The notes beneath the pieces are model-generated. The model was not told the origin of the DNA. It searched no databases and saw nothing but the letters and a program-made list of their open reading frames with translations. A program made the translations under genes and the position numbers. From Hyphomicrobiaceae bacterium (GTDB taxonomy: Bacteria; Pseudomonadota; Alphaproteobacteria; Rhizobiales; Hyphomicrobiaceae): a stretch of DNA of 64,000 nucleotides. The DNA lies in assembly GCA_022844225.1 (NCBI GenBank), contig JALHMC010000012.1:25992-89991 (forward strand), in the 5' to 3' direction. Shown piece after piece: positions 1 through 64,000 of the stretch. Each line of letters starts with the position of its first letter. The first letter of the stretch is position 1.

Positions 1-825
1 CTGGCTCGGGCCATGGCGCGGCAGGGCGAGCGAGAAGGCTCAGTCGAGGCTCTGCGTCAGGCCGCCCAGGCATTCCGCGACGCGGCGGCTGTCGTCTCGG
101 CCGATAAGCTGCCCGGCGATCACGCCAGCATCCAGATGAGCCTCGGCGGTGTGCTTCTCGCGATCGAGGAACGCGAAGGTGGCGCTGCACTGCTCGACGA
201 AGCCGCCACGGCCTATCGTACCGCGATCGGATTGATGGACAGCGAGGCGGACTCGGATCGATGGGGCGAGGCGCAGTTGAACCTTGGCCTCGCGCTGCTG
301 GGCCTAGGAGAACAAACGCGATCGGCGCCGCAGCTCGAGGACGCCATCGCAGCCTTCCGGGCGGCCATCGAGGCGACACCCCGAGTCAAGGTCCCGCGCA
401 GGTGGGCACTGACCCAGATGAACCTCGGCAACGCGCTCGCCGCCCTCGGAGATCGCGACGAGACAGGCACCGCGCTGCTTGACGAAGCCATCGAAGCCTA
501 CAATCTCGCGCTCGAGGAGCTGCTGTCAGAGGCGGAGCCGCTCAAGTGGGCGATCACGCAGATGAATCTCGGGACGGCGCTGATCCGGCTGGGGGAGCGC
601 AAGGACCGGCGCCGCTACTGGCTGGCTGCTGCGGCAGCACTGGTTCCGGCGCTCGAGGTCTTCGAGCAGCAGGGGGCCGACGATCTCGCGGAGATGACGC
701 GGCAAAATCTGCGGCGCTTCCAGGACAGCTGGGACAGCTTTCTCGCGCCACAGGGTGCGTCACCTGGTGCCACCGAGACCCCCAAGACGACGCCGGAGCG
801 GCCACGACTGGCGCAGGCCGGCTGA
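1..825 (+). CDS. TPR-repeat protein, C-terminal part (5' end outside window)
   Basis: The frame is open from base 1 (Leu-Ala-Arg-Ala before the first Met at base 13), so the gene very probably begins left of the window. The visible 274 codons contain at least three repeats of about 50 residues built around a W..A/Q.NLG.AL..LG core (for example WGEAQLNLGLALLGLGE and WAITQMNLGTALIRLGE), followed by a Pro/Thr-rich tail. These are tetratricopeptide-type helical repeats used for protein-protein contact. No enzymatic domain is visible in this part; an N-terminal domain may lie upstream. The next gene starts 96 bases downstream on the same strand, so cotranscription is possible. Confidence 0.75.
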   Translation: MARAMARQGEREGSVEALRQAAQAFRDAAAVVSADKLPGDHASIQMSLGGVLLAIEEREGGAALLDEAATAYRTAIGLMDSEADSDRWGEAQLNLGLALLGLGEQTRSAPQLEDAIAAFRAAIEATPRVKVPRRWALTQMNLGNALAALGDRDETGTALLDEAIEAYNLALEELLSEAEPLKWAITQMNLGTALIRLGERKDRRRYWLAAAAALVPALEVFEQQGADDLAEMTRQNLRRFQDSWDSFLAPQGASPGATETPKTTPERPRLAQAG

Positions 826-920
826 GCGGACTGGGTGCGCCGGAGGCCGGACGCCTTGTGCTGGACGACGGTTTGGTCGAAATTGCGCGCCCGGCCACAT
901 TCGCCGTCGACTGGGACGCC

Positions 921-2339
921 ATGAAGATCGTGCTCGCGCTCATTCTGATGCTGCTTACCGGGTTCGGTCTTCCCGTTACGCCGGCGCGCGGGCAGACGGG
1001 CGAGTCCGGGAGCGTGCTGGATCCGTTTCCCGAGGGCGACCGGTATCGCGTGCAAACCTGGGGCGACCAGATGGCCGCGGGCTTGCTCGAGGGGCTTTCC
1101 GAGCAGTTGGCCGACGAGCCACGCCTCCAAATCGAACCCAAGCAGCGATGGCTCAACGGGCTAATCAGGGTCGACGTCGACCAGGAAGCCGTGACGATCG
1201 ACCGCGCGCTCGCCAGCGGCGCGCCACACATCGTGGTGTTGATGCTCGGGGCGGAGGATCGGCTGGCACTGCGGCGCGCTAATGGGCGGCGGATGGCGGT
1301 CGGCAGTGATGAATGGAAAGCCGAATACGCGCGCCGTATCGACGTGATCATGCGCGTCCTGCGCAAGCGCTCCGTGGCGGTGTTCTGGGTGGGCCTGCCT
1401 ATCATGCGCCGCCAGGACGCGACGGACGACGCGGAGATGATCAACGAGCTGGTTCGCAACCGCGCGCTCGCGAACGGTGTGCGTTTCATCGACATTTTCG
1501 GCAGCTTCGCCGATGCGGATCGCAACTACAGCTCTCACGGACCGGATCTTGCGGGCAAGATGCGCCTGCTGCGCGACCAGGACGGCGTGCATTTTTCGGG
1601 GGCGGGTTACCGCAAGCTCGCCTATTTCGTAGAGCGTGAGCTCAAGCGGGCGGCGGCGCAGGCCTGGGACGAGAGAATGATCCCATTGGCGGGCACCGAA
1701 GCCGAGCAGGCACGTGTGCGACCACCGGCAACGGTCAAGCTGGCTCCGCTGGCCGCCTCCGGCGCAAGAACCGGCACGCCGGGTGTCGACGGAGGGCGCG
1801 CGGCCCGCGCAGGTCCAGACGATGCAGGCGGTGGAGTCAGGGCCGAGACCAGCCGGGTCACCTTGCGCACGATCGGAGCCCAGGGGCGGGAGGAGAGCGT
1901 CACGCTCGAGATCGTGAGGCCCGCGATCCCGGCATCGGTCATCTCGCTGATGACGCGTCGGGAATCCAATGACAAGCCGACCCATGTCGGCGATTCCGTA
2001 ATGACCGAGATCCTCGGAGGATTGACCGTCGTATCCTCGGTCACGTCGCTCGGTGGAGCCGGCGAGCGGCGAAGGCTGGGAACGGACCTGACGACGCCGA
2101 TGCACCGCGTCCTGCTGCGCGGTGAGAGCCTGCCGCCCAAGCCGGGACGGTCCGATGACATGCCGTGGCCGCGACCTGAACCCGTGCTCGATCCCCGGCT
2201 GTCACGACCGCTGACCGCCGAGCCGACGGCCGCGATCGATACGGCAAGCGTACCGGCGGCGCGCAAAGCTCCTGACCCGGTCTATGGGCCCCCGCTGCCG
2301 CGGCGGCCCAGTACAGGCTTCGATTCTGAACGCAGGTAA
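921..2339 (+). CDS. DUF459/SGNH-hydrolase-like exported protein with altered nucleophile motif
   Basis: The ORF track runs from base 546, but the first 125 codons overlap the TPR gene. Starting at ATG 921 gives a clean signal peptide (MKIVLALILMLLTGFGLPVTPARG), so I use that start (472 aa). The first half matches the DUF459 SGNH fold: WGDQMAAGL at block I, a central VFWVGLPIMR strand, and DGVHFSGAGYRKLA as block V carrying Asp and His. The usual GDS serine reads GDQ here, so esterase activity is doubtful. The C-terminal ~200 residues are low-complexity and Pro/Arg-rich with no recognised domain. Relatives are periplasmic and thought to act on cell-envelope polymers. The role here is inferred only. 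Confidence 0.75.
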   Translation: MKIVLALILMLLTGFGLPVTPARGQTGESGSVLDPFPEGDRYRVQTWGDQMAAGLLEGLSEQLADEPRLQIEPKQRWLNGLIRVDVDQEAVTIDRALASGAPHIVVLMLGAEDRLALRRANGRRMAVGSDEWKAEYARRIDVIMRVLRKRSVAVFWVGLPIMRRQDATDDAEMINELVRNRALANGVRFIDIFGSFADADRNYSSHGPDLAGKMRLLRDQDGVHFSGAGYRKLAYFVERELKRAAAQAWDERMIPLAGTEAEQARVRPPATVKLAPLAASGARTGTPGVDGGRAARAGPDDAGGGVRAETSRVTLRTIGAQGREESVTLEIVRPAIPASVISLMTRRESNDKPTHVGDSVMTEILGGLTVVSSVTSLGGAGERRRLGTDLTTPMHRVLLRGESLPPKPGRSDDMPWPRPEPVLDPRLSRPLTAEPTAAIDTASVPAARKAPDPVYGPPLPRRPSTGFDSERR

Positions 2340-2370
2340 AGATAGCGCGTGGCCGTTCCGCTCGAGAGGG

Positions 2371-3369
2371 TCAATGACCTTGCTTTAGAGCATCCCACCA
2401 GGCGCAGTGACCGCTCGAACCAAGGTGGTAGTTGCCTTCGGCCACCTGTACGGGCTGGCGCAGCCCGGCTTCGGCGGCACGAGCGCGGGCCTCGCGGCGG
2501 GCAGCCAGTATCTCCGGTGACGCGGAGACGGGATCGTGGCCCCAGAGGCTGCCGCCATAGGACATCTCCGACGGTGACCACGCCTCAATGTCGATCAAGC
2601 GTCCTCCCCACCCATACTCGATCAGGAAATCATCCGGCGTGCTGGCGTAGAACGAGGTCATCAGATCGTTGGTGTGGCGGCCGAGGCTGACGGCCAGGCG
2701 GTCGTGAAGATTGGCGAGATCCAAGGCCTGCCCCACGTCGTCGAGCATGCCCACCTCCATCATGATGTGATGGATGCCTTCGCGGCCGGTCTGCAGGAGC
2801 GCGAGGCTGTGCTGGCGCGGGTTGAGGTGAAAGAAGTAGGCCGTGAACGGCTTCACCATGTAGTCGCTGATCCGGAATCCGAGCACGTCGCGATAGAACG
2901 GCACGAGATCCCCGGCCTTTTTCACGTGCAGCACGGCGTGGCCCATGCCCAGCGCGCCAGTGCGGAAACCGGAAATCGATCGACCGGGCTTGAACGGTTG
3001 ATCGATGCCGATCGGCCCATGGAAGGCTTCGAGAGCGTTACCAACCGGATCGGAGAAGCGAATTGCAGACGTCACGCCGCGCAACTCAGCGTCTGCGTCG
3101 GAAACACGACGGACCTTGACCTGACGAGCCTCGAGCCGTGCCGCCAATTGATCCAACGCGGATGCGTCGGGCACCTCGAAGCCGAACGCCGTCACATCGG
3201 CGTCGGTCGAAGATACGAGGATGCGCTGGCGCCGATCGTCCATCCTGAGCTTGAGGGTCGTGGGCGTGCGCTCGACCACTTCGAGGCCGAGGAACTTGGG
3301 ACCGTACTCGGCCCAATCATCGAGCTTCTGAGAACGTACACCGAAGTAGCCGAACGACTGGATTTCCAT
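2371..3369 (-). CDS. VOC-family extradiol ring-cleavage dioxygenase (BphC-like)
   Basis: The start at 3369 (MEIQSFGYFG) is preceded by GGAGG, whereas the longer ORF runs into the upstream gene. The 332-aa product has two vicinal-oxygen-chelate modules, the usual size for type I extradiol dioxygenases such as 2,3-dihydroxybiphenyl 1,2-dioxygenase. Candidate Fe(II) ligands are His144 (GMGHAVLH), His201 (IHHIMMEV) and Glu251 (FLIEYGWGG), in family positions. It should open a catechol-type ring next to the hydroxyls. The substrate cannot be read from sequence. It lies 40 bases downstream of the PhyH gene on the same strand, and the two probably form one transcript. Confidence 0.88.
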   Translation of the reverse strand: MEIQSFGYFGVRSQKLDDWAEYGPKFLGLEVVERTPTTLKLRMDDRRQRILVSSTDADVTAFGFEVPDASALDQLAARLEARQVKVRRVSDADAELRGVTSAIRFSDPVGNALEAFHGPIGIDQPFKPGRSISGFRTGALGMGHAVLHVKKAGDLVPFYRDVLGFRISDYMVKPFTAYFFHLNPRQHSLALLQTGREGIHHIMMEVGMLDDVGQALDLANLHDRLAVSLGRHTNDLMTSFYASTPDDFLIEYGWGGRLIDIEAWSPSEMSYGGSLWGHDPVSASPEILAARREARARAAEAGLRQPVQVAEGNYHLGSSGHCAWWDALKQGH

Positions 3370-3409
3370 TGGTCGCCTCCTACCGAACCGGGCCACTCCG
3401 ACCCCGCGT

Positions 3410-4282
3410 CTATTCCGCTGCCTGCGTTCCGAAATAGCGAACTTTCGCCCCACGCTGGTTCTCGTAGATCGACCCCTGCGCTTTCGCCGGCGGCAGCGGT
3501 ATACGAACCGGCGCCGGCCTGACCCGAGGCTCGACGGTTGGGTTGCCGAGAACGATGCGGCTGTTGAACTCGGCGAAGTCGGTGACCCCCATGAGCGGCC
3601 AAGCATCTGCGGCCGCATATTCGAACAGCAACAGGCGGCGCGGTTTCGTCGACGTGTTCTGAGCGGAGCCGTGCAGCGTGCGGGCGTGATGGATCGACAT
3701 CGAGCCGGCCTTGCCGATCATCGGGACCGCCTTGTCGAATGCGATCTGGTTCAGTTCGCCGGTGATGGCGCCGCAGAAGGCGCCTTCGGCGTGGTGGTCG
3801 TACAGACGGCCGCGATGCGAGCCCGGAATCATGAGCATCGGCCCATTCTCCAGATCACAATCGTCGAGCAGGATGCCTGTCGCGAGGACATCGTCGTTGG
3901 TGTGGGGATAGAACGCCCAATCCTGGTGCCACTCGACGGGAGCGCCGTAGCCGGCCGACTTCATGTTGAGCTTCGAACCGTGGAGGCGGATGTTGGGCCC
4001 GATCAACGCTGCGAGCGTCGCGGTCAACCCGGGATGGCGGACGAGATCGCGGAAATAATCGAAGTGCTTGTGCGGCGTCTTGATGCGGCGGACCTTCGGG
4101 CTCTGCCGGGTGTGGCCGTCCTCGAGATCGTAAATGTCGGTGTGGCCCGTGACGTCGGCGGCGCCAGCGACGATCTCGTCGACGACACGGCGTAGCTCGG
4201 CGACCTCGGCGGGGCTCAACGCGTCAGGCACCAAGAGGTAGCCGTTCTCACTATAGAAATCGACCTGCTCCGGCGTCAGCAT
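3410..4282 (-). CDS. Phytanoyl-CoA dioxygenase (PhyH) family protein
   Basis: Fe(II)/2-oxoglutarate-dependent oxygenase of the PhyH family, 290 aa from the chosen start. The HxD iron motif is WHQD (His119, Asp121). The distal histidine lies in IHHARTLHGS near residue 204, and an arginine for 2-oxoglutarate sits in TKPRR. I prefer ATG 4282 (MLTPEQVDFY) because AGGAG sits just before it; ATG 4297 would put that SD inside the gene. Members hydroxylate aliphatic or ectoine-like substrates. Here the partner downstream is an extradiol dioxygenase, suggesting a two-step oxidative catabolic unit for an unknown compound. Confidence 0.88.
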   Translation of the reverse strand: MLTPEQVDFYSENGYLLVPDALSPAEVAELRRVVDEIVAGAADVTGHTDIYDLEDGHTRQSPKVRRIKTPHKHFDYFRDLVRHPGLTATLAALIGPNIRLHGSKLNMKSAGYGAPVEWHQDWAFYPHTNDDVLATGILLDDCDLENGPMLMIPGSHRGRLYDHHAEGAFCGAITGELNQIAFDKAVPMIGKAGSMSIHHARTLHGSAQNTSTKPRRLLLFEYAAADAWPLMGVTDFAEFNSRIVLGNPTVEPRVRPAPVRIPLPPAKAQGSIYENQRGAKVRYFGTQAAE

Positions 4283-4418
4283 CGGCGTCTCCTGCATATT
4301 ATTGCCGTAAGGCTAGCACCACTCGCGTGGGCCGGGAAATGGGATGTTGGGGAGTTGGTGGCCGACGTGCTATCGACGGGCCGTTGTGCACCGCAATGAG
4401 CAGCCTGGAGACACGCGC

Positions 4419-5831
4419 ATGCGCCGTGAACGCAAAGCCAAGATCATCGCGACCCTGGGTCCAGCCAGCTCCGATCCGGCGATGATCGAGAAGCTGTTCG
4501 ATGCCGGCGCCGACGTGTTTCGGTTGAATTTCAGCCACGGCACCAAGGACGATCACAAGCATCGCCTCGACATCATCCGAGCGCTCGAGACGAAAAAGGG
4601 CCGGCCGATTGGCATTCTGCAGGATCTGCAGGGGCCGAAGATCCGCATCGGCACGCTGAAAGCCGGTCCAGTGACACTGGTCAGGGGCGAGGAACTGGAG
4701 TTCCGGCTCGATCGGGAACCCGGCGACGCCAAGTCGGTGGCGCTGCCGCATCCGGAAGTGTTCGAGAACATGATGCCGGGACACCGCATCATGATCGACG
4801 ATGGCAAGTTGCAGCTCGAGTGCATCGGTTGCGAGAGCGACCGAATCCGGGCGCGCATCGTGATCGGTGGCATGCTGTCCGACCGCAAGGGCGTGAACCT
4901 GCCGCAGACGGAACTCGCCATATCGCCGCTGACGCCGAAGGATCGCGAGGACCTGGCTTTCGGCCTCAACATGGGCGTCGACTGGGTGGCGCTGTCCTTC
5001 GTGCAGCGGCCTTCGGACGTGATCGAGGCACAGGCCCTGATCAAGGGGCGTGCGGGTGTCATGGCCAAGATCGAGAAGCCGGCGGCGCTGGGGCGGATGG
5101 ACGACATCGTGGCGTTGGTCGATGCCGTGATGGTGGCCCGTGGCGATCTCGGCGTCGAAATCCCGCCTGAGGATGTGCCGGGCCGGCAGAAGGAGCTGGT
5201 GAGGCTCTGCCGTCATGCCGGCAAGCCGGTGGTGGTGGCGACCCAGATGCTCGAATCGATGATCAAGTCGCCGTCGCCGACGCGAGCCGAGGCTTCTGAC
5301 GTTGCCACCGCGATTTACGACAGCGCGGACGCGGTGATGCTTTCGGCCGAGTCCGCCTCGGGCGACTGGCCGGTCGAGGCGGTGTCGATGATGAGCCGGA
5401 TCATCGAGCATACCGAGCAGCACAAGCTCTATCGGTCGATCATCGAAGCGTTGCAGCCGAGCCCGGAAAGTACGACGCCGCATGCGGTCGCCGCAGCGGC
5501 CGCCGATATCGCCGATGCGATCGGGGCGACGGCGATCGTCGCCTACACGGCGAGCGGGACAACAGCCATGCGGGCTGCCCGCAAGCGGCCGAAAGTGCCG
5601 ATCCTCAGCCTATCACCGACCGCGCTGACGGCCCGCCAGCTCGCGCTGCTCTGGGGCAACCACAGCGTAGTTTCTGAGGAAATGACGAGCTACGACGACA
5701 TGGTCGAGCGCGCCAAAGCGCACGCCGTGGAGGAGGGTTTCGCCGCGATCGGGGATCGGATCGTGATCGTCGCGGGCTTCCCGGTGGGACGGCCGGGATC
5801 GACCAACAACGTGCGGGTGGTGAGGATTTAG
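4419..5831 (+). CDS. pyk: Pyruvate kinase
   Basis: Cytosolic glycolytic enzyme converting phosphoenolpyruvate and ADP to pyruvate and ATP. The 470-aa length is typical. Visible motifs: TLGPAS near the N terminus, RLNFSHG, ILQDLQGPKIRIG, the active-site segment MAKIEKPAAL with catalytic lysine, VARGDLGVEIPPEDVP, and VATQMLESM followed by PTRAEASDVA. The C-terminal domain (EAVSMMSRIIEHTE to the end) is complete. ATG 4419 is chosen over the 25-codon longer ORF because GGAG lies upstream and MRRERKAKIIATLGP matches family N termini. It is transcribed away from the PhyH gene and appears to be a single-gene unit. Confidence 0.97.
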   Translation: MRRERKAKIIATLGPASSDPAMIEKLFDAGADVFRLNFSHGTKDDHKHRLDIIRALETKKGRPIGILQDLQGPKIRIGTLKAGPVTLVRGEELEFRLDREPGDAKSVALPHPEVFENMMPGHRIMIDDGKLQLECIGCESDRIRARIVIGGMLSDRKGVNLPQTELAISPLTPKDREDLAFGLNMGVDWVALSFVQRPSDVIEAQALIKGRAGVMAKIEKPAALGRMDDIVALVDAVMVARGDLGVEIPPEDVPGRQKELVRLCRHAGKPVVVATQMLESMIKSPSPTRAEASDVATAIYDSADAVMLSAESASGDWPVEAVSMMSRIIEHTEQHKLYRSIIEALQPSPESTTPHAVAAAAADIADAIGATAIVAYTASGTTAMRAARKRPKVPILSLSPTALTARQLALLWGNHSVVSEEMTSYDDMVERAKAHAVEEGFAAIGDRIVIVAGFPVGRPGSTNNVRVVRI

Positions 5832-5880
5832 AGCCACCCGCTGCGCGTCTGAACTCGCGCTGACAGCCCCCTCACTCTAA

Positions 5881-5902
5881 CCCTCTCCCCGAGGGGAGAG
5901 GG
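5881..5902. repeat. GC-rich perfect hairpin between pyk and aminotransferase genes
   Basis: CCCTCTCCCC and GGGGAGAGGG form a perfect 10-bp stem around only two bases. It lies between the convergent 3' ends of pyk (+) and the aminotransferase (-). The sequence CCCTCTCCCC..GGGGAGAGGG is a common intergenic repeat in Proteobacteria, and it may serve as a bidirectional stop. There is no clear T-run on either side, so intrinsic termination is uncertain. Confidence 0.55.
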
Positions 5903-5940
5903 GACGAGCACGCCCTTGAAGGGAGAGCGATTGGGCCTGC

Positions 5941-7353
5941 CTAAGCCTTCGCCAGCTTGGCGAGGTCGTCGGTGCACTCGGTGAGGGCCTTGGCGTACCG
6001 CTCGGTGGCCTCGTCGGCCTCGGCCCGGGTCATCGAGAGGGGCGGCGAGAACGACGTCGCCTCGATGTAGGGGAGCGCGCGCGACAGCACGCCATGTTCG
6101 AAAGCCTTTGCGGATAGCACCCGGTGGGCGCCGACCTTGGGGTCAAAGAAGCGCTTCGTCGCCTTGTCGGCCACGAGTTCGGCCGCGATCATCTGACCAG
6201 CGCCGCGCACATCGCCGATGAAGGGATTGTTGCCAATCCGCTCGCGCAGGATCTGCAGGAAATAGGGACCGACCTCGGCCGCCTGCTCGACCAGCTCGTC
6301 GCGCTCCATGATGTCGATGTTGACGAGGCCCAGCGACGCGCCGACCGGATGGCCAGAGTACGTGAAGCCATGCATGACCGGGCCGAACTCGGGCGAGGCC
6401 GAAGCGAGCACGTCCCAGATCTTCGATGAGATGACAGAGGCGGAGACGGGGAAGTAGGCGCTGGTGATGCCTTTCGCCAGGGTGACAATGTCGGGCTTCA
6501 GCTTCATACCGCCGGTCGCGAACCAGTGGCCGGTCCGTCCGAAGCCGGTGATGACCTCGTCAACGACGAAGAGAATGTCGTGGCGCTGCAGGAGCGGCTG
6601 CAGCTTTTCGAAGTAGCCCTTGGGCGGGATCAGCACACCGCCGGTGCCCATGATCGGCTCGGCGATGAAGGCGCCGATGGTTTCCGCGCCCTCGCGCGTG
6701 ATGACGCCTTCGATCTCGGCGATCAAGCGGTCGGTGAACTGCTCCTCACTCTCACCGGCCTTTCCGAACCGGTAGTAGTGAGGGCACGAGACGTGGATGA
6801 CGTCGTGCATCGGGAGGTCCCACGCTTTATGATAGACGGGGATGCCGGTGAGGCTGGCGGCGGCGAAGGTGAGGCCGTGGTAGCCGCCGAGGCGTGAGAT
6901 GAACTTCTTCTTCTCGGGCTTGCCGCGAAGATGGTTGTAGTAGCGGACGAGCTTGTAGTTGGTGTCGTTGGCGTCCGAGCCGCCCATGCCGAAGAACACC
7001 TTCGAGAGGTGCGGGGCATCGGACTTTTCGTGGAACAACTTGAGAACACGCTCGGCGAGGCGGATGGCAGGCTCGTTAGAGGCGCCGCCGAAGATGTGAT
7101 GGTAGGCGAGGCTCTCAACGGCCTTCTTGGCCGCCTCGGCCATCTCGGGCCGTCCGTAGCCGATGTTGACGCACCAGAGACCAGCGCCGCAGTCGATGAT
7201 ATCGCGGCCCTTCTGGTCGCGAATACGGACGCCGCGGCCGTCGGAGAAGATCACCGGGCCCTTCTTCATATGGTCGGCAATCGACGTATTGGGGTGGAAC
7301 AGGCACTCGCGATCGATGTCCTCGAGCGGGAAATTCCTCTGAGCGTCGTCCAT
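5941..7353 (-). CDS. Class III PLP-dependent aminotransferase (omega-transaminase type)
   Basis: The start at 7353 ([15 protein letters not shown]) has GGAGAG upstream; the ORF extension to 7584 lacks family similarity. The 470-aa product shows the fold-type I features: [14 protein letters not shown], the cofactor-contact region [39 protein letters not shown] with the PLP-pyridine aspartate, and the Schiff-base lysine in [12 protein letters not shown]. This sequence type fits omega-amino acid:pyruvate or related transaminases (taurine, putrescine or beta-alanine users), but the donor cannot be fixed. It is monocistronic as far as seen, and converges with pyk. Confidence 0.92.
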
Positions 7354-7821
7354 CAGGTGCTCTCCTCGGGATTGTAGATGCCGGGCCGCGATGCCGCACC
7401 GCGCGCGCCGTAGAGTTCGGAGTGGCGGCAGATTAAGGTGGGGGAAGGGCCGGGTACAGCGAAATCGGGGCCTGAAGATATGGCAAGGGCGGCTCACACG
7501 TGTCCGTGCGCATGGCGCGATTGACCAACGGCGCCCGAGAGGTGCCCCGTCGGTGCACCCAACCCGTTGACATCCCGGCAGCACTCGACCATGTTGCGTG
7601 GCAATATCTGGATCTTTGCGACCAGAGCAACCGTGTCGACTCGGGTGGACCCTGTGCCCCCCGTCATCGCGGTCAACGTTCGCCAGCGAAGGCTCGCTCG
7701 CGGACGCTTTTTGCTTTGGACGACGCAGCGATCCCGATCAAGGCCCTGCCGCCGCTTTGCGCCTGCCGCAATCGGGCGTTCTACTGACGCGAACCGGTAT
7801 GGCTTCTATCGAGGACTGGGA
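7354..7821. other. Divergent intergenic region, no gene supported
   Basis: 468 bases separate the aminotransferase start (-) from the GST start (+). Short ORFs here (7433..7630, 7500..7787) are Arg/Pro-rich shadows without an RBS or recognisable domain. Promoters for both flanking genes must lie here, but I could not place boxes with confidence. Confidence 0.5.
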
Positions 7822-8466
7822 ATGCTCAAGGTCTGGGGACGGAATACGTCGATCAACGTGCAAAAGGTGATGTTTGCCGTTGGAGAGCTCGGGCTCGAGC
7901 ATGAGCGGTACGACGTCGGCGGGCCATTCGGCAAGCTCGACACACCCGAGTACGGCATGCTGAACCCCAACCGGCTGGTCCCGACGATCGACGATAATGG
8001 CTTCGTTCTCTGGGAATCGAACGCGATCATCCGCCACTTGGCGCAGCGATATGGGCGCGGGACGTTATCGCCGGCCGACGAGATGACATTCGCCAAGGCG
8101 GATGCCTGGATGGATTGGTCGCTGACGTCGCTCTACAGCGACATCATCACAACCTGCTTCCTGCAACTCGTGCGCACGCCCGCCAAGGCTCGCGACGTGT
8201 CGGCGGTGGACGCTGCGGCACGGCGGGTGGGCCAGAAGCTCGATGTCCTCAACCGCCAGCTGGCGGGCCGGGCCTATATCGTCGCCGAGCACCCGACGAT
8301 TGCCGACGTAGCAGTCGGCACGCTGATGTACCGCTATTTCAATCTGGCGGTGCCGCGGCCGCCGCTGCCGAACGTCGAAGCCTGGTACGAGCGGCTGAAG
8401 TCACGGCCGGCCTATCGCCAGCACGTGATGATCGATTTCAAGCCGATGCTGGTGGACGGCGCCTGA
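7822..8466 (+). CDS. Glutathione S-transferase family protein
   Basis: Chosen start ATG 7822 (MLKVWGRNTSINVQK) has GAGG about seven bases upstream; the ORF extension upstream is not GST-like. At 214 aa it has the normal two-domain GST size. The N-terminal thioredoxin fold shows the SxNVQK signature whose Ser usually activates glutathione, then the cis-Pro segment NRLVPTIDDNG and WESNAIIRHLAQRYG (the ESxAI glutathione-binding motif). The C-terminal helical domain carries HPTIADVAVGTLMYR (N-cap/hydrophobic staple). It is probably a cytosolic detoxification enzyme of unknown substrate, located 85 bases upstream of ffh. Confidence 0.9.
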   Translation: MLKVWGRNTSINVQKVMFAVGELGLEHERYDVGGPFGKLDTPEYGMLNPNRLVPTIDDNGFVLWESNAIIRHLAQRYGRGTLSPADEMTFAKADAWMDWSLTSLYSDIITTCFLQLVRTPAKARDVSAVDAAARRVGQKLDVLNRQLAGRAYIVAEHPTIADVAVGTLMYRYFNLAVPRPPLPNVEAWYERLKSRPAYRQHVMIDFKPMLVDGA

Positions 8467-8551
8467 TGGCCGCCGACGTGAGCCGCGCGACGACGATGCC
8501 GATGCCAGCAGAAACAGACATGCCAACCGGAACGCCGGGAGCCTGAGACGC

Positions 8552-10174
8552 ATGGCCGAGCTTTTTCAATCATTGTCGAGCCGTCTGAGCGGTGTATTCG
8601 ACAAGCTGACAGGTCGGGGTTCGCTTTCCGAGAGCGACGTCAACGAGGCGATGCGCGAGGTGCGCCGGGCGCTGCTCGAAGCGGACGTGGCGCTCGACGT
8701 GGTGCGCTCGTTCACCGACAAAGTGCGAGCGAAGGCCGTCGGCGCGACCGTCCTGCGCGCGATCAAGCCCGGCCAGATGGTGGTCAAGATCGTCAATGAC
8801 GAACTTGTCGCCATGCTGGGTTCGGATGCGGAGCCGATCGACCTGATGGCGGCGCCACCGGTCGGCATCCTGATGGTCGGCCTGCAAGGCTCGGGCAAGA
8901 CGACGACCTCGGCGAAGATCGCCTACCGCCTGAAGACGCGCGACAAGAAGAAAGTGCTGATGGCGTCGCTCGATACGCGACGGCCGGCGGCGCAGGAGCA
9001 GTTGCGCGTACTCGGCACGCAGGTCGAGGTCGAGACGCTGCCGATCGTCGCCGGGCAGACGCCGTTGCAGATCGCACGGCGGGCGCAGGAGGCGGCCCGG
9101 CTGGGCGGCTACGACGTGATCATCTTCGACACGGCCGGCCGCACGACCATCGACGAGGAGTTGATGGGCGAAGTCGCTCAGGTGAAGACGATGGTCGGGC
9201 CGCACGAGGTGCTGCTCGTCGCGGATGCGCTGACGGGCCAGGACGCGGTCAACACGGCGAAGGCATTCGACTCCCGCGTCGGCGTGACAGGCATCGTGCT
9301 GACGCGCGTCGACGGCGACGGACGTGGTGGCGCCGCACTTTCGATGCGCGCGGTGACGGGCAAGCCGATCAAGCTGATGGGCGTCGGCGAGCGGTGGGAC
9401 GCACTCGAGGATTTCCATCCGAGTCGTGTTGCGAGCCGCATCCTCGGCATGGGCGACGTCGTCAGCCTCGTCGAAAAGGCCGCCGAGAACCTCGACGTCG
9501 AGAAGGCGCAAGAGATCGCGCGCAAGATGCGCAAGGGCGCCTTCGATCTCGAAGACCTCGGCGAGCAGCTCAAGCAGATGCAGAAGCTCGGCGGCATGGG
9601 CGGCGTCATGGGCATGCTGCCCGGCATGGGCAAGATGAAAGAGCAGATGAAGAGCGCCAACCTGGATGACCGCGTCATCAAAAGGCAGGGCGCCATCATC
9701 TCGTCGATGACGCCGTTCGAGCGGCGCAACCCGAAGGCGCTCGACGCCAAGCGCAAGCGGCGCATCGCGGCGGGCTCGGGTACGAAAGTCGAGGACATCA
9801 ACCGGCTCATCAAGATGCACCGGCAGATGGCCGACATGATGAAAATGATGGGCAACAACCGGGGCATGATGCAGCGCATGGCCGGGGCGCTCGGCCTCGG
9901 TGGCGGCGGCATGGGTGGTGCGCCGAGCGCGGCCGACGTCGAGCGCATGCAGGCCGAGCTTGCGCGCATGGATCCGAAGGCGCTGGAGCAGCTGCCGCCC
10001 GAGGTGCGCGAAATGCTTCCGGGGGCGAGCGGCAAAGGGGGTGCGAAGCAGCCTGCGGCTCCGGCCAAGGGACCTCTGCCCGGCCTCGCCGGCGGGTTGC
10101 GCTTGCCAGGCCTGCCCGGGCTCGGCGGCGGCGCGATGCCGAGGCTGCCCGGATTGCCGAGCAAAAAGAAATGA
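8552..10174 (+). CDS. ffh: Signal recognition particle GTPase Ffh
   Basis: Protein subunit of the signal recognition particle; it binds signal peptides of nascent inner-membrane proteins and 4.5S RNA, and docks with FtsY. The 540-aa product contains the N domain, the G domain with GLQGSGKTT (P-loop), [16 protein letters not shown] and [14 protein letters not shown], and the methionine-rich M domain ([35 protein letters not shown]). The tail after ~residue 455 is Gly/Pro/Leu-rich and longer than in E. coli. The stop overlaps the GNAT start by ATGA. The SRP RNA gene was not seen in this window. Confidence 0.98.
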
Positions 10175-10698
10175 GCATCGCGCCCACCATCGAGACACCG
10201 AGGCTGACGCTGCGCGAATTTCGCGCGGCCGATCACGCGCCTTACGCCGATTACCTCGCCAACGAGCGCATGATGCGGTTTCTCGGTGGCGTCGCGTCGG
10301 CGGAAGATGCGGGGCGCCGGCTGTCGATGCTGGCGGGGCACTGGGTGCTCAGGGGATACGGCCCGTTCGCGATCGAGGAGCGATCTTCGGCGCGTTTTGC
10401 CGGATATGCCGGCCCCTGGTTTCCCTACGGCTGGCCGGAGCCCGAGATCCTGTGGGGATTGCATCAGGACTTCCACGGCAAGGGTTACGCGACCGAGGCG
10501 GCCGCTGCGGCGCGGGACTGGGCCTATCGGGTGCTCGGTTGGACGACGGCGATCAGCCTCATCCATCCCGACAACCGCGCCTCTGTGGGGGTGGCCGAGC
10601 GCCTGGGCGCGCGGCCGGATGGCGAAATGACACTTCGCGGGCAGACGGTGGGCATCCACCGGCATCCCGCAGCACCACACGACAACAACCAAAACTGA
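10171..10698 (+). CDS. GNAT-family N-acetyltransferase (RimJ/RimL-like)
   Basis: 175 aa, starting with the ATGA that also holds the ffh stop, so translation is probably coupled. The N terminus [22 protein letters not shown] is typical of the RimJ/RimL/Acetyltransf_3 branch. The acetyl-CoA loop appears as [22 protein letters not shown] (Q/R-x-x-G-x-G/A equivalent), followed by [22 protein letters not shown]. It transfers an acetyl group from acetyl-CoA to an amine, possibly a protein N terminus or a small molecule. Its position between ffh and rpsP hints at a translation-linked target, but that is inference. Confidence 0.9.
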
Positions 10699-10718
10699 CT
10701 TCAAACCAGGAGAAGACG

Positions 10719-11087
10719 ATGTCCGTGAAGATCCGACTGTCGCGTGGCGGCACCAAGAAGAAGCCCTACTATTACATCGTCGTCGCCGAGGCGACGGCGC
10801 CGCGCGACGGCCGCTACATCGAGCAGATCGGCACGCACAATCCGATGCTGCCGAAGGACCATGCCGACCGGGTCAAGATCGATCTGGATCGCGCCAAGCA
10901 CTGGATCTCCGTCGGCGCGCAGCCGACCGATCGCGTGGCTCGCTTCCTCGACAAGGCGGGTCTGCTGAAGCGCGCGGCGAAGAACAATCCCGAGAAGGCG
11001 AAGCCCGGCAAGAAGCGCCTGGAGCGCGAGGCCGCCGCCGCCGAGAAGGCCAAGGCCGCCGCCGAGTCGGGCGAGAGCGCGGCGTAA
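10719..11087 (+). CDS. rpsP: 30S ribosomal protein bS16
   Basis: The start ATG 10719 follows AGGAGAAG with good spacing; the longer ORF from 9900 is a shadow of ffh. The protein begins [24 protein letters not shown] and continues [13 protein letters not shown], both diagnostic of bS16, an early-assembling small-subunit protein. It is 122 aa, longer than the ~82-residue E. coli protein, because of a Lys/Ala/Glu-rich tail, a normal alphaproteobacterial feature. It follows the GNAT gene by 20 bases and likely shares its transcript. The usual next genes rimM-trmD-rplS are absent here. Confidence 0.98.
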
Positions 11088-11128
11088 GCTGGTTGTCACA
11101 ATCGGCTGTCAGAGTGGCTGCTTCTCCG

Positions 11129-11144
11129 GCGAGAACGCTCTCGC
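11129..11144 (+). terminator. Small stem-loop after rpsP
   Basis: GCGAGA-ACGC-TCTCGC forms a perfect 6-bp stem with a four-base loop, 41 bases after the rpsP stop. There is no T-run behind it, so it may be an RNA-stabilising hairpin rather than a true intrinsic terminator. The rpsP-ispG gap is 192 bases. Confidence 0.35.
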
Positions 11145-11279
11145 AAAGAGAGGCCACACTCCGGTAGCCGTGCTTTCCGCAAGCGATCCGGCCCTCCGCA
11201 GCGCGCCACCAGTGGGTGGCGTCTGCTACGGTCGGGACCGCAACGTCTTTTGGACCGCGCCTGTTGGTAGGGTCGACCC

Positions 11280-12521
11280 ATGACGAGCCTCATCGCTCCG
11301 CGACGCATCTCTGTGCCGGTCAACGTCGGCGGCGTGATGGTTGGCGGTGGCGCGCCGATCGTCGTGCAGTCGATGACGAACACGGACACGGCCGACATCG
11401 AGGGAACGGCGAGCCAGATCGCCAGCCTCGCACGGGCCGGCTCGGAGATCGTGCGGATCACGGTCGACCGCGACGAGGCCGCGGCGGCGGTGCCGCACAT
11501 CCGCGACCGGCTGGCCAAGCGCGGCGTCAAGGTGCCGATCGTCGGCGACTTCCACTACAATGGCCACAAGCTGCTGGGCGACCATCCGGCCTGCGGCGAG
11601 GCGCTGGACAAGTTGCGCATCAACCCCGGCAACGTCGGGTTCAAGGACAAGAAGGACCGCCAGTTCGGAGCGATCGTGGAGACGGCGCTGCGATACGGGA
11701 AACCGGTGCGGATCGGCGTCAACTGGGGCTCACTCGATCAGGAGCTGCTGACGCACCTGATGGACGAGAATGCCAAGAGCGCGTCACCGAAGCCGGCGCG
11801 GGCGGTGATGCACGAGGCGATCGTGCAATCGGCGATCCTGTCGGCCGAGCGCGCGGAAGAGATGGGGCTCGGCGCGGACCGGATCGTACTGTCAGCGAAG
11901 GTTTCGGCGGTGCAGGACCTGATCGCGGTCAACACACTGTTGGCCCAGCGCTGCCGTTATGCGCTGCATCTCGGGTTGACTGAGGCGGGCATGGGCTCGA
12001 AGGGCATCGTCGCGTCGTCAGCGGCGATGGGCATAGTGCTGCAGATGGGCATCGGTGACACCATCCGCTACTCCCTGACGCCGGAGCCGGGCGGGGATCG
12101 CACGCTGGAAGTGCGGGCGGCGCAGGAGTTGCTGCAGACGATGGGGCTGCGCTCGTTTTCGCCGATCGTGACGGCCTGTCCCGGGTGCGGGCGCACGACG
12201 TCGGCCGTGTTCCAGGAGCTGGCGCGGGACGTACAGAACATGATCCGCGAGCGGATGCCGGAGTGGCGTCAGCGGTATCCCGGCGTCGAGGCGCTGAACT
12301 TCGCGGTGATGGGCTGCATCGTGAACGGGCCGGGCGAGAGCAAGCACGCGGACATCGGCATCTCGCTGCCGGGCACGGGCGAGCAGCCGGCCGCACCGGT
12401 GTTCATCGACGGCAAGAAGGCGATGACGCTTCGCGGGCCGAACATAACGACCGAGTTCAAGGCGATCGTGGAAGATTACATCGAGAAGCGGTTCGGGGCC
12501 GGGGTGAGGGAGAGTGTGTAG
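11280..12521 (+). CDS. ispG: 4-hydroxy-3-methylbut-2-enyl diphosphate synthase (GcpE/IspG)
   Basis: MEP-pathway enzyme that reductively converts 2-C-methyl-erythritol 2,4-cyclodiphosphate to HMBPP, using a [4Fe-4S] cluster. The 413-aa product has the TIM-barrel part ([44 protein letters not shown]) and the C-terminal cluster domain with cysteines in ACPGCGRTT and [15 protein letters not shown], the latter followed by the conserved Glu. ATG 11280 gives a family-typical N terminus. Together with ispA in this window it indicates non-mevalonate isoprenoid synthesis. No close partner follows on this strand. Confidence 0.97.
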
Positions 12522-12737
12522 GTCGGGGGTGGAGTGCTGTGTCGGTCGTCGCGATTTTGCAGGGGCGGGCATTGGCCGGTGCGGCGTTGACGTGGGCCAC
12601 GTCGCCGTCTCGTCATGTCCGCAACTGAGTGTGGTGCAGCCGTGACGGCGCAGCCTGTGAAGCCTGCACGTGACCCGAACCGCTCTTGTACCGCGGATCG
12701 GAATTTCGTCCGTTTGGAGGTCGGAAGCAGCAGTTCG

Positions 12738-13877
12738 CTACTCTGCGGCCAGTTCCTTAGTGATGTGTTTGATCGACGGCGTCACGATTGCGACGAATTG
12801 GGCCTCTCGGCGGCGCCGATCGGCGTCACAACCGGCGAGATAGCCGCGTGCCCCGAACTGAAGCGACAATGTTTGGGACGCTTCGAGCGCGAGCCAGCTG
12901 GCATCGAGCCGGAGGCGCAGGACGTCGAGGAAAGCGGCTCTCGACGGGTCGTGGCACGTCGATGTCGCCCGTGCCGCGCGTTCCTGAAGATCGCTGGCGC
13001 GGTCGCGGATCGCGGTCGGCGACAGCGGCAGCCAGGTGGCTTGCGCGCGACCGCTAGCATCGGCGTCCATGGCGGCGGCGGCGCCTCTTGCGGCACCGAT
13101 GGCCATGCCGAGCTGCAGCAGGACGAAACCTTGGCGGATGCCCGGCACGAACGTCGTCGCGTCCTCGGCGAGGACATTGGCATCCCGCACGAAGACGTCG
13201 CGGATCAGCACGCTGTAGGTGCGCGTGCCTTCTAGTGCGATGAAATGCGCGTTCTGTGTCAACGTCACGCCCGCGGCGCCGCAATCGAACAGGGCCATCA
13301 CCTTGCGGCCGCCGGTGGTCGCAAAGATCGAGCCGAACAGATGATCGGGGCCAAGGTTCGACACCCACGGCAACCGCCCGGTCACCCGCCAGCCGCCGTC
13401 GACCCGCTCGCCCTTGAGCGCGAGCGGCTCGATGCCCGAGAACGACTTCATCGGGTTCGACAGCCCTGTGCCGCCGAGGCGCCGCCCGCTCGCTGCGTCC
13501 GACAGAGCGCGTGCGGCCAGCTCGCGATTGGGCGTGCAATCGAGATACCAGACGAGTGCATCCTGGCACCACATGCAGAAGGCGGTGGACAGGCACGTCG
13601 CCCCGACCTCGGCCATGTCGGCAATGGCGCCAGGCAAACCGCGGCCAGTTTCACCGACATGGTGGGCGAAGGCGCCGGCCGCGCCGAGCCCGCGCAATGC
13701 GGCCTCGGGATACAAGCCGTCCTTGTCGATGTGCTGGACCAGGGGGCGAACGTGGGCGGCGACGACGTCGCCCACGCTCTGGATCGATGCGTCGGCCGGC
13801 GCGGCCGGCGACAACGCGGGTGCGGGCACGGTGCCTGTTACGGGCTCCACGGTACGGCAGCGCAGGAGGTTGGTCAT
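12738..13877 (-). CDS. Acyl-CoA dehydrogenase-fold flavoenzyme (DszC/SfnB-type group)
   Basis: 379 aa from ATG 13877, which has GGAG upstream; the ORF start at 13928 overlaps the end of the OsmC gene. The order is a helical N-terminal domain, a beta domain (LGGTGLSNPMKSFSGIEPL, VTGRLPWVSNLGPDHLFG, ATTGGRKVMALFD) and a C-terminal helical bundle. I see no clear catalytic glutamate of classical dehydrogenases, so it may be a flavin-dependent monooxygenase or desulfurisation-type enzyme. It is the last gene of a leftward operon with an SsuBAC/TauABC-type importer and OsmC, which suggests it oxidises the imported, perhaps sulfur-containing, compound. Confidence 0.8.
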   Translation of the reverse strand: MTNLLRCRTVEPVTGTVPAPALSPAAPADASIQSVGDVVAAHVRPLVQHIDKDGLYPEAALRGLGAAGAFAHHVGETGRGLPGAIADMAEVGATCLSTAFCMWCQDALVWYLDCTPNRELAARALSDAASGRRLGGTGLSNPMKSFSGIEPLALKGERVDGGWRVTGRLPWVSNLGPDHLFGSIFATTGGRKVMALFDCGAAGVTLTQNAHFIALEGTRTYSVLIRDVFVRDANVLAEDATTFVPGIRQGFVLLQLGMAIGAARGAAAAMDADASGRAQATWLPLSPTAIRDRASDLQERAARATSTCHDPSRAAFLDVLRLRLDASWLALEASQTLSLQFGARGYLAGCDADRRRREAQFVAIVTPSIKHITKELAAE

Positions 13878-13902
13878 GACAATCCGCTCCGGCGGGTAGA
13901 TC

Positions 13903-14454
13903 TCAGCGACGCGCGATTTCGATAGCAACGGGATTTTTCACGGTGTTGAGCACGGGCGACCATTGGCCGGCGTGCGCGATCAACTCGTCGATCTCGGCCT
14001 GGCTCGCGCCTTCGACATCGAGATCGACCTTGATGCGCACCGCGGACAAGCCGACCGACTTCGGCGACAGGTCGCCCGTGCCCCACACCGACGTGATGTT
14101 GATGTCGCCTTCGAGATCGACGCCGATGCCGTTGATCTTCCAGCCGCGCGCGACCGCATTGGCCTGCAGGCCGACTGCGACACAGGTGCCGAGCGCCGCC
14201 AGCAGCGCTTCGGTCGGGTTGGGCGCGGTGTCGTCCCCGAGCAGACCCGGCGGCTCGTCGACGATGTGGGCCGGCAGATTGCGGATGTAGTTTAGGTGGC
14301 GGAATTTTCGGCCTTCCGCGATCGTCCGGCACTTCACCGTGCGCACCGCGCGCGGGTCGGATCGGCCCTTCTCGGAAAGCTCCGCGAGCCCCTTCGGGTC
14401 GATGGTCTGGAAGTCTGCGACGACGTGCGGGCGCGTGGCGGCGGCCTGGGACAT
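13903..14454 (-). CDS. OsmC/Ohr-family peroxiredoxin-like protein
   Basis: 183 aa starting MSQAAATRPHVVADF at 14454; the ORF extension to 15264 is a shadow of the permease. OsmC signatures are visible: a conserved region around APNPTEALLAALGTCVAVGLQANAVARG with the cysteine in GTCVAV, then the beta strand region GVDLEGDINITSVWG and the C-terminal VKIDLDVEGAS part. Only one catalytic-type Cys is obvious; the second family Cys is not, so thiol-peroxidase chemistry is uncertain. It is placed between the ABC permease and the flavoenzyme in the same operon, a context in which OsmC proteins often handle sulfur or peroxide stress. Confidence 0.82.
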   Translation of the reverse strand: MSQAAATRPHVVADFQTIDPKGLAELSEKGRSDPRAVRTVKCRTIAEGRKFRHLNYIRNLPAHIVDEPPGLLGDDTAPNPTEALLAALGTCVAVGLQANAVARGWKINGIGVDLEGDINITSVWGTGDLSPKSVGLSAVRIKVDLDVEGASQAEIDELIAHAGQWSPVLNTVKNPVAIEIARR

Positions 14455-14492
14455 GAGAGGATCCTTTCGTGGATTGATCGTTGCGGTTGGAG

Positions 14493-15320
14493 TCAAGCAG
14501 CGGGCGTCCAGCTCAGGCGCTTGAGGGCACGTGCGAGGACGAGATCGAGCAGAAAACCGATGACGCCGATCAACAGTACGAGGGCCGCGAGCCGGTCGTA
14601 CGAGAGCGTGTCGCGCGCATCGTTTATGGCGTAGCCGAGCCCGGACGTGACGCCCAGGAACTCGGCCGGGACCAGTACGATCCATGCCGTACCAAGCGCT
14701 AGGCGGAGCCCCGTGACGACGTCGGGGGCGACAGCGGGCATAATCACCCGGCGCAGCAGTCCGCCAGGGCGGCCCCCGAGTGTGCGTCCGACCGCCAGCC
14801 AAGCCGGATCGATGCGTTTGACGCCGGCTGCGGTTGCAAACACGATCGGCCAGATGGCGGCCGCCGCGATCAGGAACACGATCGCGCCGTCCCAGCTGGG
14901 GAAGGCAAGGATCGCGATCGGCATCCACGACAGCGGGCTTACCATGCGCAAGATCTGGAACGGTAACTGGAACGCCTTCTCGAACAGAGGATAGAGACCA
15001 AGCGCGAAGCCGAGCGGCGCACCGAGCGCAAAGGCGAAGGCCAGACCGCCGAGGACGCGGCCGAGCGACGGTGCCGATGCCTTCCAGGCGTCGCCCGAGA
15101 CGATGAGCTGCCACAGGCTTTTCAGTGCAGCACCCGGCGCAAACCCGGCGAAGGCGGAAAGCCGCGGATTGGCCTGCAAAGCGGCGCCGGCCAGCCACCA
15201 CAGTCCGGCGATTACCGTGATGCCGAAGCACGGCGCCCAGACGTCGGCAGAAATCCACGGCCAATCCCGTCCCGGCGACACGTTTCGTCCGACTGTCAGT
15301 GACATCACCCCTTCACTCAT
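14493..15320 (-). CDS. ABC transporter permease (SsuC/TauC type)
   Basis: 275 aa from ATG 15320, which overlaps the stop of the binding-protein gene as ATGA and indicates coupled translation. The product is hydrophobic with about six predicted membrane spans. It carries the BPD_transp_1 EAA-type loop around AAAGVKRIDPAWLAVGRTLG and a C-terminal VLLIGVIGFLLDLVLARALKRL span. It belongs to the nitrate/sulfonate/taurine permease family and should form the inner-membrane channel for the adjacent ATPase and binding protein. Confidence 0.93.
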   Translation of the reverse strand: MSEGVMSLTVGRNVSPGRDWPWISADVWAPCFGITVIAGLWWLAGAALQANPRLSAFAGFAPGAALKSLWQLIVSGDAWKASAPSLGRVLGGLAFAFALGAPLGFALGLYPLFEKAFQLPFQILRMVSPLSWMPIAILAFPSWDGAIVFLIAAAAIWPIVFATAAGVKRIDPAWLAVGRTLGGRPGGLLRRVIMPAVAPDVVTGLRLALGTAWIVLVPAEFLGVTSGLGYAINDARDTLSYDRLAALVLLIGVIGFLLDLVLARALKRLSWTPAA

Positions 15321-16549
15321 AGCTCGAGGATCTCTTGACGAATGAACGGGCTCGCCTTGTCGACGCTCGGGTCGAGCACCCAATCGGGCTCGCGCTTCAG
15401 GGCGGCCTCAACGAAGCGGATGTCGACCAGATCCTTGGCGACGTGCGCGGGGTCGAGCCCCTTGAGGAAGGTCGTGTCGCCTTCGACTACCGTCTCGGCC
15501 ATCGCCTTGACAATCAGCTCGGTCGCGGATGGATAGGGCCACGGCTGGAAGTCGATGCGCCCGTTGCCCCACCCGCGATGCCGGATGGCGCCGGTGGCCT
15601 CGTAAGCCGCACCGTAGTCGGTCATGGCCTTGAGAACGATGGCCCACGGTAGCGGCAACGCGCCGGTGCCTTCGGCTGAGATCAGCCGCGCGACTTCGGC
15701 CTTGTTCTTCGAAGCGAAGATCTGCGCCTTGACGACGGCATTGACGAGCTTCTGGGTCCATTCCGGCCGCTCGATCGTGTCGCGCTCGTGGGCGGCGACG
15801 ACGCAGCACGGGTGGTTTTTCCAGATGTCTCCGGTGAAGCGCAGCATGCGCGCATTCACCCGCACTTCACCGAGCGCGTTGAACGGCTCGGCAACGATGT
15901 AGCCGTCGACCTTGCCGGCGGCGAGGGCAGCAGGCATTTCGGGCGGCGCCAGGATCTGCAGCGCCGTCTCGCCGGGCGCCGCGTCGCCCGCCTTGATGAC
16001 GGGCTTCAGGCCCGACTGGCGCAGCGCATACTGCAGCACGATGTTGTGCATGGAGTACCAGTAGGGCACCGCGACGCGCTTGCCGCCGAGGTCCTTGAAG
16101 TCCTTTATGGTGGAGTTGCCGCCGACCACGACGCCCGAGCCGTTGGTGTGCGCCCAGGCCAGCACCTTGACCGGAAACTTGTTATTGTAGCGCATCCAGA
16201 CGGGGATCGGCTTCAGCAGGTGCACGAGGTTGAATTTGCCGGCGGCGAAGCCTTCGACGAGAGCCGACCAGGATCGTACCGGCGTCGGCTTGTCGACCTT
16301 CAGCCCTTCGGCCTCGAAGTAGCCCTTGGAGTGCGCGACGAGCAGCGCCGTCGCATCAGTGATCGGCAGATAGCCGATGCGGACCACCTCGTCCGTTGAG
16401 GCATGGCCAAGGCGCGGCAGCGCGGTCGTGCCGAGCAAGGCGGCGAGACCGCCACGGGCGAGACTGTCGAGCGTCTGGCGACGCGTCCAGTCGGCGCGCG
16501 TCCACTCGCTGCTCCAGAGGGTCTGAAGCTCGTTCTTGTCGTTCTGCAT
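15317..16549 (-). CDS. ABC transporter substrate-binding protein (NMT1/SsuA-like)
   Basis: ATG 16549 (MQNDKNELQTLW) has GGAGG six bases upstream and is preferred over the TTG at 16567. The N terminus has a twin-arginine-like segment WTRRQTLDSLARGGLAALLG, suggesting Tat export to the periplasm. The mature part shows the NMT1/THI5-like periplasmic binding fold (VRIGYLPITDATALLVAHSKGYFEAEGL, KDFKDLGGKRVAVPYW, AALAAGKVDGYIVAEPF). The 410-aa length suits this family (aliphatic sulfonate, nitrate or pyrimidine-precursor binders). The ligand is unknown. It follows the ATPase gene by 14 bases. Confidence 0.92.
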   Translation of the reverse strand: MQNDKNELQTLWSSEWTRADWTRRQTLDSLARGGLAALLGTTALPRLGHASTDEVVRIGYLPITDATALLVAHSKGYFEAEGLKVDKPTPVRSWSALVEGFAAGKFNLVHLLKPIPVWMRYNNKFPVKVLAWAHTNGSGVVVGGNSTIKDFKDLGGKRVAVPYWYSMHNIVLQYALRQSGLKPVIKAGDAAPGETALQILAPPEMPAALAAGKVDGYIVAEPFNALGEVRVNARMLRFTGDIWKNHPCCVVAAHERDTIERPEWTQKLVNAVVKAQIFASKNKAEVARLISAEGTGALPLPWAIVLKAMTDYGAAYEATGAIRHRGWGNGRIDFQPWPYPSATELIVKAMAETVVEGDTTFLKGLDPAHVAKDLVDIRFVEAALKREPDWVLDPSVDKASPFIRQEILEL

Positions 16550-16563
16550 GTTGCCTCCGTCCG

Positions 16564-17316
16564 TCAAGCCGCCGTTGCCAGTTGGGCGGGGTCGGCGCTC
16601 GCAGCGGTTGGAATGTCATCGTCGGCGACGATGCGCGCGGGGCGGCCTTCGAGCCGCACGATGCGTCGACAGAGTGCGGTCGCATCCGCCAGATCGTGTG
16701 TGACCAGCATCAGTGTGACGCCATTGTCCTCGGCGAGGTGAGCAACGTCCCGGCGAAGCGCGACACGCGTCTGAGCGTCCAGGGCCGAGAACGGCTCGTC
16801 GAGCAGAAGAATGCGCGGGTTCGGTGCAAGGGCGCGCGCGAGCGCGACGCGCTGCTGCTCGCCGCCGGAGAGCTCGATCGGTTTTGCCGCGTGACGATCA
16901 GCCAAGCCCACGCGCGCCAGCAGATCGGTCGCGCGCTTGCGGCTGCCCGCGCGATCGAGCCGTTCCTGCCCCGAAAGGCGCAGCCCCAGCAGAACGTTGT
17001 CAACCGCACTCGCCCACGGCAGCAGCGCCGGCCGCTGCAGCATTAGGGTGACGAACGGTGCCGGCCCTGTCAGCGGTCGCCCTCCGATGATGATGGTTCC
17101 GTCCGCCGGTGTGACAAGGCCAGCGATCGCCTGCAGCACCGTCGACTTGCCGACGCCGGAGGCCCCGACGATGGCGACGCGCGATCCGGCTTTAATCTCC
17201 AGGTCGAGTTGCGTGACGACGTCTCGCCCGCCGCGCGCCATGCGCAGAGCGCGAATGGATATGTCTGACCTGTCGCCCATGGCATCGCGGCTCACTTGAT
17301 AGCTCATGCCGCACAT
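16564..17316 (-). CDS. ABC transporter ATP-binding protein (SsuB/TauB-like)
   Basis: Walker A GASGVGKST, Q-loop MLQRPALLPW, signature LSGGEQQRVALARAL, Walker B ILLLDEPFSALD and switch VTHDLADA are all present in a ~250-aa protein, so it should be an active nucleotide-binding subunit. The start is uncertain: ATGs at 17316, 17307 and 17280 are all possible and none has a strong SD. It is the first gene of the operon ATPase-binding protein-permease-OsmC-flavoenzyme. The AT-rich region with a dyad immediately upstream probably contains the promoter. Confidence 0.92.
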   Translation of the reverse strand: MCGMSYQVSRDAMGDRSDISIRALRMARGGRDVVTQLDLEIKAGSRVAIVGASGVGKSTVLQAIAGLVTPADGTIIIGGRPLTGPAPFVTLMLQRPALLPWASAVDNVLLGLRLSGQERLDRAGSRKRATDLLARVGLADRHAAKPIELSGGEQQRVALARALAPNPRILLLDEPFSALDAQTRVALRRDVAHLAEDNGVTLMLVTHDLADATALCRRIVRLEGRPARIVADDDIPTAASADPAQLATAA

Positions 17317-17359
17317 TAGAATATTGTTGCGTAAAACTGAATGGAGAAAGAATAAATAA

Positions 17360-17382
17360 GTGAATAATTCTCATTTATTCAC
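17360..17382. promoter_or_regulatory. Palindromic operator candidate upstream of ABC operon
   Basis: GTGAATAA-ttctcat-TTATTCAC is a perfect 8-bp inverted repeat with a seven-base centre, inside a strongly AT-rich stretch (about 17316-17400) in otherwise GC-rich DNA. It lies about 45 bases before the ATPase start, in promoter position. Its geometry loosely resembles Fur-superfamily sites, but I cannot name the regulator. Confidence 0.5.
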
Positions 17383-17592
17383 ACCAAGGAGGAAATTTTT
17401 TTAGTGCTCTGTGCTGGCCCAGATTCGTCCACCGCCATCTCGCGCTTGCGTGGCATATTGCTAGCAGAACGTGTCCGGTCAGAGCTTCGTTGCGGACGGG
17501 CTGATCGTCGGCCACGCGCCGCTCTGATGCACACTATTGGCCCATCTCTCCCAACGAGGTCGGGCAGAGCGTGGCAGCTCTGCCCGGGTACT

Positions 17593-18237
17593 TCAGACGT
17601 CGATTTTCTCCGCGATCTCAATGGCGTCGTCTATCTCGACGCCAAGGTACCGGACTGTGCTCTCAATCTTGGTGTGGCCCAGCAGGAGCTGCACGGCCCT
17701 CAAGTTGCCGGTTCGTCGATAGATCAGCGTTGCCTTGGTCCTGCGTAGGGAATGCGTGCCGAACTTGAGAGGATCTAGACCAATGCCGGCGATCCACTCG
17801 CCGACAAGGCGTGCGTACTGTCTCGTGGTCAGGCCGCTGTCGACGCCGCGTCTGCCAGCGAATAGGAATTGGCCCGGCCGCCTCCCGGCGATCCGAAGAT
17901 GTTCGTCGATGGCCTGCCGGGTTTGTTCGGTCAGTTCGAACCGCACCGGACGCCCCGTCTTCTTCTGACGAACCGTAGCGCGGTCGAGCGCGTAGCCATT
18001 GGGGGCCACGTCATCAACGCGAACGGCTACCACGTCGCAACCGCGCAACTTGCTGTCGATGGCGAGATTGAACAACGCGAGGTCACGGGTACGCCGCCCC
18101 AGTTGAAGCCTCGTCCGGATTGACCAGACATGCCCCTGCCGGAGCGGCGGCTTCGCGCCGATCAACTTGCCCTTGTTCCAGGGCGGTCGGCGCGGCGGCT
18201 TACCAGTTGGCGTCGCTTGGTTGTCGTTGTCGTTCAT
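17593..18237 (-). CDS. Short tyrosine recombinase/integrase lacking a separate core-binding domain
   Basis: The 214-aa product has the whole catalytic set: Arg in SKLRGCDVV, Lys in RQKKTGRPV, H-x-x-R in THSLRRTKA, the second His in LLGHTKIEST and the nucleophile Tyr in VRYLG. Ahead of it are only about 50 basic residues (PPRRPPWNKGKLIGAK) instead of a full SAM-like core-binding domain. Such short phage-integrase-family proteins recur in alphaproteobacterial chromosomes and plasmids. No excisionase, cargo or tRNA attachment site is seen next to it, so it looks like a solitary or relic recombinase. Confidence 0.88.
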   Translation of the reverse strand: MNDNDNQATPTGKPPRRPPWNKGKLIGAKPPLRQGHVWSIRTRLQLGRRTRDLALFNLAIDSKLRGCDVVAVRVDDVAPNGYALDRATVRQKKTGRPVRFELTEQTRQAIDEHLRIAGRRPGQFLFAGRRGVDSGLTTRQYARLVGEWIAGIGLDPLKFGTHSLRRTKATLIYRRTGNLRAVQLLLGHTKIESTVRYLGVEIDDAIEIAEKIDV

Positions 18238-18441
18238 GGTCAGTCTCCATGGTTGGAAGTCTGACCAGGGTGTGCCCCTAGCTTCGTATCTTGTTGATCC
18301 GCGGGCAGCTTTCTGGCTACATCTCCCGTGGCATGGTTATCGAGGGTGGCGGCAGGCGACGCGTGTGACCCATGACGGGAGTAGCACGGCCCAGAACCGC
18401 ACAACTTTCGAGTGTCCGCTGGCTGCAGGAAACGGACGGCG

Positions 18442-18828
18442 CTAAATATCGATCTTGAAGCCCAAGTCAGCCTTTGAGGCGAGTTGGCCGCCCTTGATGC
18501 CCCAGCTCTCGGCCGGGGGCTCGATCAGGAAGATCCGGCTCTCGGCGCGCGGCACGCCGACGGCCTCGAGATTGTCGGCGATTGTTTTAAAAAGGGCCCG
18601 CTTGGCATCCTTGGAGCGCGCTGCAATACCGATGATCTCGATACGCGTGTAGCGCTCTGACCGACCGGTGGAGACGATGCGGCGGTTGGCGTCGTAGAGG
18701 TCGAGCACCACGTCGCGGTCCCATTCAGGGATTTTGAAGGCGCTGACCAGTGCAGCTTGCACGGCCTCGATCAGCTGCATCTCGATTCCAGCGGCCCATG
18801 CGCCGGTGGCAATCCTCACGCAGGGCAT
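18442..18828 (-). CDS. Tautomerase-superfamily protein
   Basis: 128 aa beginning MPCVRIATG; after Met removal Pro1 would be N-terminal, the catalytic base of the 4-oxalocrotonate tautomerase/MIF superfamily. The length allows two beta-alpha-beta units (RYTRIEIIGIAARSKDAKRALFKTIADNLE is the second), as in fused or cis-CaaD-like members. The likely reaction is keto-enol tautomerisation or a related step. It lies 12 bases downstream of the acyl-CoA dehydrogenase-like gene on the same strand, so both are likely cotranscribed and under the divergent LysR regulator. Confidence 0.85.
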   Translation of the reverse strand: MPCVRIATGAWAAGIEMQLIEAVQAALVSAFKIPEWDRDVVLDLYDANRRIVSTGRSERYTRIEIIGIAARSKDAKRALFKTIADNLEAVGVPRAESRIFLIEPPAESWGIKGGQLASKADLGFKIDI

Positions 18829-18840
18829 GATGCTCTCCTC

Positions 18841-20007
18841 TCAGAACCTTTGCGTCCCTGGATCGAGTCCGAGCCGCAAACGCCCGGCGACCGAGTAAAT
18901 CGACGGGTTCATGGCGACGTGCTTGGCGGCGGCTTGTACGTCCCGGATCGCGCGCTCCAGCGGGCCGCTTTCGAGGATAGCGGCCGAGCCTGCGTCGGCG
19001 GCTAGCATGTCAACGATGCGCAGCGCCGTCTCGGCCCCGTACGCGCCTGCCGTGCGCAGTCGGGCTCGCGCCCCGATAAGTTGCTCGCCGCCGGCGTCGG
19101 TCGCGGCCAAAAGCTCCGTCATGGCCTCAATGAGGAGAGCACGGGCGGCGCTGTGCAACGTTTCTGCCCGACCGACCATGGCTTGGACCAGCTCACGGTC
19201 GCGCAGGAGGCCCGCGACGCCAAGCCTGGATTTGGCTCCCGCCAGTGCCAAGAACGCGCCGATGGCGCCGCAAGCGATGCCGAGCGGCACGACCGAGACG
19301 GTCCACGCAAAAGCCGAGAGCGGCGGCAAGCGGTACAGAAGTCCCGGATCGGTCGGCGTATGCCCGGTGAAGGGATGCACCTGTCCGGTCGGCACGAAAG
19401 CATCGCACACCTCGAAGTCCGAGCTGCCCGTGCCGCGCAGACCCGACACGTACCAGGTGTCGTGGACGGTGACCTGGGCGCGATCGAAATAGCAGCACAG
19501 CCGCGGCTGATCGGGCGCCTGATTGCCGCCAACGGTAGCAAGCCCCATGAAGTACGTGGCGTGCGGCGCACCGCTGCCGAACGGCCAGCGCCCAGTGATG
19601 CGATAGCCGCCGTCGACGATCTCGGCCGAACCCACGGCGCTCGTCGCTGAAACGATGAAGGCGCGTGGGTTCGCGAACCAGTCGCGTGCCACCCTCGTCG
19701 GGAGATAGCCGCCTACCCGGCTCATGCCGCCGCCGTTGCCGACGAGCCAGCCGACCGATCCATCCAGCGCGGAAGCTGCCTCGACGACGCGCATGAAGCC
19801 GAGCGGCGACATCTCCGGTCCGCCGAGCGAGCGAGGCAGCCAGAGGCGGAACAGCCCAGCATCGGCAAGCGCGTTGAACACGGCGTCAGGCAGGTATCTG
19901 TCGCGGTCGAAAGCGGCGCGATGTTGCGCAATCAGAGGCGCCAAGCCGCGAAGAGCTTCGAGATATCTGGTCGTAGCGTCGTGTTCTTCGCTGGCTTTCA
20001 TGCTCAT
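18841..20007 (-). CDS. Acyl-CoA dehydrogenase-fold flavoenzyme, hydroxylase-like
   Basis: 388 aa from ATG 20007; ATG 20100 is possible but would leave only 14 bases to the divergent LysR start. The N-terminal part reads LPDAVFNALADAGLFRLWLPRSLGGPEM and VEAASALDGSVGWLVGNG. The beta domain is ITGRWPFGSGAPHATYFMG and the C terminus is helical. This pattern fits the HpaH/DszC-like flavin-dependent monooxygenase branch rather than beta-oxidation enzymes. With the tautomerase behind it and a LysR regulator in front, it looks like part of a small inducible catabolic pathway. The substrate is unknown. Confidence 0.82.
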   Translation of the reverse strand: MSMKASEEHDATTRYLEALRGLAPLIAQHRAAFDRDRYLPDAVFNALADAGLFRLWLPRSLGGPEMSPLGFMRVVEAASALDGSVGWLVGNGGGMSRVGGYLPTRVARDWFANPRAFIVSATSAVGSAEIVDGGYRITGRWPFGSGAPHATYFMGLATVGGNQAPDQPRLCCYFDRAQVTVHDTWYVSGLRGTGSSDFEVCDAFVPTGQVHPFTGHTPTDPGLLYRLPPLSAFAWTVSVVPLGIACGAIGAFLALAGAKSRLGVAGLLRDRELVQAMVGRAETLHSAARALLIEAMTELLAATDAGGEQLIGARARLRTAGAYGAETALRIVDMLAADAGSAAILESGPLERAIRDVQAAAKHVAMNPSIYSVAGRLRLGLDPGTQRF

Positions 20008-20072
20008 GGTTCGTTGCGCTGGCCTCGGAGCGCAAGTGTCGGTGGCGCCCGGTCGATCAAGCAAGCTCGAAG

Positions 20073-20092
20073 AATTCACGTGCAGATGAATT
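20073..20092. promoter_or_regulatory. Inverted-repeat operator candidate for divergent LysR regulator
   Basis: AATTCA-cgtgcaga-TGAATT is a perfect 6-bp inverted repeat with an eight-base centre, located between the divergent flavoenzyme and LysR starts and ending 22 bases before the LysR ATG. That is the usual position for a LysR-type autoregulatory and activator site. It does not contain a strict T-N11-A at its centre, so the assignment is inferred from symmetry and position. Confidence 0.5.
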
Positions 20093-20114
20093 TGGCTCAT
20101 CTACACTCAGCAAC

Positions 20115-21029
20115 ATGCGAAACCTGCCGCCGCTGACTGAGCTACGAGCCTTCGAGGCGGCCGCGCGCCACATGAGCTTCAAGCTGGCGGCGGCCGAGCT
20201 TGGCGTGACGCCGACTGCAATTAGCCACCAGATCAAGCTGCTCGAGCGCCATTGCGGCCAGCCGCTGTTCCGGCGCAGACCCCGACCGCTCGCGCTGACT
20301 TGGGCTGGTGAGCAGCTCTTCCCCGTCATCCGTGACGGTCTCGAAAGTTTCGGTGAGGCGATGTCTACGGTGTGCGCTGGCGGAGCGGGCGGGCGCCTCC
20401 GCATCACGGCAACCAACGCCTTCGCCGCCCGCTGGCTGGTGCCACGATTGCCACTATGGCGTCAGACGCACCCCCATTTGAAGCTCGACATCGTCGGCAC
20501 CGACACTGTGCTCGACCTGAAATCAGGCGAGGCCGACATCGCCATCCGCTATGCGGTGAAGATGCCTCCGGATGGCGTCGCGATCGAAACGATGCGCGAT
20601 ACGTTCCATGTCGTCGCAAGCCCGAAGCTGGTCACAACTCGCCGAATGCTGAGCCCGGCCGATTTGGCTCGCTTGCCGCTGATCGATGCCCAGTGGCCAC
20701 CAACCGACTCCAACGCGCCGAACTGGCAGCGCTGGCAGCGTGCAGCTCGCGCGCGACACAAGGCAGTCCCCGATCTCGCGGCCCTCGCGACCCTCAGCTT
20801 TCGCGAGGAACTGCACGCCATCGAGGCAGCTATCGCCGGGCAGGGCGTGGCCATATGCAGCAACGTGCTGATCGGACCAGAGCTGGCGAGCGGCGCGTTG
20901 AGGCCCGTCTCCCGCATCACCCTCCCCGGTTACGGCTTCTATATCGTTCGCCGTGACGGCCATCCGAAGCTCGCGTCGATCATGGCTTTCATCGCATGGG
21001 TCGAGGCGGAGCCAGCACCTCCCCAATAA
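20115..21029 (+). CDS. LysR-family transcriptional regulator (GcvA-like)
   Basis: 304 aa. The N-terminal winged helix reads LPPLTELRAFEAAARHMSFKLAAAELGVTPTAISHQIKLLE, a hallmark of the GcvA-like branch. Then comes a substrate-binding domain of the PBP2 type (RLRITATNAFAARWLVPRLPLW, DLKSGEADIAIRY, IAGQGVAICSNVLIGPELASG). It should bind DNA as a tetramer in the cytosol and respond to an unknown small effector. It is divergent from the flavoenzyme-tautomerase pair, which is its probable target. Confidence 0.95.
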   Translation: MRNLPPLTELRAFEAAARHMSFKLAAAELGVTPTAISHQIKLLERHCGQPLFRRRPRPLALTWAGEQLFPVIRDGLESFGEAMSTVCAGGAGGRLRITATNAFAARWLVPRLPLWRQTHPHLKLDIVGTDTVLDLKSGEADIAIRYAVKMPPDGVAIETMRDTFHVVASPKLVTTRRMLSPADLARLPLIDAQWPPTDSNAPNWQRWQRAARARHKAVPDLAALATLSFREELHAIEAAIAGQGVAICSNVLIGPELASGALRPVSRITLPGYGFYIVRRDGHPKLASIMAFIAWVEAEPAPPQ

Positions 21030-21484
21030 ACGGCCGTTTGCAGCGCAACGACGGAACCGACTCGCGATGCGTGCTTCTGGCCCGGACCGACGAGTGCAGT
21101 CCATCTTGCCGATGCTCGAAGCTGAGGGGCAAGCTGCCAGTCGTCGATCGACTGGCGGCTGCTGAGGGTGGACCGTCCGCCGCCGGAGGCTGAGCCAATG
21201 CTCGAGTCTGACCCTGATCGGACTCAGTGCCGGGGATCAACACCCGTGTGGCACAATCGTAGGGCACGGCGGCCAGCGACGTGCGCACTGCAGCAACCTC
21301 AGTTCTGACAGGGCTCGGAAGCGATGGCAGCTCGTCACCCGAGACCGCCTCCGTTCTCACATCCGAAGACAGGGACGATGATCAGACGGCGTATGCTCTC
21401 GGTGTACGTTCCTTGGCACGTGCCGAGGAAACGCAGCAAGCTCGCCGAAATTGCCGGGCTGGGATTGGGGCGTCCGCCCGACGG
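21030..21484. other. Intergenic, no gene supported; one hairpin
   Basis: 455 bases between the LysR stop and the rhodanese stop (convergent). GCCAGTCG-tcgat-CGACTGGC at 21136-21156 is a perfect 8-bp stem that could end the LysR transcript, although no T-run follows. ORFs such as 21281..21532 and 21324..21968 show no RBS or domain. Confidence 0.5.
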
Positions 21485-21928
21485 CTATTCTGCGTGCGCG
21501 ATTCGCTTTCCGGTTATCATCGCGTCGGGTAGTGCATCGAGCCCCCCCTCCAGTAATGAGACCTCGATACCAGCGGACTGGAGTACCAAAGCGGCCCCGT
21601 GGGCCCGTATCCCCTTCCGACAGACTATTATGACAAGTCGATTACGCAACGTCACGACGGTCCTGTCTGCATCCTCGAAAAAACCCATGTCTAGGTCGAA
21701 CGGTGCATGGATAGTCAGGCAAGCAGGGCATCGAAGTTGCCATTGCTGGCCGTCAGCGCCAAGCCGCTCGTTGCCCATGCGCACGTCGACAATGACGGGA
21801 GATTGGCGAAGCATGCTGGGTAGCGAAGCCGCTGTGACCATTTGTAAATCGGTTGCCTGCTGCGCGCGTAGATTGCCAGAGACTAGGCAAACCGCTAGGG
21901 CTGTTACTGCTATGATATGGGCTATCAT
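21485..21928 (-). CDS. Exported rhodanese-like domain protein
   Basis: 147 aa with a signal peptide (MIAHIIAVTALAVCLVSGNLRAQ), so periplasmic. The rhodanese fold shows SPVIVDVRMGNE (strand before CH2A) and the active-site loop CRKGIRAHGAA with a single catalytic cysteine. A second pair, LRCPACLTI, lies in the middle and is unusual. It could transfer sulfane sulfur or act in redox chemistry. It lies 180 bases downstream of the exported cupin gene on the same strand. The base composition is lower in GC than its neighbours. Confidence 0.8.
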   Translation of the reverse strand: MIAHIIAVTALAVCLVSGNLRAQQATDLQMVTAASLPSMLRQSPVIVDVRMGNERLGADGQQWQLRCPACLTIHAPFDLDMGFFEDADRTVVTLRNRLVIIVCRKGIRAHGAALVLQSAGIEVSLLEGGLDALPDAMITGKRIAHAE

Positions 21929-22107
21929 TTCGTTTTATTCGGCGGTTCAGATTTCGGTTGCCGGCTAAAATCCGCCCCGCTGTGCCAGGTGGGTTTCATT
22001 AGCCATCGTGGTAGAGCGCGCCCCTCCCGCACGAGGGACCGCAGCTGCCGCTTACGGAGGTCTGCGCCGGGCTGGGCTCCGGGTGACAAACGGTTGATCG
22101 CAAGCAC

Positions 22108-22581
22108 CTATTGCTGCGGTATCCGCGTGATGCTCGTGGGTCCCATGGCAGTGAACTGAACAATCACCTCGCCATCCTTCGCCCAGGCGAAATGGGGGTG
22201 CTTCGAGGGATGGGAGAAGAACGTGCCGGCCGGGTAGGCCTCCAGCTTGGTCTCATCCCAACGCTCACCCACGCCGTAGTAGTACGTGCCGGAAAGGACG
22301 ACAGCAGTCCGCCAGGCGTCAGGGCGCCAGCTCGGCATCACCTTGGTCCCTTTCGCGAACTTCGCCCTCATGACGAAGACGCCGGGCTTAGCCGGGTCGC
22401 CGAACAGGACCACGGTCTCTGGCCCGGTGCCACCCGGCGCGGCCTTGTATTCCATCTGATGTGGCAGCTTGACGATCGACGCCGCTTCTTGGGCCAGGGT
22501 CGGTAGCGCCCCGGCGAGTGGAAACGAGGCGAGGCTCACTGTCACCACCGACATGCAAGCTCCAAGGCTCATCGTGGTCAT
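22108..22581 (-). CDS. Exported cupin-domain protein
   Basis: 157 aa from ATG 22581, preceded by GGAGAT; the ORF extension to 22827 crosses the divergent gene. The signal peptide is MTTMSLGACMSVVTVSLASFPLAGALPTLAQ. The mature part is a small beta-barrel of the cupin type: KGTKVMPSWRPDAWRTAVVLSGTYYYGVG, then YPAGTFFSHPSKHPHFAWAKDGEVIVQF. The first motif has Arg/Trp in place of the usual paired histidines; the second has HPSKHPH. Function is unknown, and a periplasmic metal or ligand-binding role is the best guess. It is near exported rhodanese and YHS proteins. Confidence 0.78.
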   Translation of the reverse strand: MTTMSLGACMSVVTVSLASFPLAGALPTLAQEAASIVKLPHQMEYKAAPGGTGPETVVLFGDPAKPGVFVMRAKFAKGTKVMPSWRPDAWRTAVVLSGTYYYGVGERWDETKLEAYPAGTFFSHPSKHPHFAWAKDGEVIVQFTAMGPTSITRIPQQ

Positions 22582-22811
22582 GCCAGGGTATCTCCTCTGA
22601 TGCAGACTCTTCCCGCTTCGAGCCGGCAAAGCCATTCGCGCCGGCTCAGTAGCAGCAGCATGGTTTCGCGGCCCCCGTAGCGAGGCGGCACCGAGGAAAC
22701 GCCGAGAAAGTTCCGATATTGCTTCTAGCCCAAGGGGTTCCGGGTTAAGGTAGCGGACTTGCCGGTTCAGCGGCACTGTCAGCCGTCTCAAGCCTTCAGG
22801 AGCAAAGACCC

Positions 22812-23255
22812 GTGTCGGCGTTCTCACGGCGAAGTATCGTGCGCCTGGTGTGCATCAGCGCAATCTGGGTAGCGACCGGTCATGCGGTGACCGCGCAGGA
22901 AGGGCTCGCCCTGAGGGGTTACGATCCGGTGGCGTATTTCACGATCGGGAAGCCAGTACCGGGAAGCCAGGAGTTCGAACTCGTTTGGGACGAGCGGCGT
23001 TTCCGCTTCGCCAGCGCCAAGCACCTGGACTTTTTCAAAGCCGATCCGCTCCGCTATGCGCCTCAGTTCGCGAACTATTGCACTATGTCGTTGACGCGGG
23101 GCGTCCTGGTCGAGGCCAATCCCGAGCATTGGCTGATCAGCGACGGCAAGCTCTACATCTTCGCCGGACCGAACGGACCAACGCTCTTTCAGAAGGCACA
23201 AACTGAGACCCTGGCACGAGCCGAGCAGAACCGGGGCATGATTCGCAATCGCTAA
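22812..23255 (+). CDS. Exported YHS-domain protein
   Basis: 147 aa with a GTG start (22812) and a signal peptide ending around HAVTAQEG. The YHS domain is clear: LALRGYDPVAYFTIGKPVPGS, WDERRFRFASAKHLDFFKADPLRYAPQFANYC. YHS domains are small metal-associated folds found with copper or heavy-metal proteins and in secreted single-domain proteins. The tail carries a basic helix (FQKAQTETLARAEQNRGMIRNR). It is divergent from the cupin gene and convergent with the TPR regulator, which begins 23 bases further on. Confidence 0.88.
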   Translation: MSAFSRRSIVRLVCISAIWVATGHAVTAQEGLALRGYDPVAYFTIGKPVPGSQEFELVWDERRFRFASAKHLDFFKADPLRYAPQFANYCTMSLTRGVLVEANPEHWLISDGKLYIFAGPNGPTLFQKAQTETLARAEQNRGMIRNR

Positions 23256-23277
23256 CATCTACCGGTGATCGGGCGGC

Positions 23278-25167
23278 CTAATCTTGATAGAGGCCGGCCT
23301 TGCGCAGCCCGTCGCGCAGGAGTTCGAGATCGGTGGATTGCCGCAACTTGCTGCCGAACTCTCGCGCATCGAGCGTGGGATCCTGCCGGCGGATCGCCTC
23401 TACTGCACTGGCCACTTTGTCTCTTCGGCCGAGTTGCGCATTGGCAGCCGCCATGACCACGAGGGTGAATGGTGAGCCGGCGGCGTCACGCAATGAGAGT
23501 GCAGCATGCTCCGCAGCGTCCTCGAACCGACGCGAGAGATAATAGGCAAGACCCAGCGAGAAGCGATCGATCGCATTCAAGTGCGGATCTAGCCGCTGTG
23601 CATGCTCGAGAGCCTCGATGGCAGCGACGGATTGGCCAAGCCACATCAGAATGTTGCCTCGCGCCGCAAGGGCAACCGGGTCGCTCGGATTGATTTCGAC
23701 GGCGCGATCGAGCTCGGCGAGAGCCTGCTCGTGCCGGTCATAGAGTAAGTGACCACGTCCGAGCACAACGCGAGCCCCCAGCTCGGAATTGTTGAGCTGA
23801 AGTGCCCTCGCGGCATGCTCCTCCGCTCTCTTAGCGGTGAGGTCAGGCACTTCGGCCCACCCCCACGAGAGATCGATGTGGTACGCCTCCGCCAAAGCAG
23901 CATGGGCCGGAGCATAGCCCGGCTCTTTGTCTGTCGCGCGGCGAAGGAGTGACCGAGCCTCGACGATCCCGCCTCGCGTCGGCCGCTGCAATGCCGGCCG
24001 TGCTTTCAGCACCAGGTCATACGTTTCCAGGTTTTCTGGCGGCATGTTCGCTGCGCGGCGCATTTCTGCCTCAGTGACCCGGATAGCCAGTGCCTTGACG
24101 ATTTCCGAAGTCAGCTTGTCTTGCATGGCGAAGATATCGAGTGACTGCCCTTCGAACTGCCCTGACCACAACACCTGTCCGCTCGAATCCACGAGCTGCG
24201 AAGATAGGCGAATGCGATCGCTGGTCCGACGCACGGTTCCTTCGACCTGATAGCGAACCATCAAAGCACTGGCGATCTCACTTGGACTGGCCGGCTTGCT
24301 CTTGAACCGAGCAACGGCATTCCATGACATCACGGTCAGAGCCGAGAATCTGCCGAGCGCTGTGATGACGTCTTGTGTGACGCCATCGGCGAAATACGCG
24401 GAGGCGGCAGCGTCCCCGGTAAAGGTGAACGGTACGATGGCGATCGTCGGCTTGCCGCCAGTGCTCAGTGGTGCCGGAGCGGACCTACTTGGCCCGGTTA
24501 TGCGGGGGAGCACATAGCTGCCCAGAACCGCCACGATCAACAATGCCAGCGCGCACAGGCCTATCAGGCGATGGACGTGTTGGTGTCCGCGAAGCCGATC
24601 TGCAACCGCCGCACACAGGGCTCGAAGTTGGGCTAACATCACCCTTCGCCACACGCGCTCCGTACGAAGCAGCCCGCCACCAAACGGGGCAGGTGTCGCC
24701 ATGCGAAGATCCCTCAGACCTGACGATGTGTGCGACGCGACCGGCTCGCCTTGCAAGACTGCTCCCGTCGAGGCGACGGTGTCAGCCGCCGCAACCGCCC
24801 CTGGAGCGACTTCACTTGCAGATGCCTGCGCGACGGAGATATCGAAGCGATACCCACGGCGAGGTACGGTCCTGATGAGGCGTGGACCGTCCTCGCCCAG
24901 TGCGCGTCTCAGCTCGCCAATGACCTGAACGAGAGCATCGTCCGTAACGGTGACCTCTGGCCATACAGCAGCGAACAGGTCCTCTTTTGAGACAAGCCGC
25001 CGGTCATTCTCCGCTAGGAAGTGAAGGACGGAAAAAGCTTTCGGACGCAGCTCGATGTCCCTGCCTTCGCAGATGAGAGCGCCTCGACCGAGATCGAGAA
25101 CATACCGATCAAAAATAAGGCGCTTGCAGCGCACCGGCATCGCCTGATCTGCGCGGTCCGTGTTCAT
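23278..25167 (-). CDS. Winged-helix, transmembrane, FlgO/TolB-like and TPR regulator (CadC-like architecture)
   Basis: 629 aa from ATG 25167, which has AAGGA upstream. Order: OmpR/PhoB-type DNA-binding winged helix at about residues 15-115 (IELRPKAFSVLHFLAENDRRLVSKEDLFAAVWP, VPRRGYRF), one membrane span near 205-225 (LCALALLIVAVLGSYVLP), a TolB/FlgO-like domain about 245-390 (TIAIVPFTFTGD, YFADGVTQDVITALGRF, LMVRYQVEGTVRRTSDRIRLSSQLVD), and TPR repeats to the end. This is a one-component membrane-anchored regulator architecture common in rhizobia, sometimes mis-named adenylate cyclase; no cyclase domain is present. Signal and targets are unknown. Confidence 0.87.
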   Translation of the reverse strand: MNTDRADQAMPVRCKRLIFDRYVLDLGRGALICEGRDIELRPKAFSVLHFLAENDRRLVSKEDLFAAVWPEVTVTDDALVQVIGELRRALGEDGPRLIRTVPRRGYRFDISVAQASASEVAPGAVAAADTVASTGAVLQGEPVASHTSSGLRDLRMATPAPFGGGLLRTERVWRRVMLAQLRALCAAVADRLRGHQHVHRLIGLCALALLIVAVLGSYVLPRITGPSRSAPAPLSTGGKPTIAIVPFTFTGDAAASAYFADGVTQDVITALGRFSALTVMSWNAVARFKSKPASPSEIASALMVRYQVEGTVRRTSDRIRLSSQLVDSSGQVLWSGQFEGQSLDIFAMQDKLTSEIVKALAIRVTEAEMRRAANMPPENLETYDLVLKARPALQRPTRGGIVEARSLLRRATDKEPGYAPAHAALAEAYHIDLSWGWAEVPDLTAKRAEEHAARALQLNNSELGARVVLGRGHLLYDRHEQALAELDRAVEINPSDPVALAARGNILMWLGQSVAAIEALEHAQRLDPHLNAIDRFSLGLAYYLSRRFEDAAEHAALSLRDAAGSPFTLVVMAAANAQLGRRDKVASAVEAIRRQDPTLDAREFGSKLRQSTDLELLRDGLRKAGLYQD

Positions 25168-25699
25168 ATGTCCTTGCGTCCGATGTTGAACTGTCCCCAT
25201 TCGGAGACCCAACGGCACCAATCCTTCCACCGGTTAGCAGTTCTTTGTCGGCCGAATGGAGTGCTGCGGTCAAGGTCAACTGCGCTCAGGCGCAGCGAAC
25301 GTGCGATAGTGAACTGCGAAACCTCGCCCATGACGTGATGCCTATGGTGTGCGCTCAGGGTCAAAACTTATGATCTGCAAGTTGAGCATGGGCGGTGCGA
25401 TATAGGATCTAAAGCGGACGCCATCGGTCGGAATCCAACTCCGTCGTGCTGCACTCCACCGGATTTCGCTCGGCCCGACTACCGACTTGATGTGCATGGG
25501 AAAGCACACGTCGCCTGATCGTCCGTGGTTCGGGTCGTCTGCAGCTGGCCCCAAGCCGAACTCCCCTCCACGGCTGCTCCCGGATGCACCTCTGCCATAG
25601 CCTTCCACTCATATCAGTCGCGGAAGGTTCGACCGGTCAACGTCCGCTCCCCCCGCATCTCCACCGTCATGCCCGCAGCGGGCATTGCACCCCGCCGCA
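25168..25699. other. Intergenic, no gene supported
   Basis: 532 bases between the regulator start and the YkuD stop. A minus-strand ORF (25342..25608, 88 aa) has no recognisable domain and no SD. Its last 50 codons look mildly coding-like (SYIAPPMLNLQIISFDPERTP), so a small gene or remnant cannot be excluded. Confidence 0.4.
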
Positions 25700-27217
25700 C
25701 TATCGCGTGGTGATGACGAAGTCGGTGTTGGGGCCGGTTTCGCCGAGGCCGAAGTCGGAGACGATGATCGAGGCGCCTGGCCACAGGCGCTCGCTCAGTA
25801 GCTGACGAACGTCGGCTGGGAGATCGATGCGGTCGAGGGCGTTCGACGGCGAGGCCCCGGGGCGTGCTGAGCCCGACGCCGATCGCGTGGCGGTGTCGCC
25901 GCCGCTGGTCGGGACCGAGACGACGACCCAGCGCATCTCCGCGTCGCCGAATTCCTCGATGGCCGTGTAGACGTGGGTGCCCAGCGGGCGATCCGGATCG
26001 GCGATGGAAACCGGCGCTGCCAGGATCTCGTGGAACCCCTGGCGGACGTAGACCTGCCCGGTCTGGCGAGAGACGAAAACCGAGATGGGTGATGTGGCCC
26101 TGCGGGCGAGGGTCAACTCATCGTTGGCCGCCTCCGAAGCCTCGTCGGCCTCGCGGGCGGCGCGAGCGGCTGAAAACGCCTCGCTGGAGGTGATGGCCTC
26201 GATCCGCTTCAGCTTCTCGTGTGCCTCGCGCGCCGCCTCGACGCCTGCCGCCGCATCGCGAATGCGTGCGAGCACGGCTGCTTCGCCGGACTCGGTCTGG
26301 ACCGTGGCCATGCCGAGATTCTCGAGCGCGAGGTGCTCCTCGGCCTCGGCCAGAATGCTTGCCGACGCCCTCAAAGCGGCGGCGGCACGATGCGCTTCCG
26401 CCGACTTCGCCTGGGCGAGATCGTAGGCGGGCTTGACGGCCTTGGCCGCCTCGGACTTCGCCGCGGTCGCCTCCGCCAGACGAAGCTCGGCGGCCTGGAA
26501 CGGCAGCAGCGCGCGGTTTTCTCCACCGCCAATGCCATCTGCCGTCGCGGCCACCTTGACCAGCGAAGCCACACGCGGCTGCGGGGCTTTCATGGGAGCC
26601 GGCAGTCGCGGATGTGCGAAACCGACCGGCGTCACGCTAGAGGGCGAGACCACGACACGCATGCCGATACGCCCCATCGACCACAGCGACGAGGCAAAGG
26701 CGCGCGGCAGCCGGATGCAGCCATGCGAGGCGCGATACCCGGGCAGATGGCCCTCGTGCAGCGCGATGCCCGACCACGTCAGGCGCTGCATGAATGGCAT
26801 CGGCGCATTCGAGTAGAGGTTGGACTCGTGATAGCGATTGCGCTGCAGGATGCTGAAGACGCCGGGCGGAGTCGAATGCCCGGGCTTGCCGCTGGAGATG
26901 CGAGAGCCGGAGATCCGACCGCGAGGGCCGTAGACGTCGATCCTCTGGTCGGCGATGGAGACCACCGTGATCAGCGGTTCCGGCGGGCCGGGCCGAGACG
27001 TAGCGCCGATAGGAGATCGCGACTCGCGGGATCTCTGGGTTGCATCGACCGTGCCCGTCGATGCGGCCAGCCAGAGGGCCGCAGCCGAAACCGTGATTGC
27101 CGATCGAGCGCTCGCCCGCAGAAAGGACCGAAATTCGTCCGAACCACCCACGACAACACCCCCTACGCCACCAACTCCGTCGCGCGCGCCGAAACGTCTC
27201 GCGCACACGAACATCAT
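25700..27217 (-). CDS. L,D-transpeptidase (YkuD) with central coiled coil and second YkuD-like lobe
   Basis: 505 aa with a membrane/signal segment (ARSAITVSAAALWLAASTG). Residues about 80-190 form the catalytic YkuD domain: VVSIADQRIDVYG, SGKPGHSTPPGVFSIL and the active-site HEGHLPGYRASHGCIRLP with His and Cys. Residues about 230-370 are Ala/Glu-rich coiled coil. The C-terminal part (ISVFVSRQTGQVYVRQG, PVSIADPDRPLGTHVYTA, IIVSDFGLGETGPNTDFVI) resembles a second YkuD lobe without the SHGC motif. It probably makes 3-3 peptidoglycan cross-links or attaches envelope proteins in the periplasm. Met codons at 27217 and 27214 are both possible starts. Confidence 0.88.
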   Translation of the reverse strand: MMFVCARRFGARDGVGGVGGVVVGGSDEFRSFLRASARSAITVSAAALWLAASTGTVDATQRSRESRSPIGATSRPGPPEPLITVVSIADQRIDVYGPRGRISGSRISSGKPGHSTPPGVFSILQRNRYHESNLYSNAPMPFMQRLTWSGIALHEGHLPGYRASHGCIRLPRAFASSLWSMGRIGMRVVVSPSSVTPVGFAHPRLPAPMKAPQPRVASLVKVAATADGIGGGENRALLPFQAAELRLAEATAAKSEAAKAVKPAYDLAQAKSAEAHRAAAALRASASILAEAEEHLALENLGMATVQTESGEAAVLARIRDAAAGVEAAREAHEKLKRIEAITSSEAFSAARAAREADEASEAANDELTLARRATSPISVFVSRQTGQVYVRQGFHEILAAPVSIADPDRPLGTHVYTAIEEFGDAEMRWVVVSVPTSGGDTATRSASGSARPGASPSNALDRIDLPADVRQLLSERLWPGASIIVSDFGLGETGPNTDFVITTR

Positions 27218-27284
27218 AGGCGGCTTGCGCTCGCGTTCCTGTACCCGTCAGGCAACAGCGACCGGCAAACGAAGGTGAGGGGGT

Positions 27285-28244
27285 TCAGTGCTCGCGATCG
27301 AGCTGGAATAGCGCGGCTTGCCGAAGAGGGTCGGCAGCTTCGCCGAACGGGGCCAGAGCGGCGAGGGCTGCGTCGACGGCCGCTGCCAGATGCTCGCGCG
27401 CCGCCTCGACGCCCGCGACAGCCACCAGCGTGGCCTTGCCGAGCGCCAGATCCTTGCCAACGGCCTTGCCGACCGTCGCCTCGTCGCCGGTGACGTCGAG
27501 CAGATCGTCCGAGATCTGGAACGCCAGGCCGATCGCCTCGCCGTAGGTGCGCGCATTCGCGATCGCCTCGGGCGAGCCACCTGCGCTGATGGCGCCGGCC
27601 TCGGCCGCGAACGCAATGAGGGCTCCGGTCTTCATGGCCTGAAGGCGGCGAACATGGTGCTCGTCGGGCAGCGCGGGCTGGCCGAGCTTCTCGGCCTCGA
27701 GATCGAGCATCTGGCCGCCGACCATGCCGGCCGGACCGGCCGCAGCTGCCATTCGCGCAACGAGGCGGGCGCGGGTCGCCGGAGGCAAGCCCGAGCCCGG
27801 CGCAGAGTCGAACGAGCCGTGGCTGGCCAGGATCTCGAATGCGAGCGTCAGAAGGGCGTCGCCGGCAAGGATAGCCGTCCATTCGTCGAACGCCTTCCAA
27901 ACCGTCGGCTGGCCGCGGCGGAGTTCATCGTTGTCCATGGCCGGCAGGTCGTCGTGGACGAGGCTGTAGGCGTGGAGGCATTCGAGAGCGGCGGCGACGT
28001 CAAGGGCGTTTGCGGCCGCCTCACGGCCCCCGAGCAACCGGGCCATCTCGAGCACGAGGAACGGTCGAAATCGCTTGCCCCCGGCCAAGACCGCATGGCG
28101 CATGGATGCCAGAAGACGCGGCGGGGTGCCGGTTACGCCGGCTTGATCCAGGTGCAGAGCCAAGCGCGCCTCGACCTCTCGTGCCGTCCGTGCGAGCCCA
28201 GCCGTAAAGAGAGAGTTGCCTGCAGCCACCATTGCGCGCTCCAT
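27285..28244 (-). CDS. ispA: Polyprenyl (farnesyl/geranylgeranyl) diphosphate synthase
   Basis: 319 aa from ATG 28244. It condenses isopentenyl diphosphate with allylic diphosphates to give C15 or longer precursors. Motifs: GGKRFRPFLVLEMARLLGG, the first Asp-rich motif VHDDLPAMDNDELRRGQPTVWK, GGQMLDLEAEK, KTGALIAFAAEAGAI, and the second Asp-rich motif FQISDDLLDVTGDEATVGKAVGKDLALGKATLV. The arrangement is the IspA type of Proteobacteria; exact chain length cannot be fixed. It works downstream of the MEP pathway represented here by ispG. It is divergent from rpmF. Confidence 0.94.
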   Translation of the reverse strand: MERAMVAAGNSLFTAGLARTAREVEARLALHLDQAGVTGTPPRLLASMRHAVLAGGKRFRPFLVLEMARLLGGREAAANALDVAAALECLHAYSLVHDDLPAMDNDELRRGQPTVWKAFDEWTAILAGDALLTLAFEILASHGSFDSAPGSGLPPATRARLVARMAAAAGPAGMVGGQMLDLEAEKLGQPALPDEHHVRRLQAMKTGALIAFAAEAGAISAGGSPEAIANARTYGEAIGLAFQISDDLLDVTGDEATVGKAVGKDLALGKATLVAVAGVEAAREHLAAAVDAALAALAPFGEAADPLRQAALFQLDREH

Positions 28245-28585
28245 TGCGCCGGGATCAGTGTCGGTCTGCCCCGGATATCGCGCGTTCCGGCGTCCCACAA
28301 TGCCTCAAAACGGGGTCCCGTCGAACGGATCTGCGCTTACCAACCTCAGGTCGTAGGGAGCGAAACTGCCCCAGCGCGTCGGATGACCGACGACGGCGGA
28401 CGAGATACGACAGAGGCGCTGGTCAGGCATCCGGAATGCCGCTATAAGCGGCGCTTCGTCCGCACCTTCCGGCCCCACGAGGGTAGTTGCGTGCGACCAA
28501 CATTCAGTCTACGCGTCATCCGACGGCTCAGCCGGTCGGGACGCCCGAACAAGGCTCTCGCGGAGAGCACCGAAGGAGCACGACA
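28245..28585. other. Divergent ispA/rpmF intergenic region
   Basis: 341 bases holding the promoters of ispA (-) and rpmF (+). No supported ORF is present. The rpmF SD (AAGGAG, about 28573-28578) is at its right end. I could not assign -35/-10 boxes reliably. Confidence 0.5.
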
Positions 28586-28774
28586 ATGGCTGTCCCGAGA
28601 AAGAAAACGTCGCGCATGAAGCGCGGATTCCGCCGATCGGCCGATGCGCTGTCGGCGCCGATCTACGTCGAGGACAAGGAGTCGGGCAATCTGCGCCGGC
28701 CGCATCACATCGACCTGAAGTCGGGCAAATATCGCAAGCGCCAGATTCTGGACGTGGTCAAGGCCGAGTCCTGA
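28586..28774 (+). CDS. rpmF: 50S ribosomal protein bL32
   Basis: 62 aa, [25 protein letters not shown], then [20 protein letters not shown]. This is the zinc-free form of bL32 usual in Alphaproteobacteria (no CxxC pairs). ATG 28586 follows AAGGAG with correct spacing; the ORF-track start at 28487 is too early. It is a structural protein of the large ribosomal subunit, and is commonly near isoprenoid or fatty-acid genes in this class. Confidence 0.97.
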
Positions 28775-28914
28775 TCTGCCATTGCAGGTGTCGACTGGGC
28801 TCGTACGCTGGACGGGGTCGTTGCCCGGCGGATCCGCGGTACCAGTAGGGACTGGCTCGTCCAGGGTGGTGCCGACCGGATCGGTAGCCGAGGACGTCGT
28901 TAGGGGGATATCGC

Positions 28915-29331
28915 ATGTCGCTTCGTGTCATTCCGCTGCTGGTGATCTCGTTCATCGTTTACAACGTCGTCGTCCTTTTCGGTGGGGATGCCACGGCCGA
29001 GGCGATCCTGTCGCGACAGCTCTTCTCGATGCCGATGGTCAGCGGCGCCCGATGGGTGTTCACGATCGGCGACCTGATCATCCTGCTGACGATGGTGCTT
29101 CTCTTCGCCGAGCTGATCAAATCGACCTACACCTCCAGCTCGCAAATGGTGGACCATGGGCTGTCGATGATCGTTTTCATCGCCTGTCTGGTGGAGTTCC
29201 TGCTGGTGCCCAAGGCGACCTCGTCGGTTTTCTTTTTCATCCTGATCGCCGCGCTGATCGACGTCGTCGCGGGCGCCTTGATCGGAATTAGGACGGCCCG
29301 CCGCGATCTCAATCTCGGTGGCGGCGAATAG
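28915..29331 (+). CDS. Conserved small integral membrane protein, about four spans
   Basis: 138 aa, strongly hydrophobic with four likely transmembrane helices (MSLRVIPLLVISFIVYNVVVLF, FTIGDLIILLTMVLLFAELI, LSMIVFIACLVEFLLVP, SVFFFILIAALIDVVAGALIG) and a short basic cytosolic tail. I recognise the type as a conserved hypothetical alphaproteobacterial membrane protein without known function. ATG 28915 is preceded by GGGGGAT. A hairpin terminator follows, so it seems to end its transcript; rpmF lies 140 bases upstream. Confidence 0.8.
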   Translation: MSLRVIPLLVISFIVYNVVVLFGGDATAEAILSRQLFSMPMVSGARWVFTIGDLIILLTMVLLFAELIKSTYTSSSQMVDHGLSMIVFIACLVEFLLVPKATSSVFFFILIAALIDVVAGALIGIRTARRDLNLGGGE

Positions 29332-29375
29332 GTTGTCGCGCCGTCTCGCGTGCCGATCCTCGGACCGAGCATGGG

Positions 29376-29392
29376 GCCGCCCAAAAGGCGGC
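29376..29392 (+). terminator. Rho-independent terminator candidate
   Basis: GCCGCC-caaaa-GGCGGC is a perfect 6-bp GC stem 44 bases after the membrane-protein stop, followed by TCTAGTCGTTTCC, a weak T-containing tail. Confidence 0.5.
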
Positions 29393-29535
29393 TCTAGTCG
29401 TTTCCAAGGCTCGTATGGGGCAGCGTTCCATTTTAGAAGTTGTTAATTCGTCATAGATACATTTCAGAAAAGGCATGCTGCCATTAGGCGGCGGCGGGCG
29501 ACCGGTGCTTTCCGAGCCGAGGGGATTCACGAGCT

Positions 29536-31347
29536 GTGCCTTCGCCTTCCGACATGAAGACTCTGGCGGTATCCGAGCGGGTCGCAGCCGAGGATCAAGA
29601 CGAACAATCACCAGCACCTGTCACGGCGCTTGCCGACGTGCCGGTCGAGGGCTGCTCACTGGATCTCATCGGCATCCTATCGTCGGTGCAGGAGACAGCT
29701 TACCTCTGGGATATTGTCGCCGATCGCATCGAATGGGAAAGCAACGCGGCCGAGGTTCTCGGCATGCGGTCCTTAGCCGAGATCGCGAACAGCTCCGGGT
29801 TTAACTTCCTGGTGGCACCCGAGCACGTCCAACGCCGGCTCGACGCGATCACCGACATTGCTGCGATCGACGCGAGCCGAGGCGCCCACTACAGGGTGCA
29901 GTATAAATTCACGCCGCTAGGCCGCCGCAGCGACAGTTCGCTTTGGCTCGAAGACCACGGCCGATGCTGGTTCGACGAGAGCGGAAAGCCGATCCGGGCG
30001 CGCGGCATCATACGCGTGATCAACGAGCGCTATCTCGAGGAGCAGCGCCTCCTCTATCGCTCGGACCATGACGAGCTGACGGGTCAGCTCAATCGCATCC
30101 GGCTGACCGATGCGCTCGGGGCCGTCGCGGCGAGAGCCGAGCGAACCAAACAGAGCTGTGCGTTCCTGATGGTCTCGGTCAACAACCTCGCCGTCATCAA
30201 CGAGACGTTCGGCTTCGACGTCGGCGACGAAGCGATCGCGGCCGTAGCCCGGGTGATCCGCTCCAAGCTGCGCGGCGGAGACACGATCGGGCGCTATTCG
30301 TCGAACAAGTTCGGCATCATCCTCAACGACTGCGGACCCGGCGCGATGCGGATTGCCGCCGAGCGCTTCATCAAGGCGGTTCGCGAGGCGACAATCGATA
30401 CGTCGGCCTGCCCCCTGTCCGCCTCCATCGCTGTGGGAGCGGTATTATTGCCCGACCACGCGCGGACGGCACATCAAGCGCTCAGCCATTCGCTGCAGGC
30501 CCTCGAGCAGGCCAAGCGCAGCCGGAACGAGGCTTTCACCGCCTACGAGCCGAGCGCGGCCAAGGAATCAACGCGCAAGCGCAATATCACGATCGCCGAG
30601 GAAGTGATCACGGCTCTCGACGAGAACCGGATGCTGATCGCGCTGCAGCCAATCGTCTCGACGAAGGATTATCAGCCTGCGCTCTACGAGTGCCTGCTGC
30701 GCATGGAGCGGCCCGACGGGATGCTCGTTTCGGCCGGCGAGTTCATCGCCGTGGCCGAGCAGCTCGGCCTGTCACGGCTGATCGACCGTCGGACGCTGGA
30801 GCTGTCCATTGAAGTGCTGGTCAAGCATCCGGACATCCACCTTTCGGTCAACGTGTCCAGCCTGACGGCGAGCGACCACGAGTGGCTCGTGACGTTGCAT
30901 CGGCTGACGGGCGGGCGGAGAGCGTTGACGGAGCGGCTGACCATCGAGATCACCGAGACGGCGGCGATCCACGATCTGGACCTGTCGATCAACTTCGTCG
31001 ACACGCTGAAGGAGCTCGGCTGCAAGGTGGCCATCGACGACTTCGGCGCCGGCTATACCTCCTTCAAGAACCTCAAGATTCTCGACGTCGACATGGTCAA
31101 GATCGACGGCTCGTTCGTGAAGAACCTGCTGGAGGAACCGACCAACCGCGTGTTCATCAAGACGCTGGTCGAGATTGCGCAGACATTCGGACTGGACACG
31201 GTTGCCGAATGGGTGGCCGACGAAGAGACGGCCCGGATCTGCGCCGAGTGCGGCATCACGCACATGCAAGGGTTCTATTTCGGGCATCCGCTGATGGCGA
31301 GCGATCTCGATCCCAGGACGGTCTCGCGCGACCAGCGTTCGAGTTGA
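29536..31347 (+). CDS. PAS-GGDEF-EAL protein with degenerate GGDEF active site
   Basis: 603 aa (GTG 29536; an in-frame ATG at 29554 is an alternative). A PAS-like sensor spans about residues 45-170 (AYLWDIVADRIEWESNAAEVLGM, GIIRVINERY). In the GGDEF domain the active site reads SSNKF and cannot make c-di-GMP, while the RGGD I-site five residues ahead is kept. The EAL domain reads ECLLR in place of EALLR but retains SVNVSS, EITET, AIDDFGAGYTSF, VKIDGSFVK and MQGFYFG, so phosphodiesterase activity is plausible. No membrane span is seen, so it is probably a cytosolic c-di-GMP-lowering or receptor protein. Confidence 0.93.
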   Translation: MPSPSDMKTLAVSERVAAEDQDEQSPAPVTALADVPVEGCSLDLIGILSSVQETAYLWDIVADRIEWESNAAEVLGMRSLAEIANSSGFNFLVAPEHVQRRLDAITDIAAIDASRGAHYRVQYKFTPLGRRSDSSLWLEDHGRCWFDESGKPIRARGIIRVINERYLEEQRLLYRSDHDELTGQLNRIRLTDALGAVAARAERTKQSCAFLMVSVNNLAVINETFGFDVGDEAIAAVARVIRSKLRGGDTIGRYSSNKFGIILNDCGPGAMRIAAERFIKAVREATIDTSACPLSASIAVGAVLLPDHARTAHQALSHSLQALEQAKRSRNEAFTAYEPSAAKESTRKRNITIAEEVITALDENRMLIALQPIVSTKDYQPALYECLLRMERPDGMLVSAGEFIAVAEQLGLSRLIDRRTLELSIEVLVKHPDIHLSVNVSSLTASDHEWLVTLHRLTGGRRALTERLTIEITETAAIHDLDLSINFVDTLKELGCKVAIDDFGAGYTSFKNLKILDVDMVKIDGSFVKNLLEEPTNRVFIKTLVEIAQTFGLDTVAEWVADEETARICAECGITHMQGFYFGHPLMASDLDPRTVSRDQRSS

Positions 31348-31434
31348 AACAGACGCAATTCGGCTGACGGGTTGACTTTCGTGGCGGCTCCCGCCTTCGA
31401 TGCGCAAGAAGCATCGAACGCCTGTGAGAGCCCC

Positions 31435-32385
31435 ATGCCCCTCAGAATTGCCTGCCAGATGGACCCGATCGACCGCATCGACATCCAGGGCGACTCGACG
31501 TTCGCCTTATTGCTCGAGGCACAGCGGCGGGGGCACGAACTCTTCTACTATACCCCGCCCCACCTGACGCTCGATGGACGGCATCTCGTGGCGCGCGGGC
31601 AGACCCTGACCGTCGAGGACAAGGCCGGCGACCATTACCGCCTGTCAGACCCGCGGCGGGTGGACCTCGCCGAATGGGACGTCGTACTGCTGCGGCAGGA
31701 TCCGCCATTCGACATGGGCTACATCACGACCACCCATTTGCTGGAGCGCATCCATCCCAAGACGCTGGTGGTGAACGATCCGGCGCACGTGCGCAATGCA
31801 CCCGAGAAGGTCTGGGTCCTCGAGTTCCAGGACCTGATGCCCCCGACCATGGTGACCCGGAATATCGAGGACGTCCGCGATTTCCAGACGCGCCACAAGG
31901 ACATCATCATCAAGCCGCTCTACGGCAACGGCGGAGCCAGCGTGTTCCGTATTCAGCCAGGAGACTCGAACCTCAACTCATTGGTCGAGCTGTTTCAGAC
32001 CGTGTTCCGCGAGCCATTCATGGTGCAGCAGTACCGCCCAGAGGTGCGTGGCGGCGACAAGCGAATCATCCTGGTGGACGGCGAGGTTGCAGGCGCCATC
32101 AACCGCGTGCCGGCCGAGGGTGAAACCCGCTCGAACATGCACGTCGGAGGCACTCCAAAACCCACGGAGCTGACGCCGCGCGACAAGGAGATCTGCGCGC
32201 GATTGGGGCCGCACCTCAAGGAGCGCGGTCTGATCTTCGTTGGGATAGACGTGATCGGACCATATCTTACCGAGATCAACGTCACGTCGCCGACGGGCAT
32301 CCGTCAAGTCAAGGCATTCGGTGGCAACGATATCGCCGCGATGATCTGGGATACGATCGAAGCGAAAAGGGCCGCAATCGCATAG
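31435..32385 (+). CDS. gshB: Glutathione synthase
   Basis: 316 aa from ATG 31435, with a GAGAG upstream. It ligates glycine to gamma-glutamylcysteine with ATP in the cytosol. Family motifs are clear: [35 protein letters not shown] at the N terminus, [78 protein letters not shown] and [14 protein letters not shown]. Length and order match bacterial GshB. It lies 87 bases after the GGDEF/EAL gene. Confidence 0.97.
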
Positions 32386-32440
32386 TTTTTCTACGCCCTA
32401 TCAGACTTTACGCGTTAACTATTTGTCTGGTTTAAGGGTT

Positions 32441-32449
32441 TTATCCACA
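32441..32449 (+). other. Perfect DnaA-box sequence TTATCCACA
   Basis: A single exact match to the consensus DnaA box in the AT-rich gshB/M15-peptidase intergenic region. No cluster of boxes is seen, so it is not an origin. It may be a regulatory or titration site, or chance. Confidence 0.3.
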
Positions 32450-32543
32450 ACCCCTTCCGGCTAGCGAACTTGTCGACCCTACGGGTCAACGGGGAAACCG
32501 GGGTGCGCGCGATGCACCCCCCAAAGCCAGAAGGAGCGATCCC

Positions 32544-33056
32544 ATGCATGGACGTCGTCCGGGCGTGCTCGCACTTGCTGTCGCGGCCGTTGCCGTCGGC
32601 ACACTGACGTTAATTCCCGATGAGCTGGATGCTTCCAGCTCGTGCTTGCCCGGCGAATTGAAGTCGCGCCTCGCACAGATCAACAGCAAGTTCGGGAAGG
32701 TCTCGGTTATCTCGACCTATCGGGGCGGGGCGCGCATGCCGAACGGCCGCTCCAGCTTCCATGCTTCATGCCGAGCCGTGGATTTCAAGCCACCGAGGGG
32801 CCGGTACTCGGAGGTGGCAAGCTGGCTCAAGGCCAATCACGGCGGTGGTGTCGGGACCTACAGCTGCGGGATGCATCACATCCACATCGACAACGGGCCG
32901 CGCGTCCGTTTCCATCACTGCCAGAGTGCATCGGCCGGCGAGGAGATGGATGGAGAGGCGATCCGTGCCGCCAAGGCTGAATGGGAGACGAGGCCCGGAC
33001 AAGGCTCATGGCCGCTCGTCCTGCCGGCCGCCGGCGCCCCCGACGTGAAGCTCTGA
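32544..33056 (+). CDS. Exported M15/YcbK-like zinc peptidase-fold protein
   Basis: 170 aa with AAGGAG before ATG 32544. A signal/anchor segment (VLALAVAAVAVGTLTLIP) is followed by a compact domain: VSVISTYRGGARMPNGRSSFHASCRAVDFKPP supplies a His and Asp, and YSCGMHHIHIDNG supplies the second His, the H-D-H zinc pattern of peptidase M15 (D-Ala-D-Ala carboxypeptidase-like, DUF882/YcbK). It probably trims peptidoglycan peptides in the periplasm. One cysteine pair (SSCLPGE and HASCRA) may form a disulfide. The neighbours do not indicate a pathway. Confidence 0.82.
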   Translation: MHGRRPGVLALAVAAVAVGTLTLIPDELDASSSCLPGELKSRLAQINSKFGKVSVISTYRGGARMPNGRSSFHASCRAVDFKPPRGRYSEVASWLKANHGGGVGTYSCGMHHIHIDNGPRVRFHHCQSASAGEEMDGEAIRAAKAEWETRPGQGSWPLVLPAAGAPDVKL

Positions 33057-33075
33057 ACTGACCACGCAATCGACT

Positions 33076-33099
33076 CGGGGCGCGGCTCGTCGCGTCCCG
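33076..33099 (+). terminator. Stem-loop after M15-like gene
   Basis: CGGGGCGCG-gctcgt-CGCGTCCCG makes a 9-bp stem with one G-U pair, 19 bases after the stop and before the convergent iron-alcohol-dehydrogenase gene. It is followed by CTCTATCTATC, not a true T-run. Confidence 0.4.
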
Positions 33100-33114
33100 G
33101 CTCTATCTATCCAA

Positions 33115-34299
33115 CTACCAGGCGATTTCGAGAATTTCCCTGACGTCGCCCGCGGACTCGATCGGCCGCGGATTGATGCGCACGGGCTTATAGGCCAAGG
33201 CCCGCGTCGCGATCTCGTCGAGCCGATCGCGGGTTATGCCGACATCCCGCAGGCTGGTCGGCTGATCGAGACCGGCGATCAATTGTTTGACGAGTGCTCC
33301 AGCCGGCTGGTCCGGAGCGTCCATCGCCGCCGAGAGCGCCTTCTGACGTTCGCCGTTGACGACCGCGTTCCAGGTCAGCACCGCCGGAAGCATGACGCAC
33401 GAGGTGTGGCCGTGCGGCACTCCGAACGTCGCTCCGAGGGCGTAGCCAATTCCATGGCTGGCGCCCGTCCCGACGCCCGACACGGAAGGGGCGATCGACT
33501 GCCACATGCCGAACTGCGCCTCGAGACGGGCTTCGAGGCTTGTCGGTTCGCGCTTGATACGCGGGAGCGCGCGCGACAAGAGGCGCAGACCCTGCAGCGA
33601 GTGTGCCTCAGTGGCGAGGTTGGCGACCGGGTTACAGTAGCTTTCGACGGCGTGGTCGACGGCGCGGATACCTGTCGCGAACAGCAGCCACATGGGCGTG
33701 TCGAGAGTCGCAGCCGGGTCGAGGATGACGGAACGGGGGGCAAACGCGCGGTGGAGGAACGACTGCTTAGTGTTGGTGGCCGAAAGCGTGATGCCGGCGG
33801 TAGAGGTGAACTCCGAGGCCGAGAAGGTCGTCGAAACGGCCAGCATCCGGATGGGGTCGGCAGGTGCTTGGATCCGCCGGCCTTCGGCACCATCGATGCC
33901 GGCGCGATAGGGCTCCATCGAGTCGATGGTCTCGAGGTCCAGCCAGAGGCACATGAGCATAGCCTTGGTGGCGTCGATGACGGACCCGCCGCCGATGGCC
34001 ACGAGCAGATCGGCCTTCGCAGCGCGCGCCTTGGCGGCCCCAGCGATGACGTCTTCACGAGGGCTGTGGGAGGCGATCTCAGCGTGGGTGCCGACGTGCA
34101 TTGCACCGAGCGCGCGCTCGGCCCTCTGAAGGGGACCGTTATCGAGCCTGGCCAGAGAGCGGGTCGAGGTGAGGAAGACACGACTCGCGCCGTAGCGTCT
34201 GGCTTCGGCGACGATCGCCTCCTCGAGCGGCTGACCGAAGACGATGCGTTCGGTGGCGGAGATGTTGAAGTGGCCGACGGGAAGCTTGGCAGCGGACAT
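33115..34299 (-). CDS. Iron-containing alcohol dehydrogenase (maleylacetate reductase-like)
   Basis: 394 aa. The NAD(P)-binding N-terminal domain shows LLVAIGGGSVIDATKAM. The helical C-terminal domain carries likely metal ligands in GIRAVDHAVESY, GASHGIGYALGATFGVPHGHTSCVMLP. The family includes Fe- or Zn-dependent alcohol dehydrogenases and maleylacetate reductase; the residues I see do not separate them, though the length and GVPHGHTSCVMLP form suit the maleylacetate reductase side, which would fit aromatic-ring catabolism. The next gene on this strand, DUF421, starts 37 bases beyond it. Confidence 0.88.
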   Translation of the reverse strand: MSAAKLPVGHFNISATERIVFGQPLEEAIVAEARRYGASRVFLTSTRSLARLDNGPLQRAERALGAMHVGTHAEIASHSPREDVIAGAAKARAAKADLLVAIGGGSVIDATKAMLMCLWLDLETIDSMEPYRAGIDGAEGRRIQAPADPIRMLAVSTTFSASEFTSTAGITLSATNTKQSFLHRAFAPRSVILDPAATLDTPMWLLFATGIRAVDHAVESYCNPVANLATEAHSLQGLRLLSRALPRIKREPTSLEARLEAQFGMWQSIAPSVSGVGTGASHGIGYALGATFGVPHGHTSCVMLPAVLTWNAVVNGERQKALSAAMDAPDQPAGALVKQLIAGLDQPTSLRDVGITRDRLDEIATRALAYKPVRINPRPIESAGDVREILEIAW

Positions 34300-34335
34300 C
34301 GTTGGAACTCCGGCATGACGCGTCCGGCGAACCTA

Positions 34336-34842
34336 TCAGGCTACCGGCTCTTTTCCACCGGGCAAGGTCTGGACGTCGCTTCGCCGCTCACCTACCGCGA
34401 TCGCGCCATCGTTTTCGAGCACCGCATATCGCACCCGCGAAAGCGTCGTGATTCCCTCCTTCCTGAGGGCTTCGAAAAGTTCAGAACGCGTGATCTGCTC
34501 CGCCGCCATGGCCGCCTCGTCGATCACGCCGTGTCGGACCAGAATCCGGGGCTTGCCGTCGAGGACACGCTCCGCCGCCTTGAAGCGCCACGCCACATAG
34601 CTGACGATTTGACTGACACCGAACAGAACGCCGGCGGCCAAGACCCCTCCCGTGAGTGATTTCTCATCGCCGATCATGGCGTTCTGTACGGTTTCGCTGA
34701 GCATCAGCAGAACCACGAGATCGAACGGAGCAAGCTCGCCCGCGTGGCGCTTTCCGATGATACGCATCATGACGAAAAGAAAGGCATAGATCGCGACCAC
34801 CCGTGCCAAGATCTCGAATGGGCTCGTGCTCATGGTTAGCAT
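34336..34842 (-). CDS. DUF421/YetF-family membrane protein
   Basis: 168 aa. Two to three N-terminal membrane helices (FEILARVVAIYAFLFVMMRIIG, SLTGGVLAAGVLFGVSQIVSYVAW) contain the family signature GKRHAGELAPFDLVVLLMLSETVQNAMIGD. They are followed by a cytosolic alpha/beta DUF421 domain (VLDGKPRILVRHGVIDEAAMAAEQITRSELFEALRKEGI, VRYAVLENDGAIAV). YetF/YdfS relatives influence spore or membrane protein stability, but the molecular role is unknown. ATG 34842 or 34833 may be used. It lies upstream of the iron-ADH gene on the same strand and is divergent from the ketopantoate-reductase gene. Confidence 0.9.
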   Translation of the reverse strand: MLTMSTSPFEILARVVAIYAFLFVMMRIIGKRHAGELAPFDLVVLLMLSETVQNAMIGDEKSLTGGVLAAGVLFGVSQIVSYVAWRFKAAERVLDGKPRILVRHGVIDEAAMAAEQITRSELFEALRKEGITTLSRVRYAVLENDGAIAVGERRSDVQTLPGGKEPVA

Positions 34843-35049
34843 ACGACGTCTCCAGGGCTGCGCCGGCTCGGCCAGTGAACTCGCCGATCGTCATTGACGT
34901 TCGCCGTCGCAAACCGTTCCCTCCCTGACGACCCGGTCCGGATAAAGTGCGGCGTTGGACGAGACTTGCCGCGTTGGTCCGGCGCTTGACACGCCTCGCG
35001 CTGTGCAGTCCCCTTCTGTGTCGAACCGCCAACGAGCCGGAGCCGCCCC

Positions 35050-36108
35050 ATGAGCGCCAACTGGAATATCGCGATCGTCGGAGCGGGCGCGCTCGGCGGC
35101 CACGTCGGCGCCTACCTGACGCGGGCGGGCCAGCGCATCACGTTCATCGACCCGTGGCCCGAGCACGTCGAGAAGATGCGGAGCGAGGGGTTGACGCTAC
35201 GCGGACAGACGGGACCGGAAAACTTCACGGTACCCGTGAAGGCGATCCACCTCACCGAACTGCAGGACACGATCAAGGGCGAGCCGTTCGACCTCGCGTT
35301 CATGGCGATGAAGTCCTACGACACGATCTGGGCGACGGAAATGATCAAGCCCTATCTCTCGGCCGAGGGCTTTGTCGCCTCGCTGCAGAACTCGATCAAC
35401 GAGGAGCGGATCGCGTCGGTGGTCGGCTGGGGGCGCACGGTCGGCGTGATTGCGGCGACGATCGCGGTCGAGCTGATGGAGCCGGGCTTAGTCCGTCGCA
35501 ACGTGGCGCTCGGCGGCGACAAGCGGCTGATTTTCCGAGTGGGTGAACCGCACGGGCGCATCACGCCGCGTGTCGAGCGGATCGCCGAGATGTTGCGCGT
35601 CGTCGACAGCTCGAAGGCGACCGAGAACCTCTGGGGTGAGCGCTGGTCGAAGCTGGCGGTCAACGCCATGCGCAATCCGGTGTCGGCGGCGACAGGCCGT
35701 GGCGGGAATGCCAACGACAAGGACGACAAGACGCGGCTGCTCGCGATCCGTCTCGCCGCCGAGGCGTGCAAAGTCGGCCAAGCGCACGGCTATCAGATCG
35801 AGAAGGTCTATGGCATTGCGCCGGAGCAATTGATCGCGGCGGTCGACGGCGACAAGGGCGCGATGGCGGCGTGCGAGAAGATCCTGCTCGACAACACGTT
35901 GTTCCGTAATGACGACCAACGGCCGTCGATGGGCCAAGACATCCAGAAAGGGCGCCGGACCGAGATCGACTACATCAACGGTCTGGTGGCCGAAAAGGCG
36001 AAGGAAGCAGGTCTCGACGTTCCGGCGAACCTCGGCATCATCCAGGCCGTGCGGAAGATCGAGCGCGGGCAGGCGAAGCCGTCACCGGAGCTGGTGTACG
36101 GAATATAG
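35050..36108 (+). CDS. 2-dehydropantoate 2-reductase family protein (ApbA/PanE-like)
   Basis: 352 aa. The N-terminal Rossmann fold has IAIVGAGALGGHVGAYLTRAGQ, then FDLAFMAMKSYDT and LQNSINEERIASVVG, all typical of ketopantoate reductases. The C-terminal helical domain includes ENLWGERWSKLAVNAMRNPVSAATG and SMGQDIQKGRRTEIDYINGLV, the last being a conserved PanE signature. It should be an NADPH-dependent 2-oxo acid reductase, but paralogues acting on other 2-oxo acids are common and it is longer than E. coli PanE (303 aa), so I do not assign panE. It appears monocistronic. Confidence 0.9.
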   Translation: MSANWNIAIVGAGALGGHVGAYLTRAGQRITFIDPWPEHVEKMRSEGLTLRGQTGPENFTVPVKAIHLTELQDTIKGEPFDLAFMAMKSYDTIWATEMIKPYLSAEGFVASLQNSINEERIASVVGWGRTVGVIAATIAVELMEPGLVRRNVALGGDKRLIFRVGEPHGRITPRVERIAEMLRVVDSSKATENLWGERWSKLAVNAMRNPVSAATGRGGNANDKDDKTRLLAIRLAAEACKVGQAHGYQIEKVYGIAPEQLIAAVDGDKGAMAACEKILLDNTLFRNDDQRPSMGQDIQKGRRTEIDYINGLVAEKAKEAGLDVPANLGIIQAVRKIERGQAKPSPELVYGI

Positions 36109-36129
36109 GCTACGCGGAGTGCGCGTGGC

Positions 36130-36930
36130 TCAAGTCGCTGGCTGCTTCGTGACCTCCGGGTCCCGCACCATCGTTCCGGCGTTGGCGGCGGGATCGAGGT
36201 GCGTGCCCATCAGCCGATCCCAAACGGTGAAGTACTGACCGAAATTGTGGTTGAAACGCGTGTGGTGCAGGTCGTGATGCACGACGGCGGCGAGGAACCA
36301 GAGGCGCGGATTTTGCCGGATCGAGCGCGACACCAGCTCGTGACCGGAGTGGCCCGCCGCGTTCACCAGTCCGTCGAACATCAGATAAGCAAAGAGTGCC
36401 GCTGGATGCATCGGCACGAGCCAAATCAACACGGCGAAGAACGCGAACTGAGGCACTGTCTCGAGAGGATCGAACGAGAGGATCGCCCATGGCGTCGGCG
36501 TGATCGATCTATGGTGGCCGGCGTGCATGAACCGGAAGACGCTCGGCAGGTGCATCACGCGGTGGGTCCAATAGAACCACGTGTCATGAAATACGGCCGC
36601 CACGACCACGCTCACCGGGAGCCACCAGAGCGGATATGACGACACATCCCAGTAGACCGCGGTGAGGCCTGCCTCGTAGGCCCAAAACAGTGGCACACAA
36701 TAGGCTGCGAACAACACGAGCGCGACCAGCGACTGACGGACCTCACGCACCACGTCGCTGCGACGCGGGCGGCGGCTCTGGAGACGCGCGGCTTCGATCT
36801 CGGCGGTCGGTCTTACGTGCACGATCCAATGCAGGATGCCCGCAGGCACCAGATAGGCGGCCACCAGCAGGAATGCGAAGCACATCAGAAACTGCTGAAA
36901 TGCCGAGACCATTGCGCGTATGATTCCCAC
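36130..36930 (-). CDS. Sterol desaturase/fatty acid hydroxylase superfamily membrane protein
   Basis: 266 aa, four or so membrane helices. The histidine clusters that hold the di-iron centre are present: HDTWFYWTHRVMH, HAGHH, and HHDLHHTRFNHNFG near the C terminus. It should be an oxygen-dependent membrane hydroxylase or desaturase acting on a lipid (sterol, hopanoid, sphingolipid or carotenoid relatives). The substrate is unknown. The start may be ATG 36930 or 36912 (MVSAFQQFLMCF). It is convergent with the ketopantoate-reductase gene. Confidence 0.92.
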   Translation of the reverse strand: MGIIRAMVSAFQQFLMCFAFLLVAAYLVPAGILHWIVHVRPTAEIEAARLQSRRPRRSDVVREVRQSLVALVLFAAYCVPLFWAYEAGLTAVYWDVSSYPLWWLPVSVVVAAVFHDTWFYWTHRVMHLPSVFRFMHAGHHRSITPTPWAILSFDPLETVPQFAFFAVLIWLVPMHPAALFAYLMFDGLVNAAGHSGHELVSRSIRQNPRLWFLAAVVHHDLHHTRFNHNFGQYFTVWDRLMGTHLDPAANAGTMVRDPEVTKQPAT

Positions 36931-37025
36931 TTGCCGCGATCTGGACGAGACTACCAGTACGGTTCACGAACCGCGCTACTCGCGATGCCGCACCGGCACG
37001 AGCAAAACGGAAGGGAAGCGTGAGA

Positions 37026-37463
37026 ATGACCGACAAGCCATTTGCGACCGGACACTGCCTTTGCGGGGATGTGTCCTTCACGATCAAGGCGGCGCCGCAG
37101 ATGACCGGACAGTGCCACTGCAAGGACTGCCAGCGGGCGTCCGGCACGGGGCACATGTCGCTCGCCTTCTTCAAGCGCGACGACATCGACATTCGGGGTC
37201 AGACCGCCAGCTTCGCCGCAACCGCCGACAGCGGTAACGTCAACACGCGTCACTTCTGCCCGAAGTGCGGCGGTCGGGTGTACGGCGAGAACTCGGCCCG
37301 GCCGGGTGTGGTCGGCATCGCGGTCGGAGCGATCGACGACAACACATGGTTCAAGGCGCAACGGGTGGTCTATGTAAAGGACCAGCCGCCATGGGACGTG
37401 ACGCCGACCGACGTTCCCCGGTTCGACATGATGCCACCGCCGCCGCCGCCGCCGAAGAACTGA
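37026..37463 (+). CDS. GFA/CENP-V-type zinc protein (glutathione-dependent formaldehyde-activating enzyme family)
   Basis: 145 aa. Metal-binding cysteines follow the GFA pattern: GHCLCGDVSF, GQCHCKDCQRASG, and FCPKCGG. The family folds into a zinc-bound beta structure and was named for formaldehyde-glutathione adduct chemistry, but most members have unproven function. ATG 37026 is chosen over the GTG at 37020; GGAAGG lies upstream. The tail ends in a run of seven prolines (MMPPPPPPPKN). It is convergent with the YkgJ gene. Confidence 0.92.
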   Translation: MTDKPFATGHCLCGDVSFTIKAAPQMTGQCHCKDCQRASGTGHMSLAFFKRDDIDIRGQTASFAATADSGNVNTRHFCPKCGGRVYGENSARPGVVGIAVGAIDDNTWFKAQRVVYVKDQPPWDVTPTDVPRFDMMPPPPPPPKN

Positions 37464-37487
37464 CGAGTTCGCGGCAGCGGCGGGTGG

Positions 37488-37820
37488 CTATTCTTCCTCG
37501 CTTGCATCGAGGGGATCCATGCCCCAGGCCTCGCGGGCCATGGCGCAGGCTTCATCGCCGGGCATGCATGCCCGGCACACCTCGGGTCGAACGGCGTAGA
37601 TCGAGCATTGCGTCGCCTCGCCGACGATGCCGACGAGGGCTTGGCAGCGGTCGCCGTCGCAGGCCATCGCAGTCCCCTCCTCGTTGACGAGGTTGGGTGG
37701 GATCAGCGCGATGGCCTCGTCGGAGTCCGTCCAGAAGCGTGGCCACGTGGCATCGTAGGCACAACAGGCGCCGCAGCTGGTGCATGGGGAGACGGGGGAG
37801 GATGAAGCAAGCTTTGGCAC
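37488..37820 (-). CDS. YkgJ-family cysteine-cluster protein
   Basis: 110 aa from GTG 37820. The domain holds SPCTSCGACCAYDATWP, ACDGDRCQAL, ATQCSIYAVRPEVCRACMPGDEAC, the eight-plus cysteine zinc or iron chelating pattern (CxxCxxCC ... YxxRPxxCR). The ORF track uses ATG 37877, but codons upstream of 37820 lie inside a palindromic repeat copy (37834-37972), which argues for the shorter start. Function is unknown; the family is proposed to bind a metal cluster. It is located between the GFA gene and the repeat. Confidence 0.85.
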   Translation of the reverse strand: MPKLASSSPVSPCTSCGACCAYDATWPRFWTDSDEAIALIPPNLVNEEGTAMACDGDRCQALVGIVGEATQCSIYAVRPEVCRACMPGDEACAMAREAWGMDPLDASEEE

Positions 37821-37833
37821 TGACTTTACCCCT

Positions 37834-37972
37834 GTCTTCCCAGGGCTTGTCCCCGGGACCCATCGTGCAGCGGGCATAGAGCAAGCGATCGAGATCGCTG
37901 CTTCGCCTCAGGCCGAACTTGAGCATTCGAGACCGCGGAAAAATGGGTCCCGGGGACAAGCCGCGGGATGAC
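37834..37972. repeat. Long-armed palindromic intergenic repeat, family 1, copy 1
   Basis: The left arm GTCTTCCCAGGGCTTGTCCC... (30 bases) is the reverse complement of the right arm (37943-37972) with three mismatches; the inner 20 bp (GGCTTGTCCCCGGGACCCAT) are perfect. A 79-base spacer separates the arms. A related copy lies at 53947-54088. Such elements are frequent REP-like repeats of Hyphomicrobiales-type genomes. Confidence 0.8.
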
Positions 37973-37999
37973 ACCCCATGTATGCACAGCAACGATACC

Positions 38000-38947
38000 T
38001 CAACCGCGCGGATGAGCTTTATCATAGACCTCGAGCAGGCGCTCGCGATCGACCTCGGTGTAAATCTGGGTCGTCGAGAGACTGGCGTGGCCGAGCAGCT
38101 CCTGGATCTGGCGCAGGTCCGCGCCGGCCGAGAGCAGGTGGGTTGCGAACGAGTGGCGGAGCGCGTGTGGCGTCGCCGTTTCGGGAAGCCCGAGCGCCTC
38201 GCGAGCGCGCGCGACGACGAGCTGGATGATGCGGGGCGAGAGCGACCCGCCTTTGGCGCCCAAGAATAGCGGGCCGTCCGGTGTGAGTGGGTAGGGACAG
38301 AGCTTGCGATAGCGGGCGACCGCCTCGATGGTGACCGGCAAGGCGGGAACCAGACGCTCCTTGCCGCCTTTGCCATCGATTCTCAGCACGTCGCGGAGGG
38401 CGGTCGGGGCGTCTTTAGTCCGGAGGCTCAGGGCCTCGGAGATGCGCAGACCGGAGCCGTAGAGCAGCAGCAGCACGGCCATGTCGCGGGCGGCGATCCA
38501 GTCGAGCTTGGACGTGAAATCATCCTCGACCAGCGCGGCCGCTTTTTCGCGCGTGAGCGGTTTGGGGACTCCACGCGGCACCTTCGGCATGGCGACAGAG
38601 AAAACGGCGCGGGAGGCGGCGATCTCTTCCTTCTCCAGGAACCGATAGAATCCGCGCAAAGCCGACATGGTGCGCGCGAGTGAGCGGCTTTCTAGGCCCG
38701 CGCGGCGCCGGCTCGCCATGAAGCGGCGGAAGGCGCGCATGTCCAGGCTGGTCGTGTCTGACAGCGTTGCGGCGTGGCCGACCTCACGCGACAGCCAAGC
38801 GAAGAACTGCGCCATGTCGCGTCGATAGGCGACGATGGTCGCATCGGACGCGTCGCGCTCGACTGAGAGGCGATCGAGCCAGTCATCGACGAGGGCCGCA
38901 AGCTCGGGAGCGGCGACGGGTGACGGGTCGGCAATGATGGGCTGCAT
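38000..38947 (-). CDS. xerC: Tyrosine recombinase XerC
   Basis: 315 aa from ATG 38947 (MQPIIADPSPVAAPELAAL). The SAM-like N-terminal core-binding domain (ALVDDWLDRLSVERDASDATIVAYRRDMAQFFAWL) is followed by the catalytic domain with Arg in GSGLRISEALSLR, Lys in GKGGKERLVP, ALRHSFATHLL, LLGHASLSTTQIYT and the ending KAHPRG. It should resolve chromosome dimers at dif together with XerD. The XerC rather than XerD label rests on the CPYPLTPDGPLFLGAKGGSLSPR and AHPR ending typical of alphaproteobacterial XerC. It is divergent from the thiolase-like gene. Confidence 0.9.
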   Translation of the reverse strand: MQPIIADPSPVAAPELAALVDDWLDRLSVERDASDATIVAYRRDMAQFFAWLSREVGHAATLSDTTSLDMRAFRRFMASRRRAGLESRSLARTMSALRGFYRFLEKEEIAASRAVFSVAMPKVPRGVPKPLTREKAAALVEDDFTSKLDWIAARDMAVLLLLYGSGLRISEALSLRTKDAPTALRDVLRIDGKGGKERLVPALPVTIEAVARYRKLCPYPLTPDGPLFLGAKGGSLSPRIIQLVVARAREALGLPETATPHALRHSFATHLLSAGADLRQIQELLGHASLSTTQIYTEVDRERLLEVYDKAHPRG

Positions 38948-39181
38948 CCGCTTCTCGCAGTCATTTACGTCTGATCTGACGTCGATTCGCCCAACAAACC
39001 GTAAACCCGCTCGAAGCTCGTGTGGCGCCCATCGAGACCTCGGAGCGACACGCCTGTCCCGACCAGATTGACTTCCCTGCCTCGTTCGCGCGACCCTTGG
39101 CGGTGCATGGCCGTGTCCTTCGGGTGCGGTCGTAGACGTTTGAGAAGACCTTAACACACGCGAGGGAGGTTCGGAGGACAC

Positions 39182-40357
39182 ATGTCACTGAAAGGCAAGG
39201 CTTATATCGTCGGGGCATGGGAGCATCCCACGCGCAAAGCGCCCGACATCTCCCTCATGCAGCTGCATGCCGAATGCGCCAAGGGCGCGCTCGACGACGC
39301 CGGTCTCTCGGTGAAGGATGTCGATGGCTACTTCTGCGCCGCGGGCGACACGCCCGGTCTCGGCGGCATGTCGATGGCCGAGTACATGGGCCTCCGACTG
39401 AAGCACTACGATTCGACCGACAGCGGCGGCTCTTCCTACAATCTGCACGTCGGCCACGCGCTGATGGCGATCGCGACCGGGCGCTGCAACGTCGCGCTGG
39501 TTACGCTCGCCGGCCGCCCGCGGTCCGAGGGTGTGCAAACGGGCACGGCACCGCGCATGGGCAACGTGCAACAGGCCGAGCTGCAGTTCGAATTCCCCTA
39601 CGGCCCGGCGACCGCGAACATGTACGCGATGGCGGCGCGCCGGCACATGCACGAGTTCGGCACGACGTCCGAGCAGCTGGCCTGGGTGAAGGTCGCAGCC
39701 TCACACCACGCGCAGTACAATCCGCACGCGATGCTGCCCAAGGTCGTAACGGTCGAGGACGTGGTCAACTCGCCGATGGTCGCGGATCCGCTGCACCGGC
39801 TCGACTGCTGCGTCATCTCCGATGGTGGCGGCGCGCTCGTCATCACCAAGCCCGAAATCGCCAAGTCGCTGAAGCGGCCGCTGGTCAAGGTGATCGGCAC
39901 GGGCGAGGCCAACAAGGCGCAGTGGGGCGGCAGAAACCTCGACCTCACGTACTCGGCCGGTCGCGAGTCGGGCGCAGCCGCATTCGAGATGGCCGGCGTC
40001 AAGCCGTCCGACGTGAAATACGCGTCGATCTACGACTCGTTCACGATCACCGTTGTGATGCAGATCGAGGACCTCGGTTTCTGCAAGAAGGGTGAGGGCG
40101 GCAAGTTCGTCTCCGACGGCAACCTGATCTCGGGCGTCGGCAAGCTGCCGTTCAACACGGACGGCGGTGGGCTGTGCTCGAACCATCCGGGCAATCGCGG
40201 CGGCATGACGAAAGTGATCGAGGCCGTTCGTCAGGCACGTGGGGAAGCGCACCCGAAGGTGCAGGTGAAGGATCACTCGATCGTTCTGGCGCACGGCACG
40301 GGCGGTTCGCTCGGCACCCGCCACGTCGGGTCCACGGTCATCCTCGAGCGGGAGTGA
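39182..40357 (+). CDS. SCP2-thiolase-like acyl-CoA enzyme without the nucleophilic Cys
   Basis: 391 aa thiolase fold. ATG 39182 is close behind GGAGG. In the position of the thiolase nucleophile the sequence reads DSGGSSYNLHVGHALMAI, with Ser in place of Cys. The C-terminal half has GGGLCSNHPGNRGGMTKV (keeping His) and LAHGTGGSLGTRHVGSTVIL instead of the usual CxG motif. This resembles thiolase-like retro-aldolases such as Ltp2 and partners of the benzylsuccinyl-CoA thiolase type, which pair with DUF35 proteins. Indeed a DUF35 gene follows after nine bases. It probably cleaves or forms a C-C bond on a CoA thioester. Confidence 0.87.
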   Translation: MSLKGKAYIVGAWEHPTRKAPDISLMQLHAECAKGALDDAGLSVKDVDGYFCAAGDTPGLGGMSMAEYMGLRLKHYDSTDSGGSSYNLHVGHALMAIATGRCNVALVTLAGRPRSEGVQTGTAPRMGNVQQAELQFEFPYGPATANMYAMAARRHMHEFGTTSEQLAWVKVAASHHAQYNPHAMLPKVVTVEDVVNSPMVADPLHRLDCCVISDGGGALVITKPEIAKSLKRPLVKVIGTGEANKAQWGGRNLDLTYSAGRESGAAAFEMAGVKPSDVKYASIYDSFTITVVMQIEDLGFCKKGEGGKFVSDGNLISGVGKLPFNTDGGGLCSNHPGNRGGMTKVIEAVRQARGEAHPKVQVKDHSIVLAHGTGGSLGTRHVGSTVILERE

Positions 40358-40366
40358 GAGAATCCA

Positions 40367-40753
40367 ATGAGCGAGAGAGTTTATCAGTTCGTCGGCACAA
40401 CGCCCGGCACCGAGCCCTATTGGGACGCAGCGAAAGAAGGCAAGCTGCTGCTGCGCTACAACAAAGACGACGGCCAGCCGCACTACTATCCGCGGCAGAT
40501 CTGCCCCTACACGCTTTCGACCAATCTCGAGTGGCGTGAGGCGAAGGGCACCGGCGTGATCTACACGTACTCGATCATGCATGCGGCGAAGCCTGCCTAT
40601 GTGATCGCCTACGTGACGCTCGACGAGGGCGTATCGATGATGACCAACATCGTCGACACCCCGTTCGACCAGATCAAGGTCGGCCAGAAGGTGAAAGTCG
40701 TCTTCAAGGATATGGACGACGGCCACAAGCTGCCGTGTTTCAAGGTGGCTTGA
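40367..40753 (+). CDS. DUF35/OB-fold partner of thiolase-like enzyme
   Basis: 128 aa. The N-terminal helix and rubredoxin-like region is TEPYWDAAKEGKLLLRYNKDDGQPHYYPRQICPYTL, followed by an OB fold (GVIYTYSIMHAAKPAYVIAYVTLDEGVSMMTNIVD, IKVGQKVKVVFKDMDDGHKLPCFK). Only one cysteine of the usual four zinc-ribbon cysteines remains, so zinc binding is unlikely. DUF35 proteins act as acyl-CoA-binding subunits of Ltp2-like aldolases or BbsB-like thiolases. Tight linkage to the upstream gene supports a heteromeric complex. Confidence 0.88.
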   Translation: MSERVYQFVGTTPGTEPYWDAAKEGKLLLRYNKDDGQPHYYPRQICPYTLSTNLEWREAKGTGVIYTYSIMHAAKPAYVIAYVTLDEGVSMMTNIVDTPFDQIKVGQKVKVVFKDMDDGHKLPCFKVA

Positions 40754-40869
40754 TCTCGCGGGTGCGAGACTGAATTGTCGCCGCGTATTGTCCGGTGATC
40801 GGAAACCGTGTCAGGCTCACGCTTGGCACGGTTCTTTGTCGTGCCGGTCGTCTTGGGGGTAGCCAAACA

Positions 40870-41817
40870 ATGCGTCAGCGCCTGTTTCTCGCCGTTCTGA
40901 TGATGATCTCCAGCGTCAGTCTCGCGCTTGCGCAATGGCCCGAAAAGCCCGTCAAGCTGCTGGTGCCCTACCCGGCTGGCGGTGCCGCCGATCTGCCGGC
41001 AAGGCTTGTCGCGGAAGGTCTGACGAAAAAATTCGGCAAGCCGTTCATCGTGGAGAACCGGGCGGGAGCCGCGGGTCAAATCGGTACCGAGCAGGTCGTG
41101 CGATCCGCGCCAGACGGCTATACGATCTATTGCGGGCCGAACGCGCCGTACGTGCTGCTGCCGATGCTACGGCCAACGAGCTACAAGACTTCCGATCTGG
41201 TGCCGATCGCGCCGTTTGGCGAGCTGGTCTATGGGTTCGGTGTTCTCAAGGACAGGCCGTACAGCAACTTGAAGGAGCTGCAGGCGTTCGCGAAAGCCAA
41301 TCCTGGCAAGCTCGCCTATTCGTCACCGGGTGTGGGCTCAGCGAGCCATCTGCGCGGCGAGGCATTCAAGATCGTCGCCGGGGTCGACATAACCCATATT
41401 CCCTATCGTACCGGCGCCGAAGCATTGCCCGACCTGCTCGCCGGGCGTCTCGACGTGATGCAGGACAACTTGTTCTTTCCGCAGGTACGCTCGGGAGAAG
41501 TCAAAATGCTCGGCATGATCAGCCGGGTGAGGCACCCTGAGTTTCCGGATGTGGCGACATTCGCCGAGCAAGGATTTGCGGTCGATCTACCGGTTTGGGG
41601 CGGACTGCTTGGCCCTGTGGGACTGCCTCAGCCCGTCACCGATGCACTGGTAAAAGCCATGGGTGAACTCGTGCGGGACGCGGATTTCACGGCCCGGATG
41701 CTCAAGATCGGTTTCGTGACCTACTCGGCGACGCAGCAGGAACTCGCCGATCAGGTCGCGAAGGAAGCCGCCATCTATCAGGACTTCGTCAAGAAGGCGA
41801 ACATCAAACTGGAGTAA
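40870..41817 (+). CDS. Bug-family (tripartite tricarboxylate transporter) substrate-binding protein
   Basis: 315 aa from ATG 40870 ([28 protein letters not shown]), a clear signal peptide for periplasmic export. Family motifs: [90 protein letters not shown] receptors capture small carboxylates or related compounds. No TctA/TctB membrane genes are next to it, so it is an orphan receptor here, as is common for Bug proteins. A palindromic repeat follows 11 bases after the stop. Confidence 0.93.
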
Positions 41818-41828
41818 TGCGGCACTTC

Positions 41829-41947
41829 GAGTTCCCGGACGAAGAAAGCGCCACGGCGCCGAAGCGGAGATCCGGGATCTTTCGCTTATCGAGGCGTGCA
41901 AATGCCCCGGATCTCGGCACGCTTGCGGTGTGCTCTGTCCGGGGATG
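41829..41947. repeat. Palindromic intergenic repeat, family 2, copy 1
   Basis: Begins GAGTTCCCGGACG, contains GATCCGGGATCT and ends with CCCCGGATCTCGG...TGTCCGGGGAT, i.e. two inverted hairpin halves joined by a short linker. The same order occurs at 52279-52394, and one half at 43532-43574. It lies between the Bug receptor and the metallophosphoesterase 3' ends. Confidence 0.8.
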
Positions 41948-41972
41948 CGGAATGATAGATCGAGCGGCGGCT

Positions 41973-42803
41973 TCAATCAGGCCTCATTGGCCAACGCTTC
42001 GGCCCGCGCCGTGGCATGGGAAGCTTGACGTGGAATGGGTCGAGACCGCGCAGCGAGAGATCGATCCCTTCGGCCGACAGCGTGAGGGTGCCCCAAGCGC
42101 CCGCCGCTTGTCCGCCGGACGTGAAACTTTCCGAGAGCGATTGAATCGTCAGGTGCGGAATGCCCGCGATCCGGATGAAGGTGTTCCAATGCACATGACC
42201 GGAAAGCCACGCGATCGGTGCTGAGGCATTATCGAGAATCCCGAGCACTTCGTCGCGGTTGGGATACGTCGAGAACTCCGCGCGTCCCTGAAAGTAGTAG
42301 TTGCTTTCCATAGAGTGGCCAGAGACGGGCACATGACTTACGACGAGGGACGGCTGATCGCTTGAAACCAGAACATTTCTCAGCCAAGCAAGATCCGCTG
42401 CGCCGATCGGCGCGAAACCACCGGGACGCCTTATCTCGACGGTGGGCTGAAACACCACCATCCGCCAGACTCCAAGGTCACGGACCTGATGCGCGACGCT
42501 CGTTCCAAGCGCCTCCTCGTTCGCCTCGCGGTCCATGAAGCACATGTCGTGATTGCCCAAAAGGTGTACCCGCGGTGCCGTAATCCGGCGGAACACATTT
42601 CCGACCTCGCGCGCCAACCTTCGATCCGTCTGGGGGTCGATGTCGTTGATGCGATCACCCATGTCCAGCACGAGATCCGGCTTATCGACCTCTATCGCAC
42701 GCACGACGTCATCGAGAAGCGAAAGGGCCTGCTCACCCCGTTTCGTGGCTGTCGGTGGCCCGTGATGCACGTCTCCGACCACAGCTATTCTCGCAGACTT
42801 CAT
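41973..42803 (-). CDS. Calcineurin-like metallophosphoesterase
   Basis: 276 aa. The five metal-binding blocks are present in order: GDVHHG, MGDRINDID, LLGNHDMCF, VVSHVPVSGH and GHVHWN. The protein has no signal peptide, so it is cytosolic. It should be a two-metal phosphodiesterase or phosphatase; the substrate cannot be read. The long cap between block II and III is short compared with CpdA-like cAMP phosphodiesterases, so I do not assign that name. It is monocistronic between a repeat and a CMD-family gene. Confidence 0.92.
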   Translation of the reverse strand: MKSARIAVVGDVHHGPPTATKRGEQALSLLDDVVRAIEVDKPDLVLDMGDRINDIDPQTDRRLAREVGNVFRRITAPRVHLLGNHDMCFMDREANEEALGTSVAHQVRDLGVWRMVVFQPTVEIRRPGGFAPIGAADLAWLRNVLVSSDQPSLVVSHVPVSGHSMESNYYFQGRAEFSTYPNRDEVLGILDNASAPIAWLSGHVHWNTFIRIAGIPHLTIQSLSESFTSGGQAAGAWGTLTLSAEGIDLSLRGLDPFHVKLPMPRRGPKRWPMRPD

Positions 42804-42963
42804 GGTGTTTCACGCTCCTCGTACGCAATGCCTGGTCAGATGCGTCGTCCGCCTGGCTGATAAGCGGAGCCGTCAGTCAGTGAATGCGTGCTACGCGGCG
42901 AAGGCCCCGAGCGGATAAGTGCTGCGGCGGGCTGAGGTCGCACCCGGTTCGGTGTGACACCCC

Positions 42964-43509
42964 TCACACCTTCAGCGCCTCGTGCTTCGGGTTGGGGGGC
43001 AGTTCGGCGCCATTCACGGTCATGGCGAGCATCGCGTAGTAGCCGATGCAGGTCGTGAGTTGCACGTACTGGTCGGACCCGAGCCGCGCGAGGACCGCCT
43101 GCGCGAGAGGTTCGTCGACGCGGTTCTTTCGGAGCAGTTGCCGCGTGAAATCGACAATCTGCAGGTCGTCAGGCGGGATGCCGTCGGAGTGCTCGTCGCG
43201 GATCGCGTCGATGGTCGAGCGAGGGATGCCGCGATCGGCGCCGATGACGCCCTGGATGCCCCAAACGTACTGCGCCTGGAAGTGCCGACCAACCACCAGA
43301 GCCGCGAGTGTGCGAATGCGCTTGTCGAGCGTGCCTTCGAACCGCACCAGCGTGCCCAGGTGCGCGACACGCTCGGCCCACTCCGGCGCGTGCATCCAGA
43401 CCGAGAACGGACCTTCGAGTGACTTCCTCGTGTCGACGATTTTTTCCGCGATGCGGCGGCCATCGCCGGTCAGCTCGTCGGGAGATTTCAGGATCTTGAC
43501 GCGGGCCAT
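42964..43509 (-). CDS. Carboxymuconolactone decarboxylase (CMD/AhpD)-family protein, no CxxC
   Basis: 181 aa helical protein. The CMD core is LVRFEGTLDKRIRTLAALVVGRHFQAQYVWGIQGVIGADRGI followed by IVDFTRQLLRKNRVDEPLAQAVLARLG. The AhpD-type CxxC pair is absent, so it is not a classical peroxidase adaptor and fits the non-thiol branch seen near aromatic degradation genes. Start MARVKILKSP at 43509. The lipocalin-like gene lies upstream on the same strand, separated by a small palindromic repeat. Confidence 0.88.
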   Translation of the reverse strand: MARVKILKSPDELTGDGRRIAEKIVDTRKSLEGPFSVWMHAPEWAERVAHLGTLVRFEGTLDKRIRTLAALVVGRHFQAQYVWGIQGVIGADRGIPRSTIDAIRDEHSDGIPPDDLQIVDFTRQLLRKNRVDEPLAQAVLARLGSDQYVQLTTCIGYYAMLAMTVNGAELPPNPKHEALKV

Positions 43510-43531
43510 GTGACGTTCCTCAGGTGTAAAG

Positions 43532-43574
43532 GCCCCGGATCGGCGCTCGCCTGACAGCTCGCTTCGTCCGGGGC
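43532..43574. repeat. Palindromic intergenic repeat, family 2, single half
   Basis: GCCCCGGA (43532-43539) and TCCGGGGC (43567-43574) are perfect 8-bp arms around GCGCTCGCCTGACAGCTCGCT-like sequence. It corresponds to the right half of the full elements at 41829 and 52279. Confidence 0.65.
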
Positions 43575-43588
43575 TCCGAAACTCATTC

Positions 43589-43978
43589 TCAATCGTCGAT
43601 CTTCGCCCACCACAGGGAATGCTTCTCCATGCGGCCGTGATACTTGCGGAGCGGCGGGCGGAGGACCATCAGGTCCCCTTCGAAGCTGACATCGCGAACC
43701 TGGTCCGAGCCGATGCGGTCCTGGTCGATCGAGGTATCGACGCGTGTGACGAGCTGCTTGCCATCGTACGTGTAGATGCCGCTGTAGAAGCTGCGCTGGC
43801 GCTGCTCGCCTGCGGGGATCTCGGGGCGTCCGTCCATGATCGCGCCCATCATGCGGCCGTTCGCTCCGAGCACGAGACGGCCGATGACGTGTTCTCCGCC
43901 GAACGGGGGCGGCAAAGGCGAGCCGTCCTCGGCCTCGGCCTTGCTGCGGATGAGCTTCCAGGTTCCGGTGATATTCAT
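43589..43978 (-). CDS. Small lipocalin-like (DUF1579/avidin-like barrel) protein
   Basis: 129 aa from ATG 43978 (MNITGTWKLIRSKAEAEDGSP). Beginning with GTWKL and containing repeated strands (HVIGRLVLGANGRMMGAIMDGRP, SFYSGIYTYDGKQLVTRVDTSID, RDVSFEGDLMVLRPP) it matches the lipocalin_5-like family of small beta barrels, which bind hydrophobic ligands or have unknown function. The ORF extension to 44098 lacks support. It may share a transcript with the CMD gene downstream. Confidence 0.75.
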   Translation of the reverse strand: MNITGTWKLIRSKAEAEDGSPLPPPFGGEHVIGRLVLGANGRMMGAIMDGRPEIPAGEQRQRSFYSGIYTYDGKQLVTRVDTSIDQDRIGSDQVRDVSFEGDLMVLRPPLRKYHGRMEKHSLWWAKIDD

Positions 43979-44598
43979 GGGGCACTCTCGTGTCGGGGGG
44001 CGTCTGTGATGACGCCCATGATCGGGACTTCCGAGGGTGAATGTCCAGGCCCGATGAGTCGAGGGGGGCGTGGATCCCCGACCTCCGCCCGCGGTCACGC
44101 GCGCACTGTCTGGGATGACGCCGAGAGAGAATGCGCAGTGTCCTCGTCACGTTGCCGCGCGAGGGTCTGTTTCGAGCAATGCACCTCCACGCCGGATGCC
44201 CCCTGCGGTCATGACTCCGCCGTGACGTGGGCACCGAAGGCACCAGGAGAAAGAGGGGGACGGGGCTCTCGCCGTCCGATGGGTCGCACGTTCAGATGGC
44301 GGCGAGCCGCCCCGTCTTGCCGCTTGCTTTGCCAAACCGCTGCGGGACCGTCGGCAACAGTCCGGCTCACGGCGATCCGTGGCAACGGCCGGCTGGGATG
44401 TGGCAGAGCCTACCTAGGGAGCGTGGCGGCACGCCGGAGCACCTCCGAGGTTCAGGCCCGGCTCATCACCGGAAGCGGCATCCGCACCCACTCGCCAGAC
44501 GCTTCCGGAAGCGCCCCCTCGTGATGCGGACGAGGGGATCGTAACCCAGCCAAAGGGACCGGGGATAAGTCGGCTCGTTCCGTGCACCTTCCGAGCCT
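43979..44598. other. Long intergenic region with nested palindromes
   Basis: 620 bases without a supported gene. At 44500-44513 CGCTTCCGGAAGCG is a perfect 14-base palindrome; CCGGAAGCG at about 44469-44477 could pair with its left half instead. At 44515-44537 CCCCTCGT-gatgcgg-ACGAGGGG is a perfect 8-bp hairpin. These lie about 60-130 bases beyond the amine oxidase stop and may end or stabilise its mRNA. No T-run is seen. Long ORFs here are Arg-rich shadows. Confidence 0.5.
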
Positions 44599-46587
44599 TC
44601 ACACGCAGCAACTGGCCGCGTTTCGCGTCGGAGCGTCGTCGATCATCGGGTTCCTGTCGAAGAAGCCGGATGGCATCAGCTTGAAGCCGCACATGACCAC
44701 GGGCTGCACGGGGAAATCCTCGAGACGCACCGGATGATGCAGGCCGAACACGTGCCAGACGACGATGTCGGTATTCTCGACGGGGCGATCGGCCTCGGTC
44801 CATTGCGGCAGGCCCAGTCCGCCTTCCGACTGGTTGACGTAATCGCCCGCGGGATAGCGCTCGTCGGGGGCGAACGGCGTGACCCAGAGGTGGTTATAGA
44901 TGAAGCCACCGCGCTGGCCCGAGCGGCTGCCAGGGTCGGTGAATGTGGTCACAGTGTGCGTCGGCTCGAGCTTGTAGGCGGTGGGCTTGCCGACCGCGTT
45001 GCGCGTGTCCGGATTGATGATCTTCCAATAGCGCATGGTTGCCGGGTTCGCACGGCGCGCCGCTGCCTTCTCGGTCGCGAGGACAGTCTGCTCCTCGTAG
45101 AAGACATTGCCTTGCGGGTTCTCTGCGCCGAGTGGGGGCACGACGACGTTGCACTCGACCACCGAGTTCGCGGGGCCGTCGACTTCCATGTCGAGCCTTG
45201 CGCAAAACAGGTGCTGGTGGATCTGGCCCATCACACCGGGCATCACCTCGCTGCCATACTTGCTCGGTTTTCCCGGCTCGCACCCGACCGTATTGATGAT
45301 GCCGGTGGCCTTCATCTCGAACTCGATGCCGCCATGCTGATAGAGGTACCAGTACGAGGCGTACTCGTAGTTGCCGACGGTCGAGATCGAGGAGATCACG
45401 AGGCGGCGCAGGCGGCGGACCTCAGCCACGTCCGTGCGCCAATCCCAGTGCTTCCAGCCGAGGCCTTGGTCTTCCTCGTGGATGCAGATGGCGTTCTCTA
45501 TTTTGACGGGTGTGCCGTCGATGCCGTTCACCCAGGCGTCCATGTAGTGGATGGCGCCGAGGCAATCGCAGCCGAGCTTGAGCGAGTTGGCGAGCTTGCC
45601 AAGGCCGTACTCGCCGATATCGAACACGTTTTTCCGGTAGTGCGCGCGCTCCGGGCTGCCGTAGGGTACGACCATCTCGGCGATCGAGGCGCGGTGCATG
45701 ATTTTGCGACGAGCGCCATCCACCGAATGGCCGATGTCGTGCAGGATGAGCCCTTCGCGGCTATTGAAGCCGACGAGCACATCCCAACCCATCCAGCGCA
45801 GGCGCCGGCCTTCGACCGCGAAGCTCGGCCCGTCCGGCTGCACGATGTCGAGAACCTTGCCCGATGACGTGAACCGTTCCTTGAAGCGGGCATCGTACTC
45901 GTTTCGCGTCATGGGTACGGGCAGCGGGTCGCGCCCCTCGTAATGATCGTCGACGCGCAGCACCTCCATGCTGTCGATATCGACGACCGCGTTCACGCCC
46001 TCGATCGGGTGGGCGTAGTAGTTGCTGTCGGGGCGCGTTCGCAGCCATGAAAAGGTGTGCGACAGCCGCCGACCTTCCTCGCCGGGAATGTCGAACGAGC
46101 CAGCGGACCATGGGTCGACGCAGACCATGCTCACGTCATCGATGCCGCGCCGCCTGCAGGCCGCGATGAATCGCGGGTCGGCCTTGACGGCCTGCTCCAC
46201 CTCGAGGAACTCCTCGAGCATGATCATTGGCCGAGCGGCCGGAAGATCCCGCGATGCGAGGATGCGGCCCTGGTCCAGCGACAGGACACCTTCGGTGACG
46301 CCGATGCGGCCGCGACGGAAAATGGCGAACCGGGCCTGCCGGTCAAATGCGTCGCCCGGTTTCCAATAGCGGAGAAGGGCCTTATCGGGCTCGGCGATCT
46401 CGATGCGCTCGAAGCGCACCGGCTCGGTCTTGGCGAAGGCCTCGTTGATGATGGCGGCTGCGCGGCTGAGTTCACCGCCGTCGAGAGGATCGAGCGGGTG
46501 GCGGACTTGCGATGAACCGGCCGACGTGTGGCAACACGTGTTGTCCGATGGAGGCGAAGGATTGAGGTCGTCGCGTGCCGCTGCCAT
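44599..46587 (-). CDS. Copper amine oxidase (TPQ-dependent primary-amine oxidase)
   Basis: 662 aa from ATG 46587, with GAGGA upstream. It oxidises primary amines to aldehydes, ammonia and hydrogen peroxide. The topaquinone precursor is the first Tyr of GNYEYASYW, the catalytic base Asp is in FDIGEYGLG, and copper ligands are the two His of IHQHLFCARLDM plus GLHHPVRLEDFPVQP. N2/N3 and catalytic domains are all present. No signal peptide is evident, so it may be cytosolic, as in Arthrobacter-type enzymes. The enolase-superfamily gene lies 172 bases upstream on the same strand. Substrate (phenethylamine, tyramine or other) is unknown. Confidence 0.95.
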   Translation of the reverse strand: MAAARDDLNPSPPSDNTCCHTSAGSSQVRHPLDPLDGGELSRAAAIINEAFAKTEPVRFERIEIAEPDKALLRYWKPGDAFDRQARFAIFRRGRIGVTEGVLSLDQGRILASRDLPAARPMIMLEEFLEVEQAVKADPRFIAACRRRGIDDVSMVCVDPWSAGSFDIPGEEGRRLSHTFSWLRTRPDSNYYAHPIEGVNAVVDIDSMEVLRVDDHYEGRDPLPVPMTRNEYDARFKERFTSSGKVLDIVQPDGPSFAVEGRRLRWMGWDVLVGFNSREGLILHDIGHSVDGARRKIMHRASIAEMVVPYGSPERAHYRKNVFDIGEYGLGKLANSLKLGCDCLGAIHYMDAWVNGIDGTPVKIENAICIHEEDQGLGWKHWDWRTDVAEVRRLRRLVISSISTVGNYEYASYWYLYQHGGIEFEMKATGIINTVGCEPGKPSKYGSEVMPGVMGQIHQHLFCARLDMEVDGPANSVVECNVVVPPLGAENPQGNVFYEEQTVLATEKAAARRANPATMRYWKIINPDTRNAVGKPTAYKLEPTHTVTTFTDPGSRSGQRGGFIYNHLWVTPFAPDERYPAGDYVNQSEGGLGLPQWTEADRPVENTDIVVWHVFGLHHPVRLEDFPVQPVVMCGFKLMPSGFFDRNPMIDDAPTRNAASCCV

Positions 46588-46759
46588 GGCGTCCTCGTCG
46601 TGTGCTTGGTTGAAGCACAAACAGTGGACCGGCTCATGGCGAGAGGCAACAGGCAGCTCCCGGCACGTTGCCGGGAGTTCGGGCATCGGCAGACGGGGAT
46701 AGGTGCGGCGGAACGGATGCCTCAATGCAACATCAGGCCCGCCAAACCTGGAAAGTGTC

Positions 46760-47932
46760 TCAGAAGACGAACTCCGGCCCCGGCAGGTACTTGAACTTGT
46801 CCAACGCATCGGCGCGGAGGGTGAAGCCGAGACCGGGGCGGTCCGGTGCGTGGACGGTGCCGTCGGGGCGGATATCGAAGGGCTCGTTCAACAGCTCCCA
46901 CATCATCGGCATGTAGCCCTGCGTCACCTCGAGGATGTGGCAGTTGGGCGACGACATCGCCGTGTGGATCGACGCGGCGAACAGGATGCCGCTGCCCCAG
47001 GCGTGCGGCGCGAGGCGGACGCCATAGGTCGACGTGAGCGCTGCGATGCGGCGGATCTCGGTGAGGCCGCCGGCGCGGGCAACATCGGGTTGCGCGATAT
47101 CGAGGGCGCGCTTCTCCAGCAGATCGGCGAAGTCGAAGCGGGTGAACTCGCGCTCGCCCGACGCGATGGGGATTGTGGTGGCGCGACGCACTTCGGCCTG
47201 GCCGGCGTGATCGTCGGGCGTCACCGGCTCCTCGAACCAGGCGATGTCGTAGGGCTCCAACGCCTTGGCCAGCTTGATCGCCACCGCGACCTCGAGCGAG
47301 CCGTGGGCATCGACCATCAGCTCGACTTTCGGGCCAATGCCGCGACGGGCGGCCTCGACGCGCTTGAGGCATTTCTCAATGGAGAAACCGTCGCGACCAA
47401 CGACGCGCATCTTGCAGGCCGTAAAGCCTTTCGACGCATAACCTCCGAGTTCAGCTTCTGCCTCGTCGCCCGGTGCCCAGCCGCCGCTGGCGTAGCCGCG
47501 CACCGACGATCTCACCGCGCCCAGCGCCTGATAGAGCGGAATGCCGAGCGCCTGTGCCTTCACGTCCCACACGGCGATATCAACGCCGGCAATCGCCTCC
47601 ATCGCCATGCCGCGGCGGCGGCTCTCGTCGGCCTGAGTTACGCCGCGTGCGAGTGCGGGCTCGGCGCGCGAGCCGTTGTACATCTTCTCGAAGATCAACT
47701 CGGAGAACAGCGGGTTCTCGCCCTCGACCTCGGGGGCCAGCTCGTGCTCGACGATGGCTTTGACCACGGGTGGCGAGCCGAGCGCGGCGCCGATGCCGAC
47801 GAGGCCGTTGTCCGTCTCGACGCGGATCAACGTGGCGTCGCTTTTCACCTTGGTTCCGAGGTCGGTGCGGTGACGCTTCTCGACTGGAACAGGGACCGAC
47901 ATGGGAATGGCGGAAACCTTGGTGATCTTCAT
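46760..47932 (-). CDS. Mandelate racemase/muconate-lactonizing enolase-superfamily enzyme
   Basis: 390 aa from ATG 47932, AAGGAG upstream. The capping domain begins MKITKVSAIPMSVPVPVEKRHRTD. Barrel residues are: CKMRVVGRD (K-x-R), metal ligands in LMVDAHGS, WFEEPV and ASGERE, then QPDVARAGGLTE, and the base His in RLAPHAWGSG. This pattern is the mandelate racemase or sugar-acid dehydratase subgroup rather than MLE. The reaction would be alpha-proton abstraction from a carboxylate. It is divergent from the dienelactone-hydrolase gene and upstream of the copper amine oxidase. Confidence 0.92.
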   Translation of the reverse strand: MKITKVSAIPMSVPVPVEKRHRTDLGTKVKSDATLIRVETDNGLVGIGAALGSPPVVKAIVEHELAPEVEGENPLFSELIFEKMYNGSRAEPALARGVTQADESRRRGMAMEAIAGVDIAVWDVKAQALGIPLYQALGAVRSSVRGYASGGWAPGDEAEAELGGYASKGFTACKMRVVGRDGFSIEKCLKRVEAARRGIGPKVELMVDAHGSLEVAVAIKLAKALEPYDIAWFEEPVTPDDHAGQAEVRRATTIPIASGEREFTRFDFADLLEKRALDIAQPDVARAGGLTEIRRIAALTSTYGVRLAPHAWGSGILFAASIHTAMSSPNCHILEVTQGYMPMMWELLNEPFDIRPDGTVHAPDRPGLGFTLRADALDKFKYLPGPEFVF

Positions 47933-48186
47933 CGGGTGCTCCTTGGTTGCGCGAGGCGACTCCCCTGCGGGGAGCCGGCCGCCTCGCGCGTGGACTGCCG
48001 CGCGCGGTTCGGCGTTGCGCCTCGTGTGCGATCCAGAGAATACTAGGCACGCGACAAGCCGAACCGCAAAGACACCGATACCGAACACCACCGCGAGACG
48101 CGCAGGACGTCGATCCATCGCTGCCCTGCACCGTGCGGTCCCACTCTTTCAACGGCCTCGAAGTCACGCGTCCAAGGAGGAACCCA

Positions 48187-48936
48187 ATGTCATTCTATCG
48201 CGGCATGACCTGCGCCAATGTCACCATCAAGGGCGACGGCGGCACGCCGATCACTGCCTACACCGCCAAGCCCGAGGGTAAGGGCCCGTTCCCCGGCGTG
48301 GTGCTGATCCACCACCTCCCCGGCTGGAGCGAGTACTACATCGAGACCACGCGGCGCTTCGCACACCACGGCTTCCTGGCGATCTGCGCCAACCTCTACG
48401 AGCGGGCTGGCGCCGGCAACCCGGACGACGTGGCCGCCAAGGTGCGCGCCGACGGCGGCATTCCCGACGCGCAGATGGTCGGCGACACGGCCGCGGCCGT
48501 CGCCTGGATGCGCGCGCAGCCGGAGCACAACGGCAAGGTCGGCCTGATCGGCTCGTGCTCGGGTGGCCGTCACGCCTTCATCTACGGCTGCCAACGCAAG
48601 GACGTCGACGCGATCGTCGAACAATGGGGCGGCCGCGTCGTGATGGGCGCGGAAGAACTCAACGCCAAGACACCGAAGGCGCCGATCGAGATGACGGCCG
48701 GGCTTTCTGCGCCGCTGCTCGGCATTTTCGGCAACGATGATCGCGCACCGTCGCCGGAGCAGGTGGACCAGCACGAGGCCGAGCTGAAGAAGGCCGGCAA
48801 GTCGTACGAGTTCCACCGCTACGACGGCGCCGGCCACGGCTTCACGTACTGGCACCGTCCGCTCTACCGGCCGGAAGCCGCAATGGACAGCTGGGGCAAG
48901 GTGTTCGCGTTCTTCGGCAAGCATCTCGCGAAGTAA
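48187..48936 (+). CDS. Dienelactone hydrolase-family protein
   Basis: 249 aa from ATG 48187, with a strong AAGGAGG. The alpha/beta hydrolase fold has a Cys nucleophile in IGSCSGGRHAF, Asp in FGNDDRAPSPEQV and His in GAGHGFTYW, the Cys-Asp-His triad of dienelactone hydrolases. Family members hydrolyse dienelactone to maleylacetate or act on other esters. An iron-ADH/maleylacetate-reductase-like gene is in the window but 14 kb away, so linkage is not shown. The DUF6295 gene follows after 10 bases. Confidence 0.92.
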   Translation: MSFYRGMTCANVTIKGDGGTPITAYTAKPEGKGPFPGVVLIHHLPGWSEYYIETTRRFAHHGFLAICANLYERAGAGNPDDVAAKVRADGGIPDAQMVGDTAAAVAWMRAQPEHNGKVGLIGSCSGGRHAFIYGCQRKDVDAIVEQWGGRVVMGAEELNAKTPKAPIEMTAGLSAPLLGIFGNDDRAPSPEQVDQHEAELKKAGKSYEFHRYDGAGHGFTYWHRPLYRPEAAMDSWGKVFAFFGKHLAK

Positions 48937-48946
48937 GGAGCGCCCC

Positions 48947-49264
48947 ATGTGCACATCGATCGTCGAGGTGGTGCGCGCGGAGGGCATGGCGAAGCGTGGC
49001 GAGGACTGGTTCGAGGTAAACCAGTCCGTCGTCGCCTACGATCATGCGCGCCACGCCAACCTGGGTGACGTGATCACCCTCGACTTCACCAACACCGAGA
49101 TGGAGCCCGGCGCACGGGCGGCGGTGGAGCTGACGCTGGAAACGGCGAAGGAGCTGCGCGCGGCCTTGGACCGCGCCATCGCCGCTGCCGAGGAAGAGGA
49201 GGCGGAGCTCGCCGAGCGCGGTGCGCCGGCGGGGAGAGGGGTGAGGTTGGTGCGGGTGGCGTAG
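48947..49264 (+). CDS. DUF6295-like small protein
   Basis: 105 aa. The N terminus MCTSIVEVVRAEGMAKRGEDWFEVNQSVVAYDHARHANLGDVITLDFTNTEMEPGARAAVELTLETAKEL matches the DUF6295 pattern as I recall it (MCTxI, VVAYDH, LDFTN, ARAAVEL). A charged Glu/Ala tail follows. Function is unknown. It is only 10 bases from the dienelactone hydrolase stop, so the two are very probably one transcript and may share a pathway. Confidence 0.75.
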   Translation: MCTSIVEVVRAEGMAKRGEDWFEVNQSVVAYDHARHANLGDVITLDFTNTEMEPGARAAVELTLETAKELRAALDRAIAAAEEEEAELAERGAPAGRGVRLVRVA

Positions 49265-49588
49265 CGACTGCGCCGAGCGTCGAGATTTACAGCCTGAAGG
49301 TTCGCGGCTGTTTTGCGGAGGAAGCCGACCTCCGAGTTGCCGACCAATCTCGCCGACGATTTGATCTAGCCAATTGCCGCTTGGCCCCCGGAACCGGCCA
49401 TAGCTTGGGCGGCCCGGCCCCAATCGTGTATTGCCGCGCTGGTCATGGCCATCGGACGCAGCGCCGCAATCGCTAGTGACAAGGAACTTCCTTGACGAAC
49501 AAGGGGCGCGGTAGGCTTAGCGGCGCCTGTGAAATCCGTTTGAGGTTGCGTGGCTACGTTCGTCGAGACAATGAAGCGGGAGCCTACC
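49265..49588. other. Intergenic, no gene supported
   Basis: 324 bases between DUF6295 and the cupin gene. A minus-strand ORF (49366..49632) has no RBS or domain. I see nothing else in it. Confidence 0.5.
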
Positions 49589-49948
49589 ATGCCAGTTGTC
49601 AACATTGCAGATGTACCCAGCGAACCCTTCAAAGGCGGCGCTGGCTATCAAACGATTGTCGGCGACCAACAGGGATCAACGCCTATACGCGTTGGGGTGC
49701 AGACCTCCCCGCCCGGCTACCAAACGGCCCGGCACTCTCATCCCTACATGGAAACGGTAACGGTGCTGGAGGGCGAAGGCGAGGCTTGGTTGGACGGCTC
49801 TACCGAGGTGGTGCAGTTGCTGCCGGGAACGACCCTTGTGTTCGCCGCAAACCAGCAACATTGGTTCCGGGCGACGGGTTCGAAGCCCCTCGTAACACTG
49901 GGCGTTCACGCGTCACCGCATCGAATTGTCAATGTGCATGGAGGATGA
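49589..49948 (+). CDS. Cupin-domain protein, cytosolic
   Basis: 119 aa from ATG 49589 (MPVVNIADVPSEPFKGGAGYQ), with GGGAG upstream; the GTG at 49550 is less likely. The single cupin barrel has motif 1 PPGYQTARHSHPYMETVTVLEGEGEAWLDG with the metal-binding His/His/Glu and motif 2 GTTLVFAANQQHWFRATG with His. It should bind a divalent metal and may be an isomerase, dioxygenase or sensor domain. The neighbours do not explain it. Flanking DNA has a lower GC content than average. Confidence 0.85.
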   Translation: MPVVNIADVPSEPFKGGAGYQTIVGDQQGSTPIRVGVQTSPPGYQTARHSHPYMETVTVLEGEGEAWLDGSTEVVQLLPGTTLVFAANQQHWFRATGSKPLVTLGVHASPHRIVNVHGG

Positions 49949-50167
49949 GGCCAACGGGACCGCAGACGCGACAATAGTGTTGGCATTCACGCGCACGCAT
50001 CGACGGTCGAGACGCGGAGATTGCGGGCGTCAAAGCACCATCATGATCCAGCAAATGATGATTAACCGAACGCGATCGTTCAACCTCCGACTGCGGACAC
50101 TTTCTGGCTTGCGCTCTGGAAAGCAACTTGGCGATAGTTCTCTCATCGGCAGTGGGACACAAGTGGA

Positions 50168-50881
50168 ATGCGTGGAATTTGTCGCAGGTGCTACAGCGGT
50201 CTTCTGATCGGGCTAGTCTCAGTGTGGATGATGATGGCGGCGGCCTTACCCTCTCACGGGAAGTCAACCGCATGTCCCGATGCGAACGCCGAGGTTGAGG
50301 CGACTGAGAAAGAGCCCGTCGCACTCGTCTGCCAAGCGGCAAAGGATGCGGCTGCGACTCTCGCCGCCTGTGGCGTTCAGCAAACAAAACGCATCAAGAT
50401 CCGCATTGCAGTCGCCGCCGACGTCTCTCCCATAGATCAGAGTTACGGCTGCTATGACCAGACCACTGGCCTCATAACGTTGGCTGGGTTTGCTGCGTGC
50501 GCGCAGCGCTTGAGAGGCGACGAGAGTCGAGCGCACATAGATCCAGTTGAATACTATCGAAGCGTCGTGATCCACGAGGTAACGCACAGTATTATTCTTG
50601 CGCACGCGGCTAGCGAACAACTCTCGCGGGCGGCCCACGAATATCTTGCATACGCATTGCAAATCGATGCTCTTTCGGAAAATGCGAAGGCAGAATTGTT
50701 AAAGCCCTATAGGGAAAGCAGTGCTTTGCGCACTGTCATGCCTGACGAGATAATGCTTCACATGAACCCATCCGCCTTTGGCGCGATGTCATACATTCAT
50801 TTCAAGATGCTGGGTGAGCGATGCGATGGCATCAAGCGGATACTGAACGGCGAGATCGTGTTTACGAGACCCTATGAGTGA
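50168..50881 (+). CDS. Exported HExxH (zincin-like) protein of unknown function, DUF6639-like
   Basis: 237 aa with a signal peptide (GLLIGLVSVWMMMAAALPSHG). The central VVIHEVTHSIILAHAAS gives HExxH, and AAHEYLAYALQID about 22 residues later supplies a candidate third ligand (Glu), a gluzincin-like arrangement. Four to six cysteines (CPDAN, LVCQAAK, AACGV, GCYDQ, FAACAQ) suggest disulfides. I recall a DUF6639 family with this pattern but cannot verify it. Codon use is less GC-rich than neighbours, suggesting transfer. It may be a periplasmic peptidase or an inactive scaffold. Confidence 0.72.
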   Translation: MRGICRRCYSGLLIGLVSVWMMMAAALPSHGKSTACPDANAEVEATEKEPVALVCQAAKDAAATLAACGVQQTKRIKIRIAVAADVSPIDQSYGCYDQTTGLITLAGFAACAQRLRGDESRAHIDPVEYYRSVVIHEVTHSIILAHAASEQLSRAAHEYLAYALQIDALSENAKAELLKPYRESSALRTVMPDEIMLHMNPSAFGAMSYIHFKMLGERCDGIKRILNGEIVFTRPYE

Positions 50882-51341
50882 TAGGCTCGTAAGTAGCCGT
50901 CGAGCGAAGTGACGCTAGCCTGCAGCGACGGGACGTGGCTGTGGCGAGATCGGCCCTTGCTCTGTGAAGTCCGACAGAACCAAGCTTGCTTCACACTTTA
51001 ATCTGCCAAAGTCACGACGGGCCGTCATGCGAAGGGCAAGGCCTGAACGCGGAGACGTTAGGCTCGGCAAGGATCGTCACCGAGAGCTTGACGGAAAGCC
51101 CGGAATTAGAGAGCAGCCCGGGTCATTTCTGACGCGCGCCAACCGTATGAGGGTCGAAGTGATCCGATACCGTCCGACCAGACGGCGCGACGGCGATGAA
51201 ACTCGCACACTCCATGGTGCCGACGCGATACCCCCGATAGTGACCTTGCCTGCGACGGCCGTGGACGCTTCTGGCGCCACGTCCTCTACAGCCGCTTCTG
51301 TATAATTTCCCCCTTCACTTATCCTTTCCGCTCCAGCCCAC
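50882..51341. other. Intergenic, no gene supported
   Basis: 460 bases of lower-GC DNA after the HExxH gene. ORF 50964..51305 has no RBS or domain. I see no promoter or repeat that I can name. Confidence 0.45.
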
Positions 51342-51476
51342 TCACCACATCACCTTCGCCCCCAGCCCCGCGATCGCCGGATCGGCTGTCACGACCGTCA
51401 AGCGTTCGGTGAGGGCTTGGCCGACGATCATGCGGTCGAAGGGGTCTTTGTGGAGGCTTGGCGGCTCTGCCCACGG
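51342..51476 (-). pseudogene. Remnant of a VapC-type PIN toxin gene (C-terminal part only)
   Basis: Reading the minus strand down to the TGA at 51344-51342 gives LHKDPFDRMIVGQALTERL, then TVVTADPAIAGLGAKVMW. This is the C terminus of PIN-domain toxins: the H-x-D-PFDR-x-I-x-QA helix and the VTAD metal-binding strand. Upstream the frame stops after eight more codons (TGA at 51479-51477), and the DNA there is the leader of the CoA-transferase gene, so the N-terminal two thirds and any antitoxin are gone. It is not in the ORF track because no start remains. Confidence 0.78.
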
Positions 51477-51562
51477 TCAACGTCGGTTGCCTTCGCCGCC
51501 GAACCGGGCACAATGGGCCGGGACAACCGCAGCAACTCGCACCAACGCTTCGCAGAGACACG

Positions 51563-52264
51563 ATGGCCATCAACAAGATCGTTCAATCCATGGCCGACGC
51601 CATGGCGGGTATCAAGGACGGATCGACCGTGCTGGTCGCCGGTTTCGGCGCCGTCGGGCAGCCGAACCAGCTGATCGACGCGCTGACCGAGCAGGGCGCC
51701 ACGGACCTCACCGTCGTCTGCAACAACGCCGGCACGGGTCGCAAGGGCCTCGCGGGCCTGATGGCGGCGGGACGCGTGCGGAAGATCATCTGCTCGTTCC
51801 CGCGCTCGGCCGGGTCGGTGGTGTTCGAGGAACTGCAAGCGGCCGGCAAGCTCGAGCTGGAGCTGGTGGCGCAGGGCACGATGGCCGAGCGCATGCGGGC
51901 GGGCGGCGCCGGCATCCCGGCGTTCTACACGGCCACCGCCTATGGCACCTACATTGGCGAGGGCAAGGAAGTGCGGGAGTTCAACGGCCGCAAGTACATC
52001 ATGGAGGAGGCGATCAAGGCCGACGTGGCGTTGATCGAGGCGTGGCAGGCGGATCGCTGGGGCAACCTGCGCTACCGGACCAGCGCGCGGAACTTCAACC
52101 CCGTGATGGCGACGGCCGCGGACCTCACCATCTGCCAGACGCAGCATATCGTGGAGCTGGGTGCGCTCGGGCCGGACGACATCCACACGCCCGGCATCTA
52201 TGTCGACCGCGTGATCCACGTGCCCTACGGCGACCCGCCGCCGGCAATGAAGAACGAGAGTTGA
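51563..52264 (+). CDS. CoA-transferase subunit A (3-oxoacid CoA-transferase type)
   Basis: 233 aa from ATG 51563. It is the alpha subunit fold of family I CoA-transferases: KIVQSMADAMAGIKDGSTVLVAGFGAVGQPNQLIDALTEQG, TVVCNNAGTGRKGLAGLM, and the CoA-contact region GGAGIPAFYTATAYGTYIGEGKEVREFNGRKYIMEE. It pairs with the subunit B gene 154 bases downstream to exchange CoA between succinyl- or acetyl-CoA and a 3-oxo acid such as 3-oxoadipate or acetoacetate; the exact acid is not evident. The intergenic space contains a palindromic repeat. Confidence 0.94.
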   Translation: MAINKIVQSMADAMAGIKDGSTVLVAGFGAVGQPNQLIDALTEQGATDLTVVCNNAGTGRKGLAGLMAAGRVRKIICSFPRSAGSVVFEELQAAGKLELELVAQGTMAERMRAGGAGIPAFYTATAYGTYIGEGKEVREFNGRKYIMEEAIKADVALIEAWQADRWGNLRYRTSARNFNPVMATAADLTICQTQHIVELGALGPDDIHTPGIYVDRVIHVPYGDPPPAMKNES

Positions 52265-52278
52265 CGCGATAATCGGCC

Positions 52279-52394
52279 GAGTTCCCGGACGGAGCGCGAG
52301 CGAACGCGAAGCGCGAAGATCCGGGATCTTCCCCGGTCGAGATGGGTAAGGCCCCCGGATCTCGACGCACCTGCGGTGCGCTCCGTCCGGGGAC
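52279..52394. repeat. Palindromic intergenic repeat, family 2, copy 2
   Basis: GAGTTCCCGGACG ... GATCCGGGATCTT ... CCCCGGATCTCG ... GTCCGGGGAC, the same order as at 41829-41947. It sits inside the CoA-transferase A/B transcription unit and ends 24 bases before the subunit B ATG. Confidence 0.8.
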
Positions 52395-52418
52395 TCGGAG
52401 AAGAGTGGAGACATCCCG

Positions 52419-53108
52419 ATGACGACCGCCGCCGCAACTGCCGCCGCCGCTCCCACCGCCGACAACGTGCGCGGCTGGAGCCGCAAGGAGATGGCCAAGC
52501 GCCTCGCCGACGACATTCCGGAGGGCTGGTACGTCAACCTCGGCATCGGCATTCCGCTGGCCGTGGGCGATTTCATTCCGTCGGACCGCGAGGTGGTGCT
52601 GCAGTCCGAGAATGGCATCGTCGGCATGGGACCGCTGCAGACGGCGGACAATCTCGACACCTGGATCGTCAACGCCGGCAAGCAGAACGTGACGCTGCGC
52701 ACGGGCGCCTCGATCGTTTCGCACTCGGATTCGTTCGCGATGATCCGCGGGGGACACCTGGACCTCTGCGTGCTCGGCTCTTTCGAGGTCGCGGCGAACG
52801 GCGACTTCGCCAACTGGACGGTTTCGCTGAAATCAGTGCCGGCGGTCGGCGGCGCGATGGATCTCGCGGTCGGCGCCAAACGCATCTGGCTGATCATGGA
52901 GCACACGTCGAAGGACGGAAAGCCGCGCCTGCTCGAGACGTGCACCATGCCGCTGACGGCGCCGGGAGTCGTGAAGCGCGTCTACACGAACCTCGCCGTC
53001 ATCGACGTGACGCCAAAGGGCTTCGAGCTCGTCGAGATGAACCCCGAGATCACGTTCGAGGCGCTGCAGGCGCGGACCGGCGCGAAGCTGCACCGGAAGG
53101 CGGCGTAA
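52419..53108 (+). CDS. CoA-transferase subunit B (3-oxoacid CoA-transferase type)
   Basis: 229 aa. The beta-subunit active-site glutamate lies in VVLQSENGIVGMGP (S-E-N-G-x-x-G). Further family regions are WYVNLGIGIPLAVGDFIP, FAMIRGGHLDLCVLGSFEVAANGDFANW and TMPLTAPGVVKRVYTNLAVIDV. An Ala/Thr-rich N-terminal extension of about 15 residues precedes the conserved start. It works with subunit A immediately upstream, likely in ketone-body, branched-chain or aromatic acid catabolism. Confidence 0.95.
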   Translation: MTTAAATAAAAPTADNVRGWSRKEMAKRLADDIPEGWYVNLGIGIPLAVGDFIPSDREVVLQSENGIVGMGPLQTADNLDTWIVNAGKQNVTLRTGASIVSHSDSFAMIRGGHLDLCVLGSFEVAANGDFANWTVSLKSVPAVGGAMDLAVGAKRIWLIMEHTSKDGKPRLLETCTMPLTAPGVVKRVYTNLAVIDVTPKGFELVEMNPEITFEALQARTGAKLHRKAA

Positions 53109-53232
53109 CGTCTGCCTCTTTCCGGCTACTGGGGGCTGCCTGATTCCCCCCTCCATCGAGGGGAGAGGAGAAGGAAAAAGCGACCGGCAAGGGCTCGCCC
53201 GATTAGGGACGGACCCCCATCGCCCTCAAACT

Positions 53233-53274
53233 CCCCAAACAAACAATGGGCAGTCCCGTTCCCGGGACCGCCCA
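53233..53274 (-). terminator. Rho-independent terminator of hsp20
   Basis: Read on the minus strand, TGGGC-G-GTCCCG pairs with CGGGAC-T-GCCCA (11 bp with one mismatch, four-base loop), and is followed by TTGTTTGTTTGG. It lies about 70 bases downstream of the hsp20 stop, a typical intrinsic terminator. Confidence 0.7.
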
Positions 53275-53342
53275 CTTCGCACGCGCGGATCAAGCCGACG
53301 TATGGCGAGCGCCAGCTGAACCGCGGCGCGCGTCTCGGTGCA

Positions 53343-53807
53343 TCAGACCGACGACTGAGCCTGAGCCTCGATCTGCTTCGGCGCACCGTTGCCGATGGAG
53401 ATCGTGCGGGGCTTCAGGCGCTCAGGCACGTTGCGCACCAAGTCGACGTGGAGCAGACCGTCCTTCATGTCGGCTCCTGTGACCTCGACGTGGTCGGCGA
53501 GCTGGAAACGACGCTCGAAGGCACGCGTGGCGATGCCACGATGCAGGAACTGCCGCTCCTTATCCTCGGGCTTCTTCTCGCCCTTGATGGTGAGGGACTG
53601 TTCCTTGACCTCGATCTTGATGTCGTCCTGGGAGAAACCGGCGACCGCCATGGTGATGCGGTACTGGCTCTCGCCCATGCGCTCGATGTTGTAGGGCGGG
53701 AAGGCCGGCACATCGGCGTCAGGACCGGAAACGCTGTCCAGAAGCTGGACGAGACGGTCGAAGCCAACGGTGGACCGATAGAGCGGAGCGAAATCAAAGG
53801 GTCGCAT
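53343..53807 (-). CDS. Small heat-shock protein, Hsp20/IbpA family
   Basis: 154 aa from ATG 53807 (MRPFDFAPLYRSTVGFDRLVQLLDS), with AGGAGG eight bases upstream; the ORF extension to 53966 covers the leader. The N-terminal FDFAPLYRSTVGFDRLV and the alpha-crystallin domain (YRITMAVAGFSQDDIKIEVKEQSLTIKGEKK, FLHRGIATRAFERRFQLADHVEVTGADMKDGLLHVDLVRNVPE) are of the IbpA/HspA class of rhizobia. It holds unfolding proteins as an ATP-independent chaperone. Regulation appears to be by a sigma-32-like promoter and a ROSE-type RNA thermometer. Confidence 0.97.
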   Translation of the reverse strand: MRPFDFAPLYRSTVGFDRLVQLLDSVSGPDADVPAFPPYNIERMGESQYRITMAVAGFSQDDIKIEVKEQSLTIKGEKKPEDKERQFLHRGIATRAFERRFQLADHVEVTGADMKDGLLHVDLVRNVPERLKPRTISIGNGAPKQIEAQAQSSV

Positions 53808-53812
53808 TGCAC

Positions 53813-53899
53813 ATCCTCCTGAGGAAGCGACGTGGTTCATGTTGCCGTCCCATCGCGGGCCCGGCAGCTTCAAGTGCGCACCCGAACGTGGCGTGCGCA
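53813..53899 (-). ncRNA. ROSE-type RNA thermometer candidate in hsp20 5' leader
   Basis: On the minus strand, three stem-loops occur in order: TGCGCAC/GTGCGCA (53899-53875, 7 bp perfect), TGCCG/CGGCA (53866-53843), then TCGCT-TCCTC-AGGA (53830-53817) in which UCGCU pairs with the AGGA of the Shine-Dalgarno, leaving a bulged G. The UYGCU...AGGA pairing close to the start codon is the conserved core of ROSE elements that melt at heat-shock temperature. The leader length (about 90 bases) and the hsp20 context fit. Structure is deduced by eye. Confidence 0.72.
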
Positions 53900-53905
53900 A
53901 ACGTG

Positions 53906-53933
53906 ATTTAGGGTGCGATCCGGCGGGTTCAAG
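53906..53933 (-). promoter_or_regulatory. Sigma-32-like promoter for hsp20
   Basis: Minus-strand CTTGAA at 53933-53928 matches the heat-shock -35 core. CCCTAAAT at 53913-53906 is a partial match to CCCCATNT at a suitable distance. A start just after it would put the first leader hairpin at the 5' end of the mRNA. Confidence 0.55.
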
Positions 53934-53946
53934 GGCCCCCTCAAAG

Positions 53947-54088
53947 GTCATCCCGGTGCTTGTCACCGGGATCCATCGCTAAGGTGGCGCGATGCGGGGA
54001 AATCGGTGCCGAGCCGCGGCGCCCTTGCCCGATCTCGGCCATCCGAATGCGTGGACGGATGGGTCCCGGGCACAAGGCCCGGGATGAC
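53947..54088. repeat. Long-armed palindromic intergenic repeat, family 1, copy 2
   Basis: The left arm GTCATCCCGGTGCTTGTCACCGGGATCCAT and the right arm (54059-54088, ATGGGTCCCGGGCACAAGGC...) are near-perfect inverted 30-base arms with an 82-base spacer. Same family and layout as 37834-37972, with a different interior. It separates hsp20 control DNA from the hydrolase stop. Confidence 0.8.
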
Positions 54089-54102
54089 AGCGGTGGGGCA
54101 GA

Positions 54103-54978
54103 TCAACCCGCCAAGACCTCCCGCAACGCCTTGTTGTAGGCGTCAGGTTGCTCGTACATGACCCAATGTCCGGCGTCGGGCACCGTGCGCGTGATCAGCT
54201 CGGGATGGCCCTGGCGAATGACGTCGTAGCGTGCCTCGATGGACGGCCAAGCCGTTTGGTCCTCGGCGCCCCAGACCGCCTTCACCGGGATCTGGACCTC
54301 AGGCAAGTGCTGGGCGATCTCGGGGATGCGCGCGAATGGACGCGAGCGGAAACGGGCGCGCCGGATGTTCTCGGACTGGAGATAGACGGCGAGCGGATCG
54401 ATTCGGGACGGCTCCTTGAACATCAGGACTTCGAGCAGGCCGCGGTGGACCTCCATTCGCTCGGCGTCGCTCATGCCTTCCATTTCGCGCGGCATCTCCT
54501 TGCCCGGCCCCTGAGGCAGACCCAGCGCCGCAGCACCCGTGAGGGTGAAGTCAGCGACATGATCCTGCAGGTGGAGCAGGGCGTGCGTCGAGACATGAGC
54601 CCCGAACGAGAACGCGACGACATGGGCCCGTGCCTCCCGGGGAATCAAACTTTTCAGGCCGAGCGCCAGCATCGTGCCGCTGGTCGCGGGGATCTGCGGA
54701 ACCGGCGGCATGTCGCTGTCGCCCAGGCCCGGCATGTCGACGGCCCAGACCTCGTAATCGCGCTTGAAAGCCGGTATCTGCTTGATCCAATGGGTCCAAG
54801 AGCCCGAGCCGCCATGAACCAACACAATGGGCCGGCCCTTGCCCCATCTGCGCCAGACGAGGTCGCCGTCGCCGCACGGGGTCTTGATCACCTCGGCATC
54901 GGAAGCGATCTCGGCGGTGATGGCCTCAGGTGTCAGGCCGCGGGACAAAAGCTCGGCGAGCGGGTCGTTCGGTGTCAT
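54103..54978 (-). CDS. Alpha/beta-fold hydrolase
   Basis: 291 aa from ATG 54978 (MTPNDPLAELLSRGLTPEA). Core: RPIVLVHGGSGSWTHWIKQIPAF (oxyanion region), VWAVDMPGLGDSDMP, nucleophile elbow VAFSFGAHVSTHA with Ser, Asp in AVWGAEDQTAWPS, and His in VPDAGHWVMYEQP. A cytosolic esterase, lactonase or C-C hydrolase (MhpC-like) is likely, but the substrate cannot be inferred. It is monocistronic, and follows a palindromic repeat. Confidence 0.92.
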   Translation of the reverse strand: MTPNDPLAELLSRGLTPEAITAEIASDAEVIKTPCGDGDLVWRRWGKGRPIVLVHGGSGSWTHWIKQIPAFKRDYEVWAVDMPGLGDSDMPPVPQIPATSGTMLALGLKSLIPREARAHVVAFSFGAHVSTHALLHLQDHVADFTLTGAAALGLPQGPGKEMPREMEGMSDAERMEVHRGLLEVLMFKEPSRIDPLAVYLQSENIRRARFRSRPFARIPEIAQHLPEVQIPVKAVWGAEDQTAWPSIEARYDVIRQGHPELITRTVPDAGHWVMYEQPDAYNKALREVLAG

Positions 54979-55117
54979 GGAAATCCGTTTTGCGATGAGG
55001 GTGGCTGGCGCCATTATCGGTAGAGGCAGGTCCCCGGATCAAGCGTCACGCGAGGATGGCGGAGGGATGCCGATGCCGACCCAACTTTAGGATCAACCAG
55101 CGAGGCGCCGAGACACC

Positions 55118-55507
55118 ATGCAGCCGATCGATCCAGCAACTGCCTCGCCCGAGGTGAAAGCCGTCTTCGACGACATCAAAGCTACGCGAAAAGTCAACGA
55201 ACTCAATAATTTCTGGCTCTACCTCGCAAACGAGCCGCGCATGCTGAAGCATACCTGGGAGAGCTTGAAGGCGATCATGGGCAATGGCGCGCTCGATCCG
55301 CTGACCAAAGAGCTGATCTACGTGGCCGTCTCCGTCACCAACAACTGCGAGTACTGCATGGCTTCACATTCGGCGGCAGCGCGCGCCAAGGGCGCCACGG
55401 AGGCCCAGATCAACGAGCTGTATGCGGTCGTCGGGCTTGCCAACATGACCAATCGCCTGGCCAATGCCTACAAGGTGCCCGTCGACGATGCGTTCATGCG
55501 GGATTGA
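55118..55507 (+). CDS. AhpD-like carboxymuconolactone decarboxylase-family protein
   Basis: 129 aa. The active-site pair is VTNNCEYCMASHSAAARAKG, i.e. the CxxC-x3-H motif of AhpD-type alkylhydroperoxidases, preceded by LDPLTKELIYVAVSV. It probably acts as a thiol-dependent peroxidase or disulfide adaptor in the cytosol. The other CMD gene in the window (42964) lacks this pair. ATG 55118 is preceded by GAGACACC with a weak SD. Confidence 0.9.
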   Translation: MQPIDPATASPEVKAVFDDIKATRKVNELNNFWLYLANEPRMLKHTWESLKAIMGNGALDPLTKELIYVAVSVTNNCEYCMASHSAAARAKGATEAQINELYAVVGLANMTNRLANAYKVPVDDAFMRD

Positions 55508-55736
55508 AACAGCGTTCGGATACAGGCGATTGCCTGCGCCCAGCGATCATAATTTCGATCAGGAGACGTCGCAGGTTGCCTTGGGTTTGCCGCTTGCGGA
55601 GACTAGAATGAGGATAACCGCGTTCTCGCGGTTGACATCGAGTAGCGGGCGCGTTCCGTGAATTGCGAGAAGCGGTCATCGGCTTCGCCGCGATGGCACG
55701 GCGGGTAGGGCGCGGAAGGCCAAGCAGACGGACAGC

Positions 55737-57131
55737 ATGGCGGACAACAATCAGCCGATCGAGTGGTATCTGGCGCGGGACGGCCAACAGCACGGCCCGG
55801 TGTCCGATATCGAGTTCAGGAAGATCGTCGAACTCGGCTTCCTTCGGCCGACCGATCTCGTCTGGCGCGAAGGCATGGTCGAGTGGGCGCCTGCGGAGAC
55901 CGTCGTCGAAATGAAGCGACCGGCGCCGCCGGCAGCTTCCGTTACGCGTCAGCCGTCAGTCACGGTCGATGCCAACCGCCGACAGGTGGCACAACCGCGA
56001 CGCGAGCCGGAGCCGGAGCCCGTGGGCGCGCCTCAGCGCTCGACCGGCGCAACGACCGGGGGCCGCCCGGCCGCGGCCCAGACGAGTGCCGCCCCGATCA
56101 GTGCACAACAACCGCAGCGGCCGCAGGGTGCACCGGGTCACCAAGGAGGCAGCCCTATCGCCGGCTCGGTTGCCCCGAGGGGGCCCGTCCCTGCTCCGGT
56201 CCGGCCCCAGAGGGAGCCTTCTACGTCCGCCGTCCAGCACGATGTCTACAGTGAGCCCGAGCGTCGCAGCTTTCCCTGGCGTGCGGCTGCCGTGCTCGTC
56301 GTTCTGGCTGGTCTCGCCGGGGGCGGGTGGGCTCTTTACCGGGCAGGCGCCCTCAGCGAGCTGCCATTCCTCGCCGCTCCCGCCACCTCCGAAAGCATTC
56401 CCGTCATCAGTCGGCCGAGCCAATCAGCGCGGGACGGCAGCGCTGCTGCTACAGCTGCGATCTCGACCCCATCCGCGGGCCAGGAGCCCATCGACGGGAG
56501 TCTTCAGAAGTCGCCCTTGTGGCGGCTTCTGAAGCGCGATTTCCCCGAGTGGTACGATGAGCGTCTCGGCGAAATCACGAGGCTTTCCGGCGAGAGCCGG
56601 AGTGAGCGCGAAATTCAGTCGGCCACGGTGCGCGCGATCGTCGACCTGCGTCGACGCCATCACGCGGATGCGCTGGCGGCCAGCCCGGAGCGACTTAAGG
56701 CTATGGCGGTGGCTTTCATCGAAAATCTCGCCCAACTCTCTCGTGTTAGTACGTCCGCCTGTTACGGCTACATTTCTCAAGGCGAGGCGAGCGCAGCGGT
56801 GGCCGATCTCAAGTCGCCCGAGCACCGGGCGGCGATCGATGCCCAGCTCGCGACGATATTCGAAGCGGTCGCCGATGGGCGGAAATCGCCAGCTCGCCGC
56901 GATGCGCCGCGACGCGAGGACTATGACGTGCTGTCGGCCGAGCTCGGCAAGCGCGGTTGGTCGGCAGCCGATCTGCAGTTGTTCACGGATGCCCGTGCGC
57001 TGTCGCGCGCCGCACCGGAAAAAGTGTGCCAGATGGTGCAGGACTGGTTCGCCGCACAGCTCGCGGTGCAAGACGAAGCGGCCAAGCTTCGGCTGCTGGG
57101 CGAGGCACTCAAGCCGGTCGTCGCCGGCTGA
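55737..57131 (+). CDS. GYF_2-domain membrane protein with Pro-rich linker
   Basis: 464 aa. Residues 1-60 are a GYF_2 domain (WYLARDGQQHGPVSDIEFRKIVELGFLRPTDLVWREGMVEWAPA), a prokaryotic module thought to bind proline-rich peptides. Residues 60-180 are Pro/Gln/Arg-rich and disordered. One membrane span follows (AAAVLVVLAGLAGGGWALYRAG). The ~250-residue remainder is helical with a DFPEWYDERLGEITRLSGESRSEREIQSATVRAIVDLRR motif, probably periplasmic. The function is unknown. ATG 55737 is preceded by a purine-rich AAGCAGACGGACAGC without a strong SD. Confidence 0.82.
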   Translation: MADNNQPIEWYLARDGQQHGPVSDIEFRKIVELGFLRPTDLVWREGMVEWAPAETVVEMKRPAPPAASVTRQPSVTVDANRRQVAQPRREPEPEPVGAPQRSTGATTGGRPAAAQTSAAPISAQQPQRPQGAPGHQGGSPIAGSVAPRGPVPAPVRPQREPSTSAVQHDVYSEPERRSFPWRAAAVLVVLAGLAGGGWALYRAGALSELPFLAAPATSESIPVISRPSQSARDGSAAATAAISTPSAGQEPIDGSLQKSPLWRLLKRDFPEWYDERLGEITRLSGESRSEREIQSATVRAIVDLRRRHHADALAASPERLKAMAVAFIENLAQLSRVSTSACYGYISQGEASAAVADLKSPEHRAAIDAQLATIFEAVADGRKSPARRDAPRREDYDVLSAELGKRGWSAADLQLFTDARALSRAAPEKVCQMVQDWFAAQLAVQDEAAKLRLLGEALKPVVAG

Positions 57132-57172
57132 CGGCGGTTTCGCGCCCGTGCTCGCGCTGGTCGGCGTTCCGC

Positions 57173-57544
57173 TCAGGCTTGCGCCAACCCACCTAGTATG
57201 CCGCACGCGAGAAACATGACGGACAAGAGCGCGGCCTGTCTCGCGAAGCGCAAATAAACCTCACGTAGCGCCGTTGAAATAAGTCGCTGTGCGACCGCCG
57301 CGTCGGGACGTTCGTCCGGCTTCAGCATGACCCAAAGCTCGGTGCGCCGATAAGGCTGTCGGGTCGCAAGGCCTGCCTTCAAAAGCAGAACTGTACAGGC
57401 GAGAAGCGTCAGGTAGCCGGCGCTTTTGAATGCCGCCACGGGATCCGACGACATGCCGATGAAGAACGTGAGGATGCCTAGGGCGGCGAATCCGCAGCCG
57501 CGTGCGACGCTGACGTGGGCGAGATGCTCGATACGCTCAATCAT
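57173..57544 (-). CDS. Small membrane protein, about three spans
   Basis: 123 aa. Hydrophobic helices lie at CGFAALGILTFFIGMSS, SAGYLTLLACTVLLLKAGLA and AALLSVMFLACGILGG, with a cytosolic loop (RQPYRRTELWVMLKPDERPDAAVAQRLISTALREVYLRFARQ) between the second and third. I recognise the pattern from alphaproteobacterial hypothetical proteins of unknown function. It is convergent with the GYF_2 gene. The next gene on its strand starts 491 bases upstream, so it is probably separate. Confidence 0.78.
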   Translation of the reverse strand: MIERIEHLAHVSVARGCGFAALGILTFFIGMSSDPVAAFKSAGYLTLLACTVLLLKAGLATRQPYRRTELWVMLKPDERPDAAVAQRLISTALREVYLRFARQAALLSVMFLACGILGGLAQA

Positions 57545-57678
57545 TGATGCGATGCCAACTTCCCGCTGTTCTGATGGGGCGCCACCAGAGTAGCGCTACG
57601 TTCACGCAGGCGGCAACGCCATAGCCGGGCGACAGTTTCATAACTTCGGACGACGCGCCCGGACGGCTGCCCGGACGG

Positions 57679-58035
57679 CTACTCGATATCGAAGTAGCCC
57701 GCAGCTCCCAAAATGCCTGGGAGTGCCAGAAGCAACGTCGCTGCGAACCAGATGCCAATCGAAATGGGTGAGCTTTCCGCGTGGCCGCGGATCCGCTCGT
57801 AGATCGCGGCCGGGATTCCGGCGATCAGCAGCGTCATGACCGAGATGAAAATGGAGGTCAGATAGAAGAGAACGAGCGGGCCTGACAGCAACGGCGCAAC
57901 AAAGGGCCGCAGCAAAAAGAAAACCGGATCGAACAACGGCGAGAAATGCATGCCGTTGACCAGTGAAGCGGAGGCGGCGGCAACCAGGAGCACGTCGCTC
58001 TGCATGGTTCGTTCGCGTTGGTGCAGCTCATCCAT
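57679..58035 (-). CDS. Small membrane protein downstream of yggT
   Basis: 118 aa from ATG 58035, whose SD (GGAGG) lies inside the end of the YggT gene, implying coupled translation. Three likely spans: FFLLRPFVAPLLSGPLVLFYLT, IFISVMTLLIAGIPAAIYERI, and IGIWFAATLLLALPGILGAAGYF. No known domain. It probably works with, or is expressed together with, the YggT protein. Confidence 0.75.
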   Translation of the reverse strand: MDELHQRERTMQSDVLLVAAASASLVNGMHFSPLFDPVFFLLRPFVAPLLSGPLVLFYLTSIFISVMTLLIAGIPAAIYERIRGHAESSPISIGIWFAATLLLALPGILGAAGYFDIE

Positions 58036-58038
58036 CGT

Positions 58039-58350
58039 CTAGCCTCCGATGCTCGGTCGCATGCCGGCTGCGACACAGGTGAGGAACCAGAACATGCGGC
58101 TGGCCATGAGCCAGCAGATGGCGAAAACCACGACGAGGCCGTCGGGAGCAATGCGGGGCGTGATCAGCCTGACGAGACGCACGACGGGATCAGTGATCGT
58201 GCGGAACACGTTGAGGATGACGGCGTCCGGCTTGCTGGCGAGAAACAGCTCGAGCACGTAACGGCCGATCAAGCTGTAAATCATCGCCGCCATCAGAAGA
58301 TTGGGGACGTGAAAGTACCAATGCTCGAAGAAGCTTTGGGTGGGTGTCAT
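58039..58350 (-). CDS. YggT-family membrane protein
   Basis: 103 aa from ATG 58350, with GGAAGGGA upstream; the ORF extension to 58452 overlaps the symporter gene end. Two membrane helices flank the YggT signature: LLMAAMIYSLIGRYVLELF, then ILNVFRTITDPVVRLVRLITPRIAPDGLVVVFAICWLMASRMFWFL. YggT proteins are involved in osmotic adaptation or cell division in some bacteria, but the mechanism is unknown. It is the first gene of a two-gene unit. Confidence 0.85.
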   Translation of the reverse strand: MTPTQSFFEHWYFHVPNLLMAAMIYSLIGRYVLELFLASKPDAVILNVFRTITDPVVRLVRLITPRIAPDGLVVVFAICWLMASRMFWFLTCVAAGMRPSIGG

Positions 58351-58389
58351 GGATCCCTTCCGGAGCCTCGCGGGTGGCGGCGGACTGTG

Positions 58390-58423
58390 CCTAAACGAAA
58401 GGCGGGGCACAAGGCCCCGCCTT
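58390..58423 (-). terminator. Rho-independent terminator of the symporter operon
   Basis: AAGGCGGGGC-acaag-GCCCCGCCTT forms a 10-bp stem with a five-base loop. On the minus strand it is followed by TTCGTTTAG. It lies 26 bases downstream of the symporter stop. Confidence 0.75.
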
Positions 58424-58448
58424 CCAATTTCGAACCGATCGCGTCGCG

Positions 58449-60479
58449 TCAATGGGCGACTGCACCTTTATCCTTGATGATGGTCTCGCCGCGCGGACGA
58501 CGGGTCGCGTCGACCATATCCATCACCGCCTGCGACGGTGCCGGGGTCAGCAGCGACACGATCCAGATGGCGAGGAAGCCAATCGGCAAGCCGAACAGCG
58601 CGGCCGAGATGTTACGGACACCCCACCAGCTGGCGATCGTCTGAGCGTGCTTGTCGAGCGCTGCCCATGCTGCCGCCTTGCCAGCCTCGGGAGCCGCAAT
58701 CCAAGCCTGCTTCAGAGTCGCAAACTGGTCGAGTTGTGCCTTCGACGCCGTTCCGAGCCAGCCCCACAGTTCGTGGAACGAGACCGCGAAGTAGCGCGTG
58801 CCGACCAGGTAATAGACGCAGACGCCGAACCCGAGGATCATGCCAGCGATCGCACCGGCCGTGTTGGCCCGCTTCCACCATACGCCCATGACGAGCGCGG
58901 GGAAGATGCCGGCTGCCGCGAGCGAGAACGCCCAAGCCACCATCGACAGAATATCTGCCGGCTTGGTCGACGCGGTGTAGGCCGCCAGCACCGCCACAAT
59001 GACAAGCAGAATGCGGGCGATGACGAGGCGGGTCGACGTCGACGCATTCGGGTTGACCATCTTGTAGTAGATGTCGTGGCTGAGCGCGTTGGCGATGGCG
59101 AGCAGCAGACCGTCGGCGGTCGACAGGGCGGCGGCAAGGCCACCTGCGGCGACTAGGCCGGCGATCACGTAGGGCATGCCCGCGATCTCGGGTGTCGAGA
59201 GCACGATCACGTCCGGGTTGATGTTGAGGTCCTGCATACGCAGCACGCCCGGGTGGTTGGCGATCTTGCCGCATGCGGCCATCACCTCCTGGGCCGTCAT
59301 GACGTCGACGCCACACACCTTGACGAGGCCGAGCTTGCCGTACGTGTACATCCACGCGGGCATGTCGGCGAGCTGGGTGCCCTTAGCTATGAGGGAGTAG
59401 ACCTCGAGCTTCGCGAACGCGGCATAGGCTGGTGCCGTGAAGTAGAGCAGGAAGATGAAGAACAGCGACCAGGCCACGGACGAGCGAGCCTCACGCACCG
59501 ACGGGGTGGTGAAGTAGCGCATCAGGATGTGTGGCAGGGACGCCGTGCCGACCATCAGACACAGGATCAGTGCGAAGTAGTTGAGTGGATCGTAGGTGGT
59601 GAACGGCTTGATATGAGGTTTGGCCGCCACCGCATTACCCGCCGCGTCCTTGGCCGAGGCGATCAATCCCTTGGCCGCCATCTGGTTCTCCAGGTTGGTG
59701 ATGTCCTGGATGGCCTGGCCGTAGGTGAGCTGAGGCAACGGGAGGCCGTATTTCTTGGCCGACAGGATGACCACTGGAATGAGGTAGGCCACGATCAGCA
59801 CGATGTACTGAGCCACCTGAGTCCAGGTCACGGCCTTCATGCCGCCGAGCATCGAACAGAGCAGGATGCCGATGAGGCCGACGTACACGGCCACTGTGAA
59901 GTCCATGTCGAGGAAGCGTGAGGCGATGATGCCCGTCGCGAAAATCTGCGCCGTCACGTAGGTGAACGAACAGGCCAGCAGAACGATCACGGCGAGGAAG
60001 CGAGCGAAGTTACCGCCGTAACGCTCCGAGAAGAAGTCGGGAACCGTGTAGGCGCCGAATTTTCTCAGGAAGGGAGCGATCAGGATCGCGACGAGCACAT
60101 AGCCGCCGGTCCAGCCGAGAACGAAGGCGAGGCCGTCATAGCCGAGAAGGAAGAGCGTGCCGGCCATGCCGACGAACGAGGCGCCGGACATCCAGTCGGC
60201 GCCCGTGGCCATACCATTGTAGAAGGCGGGAACCGACCGCCCGGCCACGTAGTACTCACCGACCTCTTGCGTGCGCGACAAAATGCCGATGGCCGCATAA
60301 ACGGCGATCGTGAGGAACACGAAGCCGTAGCCGATAATGCGGTTCGGCACGCCCATCTGCTCGAGTAGAGCCAGAAAGAGCACAAAACCGAAGAAGCCGC
60401 CGGTGTAGTAGGTGTAGATCTTCCCGAGGTTGTCGAGGAAGCCCTTGCCGCCGACGGAAGTATCCTTTGTCGTTGCCAT
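58449..60479 (-). CDS. Sodium:solute symporter, ActP-like large subunit
   Basis: 676 aa from ATG 60479, with GGAGG upstream (the track uses a TTG one codon earlier). Thirteen or so membrane helices of the SSS family are visible: EYYVAGRSVPAFYNGMATGADWMSGASFVGMAGTLFLLGYDGLAFVLGWTGGY, PDFFSERYG, LLCSMLGGMKAVTWTQVAQYIVLI, SLPHILMRYFTTPSVREARSSVAW. A ~40-residue insertion (NLENQMAAKGLIASAKDAAGNAVAAKPHIK) breaks the region between helices. With the DUF4212 small subunit 11 bases upstream, it is probably a Na+ or H+-coupled carboxylate (acetate-type) uptake system. Confidence 0.94.
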   Translation of the reverse strand: MATTKDTSVGGKGFLDNLGKIYTYYTGGFFGFVLFLALLEQMGVPNRIIGYGFVFLTIAVYAAIGILSRTQEVGEYYVAGRSVPAFYNGMATGADWMSGASFVGMAGTLFLLGYDGLAFVLGWTGGYVLVAILIAPFLRKFGAYTVPDFFSERYGGNFARFLAVIVLLACSFTYVTAQIFATGIIASRFLDMDFTVAVYVGLIGILLCSMLGGMKAVTWTQVAQYIVLIVAYLIPVVILSAKKYGLPLPQLTYGQAIQDITNLENQMAAKGLIASAKDAAGNAVAAKPHIKPFTTYDPLNYFALILCLMVGTASLPHILMRYFTTPSVREARSSVAWSLFFIFLLYFTAPAYAAFAKLEVYSLIAKGTQLADMPAWMYTYGKLGLVKVCGVDVMTAQEVMAACGKIANHPGVLRMQDLNINPDVIVLSTPEIAGMPYVIAGLVAAGGLAAALSTADGLLLAIANALSHDIYYKMVNPNASTSTRLVIARILLVIVAVLAAYTASTKPADILSMVAWAFSLAAAGIFPALVMGVWWKRANTAGAIAGMILGFGVCVYYLVGTRYFAVSFHELWGWLGTASKAQLDQFATLKQAWIAAPEAGKAAAWAALDKHAQTIASWWGVRNISAALFGLPIGFLAIWIVSLLTPAPSQAVMDMVDATRRPRGETIIKDKGAVAH

Positions 60480-60490
60480 CAAGTCCTCCC

Positions 60491-60745
60491 CTAGTCCTCA
60501 GCCTGGCCTTCTTCGCGGTCGATGACATCTTGCCGGTGGGCAAAGATGAACAGCATGACCACGAAAGCGATCAGCGAACCTTGAGCCGCCATGTAGAATC
60601 CCAGCGGAAAGCCGAGGAGCTTGATGGTGTTCAGACTATCGACGAAGAAATGCACTCCGAAGCTGAAGATCAGCCACAGCACGAACATCGTCCACATCAG
60701 GCCGCTGGTTCTAGCCCAGTGCCTTTCTCCATTGTCTTGAGCCAT
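60491..60745 (-). CDS. DUF4212 small subunit of sodium:solute symporter
   Basis: 84 aa, two membrane helices (TSGLMWTMFVLWLIFSFGVHFFVD and GFPLGFYMAAQGSLIAFVVMLFIFAHRQDVIDREEG). The DUF4212 signature HWARTSGLM...FGVHFFVDSLN...FPLGFYMAAQGSLI is clear. These proteins are always next to an SSS large subunit, as here, and are thought to be its accessory subunit. It is the first gene of the operon, with an upstream region that is AT-rich. Confidence 0.93.
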   Translation of the reverse strand: MAQDNGERHWARTSGLMWTMFVLWLIFSFGVHFFVDSLNTIKLLGFPLGFYMAAQGSLIAFVVMLFIFAHRQDVIDREEGQAED

Positions 60746-61014
60746 CCTTCAGTCTCTCCCGTGGTGGAGCGAGGGTGAGATCCCTCGTTTCTGGCTTTCT
60801 GCGACCACGATCAGAATTATGTAGCGATCCGGCCACAGTAAAAACTACGCTACTGCACGCATAAGTAGTTGGCTATGAGGCTATTTGCCGGTTTCAAGAT
60901 GCCTGATTCGAGACGTTTCGTCGCAACAGTCTGTCCTGCGACGACTTGACGGATTGAAGAGACGCATTCCCCGGTGCCCTTCGCTGATCTCCCCACGCAA
61001 CGCCCCGAGGCACC

Positions 61015-62250
61015 TTGACCCCAAGTCTCACCCCGACCTCGCATCCGCCGGGCCCGCCTCTGCCGATGCGGGAATTCGTTGCCCTCTTGGCTTGGCTCAT
61101 GGCGCTGACGGCGCTTTCGATCGACATCATGCTCCCCGCGCTGCCCGACATCGGACGCAGCTTCAACATCACGACCGACAACGATCGCCAGATGGTGGTG
61201 ACGGCCTATCTGGTCGGGTTGGCCGTCGGGCAACTGATCTGGGGCCATCTGTCGGACAGGGCCGGCAGGCGCCTGCCCCTGATGGTCGGGCTCGGCATCT
61301 ACGTGGTCGGGAGCATCGCGGCGTTGCTCGCGCCTTCGTTTCTGCTGCTGATCGTGGCGCGTGTGTGCCAGGGCTTCGGCGGCGCGGCGGCACGCACCAT
61401 CGGCACCGCGATCGTGCGCGACTCGTTCTCCGGCCGGGACATGGCCCGCACCATGTCGTTCGTGATGATGGTCTTCATCATTGTTCCGATGCTGGCGCCG
61501 AGCGTCGGCCAAGGACTGCTTTACGTCGGCAATTGGCGGTGGGGTTTCGCCGTACTGCTGATGTCGGGCGTCGTGGCCAGCCTCTGGGTCGGGCTGCGAC
61601 TGCCGGAGACGTGGCATGGGGGCAAAAGCACCGGCAGCCGCCCGCTTGGCCTCGGCGGCTCGATCATCGCCGTCCTGTCGAGCAGCCTCACCCGTGGCTA
61701 CGGGCTCGCCGCCGGATTGATGTTCGGTTGTCTCGTTGCCTACATTTCGAGTGCGCAGCAGATCTTCGTTGACGTCTACGGGCTCGGAAACATGTTCCCG
61801 CTGGCGTTCGGCGCGATTGCCTCGGCGATGGCGGTGGCAGCCTTTACCAATGCCATGATGGTGAAGCGCCTTGGCATGCGCCGGCTGTCGCACGCGGCGC
61901 TCGTCGCGTTCATCGTGACGAGCGTGGCGCTAGCGGCGTTGTGTCTTGCCGGACGCCCGCCGCTTTGGGCGCTGATGACCCTGCTCGGGCTCTGCTTCTA
62001 TCTCTTCGCGCTGATGCAATCGAACTTCAACTCGATCGCGATGCAGCCGGTCGGGCACGTGGCGGGAATGGCGTCGTCGCTGCTCGGCGCTTTCGTGACG
62101 GGTGCGGGCGTCGTGTGCGGCACCATTATCGGCCGGGCCTTCGACGGGACGCCGTTGCCGCTAGCCCTGGGCTTCGCGGCGCTCGGCATCTGTGCTTTCC
62201 TGGCCGTCCTCTGGGTCGAAGGGCCGCGCGGGTTGTTCCGCGGCGAGTAG
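61015..62250 (+). CDS. MFS transporter, Bcr/CflA drug-efflux type
   Basis: 411 aa from TTG 61015, which has CGAGG close upstream; the ATG at 61066 (MREFVALLAW) is an alternative with no SD. Twelve membrane helices with the Bcr/CflA signature ALTALSIDIMLPALPDIGRSFNI, motif A LIWGHLSDRAGRRLPLMVGL and motif in ARVCQGFGGAAARTIGTAIVRDSFSG. It probably exports drugs or metabolites by proton antiport. The quinone-oxidoreductase gene follows after 43 bases, and the two may share a transcript. Confidence 0.92.
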   Translation: MTPSLTPTSHPPGPPLPMREFVALLAWLMALTALSIDIMLPALPDIGRSFNITTDNDRQMVVTAYLVGLAVGQLIWGHLSDRAGRRLPLMVGLGIYVVGSIAALLAPSFLLLIVARVCQGFGGAAARTIGTAIVRDSFSGRDMARTMSFVMMVFIIVPMLAPSVGQGLLYVGNWRWGFAVLLMSGVVASLWVGLRLPETWHGGKSTGSRPLGLGGSIIAVLSSSLTRGYGLAAGLMFGCLVAYISSAQQIFVDVYGLGNMFPLAFGAIASAMAVAAFTNAMMVKRLGMRRLSHAALVAFIVTSVALAALCLAGRPPLWALMTLLGLCFYLFALMQSNFNSIAMQPVGHVAGMASSLLGAFVTGAGVVCGTIIGRAFDGTPLPLALGFAALGICAFLAVLWVEGPRGLFRGE

Positions 62251-62293
62251 GCCAATCACGCACGCAACCGAATTGGACGAAAGGCGACACGCC

Positions 62294-63265
62294 ATGAAAG
62301 CAGCCGTACTCGGAACGAACGGGATCGAGGTTCGCGAGGTCGACGCACCCAAGCCGGGGCCGGAGCAAGTGCTCGTCAAGGTTCGCGCCGCCGGTCTCAA
62401 CCGGGCCGACCTGATCGTCGCATCGGGGCGGATGCACGGGCCATCGGGCGGACCGGGGACCATTCTCGGCCTGGAGTGCGCTGGTGAGGTGGCCGAGGTC
62501 GGGGCGAGCGTGACTCACGTGAAACCCGGCGACCGGGTGATGACGTCGGCCGGCGCGACATACGCCGAGTATGCGGTCGCGGATATGGGCCGGGTCCACA
62601 AGATTCCAGCCAACAACATGAGCTACGAGCAGGCGGCGACGCTGCCCGTCGGGCTGCAGACGATGCACAACGCGGTGGTGACCGCCGGGCGGTTGCAGGC
62701 GGGCGAAACGGTGCTGATCCAGGGCGCGAGCTCCGGCGTGGGCCTCATCGCGCAGCAGATCGCCAAGGCGAAAGGCGCGAAGCTCGTCATCGGCTCGTCC
62801 ACGAATGCGGAGCGTCGCGACAAGCTGAAAGAGCACGGCGCCGACCTGACGATCGACTCGAGGGACCCCAAGTGGCACGAGCAGGTGCTGGAGGCGACCG
62901 GGGGCAAGGGCGTCGACCTGATCGTCGACCAGATCTCAGGGTACGTCGCGAACCAGAACCTGCTGGCGACGAAGGTGCTCGGGCGGATCGTCAACGTGGG
63001 GCGTCTGGGTGGCTTCCATGGCGACTTCGATTTCGACACGCACGCGCTCAGGCGGATCGACTACATCGGCGTGACGTTCCGGACGCGGAGCGTCGAGGAG
63101 GTGCGCGAGATCAACCGACTGATGCGCGCCGACATCTGGGGCGATGTGGAGGCGGGGAAGATCGCGTTGCCGATCGACCGGACATTCCCGCTCGACCAGG
63201 CCGCCGCCGCGCTCGACCACATGAAGGCCAATGCGCACTTCGGCAAAATCGTGCTGGTGATGTGA
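62294..63265 (+). CDS. NADPH:quinone oxidoreductase (MDR superfamily, PIG3-like)
   Basis: 323 aa from ATG 62294. The catalytic half shows VLVKVRAAGLNRADLIVASGRM, LGLECAGEVAEVGASVTHVKPGDRV and the cofactor half VLIQGASSGVGLIAQQIAKAKGAKLVIGSSTNAERRDKLKEHGAD, with LPVGLQTMHNAVVTAGRLQAGE. Zinc-ligand cysteines are absent, so it is of the zinc-free quinone-oxidoreductase branch. The likely reaction is NADPH-dependent reduction of quinones or enones in the cytosol. The neighbour upstream is an MFS exporter. Confidence 0.94.
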   Translation: MKAAVLGTNGIEVREVDAPKPGPEQVLVKVRAAGLNRADLIVASGRMHGPSGGPGTILGLECAGEVAEVGASVTHVKPGDRVMTSAGATYAEYAVADMGRVHKIPANNMSYEQAATLPVGLQTMHNAVVTAGRLQAGETVLIQGASSGVGLIAQQIAKAKGAKLVIGSSTNAERRDKLKEHGADLTIDSRDPKWHEQVLEATGGKGVDLIVDQISGYVANQNLLATKVLGRIVNVGRLGGFHGDFDFDTHALRRIDYIGVTFRTRSVEEVREINRLMRADIWGDVEAGKIALPIDRTFPLDQAAAALDHMKANAHFGKIVLVM

Positions 63266-63370
63266 GGGGAGCGACACGAACACTGGCGGCCGCACGCGTG
63301 TCGGGTGTGGCCGCCGCAAAATCACTCCGCCTCTGACCGGCTCCTACGCTCCCCGTGCCCATCGCGCCGT

Positions 63371-63892
63371 CTAGTTCCTGGGCAGCGCTGCCTTTACCAG
63401 CGGATATCCTCGCTTTTCCCAATCCGCCATGTTCACAATCACCGCGACCACGTTTGTGAAACCGATGTCTTTCAACTGTTTGGCAGCCAGCGTCGCCCGC
63501 CCCCCCGTAGCGCACTGCACGTAGATTCGGCGGCCGGTATCAACCGGTGTCGGGTAGCCAAATGCACGCCATATTCTGAATTCCAGACGCCCGCGCGAAA
63601 TGTTAATAGCCGCAGGCACCATGCCCGCCTTCAGTTCGTCCTCGTCTCTCACATCAATGATCGTAGCGTCTCTGGAATTCTTCACGACGTCCAGATAGTC
63701 ATCCATCCCGATGGTATTTACGAGCTTACGGACCTCCATAACGTGATCATTTAAGGCGTCAGGCCAATTCTCAGCCGACATTCCAGGGCGCACGCAGACC
63801 GCCAAGTTCATGGCCAATGCGGCGAATGTTGTGACGAGGAGTCTCAAATCGATCTCCGTCCCTCGAGAGAAGCGTACGCGCCTAGCCTTCAC
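63371..63892 (-). CDS. Exported rhodanese-like domain protein (second copy)
   Basis: 173 aa, basic N terminus followed by a hydrophobic segment (LRLLVTTFAALAMNLAVCV) that should direct export. The rhodanese domain shows TIIDVRDEDELKAGMVPAAINISRGRLEF and the active-site loop VQCATGGRATLAAKQLKDIGF, with one catalytic Cys. It is distinct in sequence from the rhodanese at 21485, which has CRKGIRA. It has a lower GC content than its surroundings. Its neighbours give no pathway. It probably transfers or senses sulfane sulfur in the periplasm. Confidence 0.85.
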   Translation of the reverse strand: MKARRVRFSRGTEIDLRLLVTTFAALAMNLAVCVRPGMSAENWPDALNDHVMEVRKLVNTIGMDDYLDVVKNSRDATIIDVRDEDELKAGMVPAAINISRGRLEFRIWRAFGYPTPVDTGRRIYVQCATGGRATLAAKQLKDIGFTNVVAVIVNMADWEKRGYPLVKAALPRN

Positions 63893-64000
63893 TGCCGCTC
63901 CGTCGCTCGCGAAGCTTGGTCAAACACTCCTTTGATGGACATGACCGCGATCAAACAGATCTCGAGTGGCCTTCCATGAATGTCGGAGCTGCAGCGGCTC

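Follow-up and report, generated by a model that had tools for sequence, protein, structure and literature searches.

A cysteine-less thiolase-fold protein of the PRK08142 family and its zinc-less DUF35 partner: a candidate C-C lyase in an alphaproteobacterial genome

The gene pair, its family and its neighbourhood

The window, by which we mean the whole stretch of 64,000 nucleotides that was analysed, comes from a draft alphaproteobacterial genome (G000; 4.37 Mb, 85% complete) whose close named relatives belong to Rhizobiales/Hyphomicrobiaceae. Two open reading frames, located 9 bp apart on the same strand, encode a thiolase-fold protein that lacks the nucleophilic cysteine and a DUF35 protein with a degenerate zinc ribbon (Table 1). 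The thiolase-like protein matches the NCBIfam profile NF006010 / PRK08142 over its full length (702.3 bits against a cut-off of 462, residues 1-391). The profile is named only "thiolase domain-containing protein", with its function undescribed, and literature searches found neither a tested activity of any PRK08142 member nor papers on PRK08142, or on the structure 4u4e with thiolase.

Table 1. Features of the gene pair and its neighbours in the window, with the loci whose DUF35 partner is zinc-less
Feature	Position	Strand	Basis or remark
Thiolase-fold protein of NCBIfam PRK08142, 391 aa, without nucleophilic Cys	39182..40357	+	ORF call, alignment, profile match
Residues 82-92, GGSSYNLHVGH; Gly82 at the thiolase nucleophilic-Cys position	39425..39457	+	Alignments
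YDSF motif, residues 284-287; Tyr284, proposed catalytic base	40031..40042	+	Alignment, conservation
N334-H335-P336; His335, proposed general acid or oxyanion-hole residue	40181..40189	+	Alignment, conservation
HGTGG, residues 371-375, replacing the thiolase C-terminal Cys motif	40292..40306	+	Sequence, alignment
DUF35 partner, 128 aa, degenerate zinc ribbon and OB fold	40367..40753	+	ORF call, domain match, fold match
Ribbon residues N32..D35..C46..T49, replacing CxxC...CxxC	40460..40513	+	Alignment
TctC, tripartite tricarboxylate transporter receptor	40795..41817	+	Directly downstream of the pair
3-oxoacid CoA-transferase subunits A and B, PcaIJ/ScoAB-type (51458-52264, 52419-53108)	51458..53108	+	11 kb from the pair in the window
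Loci with zinc-less DUF35 partner: L028-L033, L037, L039, L079, L104, L111, L113, L115, L118, L124, L125, L128, L129, L138, L140, L153			

Matches above the PRK08142 cut-off were found in 11 of the 199 genomes sampled from the order and 27 of the 289 sampled from the class (about 6 to 9%); within the genus, all four genomes examined, among them that of the window, have such a match. Alpha- and betaproteobacteria, Bacilli, actinobacteria and haloarchaea have relatives that are 60-97% identical. A comparison of sequences ranks 4u4e (E = 2e-89), Sal 9myr (5e-58) and Ltp2 6ok1 (8e-49) as the closest solved structures, and the same three rank highest by fold when the predicted model (pLDDT 88) is compared. 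The pair adds one more member to a large family that is already catalogued, and as a family it is ordinary. Judged from its sequence, what is distinctive is the combination of Tyr, Ser and His in the putative active site, together with a DUF35 ribbon that has repeatedly become zinc-free.

A DUF35 gene adjoins the thiolase-like gene in nearly all relatives. Within the window's own genome, five SCP2-like thiolase-fold genes pair one-to-one with five DUF35 genes, all adjacent, while a sixth, marginal PF22691 match is unpaired. A second degenerate DUF35 of this genome (L154, G000:C16:24000-40000; C-N-C-S, CKENG...CPFSG) adjoins a Cys-less thiolase-fold gene with YDAF.

The TctC gene downstream of the pair is possibly co-transcribed with it. 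The congener G486 has the order pair, TctC and then 3-oxoacid CoA-transferase A and B, and in the congener G484 the pair is grouped with a dienelactone-hydrolase-like gene and the CoA-transferase. The CoA-transferase genes in the window are orthologous to these, but are located 11 kb downstream of the pair. Neighbouring genes in relatives encode acyl-CoA synthetases, acyl-CoA dehydrogenases, enoyl-CoA/MaoC hydratases, SDRs and CoA-transferases; such neighbourhoods would fit a catabolic step on a CoA ester, without naming its substrate. On the other side of the pair, a XerD-like tyrosine recombinase gene with Phage_integrase domains (38000-39181) is divergent from the thiolase-like gene and is kept as a neighbour in two congeners. 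Further genes near the pair (42964-48936 and 54103-55507) encode a primary-amine oxidase, enolase-superfamily dehydratase-like and dienelactone-hydrolase-like proteins, an alpha/beta hydrolase and an AhpD/CMD-family protein; it is possible that they form a catabolic island that is only partly common to the congeners.

Active site and position in the thiolase tree

The earlier note on this DNA had described the cysteine region as GGSSYNLHVGH and the C-terminal CxG motif as replaced, and both descriptions hold. The nucleophilic cysteine of four Cys-bearing thiolases (7yvy, 6esq, BbsB and 4bia) falls on Gly82 in our alignment, and HGTGG stands in place of the C-terminal motif. Moreover, the thiolase HDCF/HDAF motif is changed to YDSF and no HDxF is present, and the active-site histidine of the GHP type, which the note had not mentioned, is retained as N-H335-P. 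Both Cys-bearing thiolase motifs are gone in every relative examined. As Gly82, Gly83, Tyr284, Asp285, Ser286, Phe287, Asn325, His335 and Pro336 are each 100% conserved among the 37 core relatives, compared with only 28% of columns that are invariant overall in the same set, the cysteine-less active site is neither chance nor sequencing error.

The loss of both thiolase cysteines may also be read as a loss of catalysis, so that the pair would only bind acyl-CoA or act as a scaffold, like the inactive thiolase-fold subunit PhlA in PhlABC (PMC2954200). We consider this unlikely, since Tyr284, Asn325 and His335 never vary whereas other columns do, the window has no active thiolase partner beside the pair, and the majority of loci have a single thiolase-fold gene. 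That the pair is decaying and non-functional is hardly credible: the loss of the zinc ligands could be taken that way, but dN/dS against a congener is ∼0.04 for the thiolase-like gene and 0 for the DUF35 gene, and the pair is found in all four genomes of the genus that were examined.

We also weighed whether the protein could be a true thiolase that uses a displaced cysteine. The candidate is Cys332, which lies three residues before His335 in the preceding loop and is present in 36 of the 37 core members. However, this residue lies away from the nucleophile position, one core member lacks it, and its place is taken by Ala in the aligned 7yvy and by Ser in the majority of more distant relatives. 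The tree also speaks against it: approximately unbiased (AU) tests reject nesting the window family with BbsB (p = 0.02) or with the archaeal thiolase 7yvy (p = 8e-5). From the alignment and these tests, we judge thiolysis by Cys332 to be very unlikely.

The phylogeny proposed in the earlier note, with Ltp2, BbsB and other thiolases, places the window family outside the true thiolases, as represented by the five comparison thiolases used (the four Cys-bearing ones and the thiolase-like 4yzo, which lacks the cysteine). A branch with 100/99 support parts these five from the window family, Sal, Ltp2, IpfD and the Cys-less paralogues of the window's own genome. In this tree the window family groups with Sal at 97/79 support, yet a topology that sets it apart from all seven aldolase-type rows loses only 2.4 log units and is not rejected (AU p = 0.40), so that Sal is only a possible closest relative. 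Several branches are long, and the deeper placements need caution.

The DUF35 zinc ribbon

The DUF35 partner has a clear match to the OB_ChsH2_C domain PF01796 (72.6 bits, cut-off 27.1), and its match to zf-ChsH2 stays below the cut-off (18.7 bits against 23.2), the four-Cys ribbon being absent. Its four ligand positions are read as Asn32, Asp35, Cys46 and Thr49, which confirms that a single zinc-ribbon cysteine is left. The predicted model (pLDDT 92) matches the Ltp2 partner best, with the Sal partner and archaeal Trf close behind.

Sequencing error and decay of the DUF35 gene were ruled out by the congener G485 (same assembly as record L020), whose DUF35 protein is identical and also has N-D-C-T. 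The two genes differ by 14 silent codon changes and no replacement (dN 0, dS 0.19), and the zinc-less DUF35 is under purifying selection.

The earlier note had argued that the losses of the active-site cysteine and of the metal site are coordinated, i.e. that they are linked steps towards a new function. The two features do co-occur in the window. To our reading, however, such a link is extremely improbable, and it is refuted by a tally of 92 pairs whose DUF35 partner could be read (the window's included). Eleven active-site residues are identical in all 79 pairs that keep the four cysteines and in 12 of the 13 that do not, the exception being one thiolase with YDAF. Zinc state changes at least five times on the thiolase tree, once inside the window's genus. 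There, the ribbon steps from C-C-C-C in G486 (thiolase 89% identical) to C-D-C-T in G484 (97%) and N-D-C-T in the window and G485 (97%), and the zinc site is lost with no change in the active site. Loss of the zinc site in DUF35 is a separate and common event. Its repetition means that selection can keep the DUF35 ribbon without its metal.

A wider set of 136 distinct ribbons comprises 109 with four cysteines, none with three, two with two, 23 with one and two with none; about 52 three-Cys ribbons would be expected under independent losses, a contrast of the kind that shared ancestry inflates. The zinc-less ribbons are all-or-none and mostly carry one signature, CxDTGK...SPFT (Cys-Thr-Ser-Thr), which is found in several lineages.

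Proposed reaction and comparison with known systems

We propose that the pair encodes a thiolase-fold C-C lyase assisted by DUF35, of the Ltp2/Sal/Ipf type, which would carry out a retro-aldol, or similar non-thiolytic, cleavage of a beta-hydroxyacyl-CoA; we put the probability of this reading at about 0.62. The aldolase-like or non-thiolytic class favoured in the earlier note is the best supported, because the nucleophilic cysteine is absent, the tyrosine of YDxF is invariant as in Ltp2 and Sal, the protein pairs 1:1 with DUF35, and the tree places it outside the true thiolases; the note's argument from coordinated losses fails.

In the proposed complex, a dimer of thiolase-fold chains would lie at the centre, flanked on either side by one DUF35 chain. 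A beta-hydroxyacyl-CoA would be cleaved to an aldehyde or ketone and a shorter acyl-CoA (acetyl-CoA or propionyl-CoA), without an acyl-enzyme. Tyr284 would take the proton off the beta-hydroxyl; its equivalents Tyr294 of Ltp2 and Tyr302 of Sal are the catalytic bases of those enzymes, a role that mutants support (PMC12329534). His335, possibly together with Ser286, would donate a proton to the CoA enolate or stabilise it. The role predicted for the DUF35 chain is structural, shaping the cleft, with a ribbon that folds without zinc.

The acid in the known enzymes is Tyr344 in Ltp2, which corresponds to Gln352 of Sal, and Cys304 in Sal itself (PMC12329534). His335 aligns with Ltp2 Tyr344, Sal Gln352 and the histidine of the thiolase GHP motif, and is invariant in the core family; Ser286 stands at the position of Sal Cys304. 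Since Cys304 is essential and the C304S variant of Sal is inactive (PMC12329534), a family with serine at this position would have to use a different acid from that of Sal. By that analogy, Ser286 is unlikely to do the job of Cys304, and alignment and conservation suggest that the acid is probably His335. With His at the Tyr344/Gln352 position and Ser at the Cys304 position, the putative active-site set is neither that of Ltp2 nor that of Sal.

Two aspects of the neighbourhoods count against the aldolase reading. The SDR neighbours also fit a route via a 3-ketoacyl-CoA. Moreover, the neighbourhoods vary much and no one gene regularly follows the pair, the commonest being MaoC in 4 of 66 cases in a tally made with a crude choice of ORFs. 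It is also conceivable that the same cleft runs a non-aldol reaction on a CoA ester through an enolate without an acyl-enzyme, either a decarboxylation or a forward aldol/Claisen-type addition. A Cys-less thiolase-like protein, TbSLP, slowly decarboxylates malonyl-CoA (PMC12329534), and PhlABC is a case of a thiolase/DUF35 complex that carries out C-acylation (PMC2954200). However, the kcat of TbSLP is only 0.005 per s and the authors of the Sal study now propose an aldolase (PMC12329534), while PhlC is the catalytically active thiolase of PhlABC and hence gives no Cys-less precedent. We regard a non-aldol reaction as fairly unlikely.

Extending the aldolase reading to the family is more tentative, and we would put it at somewhat short of even odds. 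PRK08142 and the relatives of the 4u4e type, found in Proteobacteria, Actinobacteria, Bacilli and haloarchaea, may represent a third thiolase-fold aldolase design, in which the YDSF tyrosine would be the base and the old thiolase histidine the acid, distinct from Ltp2 (Tyr/Tyr) and Sal (Tyr/Cys), and in which the DUF35 partners have repeatedly turned to a zinc-free ribbon, mostly CxDTGK...SPFT. The family is annotated as "thiolase" in many genomes, and pathway reconstructions will wrongly assign thiolysis to it. If its members are aldolases, they would point to catabolic routes for acids whose beta-carbon cannot become a ketone, and the thiolase fold would have given rise to aldolases in a third way. 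A steroid aldolase by analogy was considered and rejected, as PRK08142 members adjoin very different catabolic genes and the neighbours in the window are not steroid genes.

Compared with the rest of PRK08142, the window shares the active-site residues and the DUF35 gene directly downstream, with no difference in the thiolase chain; most DUF35 partners in the family keep the zinc ligands, whereas the window's has lost them. The top match in both sequence and fold is 4u4e, a putative thiolase of Sphaerobacter thermophilus (41% identity), for which a literature search found no function. It has the same set of Gly, YDSF, THP and HGTGG, but belongs to a separate subgroup.

Among the characterised systems, the bile-acid aldolase Sal-Shy(DUF35) of Comamonas testosteroni (9myr) shares the fold, the tyrosine of YDxx and a DUF35 partner with an altered zinc site, and CtSal likewise has Gly at the nucleophilic-Cys position (PMC12329534). 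Sal differs in having YDCY with its essential cysteine and Gln352, where the window has YDSF and His335, and its DUF35 is fused to a hydratase rather than encoded by a separate gene. The steroid aldolase Ltp2-ChsH2(DUF35) of Thermomonospora curvata (6ok1) shares the fold, the absent catalytic cysteine, the tyrosine of YDxF and the DUF35 partner. It has YDHF and a second catalytic tyrosine, Tyr344, while the window has YDSF, with the tyrosine kept and His changed to Ser, and His335.

The zinc-less partner has a parallel in IpfD/IpfE of the ibuprofen pathway (pIBU218), where a Cys-less thiolase-fold protein also lies beside a separate DUF35. Our alignment shows that IpfE (L108:3229-3627) lacks the zinc-ribbon cysteines and that IpfD has YDAF and no nucleophilic cysteine. 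An ipfD transposon-insertion mutant fails to grow on ibuprofen (PMC9195938) and IpfDE is credited with the release of propionyl-CoA (PMC10004696); IpfE provides a functional precedent for a zinc-less DUF35. IpfD is distant in sequence, has Tyr in place of His335, and its substrate is the CoA ester of an aromatic diol. By contrast, BbsAB and the archaeal acetoacetyl-CoA thiolase with DUF35 share the fold and the DUF35 partner but keep the nucleophilic cysteine and HDxF.

Follow-up and report, generated by a model that had tools for sequence, protein, structure and literature searches.

We identified a gene for a small heat shock protein, hsp20, together with a structured mRNA leader and a putative heat-shock promoter, within the window, the 64,000-nucleotide stretch of the Hyphomicrobiaceae bacterium genome that was analysed here. 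The features of this locus are:

53928..53933, minus strand: -35 box CTTGAA of an RpoH (sigma-32)-type promoter, from a motif pair in relatives
53905..53912, minus strand: -10 box CCTAAATC, from the same motif pair in relatives
53875..53899, minus strand: stem-loop I (GCGCACGCC...GGGUGCGC, with a bulged G), from fold and alignment
53843..53866, minus strand: stem-loop II, from fold and alignment
53810..53834, minus strand: stem-loop III, the proposed thermosensing hairpin, with UCGCU against the Shine-Dalgarno AGGA and a bulged G53828
53815..53820, minus strand: Shine-Dalgarno AGGAGG within stem-loop III, from sequence and fold
53343..53807, minus strand: hsp20, IbpA-type small heat shock protein of 154 aa, from Pfam and NCBIfam matches and family orthologs

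The product of hsp20 matches Pfam PF00011 (HSP20) with 76.4 bits, and its best NCBIfam match is IbpA at 154.7 bits, which lies below the equivalog cutoff of 212 bits. Orthologs were found in 95 of 103 Hyphomicrobiaceae genomes, and the relatives that carry names belong to Hyphomicrobium and other Hyphomicrobiaceae. The ATG start codon at 53807-53805 (minus) is backed by these relatives, which share the Shine-Dalgarno (SD) and mostly continue with ATGCGAC or ATGAGAC; an alternative in-frame ATG near 53840 is missing in the closest relative (L026). Downstream of hsp20, and convergent with it, lie the genes for subunits A and B of a 3-oxoacid CoA-transferase (pcaIJ/scoAB type; 51458-53108, plus). 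An intergenic palindromic repeat with GTCATCCCGG...CCGGGA as an inverted pair occupies 53947-54088. It is a member of a dispersed repeat family, the pattern being found 30 times in the genome and the reversed control pattern not once.

The pair CTTGAA-N15-CCTAAATC lies directly upstream of the hsp20 leader, and both boxes fit the RpoH1 consensus CTTGAA-N15-16-CCTATAT (PMC4843759). A similar pair was present in 81 of the 87 Hyphomicrobiaceae leaders that we read, the window included, with a spacing of exactly 15 in 76 of these, compared to an average of 2.6 in shuffled leaders. The position of the -10 box predicts that transcription begins at about 53899, the base of stem-loop I, which would give the hsp20 mRNA a leader of roughly 92 nt.

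A first-pass annotation, made by eye from the sequence, had described three consecutive stem-loops at 53813-53899, the last ending in UCGCU-loop-AGGA with the SD beside the hsp20 start, and had called them a ROSE-type RNA thermometer. Sequence and predicted fold agree with the three stem-loops, which we place at 53899-53810 on the minus strand, within a few bases of the earlier coordinates. The pairing in stem-loop III is also seen: 5'-CACGUC[G]CUUC-3' pairs with 5'-GGAGGAUGUG-3', G53828 is bulged, and UCGCU (53830-53826) faces the AGGA of the SD just 5' of the hsp20 ATG. ROSE elements are defined by a U(U/C)GCU box that pairs with the SD in the 3'-most hairpin (PMC3669281) and by conservation of a bulged G that faces the SD (PMC9450479), and both are found here, the latter as G53828. 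Moreover, the three hairpins fall within the two to four of ROSE elements, and the end of the element at 53810 adjoins the start of a PF00011 gene at 53807, which is the location expected of ROSE. The stability of stem-loop III (-10.0 kcal/mol) is slightly above the family mean (-9.0). Nearest-neighbour melting gave a mean unpaired value for the SD of 0.17 to 0.22 up to 55 C, with little opening and no switch temperature; since ROSE has been described as having non-canonical contacts (PMC9450479), which nearest-neighbour energies omit, nothing is drawn from this result.

The core of the element is conserved throughout the family. In all 87 leaders, a few bases 5' of the ATG, U[UC]GCU faces A[GA][GA]A; when the upstream sequence was shuffled and the SD kept, a mean of 2.2 and a maximum of 7 of the 87 leaders retained this core. 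An alignment of 51 leaders contains 24 pairs that are 88.5% formed across the leaders, and 17 of the pairs show changes on both sides, counts that include shared ancestry and so do not represent independent events. Read with the same limit, the helix of stem-loop I is 91% paired with compensatory changes in 7 of its 9 pairs, and every one of the 5 pairs of stem-loop II has compensatory changes among relatives. The covariation score of the 51 leaders was 0.396, compared to 0.171 with shuffled partners and at most 0.075 with slid partners. Pairs of the SD helix itself have changed jointly. For pair 84-108, the second outside the UYGCU box, the 51-leader alignment holds three forms, U-A, A-U and G-C, and the set of 87 adds C-G, the form of the window. 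The box UCGCU goes with the SD AGGA in 46 of the 51 aligned leaders, and UUGCU goes with AGAA in 4. The bulged G is invariant (51/51) in hairpins I and III and is found at the matching place of hairpin II in 45 of the 51.

The first-pass annotation had also proposed a search with the Rfam ROSE models as a check, and had regarded a covariance score below threshold as refuting its reading; such a score is what we obtained. The Rfam ROSE family RF00435 aligned with the window leader over its full length, but its score of 20.6 bits (E 2 when the entire library is counted) is below the gathering cutoff of 45 bits, and no part of the window reached the cutoff of any Rfam family. Because the RF00435 cutoff was passed in none of the 103 Hyphomicrobiaceae genomes, the low score is best read as a sign of the narrowness of the Rfam model and not of a wrong observation. 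The 21 sub-threshold RF00435 matches (E up to 1) in these genomes are all at hsp20 starts. Thus, the leader is not a member of RF00435 by the Rfam rule, and its features as read from the sequence identify it as ROSE-type in the published sense, in support of the first-pass reading. Other sub-threshold Rfam matches were set aside: a second RF00435 match in the same genome (19 bits; G000 C9, L002) lies inside an ABC-transporter ATPase frame and is attributed to chance, and the SorX and HIV-1_SL4 matches are weak, with SorX falling on the palindromic repeat.

A further covariance model, R1, was derived from the leaders of 51 orthologs, with the window and its genus left out. R1 gave 66.5 bits for the window leader, an E value of 2.3e-10 over a genome of 4.37 Mb, and this was the sole significant site, the runner-up (L116; 19.5 bits, E 1.3) having no hsp20 match nearby and being attributed to chance. 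R1 also detected leaders in records labelled Devosia, Rhodospirillales, Asaia and Ancylobacter. In a class sample of 289 genomes, 28 of the 29 matches inspected, the window's own excluded, precede an hsp20 start. The homologous Ancylobacter leader (L021) was scored by both models, with 62.2 bits for Rfam ROSE and 26.1 bits for R1, and so links the Rfam ROSE leaders with those of R1. In the record labelled Asaia bogorensis (L018, about 1940-2000), the sequence of the 3' ROSE hairpin occurs twice in tandem before the hsp20 ATG.

These results bear on the possibility that the hairpins arose by chance in a GC-rich leader. The folding energy of the leader is no better than that of shuffled sequences (z -0.46), which is what chance hairpins would give, and the Rfam score is sub-threshold; however, conservation in 87/87 leaders, compensatory changes and the unique match to the held-out R1 model are decisive, and chance is so improbable an origin that we give it practically no weight. 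Judged from the aligned sequences, the structure of the leader is beyond chance.

The inverted repeats might instead act in the DNA, as operators to which a transcription repressor binds, and have no role as RNA structure. Inverted repeats covary at the DNA level too, and ROSE itself was originally mistaken for an operator (PMC4166951). However, the third repeat arm here is the SD itself, the bulged G is asymmetric, and the stems change freely in sequence without losing their pairing, which a sequence-specific binder is not expected to tolerate; we regard an operator as hardly credible.

Another alternative is that the structure limits translation chiefly by offering a regulatory protein a place to dock, with melting secondary; the small heat shock protein, for instance, might act through the hairpins as a repressor of the mRNA that encodes it. 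In E. coli, IbpA represses its own mRNA through the leader, which lends some support to this idea. In addition, hairpins I and II, although distant from the SD, are conserved in their pairing as strongly as the SD hairpin, suggesting more than SD masking. Nevertheless, conservation is highest in the UYGCU box and in the bulged G with its position relative to the SD, as a thermometer predicts, and the two ideas are compatible. Docking as the main function is very unlikely.

We consider it very probable that the IbpA-like hsp20 mRNA carries a ROSE-type RNA thermometer in its leader, behind an RpoH promoter; from the sequence, the covarying pairs and the promoter motif we infer the use of RpoH, translational repression and melting with temperature. 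Under heat stress, RpoH would transcribe the hsp20 mRNA. At growth temperature, pairing of the SD with UCGCU in stem-loop III, interrupted by one bulged G, would block ribosome entry, and warming would loosen this imperfect helix so that ribosomes could start. Since the RpoH promoter adjoins the thermometer leader, transcription and translation would both be heat-controlled, giving the chaperone two layers of regulation.

The element resembles RF00435, the type of Bradyrhizobium japonicum hspA ROSE1, in that it lies in a small heat shock leader, its three hairpins align end to end, UYGCU stands opposite the SD with a conserved bulged G, and the bulged G of hairpin I is at the same model position. 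Unlike RF00435, the stem sequences have diverged here, and most relatives of the window leader repeat the bulged G in hairpin II (45/51). On sequence grounds it is a divergent form of the curated ROSE model and of a kind already known. The promoter differs as well, since B. japonicum ROSE1 lies behind a sigma-70-type promoter and the window leader behind an RpoH-type one. In this respect the leader, as far as its motifs indicate, is like the ROSE-like thermometers of E. coli and Pseudomonas ibpA; both an RpoH promoter and ROSE-type translational control have been shown for Pseudomonas putida ibpA (PMC3669281), although the Pseudomonas elements have two hairpins and not three. FourU thermometers, too, conceal the SD of a small heat shock gene in a leader hairpin (PMC4166951), but four uridines pair with the ribosome-binding site there, unlike the UYGCU with a bulged G seen here.

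Other heat-shock genes were compared as well. The second hsp20 of the same genome (G000 C20:25209-25643, minus; L005 1912-2006, minus, and L177) has a ROSE-like core, AAGGUCGCU...AGGGCUUU, before its ATG; 29 of 30 orthologs in the family retain this core, with an unusual AAGGRCUU SD region. The third hsp20 (L004) has no evident ROSE core and no R1 match, and rpoH of the same genome (L146) has no R1 match. One class-level R1 match (L139) precedes rpoH, and in the alphaproteobacterial family of that record (L147-L176) R1 matches were found in 29 of 30 rpoH leaders, 28 of them at E < 0.02; these leaders show compensatory pairs, but in an alignment that was made by fitting to R1 and is therefore biased in its favour. 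In 11 loci of this family the element abuts the rpoH start itself, a direct form that is also seen in Azospirillum sp. B510, A. thermophilum and A. brasilense Sp7 (L207, L208 and L209). In 17 rpoH loci that were read, the element abuts an ORF of 7-12 codons roughly 100 bases upstream, and 8 of the 17 ORFs end in Pro-Gly-stop.

A review ties ROSE without exception to genes for small heat shock proteins (PMC4166951). Another paper, however, already states that B. japonicum rpoH1 is controlled by ROSE (PMC4167512), and the link to rpoH therefore has precedent; our literature search found no report on ROSE-like rpoH leaders in Azospirillum or on a gated short ORF. On balance we lean towards the view that ROSE-type thermometers may be a regulon element of far greater extent in Alphaproteobacteria than the curated model suggests, covering two hsp20 genes in Hyphomicrobiaceae and rpoH elsewhere in the class; in some lineages the start that they gate would be that of a tiny upstream ORF and not that of rpoH.

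In conclusion, the reference RNA-family model misses the thermometers of a whole family, a gap that the 51-leader alignment would fix. The leaders also provide clear compensatory evidence for pairing of the SD helix in a ROSE-type element, with SD and anti-SD changing together in some of them. The ROSE-like rpoH leaders, including that of the laboratory strain Azospirillum brasilense Sp7, make it possible to test beyond E. coli whether temperature directly controls the heat-shock sigma factor. For the Hyphomicrobiaceae bacterium itself, our analysis predicts that the IbpA-like chaperone would be under two-layer heat control.
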